This document shows, in pieces, positions 1-9,360 of a stretch of 9,360 bases of DNA. Below the pieces are notes generated by a model that was not told the origin of the DNA, ran no database searches, and was given only the letters and a program-made list of their open reading frames with translations. The first letter of the stretch is position 1. Each line of letters begins with the position of its first letter. The position numbers and the translations under genes were made by a program. Origin of the DNA: Oribacterium sp. (GTDB lineage: Bacteria; Bacillota_A; Clostridia; Lachnospirales; Lachnospiraceae); the NCBI GenBank assembly GCA_017940955.1, contig JAGAXP010000142.1, positions 1 to 9,360 on the forward strand, given 5' to 3'.

Positions 1-309
1 AAGTCCCGATTTGGTATCGATGACTGCTTCATCACGGTCACAAGGAATGATGCCGTGATCATAAATATATTTCGCGACACAACGTATGCCGTTGCCGCAC
101 ATATTACCTTCGGATCCGTCCAGATTGAACATATGCATATAAGCATCTGCCTTGTCGGATGGCTCGATAAGGATGAGTCCGTCTCCTCCCACACCGTAGT
201 GCCTGTCAGCGATCTTCACCGCAAGATTCGATGGGTCCTTGACACTTTCCGAAAAGCAATTTACATATACATAGTCGTTTCCGCAACCCTGCATCTTTGT
301 AAATTTCAT
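1..309 (-). CDS. dapF: Diaminopimelate epimerase, N-terminal part (runs off the left edge)
   Basis: DapF interconverts LL- and meso-diaminopimelate in the cytoplasm, the last step before meso-DAP is used for lysine or peptidoglycan. The visible 103 residues start [17 protein letters not shown], the usual DapF opening. They continue with the [15 protein letters not shown] glycine-rich segment and the signature [17 protein letters not shown], whose Cys71 corresponds to the first of the two catalytic cysteines. The family is about 270-290 aa, so roughly the last 60 percent, including the second catalytic Cys, lies outside the window. The ATG at 309 is preceded by an AAGGAAA ribosome binding site about 6 bases away and by a plausible promoter (340-368). 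The gene appears to be transcribed on its own or as the first gene of a unit going left. Identification is firm; activity cannot be judged from a partial sequence. Confidence 0.96.
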
Positions 310-339
310 AGGTTTTCCTTTTTATTTCAAATTTTCAAT

Positions 340-368
340 ATAATATCAAAATTACTCGGGCAGTACAA
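340..368 (-). promoter_or_regulatory. Likely sigma-A promoter for dapF
   Basis: Read on the minus strand there is TTGTAC (368-363), a 17-base spacer and TATTAT (345-340). A TG dinucleotide one base upstream of the -10 makes it an extended -10. Transcription would start near 333, giving a leader of about 24 nt with the AAGGAAA ribosome binding site in it. The -10 is good and the -35 weak. A palindrome (374-389) lies immediately upstream. Confidence 0.45.
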
Positions 369-373
369 TATGA

Positions 374-389
374 ATAATATACATATTAT
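374..389. repeat. AT-rich palindrome upstream of the dapF promoter
   Basis: ATAATAT, two bases (AC), then ATATTAT form a perfect 7-bp-arm palindrome about 5 bp upstream of the proposed dapF -35 box. It could be an operator or merely a product of the high AT content. Nothing else in 310-615 looks genic: the region has no ORF with a credible start or family resemblance. Confidence 0.3.
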
Positions 390-474
390 GAATTTTTAGA
401 TGAACATTTTTATATGACACGATGTAATATCTCTTTGCCTTAATCGCATTAGCCGCTCTGTTTTATAACATCGG

Positions 475-522
475 AAAAAAGAAAAAACCGCCTAATCACC
501 CTGTGACAAAGTAAGCGGTTCT
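475..522 (-). terminator. Rho-independent terminator downstream of the zinc-ribbon gene
   Basis: On the minus strand the arms AACCGC (520-515) and GCGGTT (491-486) enclose a smaller TCAC/GTGA helper stem. They are followed directly by a T-rich run (TTTTTTCTTTTTT). It lies about 95 nt after the stop of the minus-strand gene at 616-987 and before dapF, so it should insulate dapF. On the plus strand the tail is only CTTTT, so the minus-strand orientation is the convincing one. Confidence 0.8.
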
Positions 523-615
523 TTTAAAAAACTATTATATAATCAGGGCTGACAGTCATCGGCAGCGCCTTCTTTGTTAGATAGTAACACTTAACATTAT
601 CCATGTCACAATATG

Positions 616-987
616 TCAATCCCAAAGGTTAATATTTTCTACAACAACTTTACCGCTACACTTTGGGCACATTAGATTTTTGACGTCAGCGTCCAGCAAT
701 TCAACATCATGTCCACAATCCGGACAGGACTCCACGAATTTTTTGTCCCCCTTTAGAATGGTTGGAACACTCACGAGATTCTGACAATTGCTGCATTTGC
801 AAATACGTAGGCTGAACCCATAAGGCGGAACCGGCAATGCTTCAATGAGACCTTTGACTCTGGCTTTATATTTTGGTTTAAAGCTTTTGAGAACAAAACC
901 CCGGTCACCGGCACCTATACCGTAACCAACGCTAAGCTCCCACCGAGAATTACATTCAGTACATTTCAAAGAATATCGCTGCCCCAT
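616..987 (-). CDS. Small zinc-ribbon protein of unknown function (123 aa)
   Basis: A cytoplasmic-looking protein without signal peptide or membrane segment. Four CxxC knuckles are visible with the chosen start: CTEC (9-12), CSNC (65-68), CPDC (88-91) and CPKC (107-110), enough to bind two zinc ions as two zinc ribbons. A glycine-rich GYGIGAGD stretch follows the first knuckle. The start MGQRYSLKC is preferred because AGAAGG lies 5-7 bases upstream and because related clostridial zinc-ribbon proteins begin similarly (M-G-x-x-Y/F-x-x-x-C). The frame stays open to an ATG at 1122, which would add 45 residues. That ATG has no ribosome binding site and overlaps a TATAAT box, so the longer form is unlikely. 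The gene lies downstream of the flagellin genes in the same direction with a 226-bp gap. I do not know its role; nucleic-acid or protein binding is only a guess from the zinc knuckles. Confidence 0.75.
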   Translation of the reverse strand: MGQRYSLKCTECNSRWELSVGYGIGAGDRGFVLKSFKPKYKARVKGLIEALPVPPYGFSLRICKCSNCQNLVSVPTILKGDKKFVESCPDCGHDVELLDADVKNLMCPKCSGKVVVENINLWD

Positions 988-1120
988 AAATACCTTCTTT
1001 CCGTTATCTAACGAATATATCCCACAAAAATAATTTCCCGCTCTTAACACATTATGTATATTAAGTACAATACTAGGTCTGGCTTCTGCTTTTGTACAAA
1101 CAGAATCCAGGCCTACAATC

Positions 1121-1126
1121 ATTATA
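1121..1126 (-). promoter_or_regulatory. Candidate -10 box for the zinc-ribbon gene
   Basis: The minus strand reads TATAAT at 1126-1121, a perfect -10 hexamer, which would start transcription near 1114. That gives a leader of about 125 nt before the preferred start at 987. No good -35 hexamer is seen at 16-18 bp. A short hairpin (ATGCAG/CTGCAT, 1134-1151) sits just upstream. It has no T-run in the minus direction, so it is not a convincing terminator for the flagellin operon. I see nothing else in 988-1213. Confidence 0.3.
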
Positions 1127-1213
1127 TAATATGATGCAGCACATACTGCATAAATTTTTGAAGCATCACTGCAATCACATGCAAAATGTCTTTGATGTTA
1201 AATCATAACAGTA

Positions 1214-2986
1214 TCATCCTAGCAGCGACAACACACTCTGAGGAGATTGGTTTGCCTGAGCAAGCATGGACTGGGCAGCCTGCTGTAAAATATTGTTTTT
1301 GGTATATGCCGATATCTCCTTAGCCATATCTGTATCTCTGATCCTTGACTCAGCGGCAGTAGTATTTTCATTTGATACCTTCAGATTACTCAAAGTATGT
1401 TCCAGTCGATTATGCTTAGCCCCAAAATATGCTCTCGTTGCTGAAGTATACTCGACTGCATCCTTCAGCTCACCCATGGCTTTATTAGCATTTTGTAGCG
1501 ATGTTACATTGCTATTACCAAGCCCAAGTCCGTCACTTGACATATTGAAGCGATAGATTGTTATCGTTTCATCTGCGGTTGGTCCGATCTGAAGAACTAC
1601 ATCTCCTCCGCCTTTTCCGTAACCATCAGTATTTACATCATTCACATGAAAATGTTTTTCTGTATAGTCATTATAGAAATTGGGATTATTCAAGGATGAG
1701 CTAAGACCTGAAATAAAGCTTCCACTTCCTTCTGATCCTGTTTCATTGTCTACTAATTTCACAAGAAAATTCACAAAGTCATTGGCTGAATTACTACCGT
1801 CAAATCTGGCCAATATATCTGACTTAGTGAATCCCGTTCTTGTAGAAATGGCTTGCTCCAATGATTTATGGTTATTTATAATCTCATACAATATAGAGTC
1901 TATCCCACTATTAATGTTGGCAATATTAGGAGCTACATTTGTTTGAGTATAGCCTCCATGGTCATAGGGATTTCCTAAGTAGGATAAAAAACCTATATAT
2001 GCAGTCATCAACGCTCCTGTTCCATAAACCTCATCTGTCGGAGAGCCGTGATTGGCCAAAGCAGCTTTCATAGCATTTGTTTTCTGCCCTGAAGTCACTT
2101 TAGCTACATCTCTTATATCGTAGTTCCATCCTGCAGTAAAAATTCCTCCAGTAAGCTGTGCAGTTCCCTCAATAAACCATAAATTATCCGAACCTTCCAA
2201 TTCTGACATGGATGTATCGGCATTTGCCAATGCAACACCCATGACTCCATGCATCATTTCATGAGCAAGAGTCGATTCATAAGTGGCAGTGCTAATAGAA
2301 TCAATCTTATCAAGATCAGCATTTACTACGATATGACCTCTTCCTGAACCAAGCATTGTACCTCCTGCAGTTGCAAGAGTTGACCCTGGAAGGCTTTTCA
2401 GGTTTATATCAATATCAGTTGTAGGAAAACCAGGCTTCAATGACGACCAGTATGCATTCAGAATGGCCTCGCCTACATTACATACAATATTGGAAACATC
2501 CTTCACAGACTGAGTGATTTCGTCCACTGTATGAACAGATATTACGCTATTAATGTCTCCTGCGGCACGAATCCCATTCAAGAGATTTATTCCGTTAAAT
2601 TCAGTATTTTCGGAAATCCTGTCAATTTCCTTCTTTAATTCCTGAAACTCAGCGTCGATATGCTTTCTTACATCATCTGTGTAAGTGCCATTTGCAGCCT
2701 GCGTTGCCAATGTAGTGCCTCTTTCCAGCATTGCATGGACTTCCGTCAACGCTCCCTCTGCGACCTGAATCAGTGAAATACCGTCTTCGACATTGTTCTC
2801 AGCCTGATCAAGACCTTTTAGCTTATTCCTCATAGATTCCGAAATCGCAAGTCCTGCCGCATCATCTCCCGCCCGATTGATCTTATAGCCCGAAGACAGC
2901 TTCTCAAGATTCTTATTCAGTTTAGTTTTATTTTTTCCTAAATTTCGTTTCGCGTTCAAGGCTGACATATTATGCTGTAAGATCAT
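1214..2986 (-). CDS. Flagellinolysin: flagellin with an inserted zinc metallopeptidase domain (590 aa)
   Basis: Residues 1-140 are a typical flagellin D0/D1 N-terminus (LEKLSSGYKINRAGDDAAGL; SENTEFNGINLLNG). Residues 460-590 are the matching C-terminus (LQIGPTADETITI; HNRLEHTLSNL; AAESRIRDTDMAKE; final VLSLLG). Between them, in place of the surface-exposed D2/D3 region, lie about 320 residues with a peptidase active site. This is HEMMH at 242-246 (two zinc-binding His and the catalytic Glu) and WFIEGTAQ at 270-277, whose Glu273 is the expected third zinc ligand of gluzincins, as in the clostridial collagenase (M9) pattern W-F-x-E-G. This is the architecture of flagellinolysin, a protease displayed along the flagellar filament. 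It should be exported unfolded by the flagellar type III apparatus and so has no signal peptide. GAGGG lies about 8 bases upstream of the ATG. The gene follows the larger flagellin by 36 bp with no terminator between, so they are probably co-transcribed. Catalytic activity and substrate are inferred. Confidence 0.93.
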   Translation of the reverse strand: MILQHNMSALNAKRNLGKNKTKLNKNLEKLSSGYKINRAGDDAAGLAISESMRNKLKGLDQAENNVEDGISLIQVAEGALTEVHAMLERGTTLATQAANGTYTDDVRKHIDAEFQELKKEIDRISENTEFNGINLLNGIRAAGDINSVISVHTVDEITQSVKDVSNIVCNVGEAILNAYWSSLKPGFPTTDIDINLKSLPGSTLATAGGTMLGSGRGHIVVNADLDKIDSISTATYESTLAHEMMHGVMGVALANADTSMSELEGSDNLWFIEGTAQLTGGIFTAGWNYDIRDVAKVTSGQKTNAMKAALANHGSPTDEVYGTGALMTAYIGFLSYLGNPYDHGGYTQTNVAPNIANINSGIDSILYEIINNHKSLEQAISTRTGFTKSDILARFDGSNSANDFVNFLVKLVDNETGSEGSGSFISGLSSSLNNPNFYNDYTEKHFHVNDVNTDGYGKGGGDVVLQIGPTADETITIYRFNMSSDGLGLGNSNVTSLQNANKAMGELKDAVEYTSATRAYFGAKHNRLEHTLSNLKVSNENTTAAESRIRDTDMAKEISAYTKNNILQQAAQSMLAQANQSPQSVLSLLG

Positions 2987-3022
2987 ATTTCAACCCTCTA
3001 TACTTTTTTAATAAAAACTTTC

Positions 3023-5014
3023 TTATCCAAGCAGATCAAGTATTCCCCGAGTCGACTCATCTGCAACACCAAGCATTTTCTCAGAAACGCTTATCAGCAT
3101 ACTATCCTTTTGAAACTTACTCATTGCATCAGCCATATTGGTATCTCTTATCCGGGATTCAGAAGCATTTACATTCTCATTCATTACTTCGTTATTATTT
3201 CTGCTATGTTCAAGACGGTTATACTGAACTCCGACTATTGCCCTGAATGAAGCTATCTTTTCTATTGCTTTTGCGACATTATCAATATTGCTTGGCGTAT
3301 AAATACTTACATCTTCGACACCAGTTGGATTTGCTTTATATCCTGTATAGGTTGTAATATTGCTTGGAGGTATTGTTTGTGTTACTTCTTGTTCAGGATA
3401 ATGTACGCTGCCGACTTTGGTCTTTACCATCTCTCCGTGTTCATTCGGTAGTTCTCCATAAATTGGAATGTCATATGGACCAAGAGTTTTAGTTACAGTA
3501 TAACCATCAGTATGAACGGTATTATACTTACTCTGATCCGCCCTTTCTGCCTGTTCACGTGCAACATCAGCAGGATTATAAACATTTCTTGTTGCTTCCC
3601 TATAGGTTGAGACATCAAAGTCACTTATGCCAAGATCATCTATATCAACATAAGGCAATTTCAGTGGGATACGATCGTCCTTTAAACTGCTGCATTGAAT
3701 CCATAGTGCATCCGGATGTACTATGCTGCGACCCATACTTGATTTAAAAACTTTCACCGTATCCTGGCCAATTGTATCTGCATCCCTATAATCATAAATT
3801 CCGATAGTCATTGAACTTTCATCTTTACATGCTACATTGAAATGATCTTCGCCTGAAATATAGCTTTCAAGATTTTTATAAGTTTCATCGAAAAGTCTTT
3901 TTGCCACCACCGTAGCCGTCTCTGCCACATCACAATTTTGACTGGCTCTGTACGAAAGATATTCAAATAACGGAATACCGTTTTCGTCCGGTGCCTTAAT
4001 CTGACTTATATCAACAGCATTTCTATGATCTATGTAAGCAGCAGGATTACCATTTTCGTCCACATACCTCATTCCATCTTTCAGATATTCCATTGTTTTA
4101 CCGGTATCCGGATCTGTCGCTGTACCATAAAACGCGAATCCATAATAATGAGGATCTAAAACCCCGGGATCATCACATGTTGCACAAGCAACGCCAATAC
4201 TTGACCCAAGGAGGTCATAAACATCTCTGTACAAATCAGCGTCCGTTTTAGTTGCATCATATGTTGTACTACCCGGAGTATATCTGTCAGCAAGTCCCTT
4301 GAAACTCATAACCGCTCCAAGATTATCATCCAATGTCTCCGTCCATTCTCTGCCATATTCAAATTCCATAACATCTGTATCTTCGGGCAAAGTACCCTCA
4401 GGACCATAATATGTATATTTAAATCTTTCTGTTTCGGTATTATATCCGGTTAGTTCCAACATGGTTTGATTTGGATTTTTCGGATCCTGGGTAGAAAAAG
4501 TAATATTCCCCTTAGTCATTTCCCCATCCTTTACTCCAGTTGTAGACATCCAGTCCGGCAGACCTTCTTTTTTAAATATTTCATAGGTGGATTTGTCTTT
4601 GAGTCTAAGTACCTTTATTTCATTAAATTCTGTATTTTCTGCAATTCTCGCAATTTCATTTTTCAGTTCATTGATTTCCATCTGAATTTCATTACGATTT
4701 TCCTTGTTATATGTATCGTTTACCGCTTGATGCGCAAGCTTACTTATCCTCTGAAGCATGTCTGTAATCTCTTCCATACCACCTTCAGCAACATTTATAA
4801 GTGACATTCCGTCATTTATATTATTGTGTCCCTGATCAAGGCCCTTGATGCGTTCACGCATGGATTCGCTCACAGCAAGTCCCGCCGCATCATCTCCTGC
4901 CTTATTTATTTTGTACCCTGATGAAAGCTTCTCCAAATCCTTTTTCATCTCTGTCTGATTCATACCAAACCTTCTTAACACATTGATCGATGCCGAATTG
5001 TTTCTGACTTTCAT
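3023..5014 (-). CDS. Large flagellin with unrecognised central domain (663 aa)
   Basis: Residues 1-136 match flagellin D0/D1 (LEKLSSGYKINKAGDDAAGL; GLDQGHNNINDGMSLI; AENTEFNEIKVL). Residues 575-663 are the flagellin C-terminus (QYNRLEHSRNN; NASESRIRDTNMAD; GILDLLG). The usual inner hairpin is at about 436-470 (ALWIQCSSL; IPLKLP; LGISDFDVST). Two long segments interrupt the standard plan: about 137-430, and a second of about 95 residues (478-574) between LGISDFDVST and the C-terminal helix. I recognise no enzyme family in either and find no HExxH motif. Cysteines at 277, 280 (CATC), 361, 397 and 441 are unusual for flagellins, which mostly lack them. Ordinary flagellins are often 270-500 aa, so this is a large one. 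The ATG at 5014 has a near-perfect GGAGGT site 5 bases upstream. It is first in the likely two-gene flagellin operon, behind a sigma-28-like box and a GGA-rich leader. It is probably a filament subunit; the central domain's role is unknown. Confidence 0.9.
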   Translation of the reverse strand: MKVRNNSASINVLRRFGMNQTEMKKDLEKLSSGYKINKAGDDAAGLAVSESMRERIKGLDQGHNNINDGMSLINVAEGGMEEITDMLQRISKLAHQAVNDTYNKENRNEIQMEINELKNEIARIAENTEFNEIKVLRLKDKSTYEIFKKEGLPDWMSTTGVKDGEMTKGNITFSTQDPKNPNQTMLELTGYNTETERFKYTYYGPEGTLPEDTDVMEFEYGREWTETLDDNLGAVMSFKGLADRYTPGSTTYDATKTDADLYRDVYDLLGSSIGVACATCDDPGVLDPHYYGFAFYGTATDPDTGKTMEYLKDGMRYVDENGNPAAYIDHRNAVDISQIKAPDENGIPLFEYLSYRASQNCDVAETATVVAKRLFDETYKNLESYISGEDHFNVACKDESSMTIGIYDYRDADTIGQDTVKVFKSSMGRSIVHPDALWIQCSSLKDDRIPLKLPYVDIDDLGISDFDVSTYREATRNVYNPADVAREQAERADQSKYNTVHTDGYTVTKTLGPYDIPIYGELPNEHGEMVKTKVGSVHYPEQEVTQTIPPSNITTYTGYKANPTGVEDVSIYTPSNIDNVAKAIEKIASFRAIVGVQYNRLEHSRNNNEVMNENVNASESRIRDTNMADAMSKFQKDSMLISVSEKMLGVADESTRGILDLLG

Positions 5015-5022
5015 TACTTACC

Positions 5023-5063
5023 TCCATGCTTCCTTGCAATTAATTCCTTCTAAATCCAATTCC
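5023..5063 (-). promoter_or_regulatory. GGA-motif cluster in the flagellin leader (possible CsrA sites)
   Basis: Read on the minus strand, the 41 bases before the flagellin start hold five GGA trinucleotides, at 5063, 5057, 5047, 5033 and 5025 (5' base given). The last (ATGGAGGT) is the ribosome binding site itself, and GCAAGGAAG resembles the CsrA consensus. A sixth GGA lies at 5110. In Bacillus, CsrA represses flagellin translation by binding GGA motifs around the ribosome binding site and is antagonised by FliW. That mechanism is inferred here from the motif cluster alone. Confidence 0.4.
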
Positions 5064-5116
5064 AGGATAAAAAACGTGTCGCCCCTTGGCCGCAACTATT
5101 CTAAAAGTCCAAAACC

Positions 5117-5149
5117 ACTTATGTGTACATACCTTGCGTATACATAAGT
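5117..5149. repeat. Inverted repeat between the divergent xre and flagellin genes
   Basis: ACTTATGT (5117-5124) and ACATAAGT (5142-5149) are perfect 8-bp arms separated by 17 bases. An inner ATAC/GTAT pairing exists on the minus strand. It starts only a few bases downstream of the sigma-28-like -10 box, so it would fold at the very 5' end of the flagellin mRNA. It could equally be a protein-binding operator in the shared intergenic region. Confidence 0.5.
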
Positions 5150-5150
5150 T

Positions 5151-5177
5151 ATATCGACAAAATTATCAAAATATAAT
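5151..5177 (-). promoter_or_regulatory. Sigma-28 (SigD/FliA)-like promoter for the flagellin genes
   Basis: The minus strand reads GTCGATAT at 5158-5151, one mismatch from the GCCGATAT -10 element used by flagellar sigma-28 in Gram-positive bacteria. About 15 bases upstream the -35 position reads ATTA (5177-5174), a weak match to TAAA. Transcription would start near 5144, giving a leader of about 130 nt that contains the hairpin and the GGA cluster. Its location before a flagellin gene raises the likelihood; the weak -35 lowers it. Confidence 0.5.
5172..5177 (+). promoter_or_regulatory. -10 box of the xre-type regulator gene
   Basis: A perfect TATAAT lies 30 bases before the start codon at 5208, so transcription would begin near 5184 with a leader of about 24 nt containing GGAGGT. 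There is no good -35 hexamer at 16-18 bp (the sequence there is around GTTATAT), which suggests a weak or activated promoter. The box overlaps the -35 position of the opposite-strand flagellin promoter, so polymerase binding on the two strands would be mutually exclusive. Confidence 0.5.
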
Positions 5178-5207
5178 AGTCAATAAAAAAATTCAAGCGG
5201 AGGTAAT

Positions 5208-5423
5208 ATGATACGGTTGCGAATAAAAGAGATACTTGAAGAACAAAACCATACAAAATACTGGTTACAGAAGCAACTTGGTGAAACAAGCTACAGAAAC
5301 CTCAGCAGACTTGTGAATAATGAGGTTATTTCAATACGCCTTGAAACAATAGAAAAGCTGATCACTGTTTTGCAATGCACTCCCGGCGATCTTTTTGAAA
5401 AAATAGAAGAAGACGAAAATTGA
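5208..5423 (+). CDS. Small XRE/Cro-C1-type helix-turn-helix regulator (71 aa)
   Basis: A 71-residue, single-domain DNA-binding protein. The Cro/C1 pattern is visible throughout: an opening helix (RLRIKEILEEQN), a helix-turn-helix around residues 17-37 (YWLQKQLGETSYRNLSRLVN), then the typical RLETIEKLITVLQCTPGDLFE segment shared by short XRE regulators such as the YozG type. The C-terminus is acidic (KIEEDEN). There is no effector or protease domain. The ATG at 5208 has GGAGGT 5 bases upstream, and the gene ends in a strong terminator that begins within its stop codon, so it is monocistronic. It is divergent from the flagellin genes across 193 bp holding an inverted repeat. That makes it a candidate local regulator or autoregulator, but the link to flagellin control is inferred from position only. 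Confidence 0.9.
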   Translation: MIRLRIKEILEEQNHTKYWLQKQLGETSYRNLSRLVNNEVISIRLETIEKLITVLQCTPGDLFEKIEEDEN

Positions 5424-5466
5424 CATCCGTTCCCTATACTATTAGGTAATCGGATGTCTTTTTTTG
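5422..5466 (+). terminator. Rho-independent terminator of the xre-type gene
   Basis: GACATCCG (5422-5429) pairs perfectly with CGGATGTC (5451-5458). An inner CCTA/TAGG extends the stem, and the hairpin is followed by seven T residues. The hairpin starts within the TGA stop codon of the regulator gene. Confidence 0.92.
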
Positions 5467-5503
5467 TTATACTGAAACCTTAAAGCTGTTGACGTGAAAA
5501 ATA

Positions 5504-5627
5504 AAAACAGCCCCCTTTAGAACCACTTGGAATACTTTTTCCTTGTTTCCCTCGGCAATTCTGAGTTTTTACCAGAAAAACTCAGAAACTGCCGAGGGCC
5601 TAGTGGTTCTTAAGGGGGGACTGTTTT
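5504..5627. repeat. 124-bp imperfect palindrome, MITE-like
   Basis: The outer arms AAAACAG...AGAACCACTTGG (5504-5530) and CCTAGTGGTTCT...CTGTTTT (5599-5627) are inverted copies with a few mismatches and include a C-run/G-run. The inner arms CCCTCGGCA (5549-5557) with TGCCGAGGG (5590-5598), and TTCTGAGTTTTT (5559-5570) with AAAAACTCAGAA (5576-5587), close it around a 5-base loop. The left arm carries 18 extra T-rich bases (5531-5548). No ORF fits inside. It ends almost exactly where the transposase remnant begins. A small non-autonomous element, or the fused ends of a larger one, is likely; no clear target duplication is visible. On the minus strand it is followed by TTTTTATTTTT and could also terminate transcription. 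Confidence 0.65.
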
Positions 5628-5629
5628 AG

Positions 5630-6181
5630 ATTCTGACAGAGTATTTGCTGACATATGATGCACTGACTGATAAAATCGAACGCCTCGACAGACGTATCGA
5701 GGAGCTCGCCTCACAGGAAGTTTATGCAGAAAAAGTAAAAATCCTTACCTGCTACATCGGAGTAAAAACCAATACAGCCTTATCAACCATCGTAGAAGTA
5801 GGAGATTTCCACAGATTTGCAACTGCTGAACGCTTTGCCAGCTATATCGGATTGGTTCCCGGAGAAGACTCCAGCGGACCGGATTGCACGCGTTTAAGCA
5901 TTACAAAGGCAGGTAATCGTCATGTCAGACTTTTGCTGGTAGAATCAGCAAAATGCTTTGGACGTGGTGAAATTGGATTCAAATCAAGAGAATTAAAAGC
6001 CCGCCAGGCAGGTAACCGTTCTGAAGTGATTGCGTATGCCGATAGAGCTAACGAACGTCTCAGAAGGCGGTATTACAAGATGGTTCTGGGTCAGAATAAG
6101 AAACATAACGTAGCAACTGTCGCAATTGCACGAGAATTAGCTTGTTTTATGTGGGGAATGATGACTGATCACATCGCTTAA
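5630..6181 (+). pseudogene. IS110/IS1111-type transposase, C-terminal fragment
   Basis: The open frame runs from just after a TAG (5627-5629) to TAA at 6179-6181. It encodes a coiled segment (DALTDKIERLDRRIEELA) and then the Transposase_20 (IS116/IS110/IS902) domain. Family motifs are TCYIGVKTNTALSTIVEVGDF, of which the central GVKTNTAL is typical, then SYIGLVPGEDSSG with the catalytic-serine SSG at 5870-5878, and ITKAGNRHVRLLLVESA. Intact members are about 400 aa with an N-terminal RuvC-like DEDD domain of about 150-200 residues. That whole part is missing and the palindrome at 5504-5627 sits in its place. There is no ATG near the start; a TTG at 5645 lacks a ribosome binding site. The fragment should not be able to transpose alone. 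The remaining frame is undamaged, so the truncation is probably recent. Confidence 0.88.
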
Positions 6182-6295
6182 AACAAAAATATCACAGCGT
6201 GATGATGACCTCAAGACCAGGCCGCCATAGGCGGTGCTACGCAGTCTTGACATCAACATCCCACTGTGATCATAGGCAATTAAGCGGATGTGATC
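6167..6295 (+). ncRNA. Nested hairpin at the 3' end of the transposase (candidate IS bridge RNA)
   Basis: Five helices nest inside one another. They are GATCACATCGCTTAA (6167-6181) with TTAAGCGGATGTGATC (6280-6295, one bulge), ATCACAG (6191-6197) with CTGTGAT (6264-6270), TGATG (6200-6204) with CATCA (6251-6255), TCAAGAC (6211-6217) with GTCTTGA (6244-6250), and GCCGCC (6221-6226) with GGCGGT (6230-6235). The helices are separated by internal loops. IS110-superfamily elements encode a structured bridge RNA, which IS1111-group members carry downstream of the transposase gene. The location and loop-rich shape fit that, but no donor or target guide could be assigned because the left end is lost. 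It may instead be an RNA or DNA hairpin of another kind. Confidence 0.45.
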
Positions 6296-6336
6296 CAGAT
6301 AATACAGTTTACATCTGCTAATAAACCAAGTAACAA

Positions 6337-6540
6337 CTGAAGGCATCTTGAAAGGGCTTCGGCCTTTTCAAGGTTCGAGCTATCTACGAAAAATCTATGT
6401 TGGCACGGAGTCATCCGTGATCCACGTTTTTAGACGGTAGAGCTCACGGCGGACCATTGACCTGTCGGTAACCAATCCACGTATATCAGAGTGGCCAATA
6501 CCGGGAACTGATACCCGAAGCTCTATCAAGATGCCTTCAG
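6337..6540. repeat. 204-bp segment bounded by a perfect 15-bp inverted repeat, with inner hairpins
   Basis: CTGAAGGCATCTTGA (6337-6351) and TCAAGATGCCTTCAG (6526-6540) are exact reverse complements. Between them are CTTGAAAGGGC-TTCG-GCCTTTTCAAG (6347-6372, a UUCG tetraloop hairpin whose 5' arm overlaps the left repeat), CACGGA-GTCA-TCCGTG (6404-6419), TAGAGCT/AGCTCTA long-range pairing, and CGGG/CCCG (near 6502-6517). No credible gene is inside. It could be a second domain of the IS-associated RNA or a small inserted palindromic element. AACAA occurs beside both ends but is offset by one base, so it is not a convincing target duplication. Confidence 0.5.
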
Positions 6541-6563
6541 AAACAATCAAATAAGTTTGTAGG

Positions 6564-6597
6564 GATCTTTGGCTCAATTTACTTCTTGACAAAGGTC
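6564..6597. repeat. Short hairpin in the IS-to-liv gap
   Basis: GATCTTTG (6564-6571) pairs with CAAAGGTC (6590-6597), eight pairs including one G-T, around an 18-base loop. No T-run follows on either strand. Apart from this and the hairpin at 6619-6651, I see nothing in 6541-6676. Confidence 0.3.
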
Positions 6598-6618
6598 ATT
6601 ACATATCAGATTTTTCCG

Positions 6619-6651
6619 CCGCAGGCGACCGGGTTTCAGAGCCCGCGACCT
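6619..6651 (-). other. GC-rich hairpin after livF, possibly its transcript end
   Basis: On the minus strand, GCAGG and CCTGC form outer arms and CGGG and CCCG inner arms around an 8-base loop, starting about 26 bases after the livF stop. GC content is strikingly higher than in the flanks. The downstream bases on the minus strand are GGCGGAAAAAT, so there is no U-tract and intrinsic termination is doubtful. It may instead stabilise the 3' end of the operon mRNA or be a dispersed GC-rich repeat. Confidence 0.35.
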
Positions 6652-6676
6652 GCCGGGGTGTCCGGTTTGTCAGTTG

Positions 6677-7384
6677 TTACTTCTTCTTTCCAAGATAAGC
6701 AGCCTTGATGTCATCATTCTGAAGAAGCTCTGCCCCGGTGCCAGAAAGCGTGATACGTCCTGTTTCCATGACATAGGCCTTGTCAGCAACCTTAAGCGCC
6801 ATGTTGGCATTCTGCTCGATAAGAAGGATGGTTGTTCCCCTCTCCTTGTTGATCTTCCTGATGATGGAGAAAATCTCCTGAACAACGATAGGAGCAAGAC
6901 CAAGAGATGGCTCATCCAGCATCATGATCTCAGGATTCGACATAAGAGATCTTGCTACGGCAAGCATCTGCTGCTCACCGCCGGATAATGTTCCGGCAAG
7001 CTGCCAGTTACGCTCCTTAAGTCTCGGAAACAGATTATAGACATTCTCGATATCCTTAGTCAGATCATCATTTCTCAGATATGCCCCGATCTTTATATTC
7101 TCAAGTACCGTCATATCAGGGAATACTCTTCTGCCCTCGGGACAAAGCACTATACCCTTTCCCACACGCTTTGCAGAGGGCATGTTTGTGATGTCTTCCC
7201 CGTCAAGAGTGATGGTTCCGGAGCTTGCCTTCACAAGTCCGGCTATGGTACGAAGAGTCGAAGACTTGCCGGCACCGTTCGCACCTATAAGTGTAACTAT
7301 GGAATGATCAGGTACCTCGAAGCTGATTCCCTTAACAGCCTCGATTCCGCCATAGTGTATTTTAAGATTATCAACTTTAAGCAT
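6677..7384 (-). CDS. livF: Branched-chain amino acid ABC transporter, ATP-binding protein LivF
   Basis: One of two ATPases that power the LivHM channel for import of leucine, isoleucine and valine, on the inner face of the membrane. At 235 aa it has the normal LivF length. Walker A is GANGAGKSS (34-42), the ABC signature is LSGGEQQ (133-139) and Walker B is IMMLDEPS (153-160). The switch position reads IEQNA, with Gln where most ABC ATPases have His; this is normal for LivF and separates it from LivG. The ATG at 7384 lies inside the end of livG (8-bp overlap), with GGGAGG about 9 bases upstream, implying translational coupling. It is the last visible gene of the operon. LivF-type ATPases also occur in amide and urea importers, so the exact substrate is less certain than the family. 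Confidence 0.95.
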   Translation of the reverse strand: MLKVDNLKIHYGGIEAVKGISFEVPDHSIVTLIGANGAGKSSTLRTIAGLVKASSGTITLDGEDITNMPSAKRVGKGIVLCPEGRRVFPDMTVLENIKIGAYLRNDDLTKDIENVYNLFPRLKERNWQLAGTLSGGEQQMLAVARSLMSNPEIMMLDEPSLGLAPIVVQEIFSIIRKINKERGTTILLIEQNANMALKVADKAYVMETGRITLSGTGAELLQNDDIKAAYLGKKK

Positions 7385-8156
7385 CTTCAGAACCTCCCAG
7401 ATATGCTTCTATAACTTCAGGATTGCTTTGTATCTCCAAAGGTGTACCCTGTGCGATCAGCTTACCGAAGTTAAGAACGTAGATACGCTCGGAGATCTGC
7501 ATTACCAGATCCATATGATGCTCGATCATGAAGATGCTGAGATCGTACCGGTCACGAATCTTCACGATAAAATCTGTGAGTTCCTGCGTTTCCTGAGGGT
7601 TCATGCCTGCCGCCGGCTCATCCAGAAGAAGAAGCTTTGGCTGTGTTGCAAGAGCTCTCGCTATCTCAAGATGTCTCTGGAGACCGTAAGGAAGTGATGA
7701 AGCTATCTCATCCTTCAGTTCATAGAGTCCCTGCTCCTTTAAAAGCTGTGCTGTCTCTTCCCGCATTCGACGCTCTTCGGCAAAGTTCAGACGAAGAGCC
7801 GCGGAGAAAACATTGTCCCTGGCACGAAGATGCTTCGCGATAAGAACATTATCAAAAACAGTAAGATTGGAGAACAGACGGATGTTCTGGAATGTTCTCG
7901 CAATTCCAAGCTTTGTTATTTCATCCGGTGAATTTCCTTTAATGCTTTTGCCGTTAAAGCTGACACCGCCGGATGTAGGTGTGTAGATTCCTGTAATACA
8001 GTTAAATGCAGTTGTCTTACCTGCACCGTTAGGTCCGATAAGAGCAACTATCTCTCCCTTGTTGACTAAAAGAGAAAGATCATCTATAGCTCTTACACCG
8101 CCAAACTGCATGATAACATTCTGCATCTGAAGGACATTCTGTTTGTTATCGCTCAT
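7377..8156 (-). CDS. livG: Branched-chain amino acid ABC transporter, ATP-binding protein LivG
   Basis: The second ATPase of the LivFGHM importer, forming a heterodimer with LivF under the LivH-LivM channel. At 259 aa it has the typical length. Motifs: Walker A GPNGAGKTT (41-49), the Q-loop at ARTFQNIRLF, the LivG-type signature LPYGLQRHLEIARAL (155-169), Walker B LLLLDEP (175-181) and the switch histidine in IEHHMDL. The ATG at 8156 overlaps the livM stop as ATGA, a classic coupled start. A GGCGAGG stretch serves as a modest ribosome binding site. All key residues are present. Confidence 0.95.
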   Translation of the reverse strand: MSDNKQNVLQMQNVIMQFGGVRAIDDLSLLVNKGEIVALIGPNGAGKTTAFNCITGIYTPTSGGVSFNGKSIKGNSPDEITKLGIARTFQNIRLFSNLTVFDNVLIAKHLRARDNVFSAALRLNFAEERRMREETAQLLKEQGLYELKDEIASSLPYGLQRHLEIARALATQPKLLLLDEPAAGMNPQETQELTDFIVKIRDRYDLSIFMIEHHMDLVMQISERIYVLNFGKLIAQGTPLEIQSNPEVIEAYLGGSEDA

Positions 8157-9262
8157 CTTGCCTCGCCCTCCGCTTTCTTAGCTTTCTTTTTTCCGAAATT
8201 CCTGAAGAAACCTATTATTCCGTTCCAGCTGAATTCGTTTGTTCCCATAAGTCCCTTTGAATAGAAAAGAACAACTATCATGAGAAGTATGGAGAAAATG
8301 ACCATACGGAAGCCCGGTCTGAAAAGAGGCACGTTAATGCTTCCGATGTATAAAGGCTCATCAAAGAAACGAAGTACCTCTCTGCCTGCTGTCACGATAA
8401 ATGCACCGAGAACGGAACCTGTTACGGAACCGATTCCTCCGATGACCACGATAAGAAGGATGTCATAGGTAAGTGCCACCTGGAAGGTCTTACTGTCAAT
8501 GGACCTCATGAACATGGCAAGCATTCCGCCGCTCACTCCCGCAAAGAAAGAAGAGATAACGAAGGAGAGCTCCTTGGTCTTGAAAAGGTTGATACCCATT
8601 GCCTCTGCCGCGATCTCATCCTCACGTACTGCCTTGAACATGCGTCCGTAGGAGGAATTAATAAGAAGCACCATAAATCCTATACATACGGTCGAAAGGA
8701 TAAGGGGCTGATAAATACTTGTAAATCCCGGAATGGACTTGAGACCGTATGATCCGTTTGTGATGGTATCGAACTGGGGAGCTGCGATACATGCACGGAT
8801 GATCTCCGCAAATCCGAGAGTAGCTATGGCAAGGTAATCCGACTTAAGTCTCAATACAGGGAACCCTATCAATGCCGCAACTCCTGCTGCCACGAGACCG
8901 CCGAGTATCAATGCAACTATAACAGGGAGCTCAATTTCAGCTATCACCGGATTGATACCTGATATGTAGTAAACAGACGGTCTCTGAGATACAGGTATGG
9001 TGAATATCGCAGTCACATAAGCACCGAGTGCCATAAAGCCTGCCTGTCCCAGTGAGAAAAGTCCTGTAAAACCATTCACGAGGTTCATGGAAACCGCTAC
9101 GACAGCATAGACCATGGAACGCTCGATGATGGAAATAGCATAACTGTAGGTATATTTGTTCGCCTCAAGATATCCGCAGACACCGAGTACAAGGGCGATG
9201 AGAAGAAGACTCAGGATGGTGTTTCTTCTCTTTTCCTGACTAACTGATTTATTTGCACTCAT
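8153..9262 (-). CDS. livM: Branched-chain amino acid ABC transporter permease LivM
   Basis: A polytopic membrane protein of 369 aa that forms one half of the transport channel. After a short basic N-terminus it has many hydrophobic segments. Family hallmarks are MNLVNGFTGLFSLGQAGF (59-76) and the cytoplasmic coupling loop AVREDEIAAEAMGINLFKTK (211-230), the EAA-like region that docks onto the ATPases. A VVIGGIGSVTGSVLGAF segment is also typical of this permease family. The C-terminal tail is rich in Lys. AAGGAGGT lies 6 bases before the ATG, one of the best ribosome binding sites here. There is a 12-bp gap after livH and a 4-bp overlap with livG. Confidence 0.95.
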   Translation of the reverse strand: MSANKSVSQEKRRNTILSLLLIALVLGVCGYLEANKYTYSYAISIIERSMVYAVVAVSMNLVNGFTGLFSLGQAGFMALGAYVTAIFTIPVSQRPSVYYISGINPVIAEIELPVIVALILGGLVAAGVAALIGFPVLRLKSDYLAIATLGFAEIIRACIAAPQFDTITNGSYGLKSIPGFTSIYQPLILSTVCIGFMVLLINSSYGRMFKAVREDEIAAEAMGINLFKTKELSFVISSFFAGVSGGMLAMFMRSIDSKTFQVALTYDILLIVVIGGIGSVTGSVLGAFIVTAGREVLRFFDEPLYIGSINVPLFRPGFRMVIFSILLMIVVLFYSKGLMGTNEFSWNGIIGFFRNFGKKKAKKAEGEAR

Positions 9263-9274
9263 CTCCGTACCTCC

Positions 9275-9360
9275 TTAGACCTTATTTGTGGTCTTCTCAC
9301 CAAAAAGTCCGGTAGGACGAACGAGAAGAATTACGATCAAAATAACAAATGTGAATGCAT
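9275..9360 (-). CDS. livH: Branched-chain amino acid ABC transporter permease LivH, C-terminal end (runs off the right edge)
   Basis: Only the last 27 codons and the TAA stop are visible. They encode a final hydrophobic helix (AFTFVILIVILL) followed by VRPTGLFGEKT, the ending typical of LivH permeases. It precedes livM by 12 bp on the same strand, the standard livH-livM-livG-livF order. The substrate-binding protein gene (livJ/livK type) is not in the window. Confidence 0.88.
   Translation of the reverse strand, partial: AFTFVILIVILLVRPTGLFGEKTTNKV

Follow-up and report, generated by a model that had tools for sequence, protein, structure and literature searches.

Most of the flagellinolysin genes that we examined are linked to a small gene for a zinc-ribbon protein. 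In the window, by which we mean the whole 9,360-nucleotide stretch of Oribacterium sp. DNA analysed here, this gene lies beside one for a flagellin that carries a putative zinc peptidase between its two conserved ends (Table 1). Flagellinolysin is an already described kind of protein, the family having been described in 2017, and the window gene adds another member to it; if confirmed, the linked zinc-ribbon gene matters more than the flagellinolysin itself. A cell should be ill served by a zinc peptidase that is active or folded while still in the cytoplasm or the narrow export channel, and the linkage turns the control of the peptidase before export into a testable question. Our reading, a guess to which we give a probability of roughly 40%, is that the zinc-ribbon protein is a partner dedicated to flagellinolysin in many Clostridia and acts in the cytoplasm as its chaperone, guard or zinc handler.

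Table 1. Coordinates of the features discussed (positions of the window unless a locus is named)
Feature	Position	Strand	Basis or remark
Zinc-ribbon protein, 123 aa	616..987	minus	ATG at 987; listed open reading frame begins at 1122
Flagellinolysin gene P0001, 590 aa	1214..2986	minus	One open frame, no internal stop
Flagellin_C, residues 507-589	1220..1468	minus	Pfam PF00700, E 9.5e-26
Putative peptidase insert, residues 140-506	1469..2569	minus	NF033876 match at residues 110-521; alignments A1 and A6
WFIEGTAQ, residues 270-277: predicted third ligand Glu273 and basement Ala276	2156..2179	minus	W, F, E, G and A invariant
HEMMH, residues 242-246: two predicted zinc ligands and general base	2249..2263	minus	Motif position and invariance
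Flagellin_N, residues 4-139	2570..2977	minus	Pfam PF00669, E 2.3e-44
Second flagellin, 663 aa	3023..5014	minus	Upstream of flagellinolysin; only Pfam Flagellin_N and Flagellin_C above cut-offs
Small Cro/C1-type HTH gene	5208..5423	plus	PF13443, E 1.2e-11; divergent from flagellin pair
IS110-family transposase, C-terminal part	5645-6181	plus	PF02371
Second-flagellin homologs	L001, 2117-4228; L016, 5977-7923		
Loci with zinc-ribbon family members	Window, L001-L004, L049, L122, L123, L135-L140, L165-L171		

A flagellinolysin gene in the window

The product of the larger gene is very probably a flagellinolysin, as the original prediction had it, to judge from a curated profile, a flagellin-insert-flagellin architecture and the invariance of its catalytic residues. 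The NCBIfam model NF033876 ('flagellinolysin') matches the protein over all 384 model positions (206.2 bits, E 1e-60), a narrow match that exceeds the curated cut-off of 205 by just 1.2 bits. The coordinates first proposed for the open reading frame were exact and lacked only the strand, which is minus; a GAGGG lies a few bases 5′ of its ATG. Pfam recovers the intact flagellin ends that had been described around the insert and finds no family above cut-off between them in the 590-residue protein. The insert had been put at about 320 residues; with Flagellin_N ending at residue 139 and Flagellin_C beginning at 507, it comes to ~367.

Both motifs occupy the residue positions originally given for them, HEMMH at 242-246 and WFIEGTAQ with Glu273, and the expected zinc ligands and catalytic Glu (H242, E243, H246 and E273) are kept in the window protein and invariant in two alignments. 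We searched ~5.8 billion proteins with the insert, scoring only the 7995 candidates that shared most words, and among these found 11 proteins: one 99% copy, four at 53-62%, one of which bears the name flagellinolysin (Oribacterium sp. WCC10), and six at 30-37%. The first alignment holds 11 proteins, namely that of the window and ten others at 36-73% identity, and excludes the 99% copy; H242, E243, H246, W270, F271, E273, G274 and A276 are invariant in it. The second, of 18 inserts, joins that of the window to 17 that share 18-58% identity with it, and includes those of G428, G583 and G491, whose genes score 392-419 bits with NF033876. Its 15 invariant columns include H242, E243, H246, M249, W270, F271, E273, G274, A276, Y321 and Y330. 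The NF033876 match, together with the invariance in 11 proteins and 18 inserts, rules out a chance HExxH. With the residues of its site intact, the peptidase domain can reasonably be said to look active.

The wider relationship of the insert is fainter, and there are hints that it is a gluzincin-type zinc peptidase, distant kin of clostridial collagenase. A profile of the 18 inserts, searched against the PDB, weakly matches the peptidase unit of the M9 collagenase ColG (7z5u, E 0.0043; 4are, E 0.0098). The matched span, profile positions 101-150, contains both HExxH (109-113) and the Glu of the third ligand (138), with H242, H246 and E273 at positions 109, 113 and 138. In that search flagellin chains outscore ColG, via other parts of the insert, and ColG differs in being a collagenase and not a flagellin. 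Scans of single inserts with Pfam (E up to 0.1) weakly matched M9 and Peptidase_MA_2 in four of the 18 each, whereas the insert of the window matched no Pfam peptidase family above cut-off and gave only SprT-like, at E 0.094. The comparison with gluzincin and M9 families that had been proposed as a check bears the homology out, weakly, through the similarity around HExxH and M9 matches in some inserts, though not in the window's own.

By analogy with the studied members, the protein would be exported and assembled into the filament with its peptidase in the outward-facing variable domain; filament display is suggested by the case of Clostridium haemolyticum, and zinc binding and zinc-/calcium-dependent proteolysis by the two members studied. 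Its targets would probably be proteins or peptides close by in the gut. Flagellinolysin is most likely mixed with other flagellins in the filament, of which the product of the adjacent flagellin gene may be one.

The three loci closest to the window are all from Oribacterium. LivM of the window shares 95% identity with its counterpart in Oribacterium sp. C9 and 90% with the WCC10 homolog, and an Oribacterium or a close relative is very likely the host; against this, UBA4274, despite carrying the flagellin pair, yielded no close match to LivM. Plasmid records gave 20 matches to flagellinolysin, none covering 80% (maximum 34%, from the flagellin N-terminal side). The same peptidase domain was also seen without flagellin ends in L133 (794-2968), L134 (6321-8702) and L163 (3264-5888), the L133 and L163 proteins beginning with a signal-peptide-like stretch as judged by eye; Clostridia may thus also have secreted relatives of this insert. 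Very long flagellins occur in L131 (1898-5662, 1255 aa) and L132 (6097-9378, 1094 aa), the latter combining the peptidase domain with another long stretch that has no annotation.

Linkage between zinc-ribbon and flagellinolysin genes

The zinc-ribbon protein starts with MG, carries four CxxC pairs and ends with WD. Its start is backed by relatives that begin at the same MG, and a GAAGG lies five bases before the ATG. The protein matches nothing above any curated Pfam or NCBIfam cut-off: it shares CxxC pairs with Pfam zinc ribbons (Zn_ribbon_8, LysW, DZR and others), but those matches fall below cut-offs, and members of the window's family have in common an initial MG and a final WD. Searched with a profile, the protein database yielded 11 proteins among 319 candidates, including a near-copy of the window protein, none of them named or Pfam-annotated. 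Weak profile matches in the PDB include a zinc-finger protein of artificial design (E 0.0004), subunit P of RNA polymerase (E 0.0025) and, further down, Zn-ribbon RNA-binding proteins (E 0.1-0.2). There was no zinc-ribbon match in plasmid records.

Among the first 35 loci, a zinc-ribbon homolog adjoins flagellinolysin in 4 of 4 readable cases and is absent from the 31 others; one of the 31 (L023) has masked sequence where the insert would be and was not counted as flagellinolysin. Each of the 4 flagellinolysin genomes has one zinc-ribbon match, and 3 other genomes have none. When 397 genomes from the family to which the window belongs were queried with its zinc-ribbon protein irrespective of gene position, 16 gave a match, leaving 14 with full-length or near-full-length homologs once G081 and G119, with matches of 36-43 residues inside long frames, were dropped. 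Thirteen of the 14 homologs adjoin flagellinolysin on the same strand; the last (G248) sits close to the end of its contig, the available side being free of flagellin, and is kept as a zinc-ribbon case. In a profile search of 394 genomes of the family, 16 genomes reached at least 88 bits, and in 15 of them the match adjoins flagellinolysin. Because L048 and L050 (G396 and G071) had entered alignment A5 on account of their location in flagellinolysin loci, the position-blind count is 13 of 14 and not 15 of 16. With genomes that are related treated as independent, Fisher's test on 15, 1, 3 and 375 yields a p of about 3e-23.

In a class draw of 391 genomes the three strong matches were G003, G621 and G633; the G621 gene adjoins an intact flagellinolysin, and that of G633 a flagellin with a truncated peptidase part. 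Weaker relatives were found in G054 (61 bits) and in G333, G012, G300, G777 and G046 (about 34-42 bits). The fetched stretches of the first five hold no flagellin, and the G046 match is located at a contig end. That distant relatives occur without flagellin nearby indicates that the wider superfamily has other uses.

Counted from the side of flagellinolysin, our tally comprises 27 genes: those of the window, L001, L002 and L004, 18 from family-draw genomes and 5 from the class draw, with disrupted copies included. It omits G099, G309 and G665, which have a peptidase-like domain without flagellin ends, and, apart from G633, other matches below about 83 bits, including two further places in G200 and those in G087 and G300. 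By profile, 21 of the 27 have an adjoining zinc-ribbon gene (20 of 26 without G633, whose flagellinolysin match is 61 bits and which entered through its zinc-ribbon), 2 have a short look-alike and 4 have neither. The gene lies downstream of flagellinolysin in 12 of the 21 cases and upstream in 9. The look-alikes, in G583 and G491, are proteins of 106-110 aa encoded directly downstream with a similar plan (an MG start, LG in G491; three CxxC; an FYD end); they score 9-10 bits against the family profile, and a local profile comparison aligns their first 26 residues only. No neighbour of the zinc-ribbon plan was found beside flagellinolysin in G387, G283, G285 and G428, the last having an 88-aa Cys-containing neighbour of another kind, so the presumed partner does not occur throughout. 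Scanning for the plan without a profile agrees with these counts: it returned 61 frames in all loci, many being the same gene fetched twice, and 5 of them (L077, L088, L090, L126 and L127) have no flagellin within 1.5 kb.

Possible roles of the zinc-ribbon protein

As a partner, the zinc-ribbon protein may keep the peptidase unfolded, inhibited or zinc-free until flagellar export or, alternatively, may manage its zinc, and its gene would remain beside flagellinolysin whatever the gene order. The inclusion bodies and self-cleavage described for recombinant H. gracilis flagellinolysin (PMC7643111) plausibly fit the need for such a partner, without proving it. In the literature searched, which leaves most subscription papers outside, there was no paper joining flagellinolysin and a zinc ribbon and no accessory protein of enzymatic flagella, and the passages retrieved do not treat the cell's control of a flagellar zinc peptidase before export. 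A toxin-immunity reading was considered and rejected: a distant relative in L126 lies near a WapI-like immunity gene, but the other proteins scanned in the stretches of L126 and L127 do not clearly make up such a system, and the zinc-ribbon relatives there are distant (37-42 bits).

Nucleic-acid binding is common among zinc ribbons, and the main rival to the partner role makes the protein a regulator of flagellin expression that acts in this way, a prospect we regard as unlikely but serious. The zinc-finger, RNA polymerase and RNA-binding proteins among the weak PDB matches speak for it, as does the position of the gene between another flagellin gene and flagellinolysin in three loci (G621, G364 and G200). 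Yet flagellin matches occur in 213 of 397 genomes, while strong zinc-ribbon matches are limited to 16 of 394, all but one beside flagellinolysin, a distribution that argues against a regulator. The pairing would need no functional tie at all if it reflected the shared ancestry of one locus. Over 17 pairs, zinc-ribbon distances track those of the peptidase (Mantel r 0.66) only a little more closely than those of Flagellin_N (r 0.60; p 1e-4 for both), which is only what co-inheritance predicts, and the genomes are related to each other, so that the counts are not independent. We nevertheless consider shared ancestry an improbable explanation, since adjacency is kept despite the changes of order and four other genes of the window are not comparably kept across the first 35 loci: no match was found to dapF or the transposase, the HTH gene was matched only in L001 and weakly in L031, and LivF only by unrelated ABC proteins at 26-28%.

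A different doubt concerns the peptidase, which might be a catalytically dead relic that merely shapes the filament surface. Broken or reduced flagellinolysin genes do exist in relatives, amounting to 5 of the 27 examined, partly perhaps through assembly error: L002 (6001-7767) has an in-frame stop, G345 and G038 have stops, G290 has a broken frame in which no HExxH was found, and G633 has a large in-frame loss, its peptidase part breaking off at HExxH. In G104 no WF.EG was found. The frame of the window, however, is intact and keeps every catalytic residue, and these residues are among the few columns that stay invariant in inserts whose identity to that of the window falls as low as 18%; we therefore rate a dead relic as very unlikely.

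Second flagellin and neighbouring genes

The variable domain of the second flagellin spans residues about 140-585 (~446 residues) and matches no Pfam family above cut-off. A protein search found five relatives besides itself, all with flagellin ends. A CxxC in this domain is invariant in 8 of 8 aligned sequences, and the domain also holds a conserved WIQCSS stretch; of the 93 distinct full flagellins of the loci collected, 7 carry a CxxC within their variable region. The flagellin pair lies side by side in Oribacterium UBA4274 (L001), where a 77% identical copy of the small HTH gene holds the corresponding place, that gene being matched otherwise only in L031 (35%). [Clostridium] aminophilum (L016) has the second flagellin and no flagellinolysin in the fetched stretch, and the flagellin beside the G200 flagellinolysin (L052) weakly matches the later part of the variable domain (E 0.0007). 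The transposase fragment lies between the flagellin pair and genes for an ABC transporter of branched-chain amino acid type. Scanning for sigma-28-type promoter patterns gave 35 matches against a shuffle mean of 25, a count reached by 6 of 200 shuffles, and sigma-70 and terminator scans stayed near the shuffle mean; no operon claim is therefore based on these scans.

Comparison with known flagellinolysins

The family was described by Eckhard and colleagues in 2017 (PMC5595980), with stress on conservation over pseudogene formation, and a second member, HgrFlaMP of Hylemonella gracilis, in 2020 (PMC7643111). The two characterised members, from C. haemolyticum (FliA(H)) and H. gracilis, are both reported to be proteases, HgrFlaMP being a Ca-dependent zinc peptidase. 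To them the window adds an Oribacterium-type case; neither Oribacterium nor Lachnospir- appears in the main texts of PMC5595980 and PMC7643111. HgrFlaMP and the window protein have a common architecture, but the host of the former is Gram-negative and the neighbours named for its gene include those for a NUDIX hydrolase and MarR.

FliA(H), as described in PMC5595980, has zinc ligands His233, His237 and Glu262, general base Glu234 and basement Ala265, and its E234A variant is without activity. Flagellin N and C domains flank a peptidase insert in both proteins, and both have HExxH, a distal Glu and an Ala three residues further on (233-237, 262 and 265 against 242-246, 273 and 276), although the spacing from HExxH to Glu is two residues longer in the window protein. 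A comparison by published residue positions gives no clear counterpart of the Ca-site Asp206: D224 of the window lies 18 residues before HExxH, against 27 for Asp206, and is invariant in the 11 proteins but not in the 18 inserts. The window gene also differs from that of FliA(H) in its surroundings, where it is adjoined by a second flagellin with a large variable domain and by the zinc-ribbon gene.
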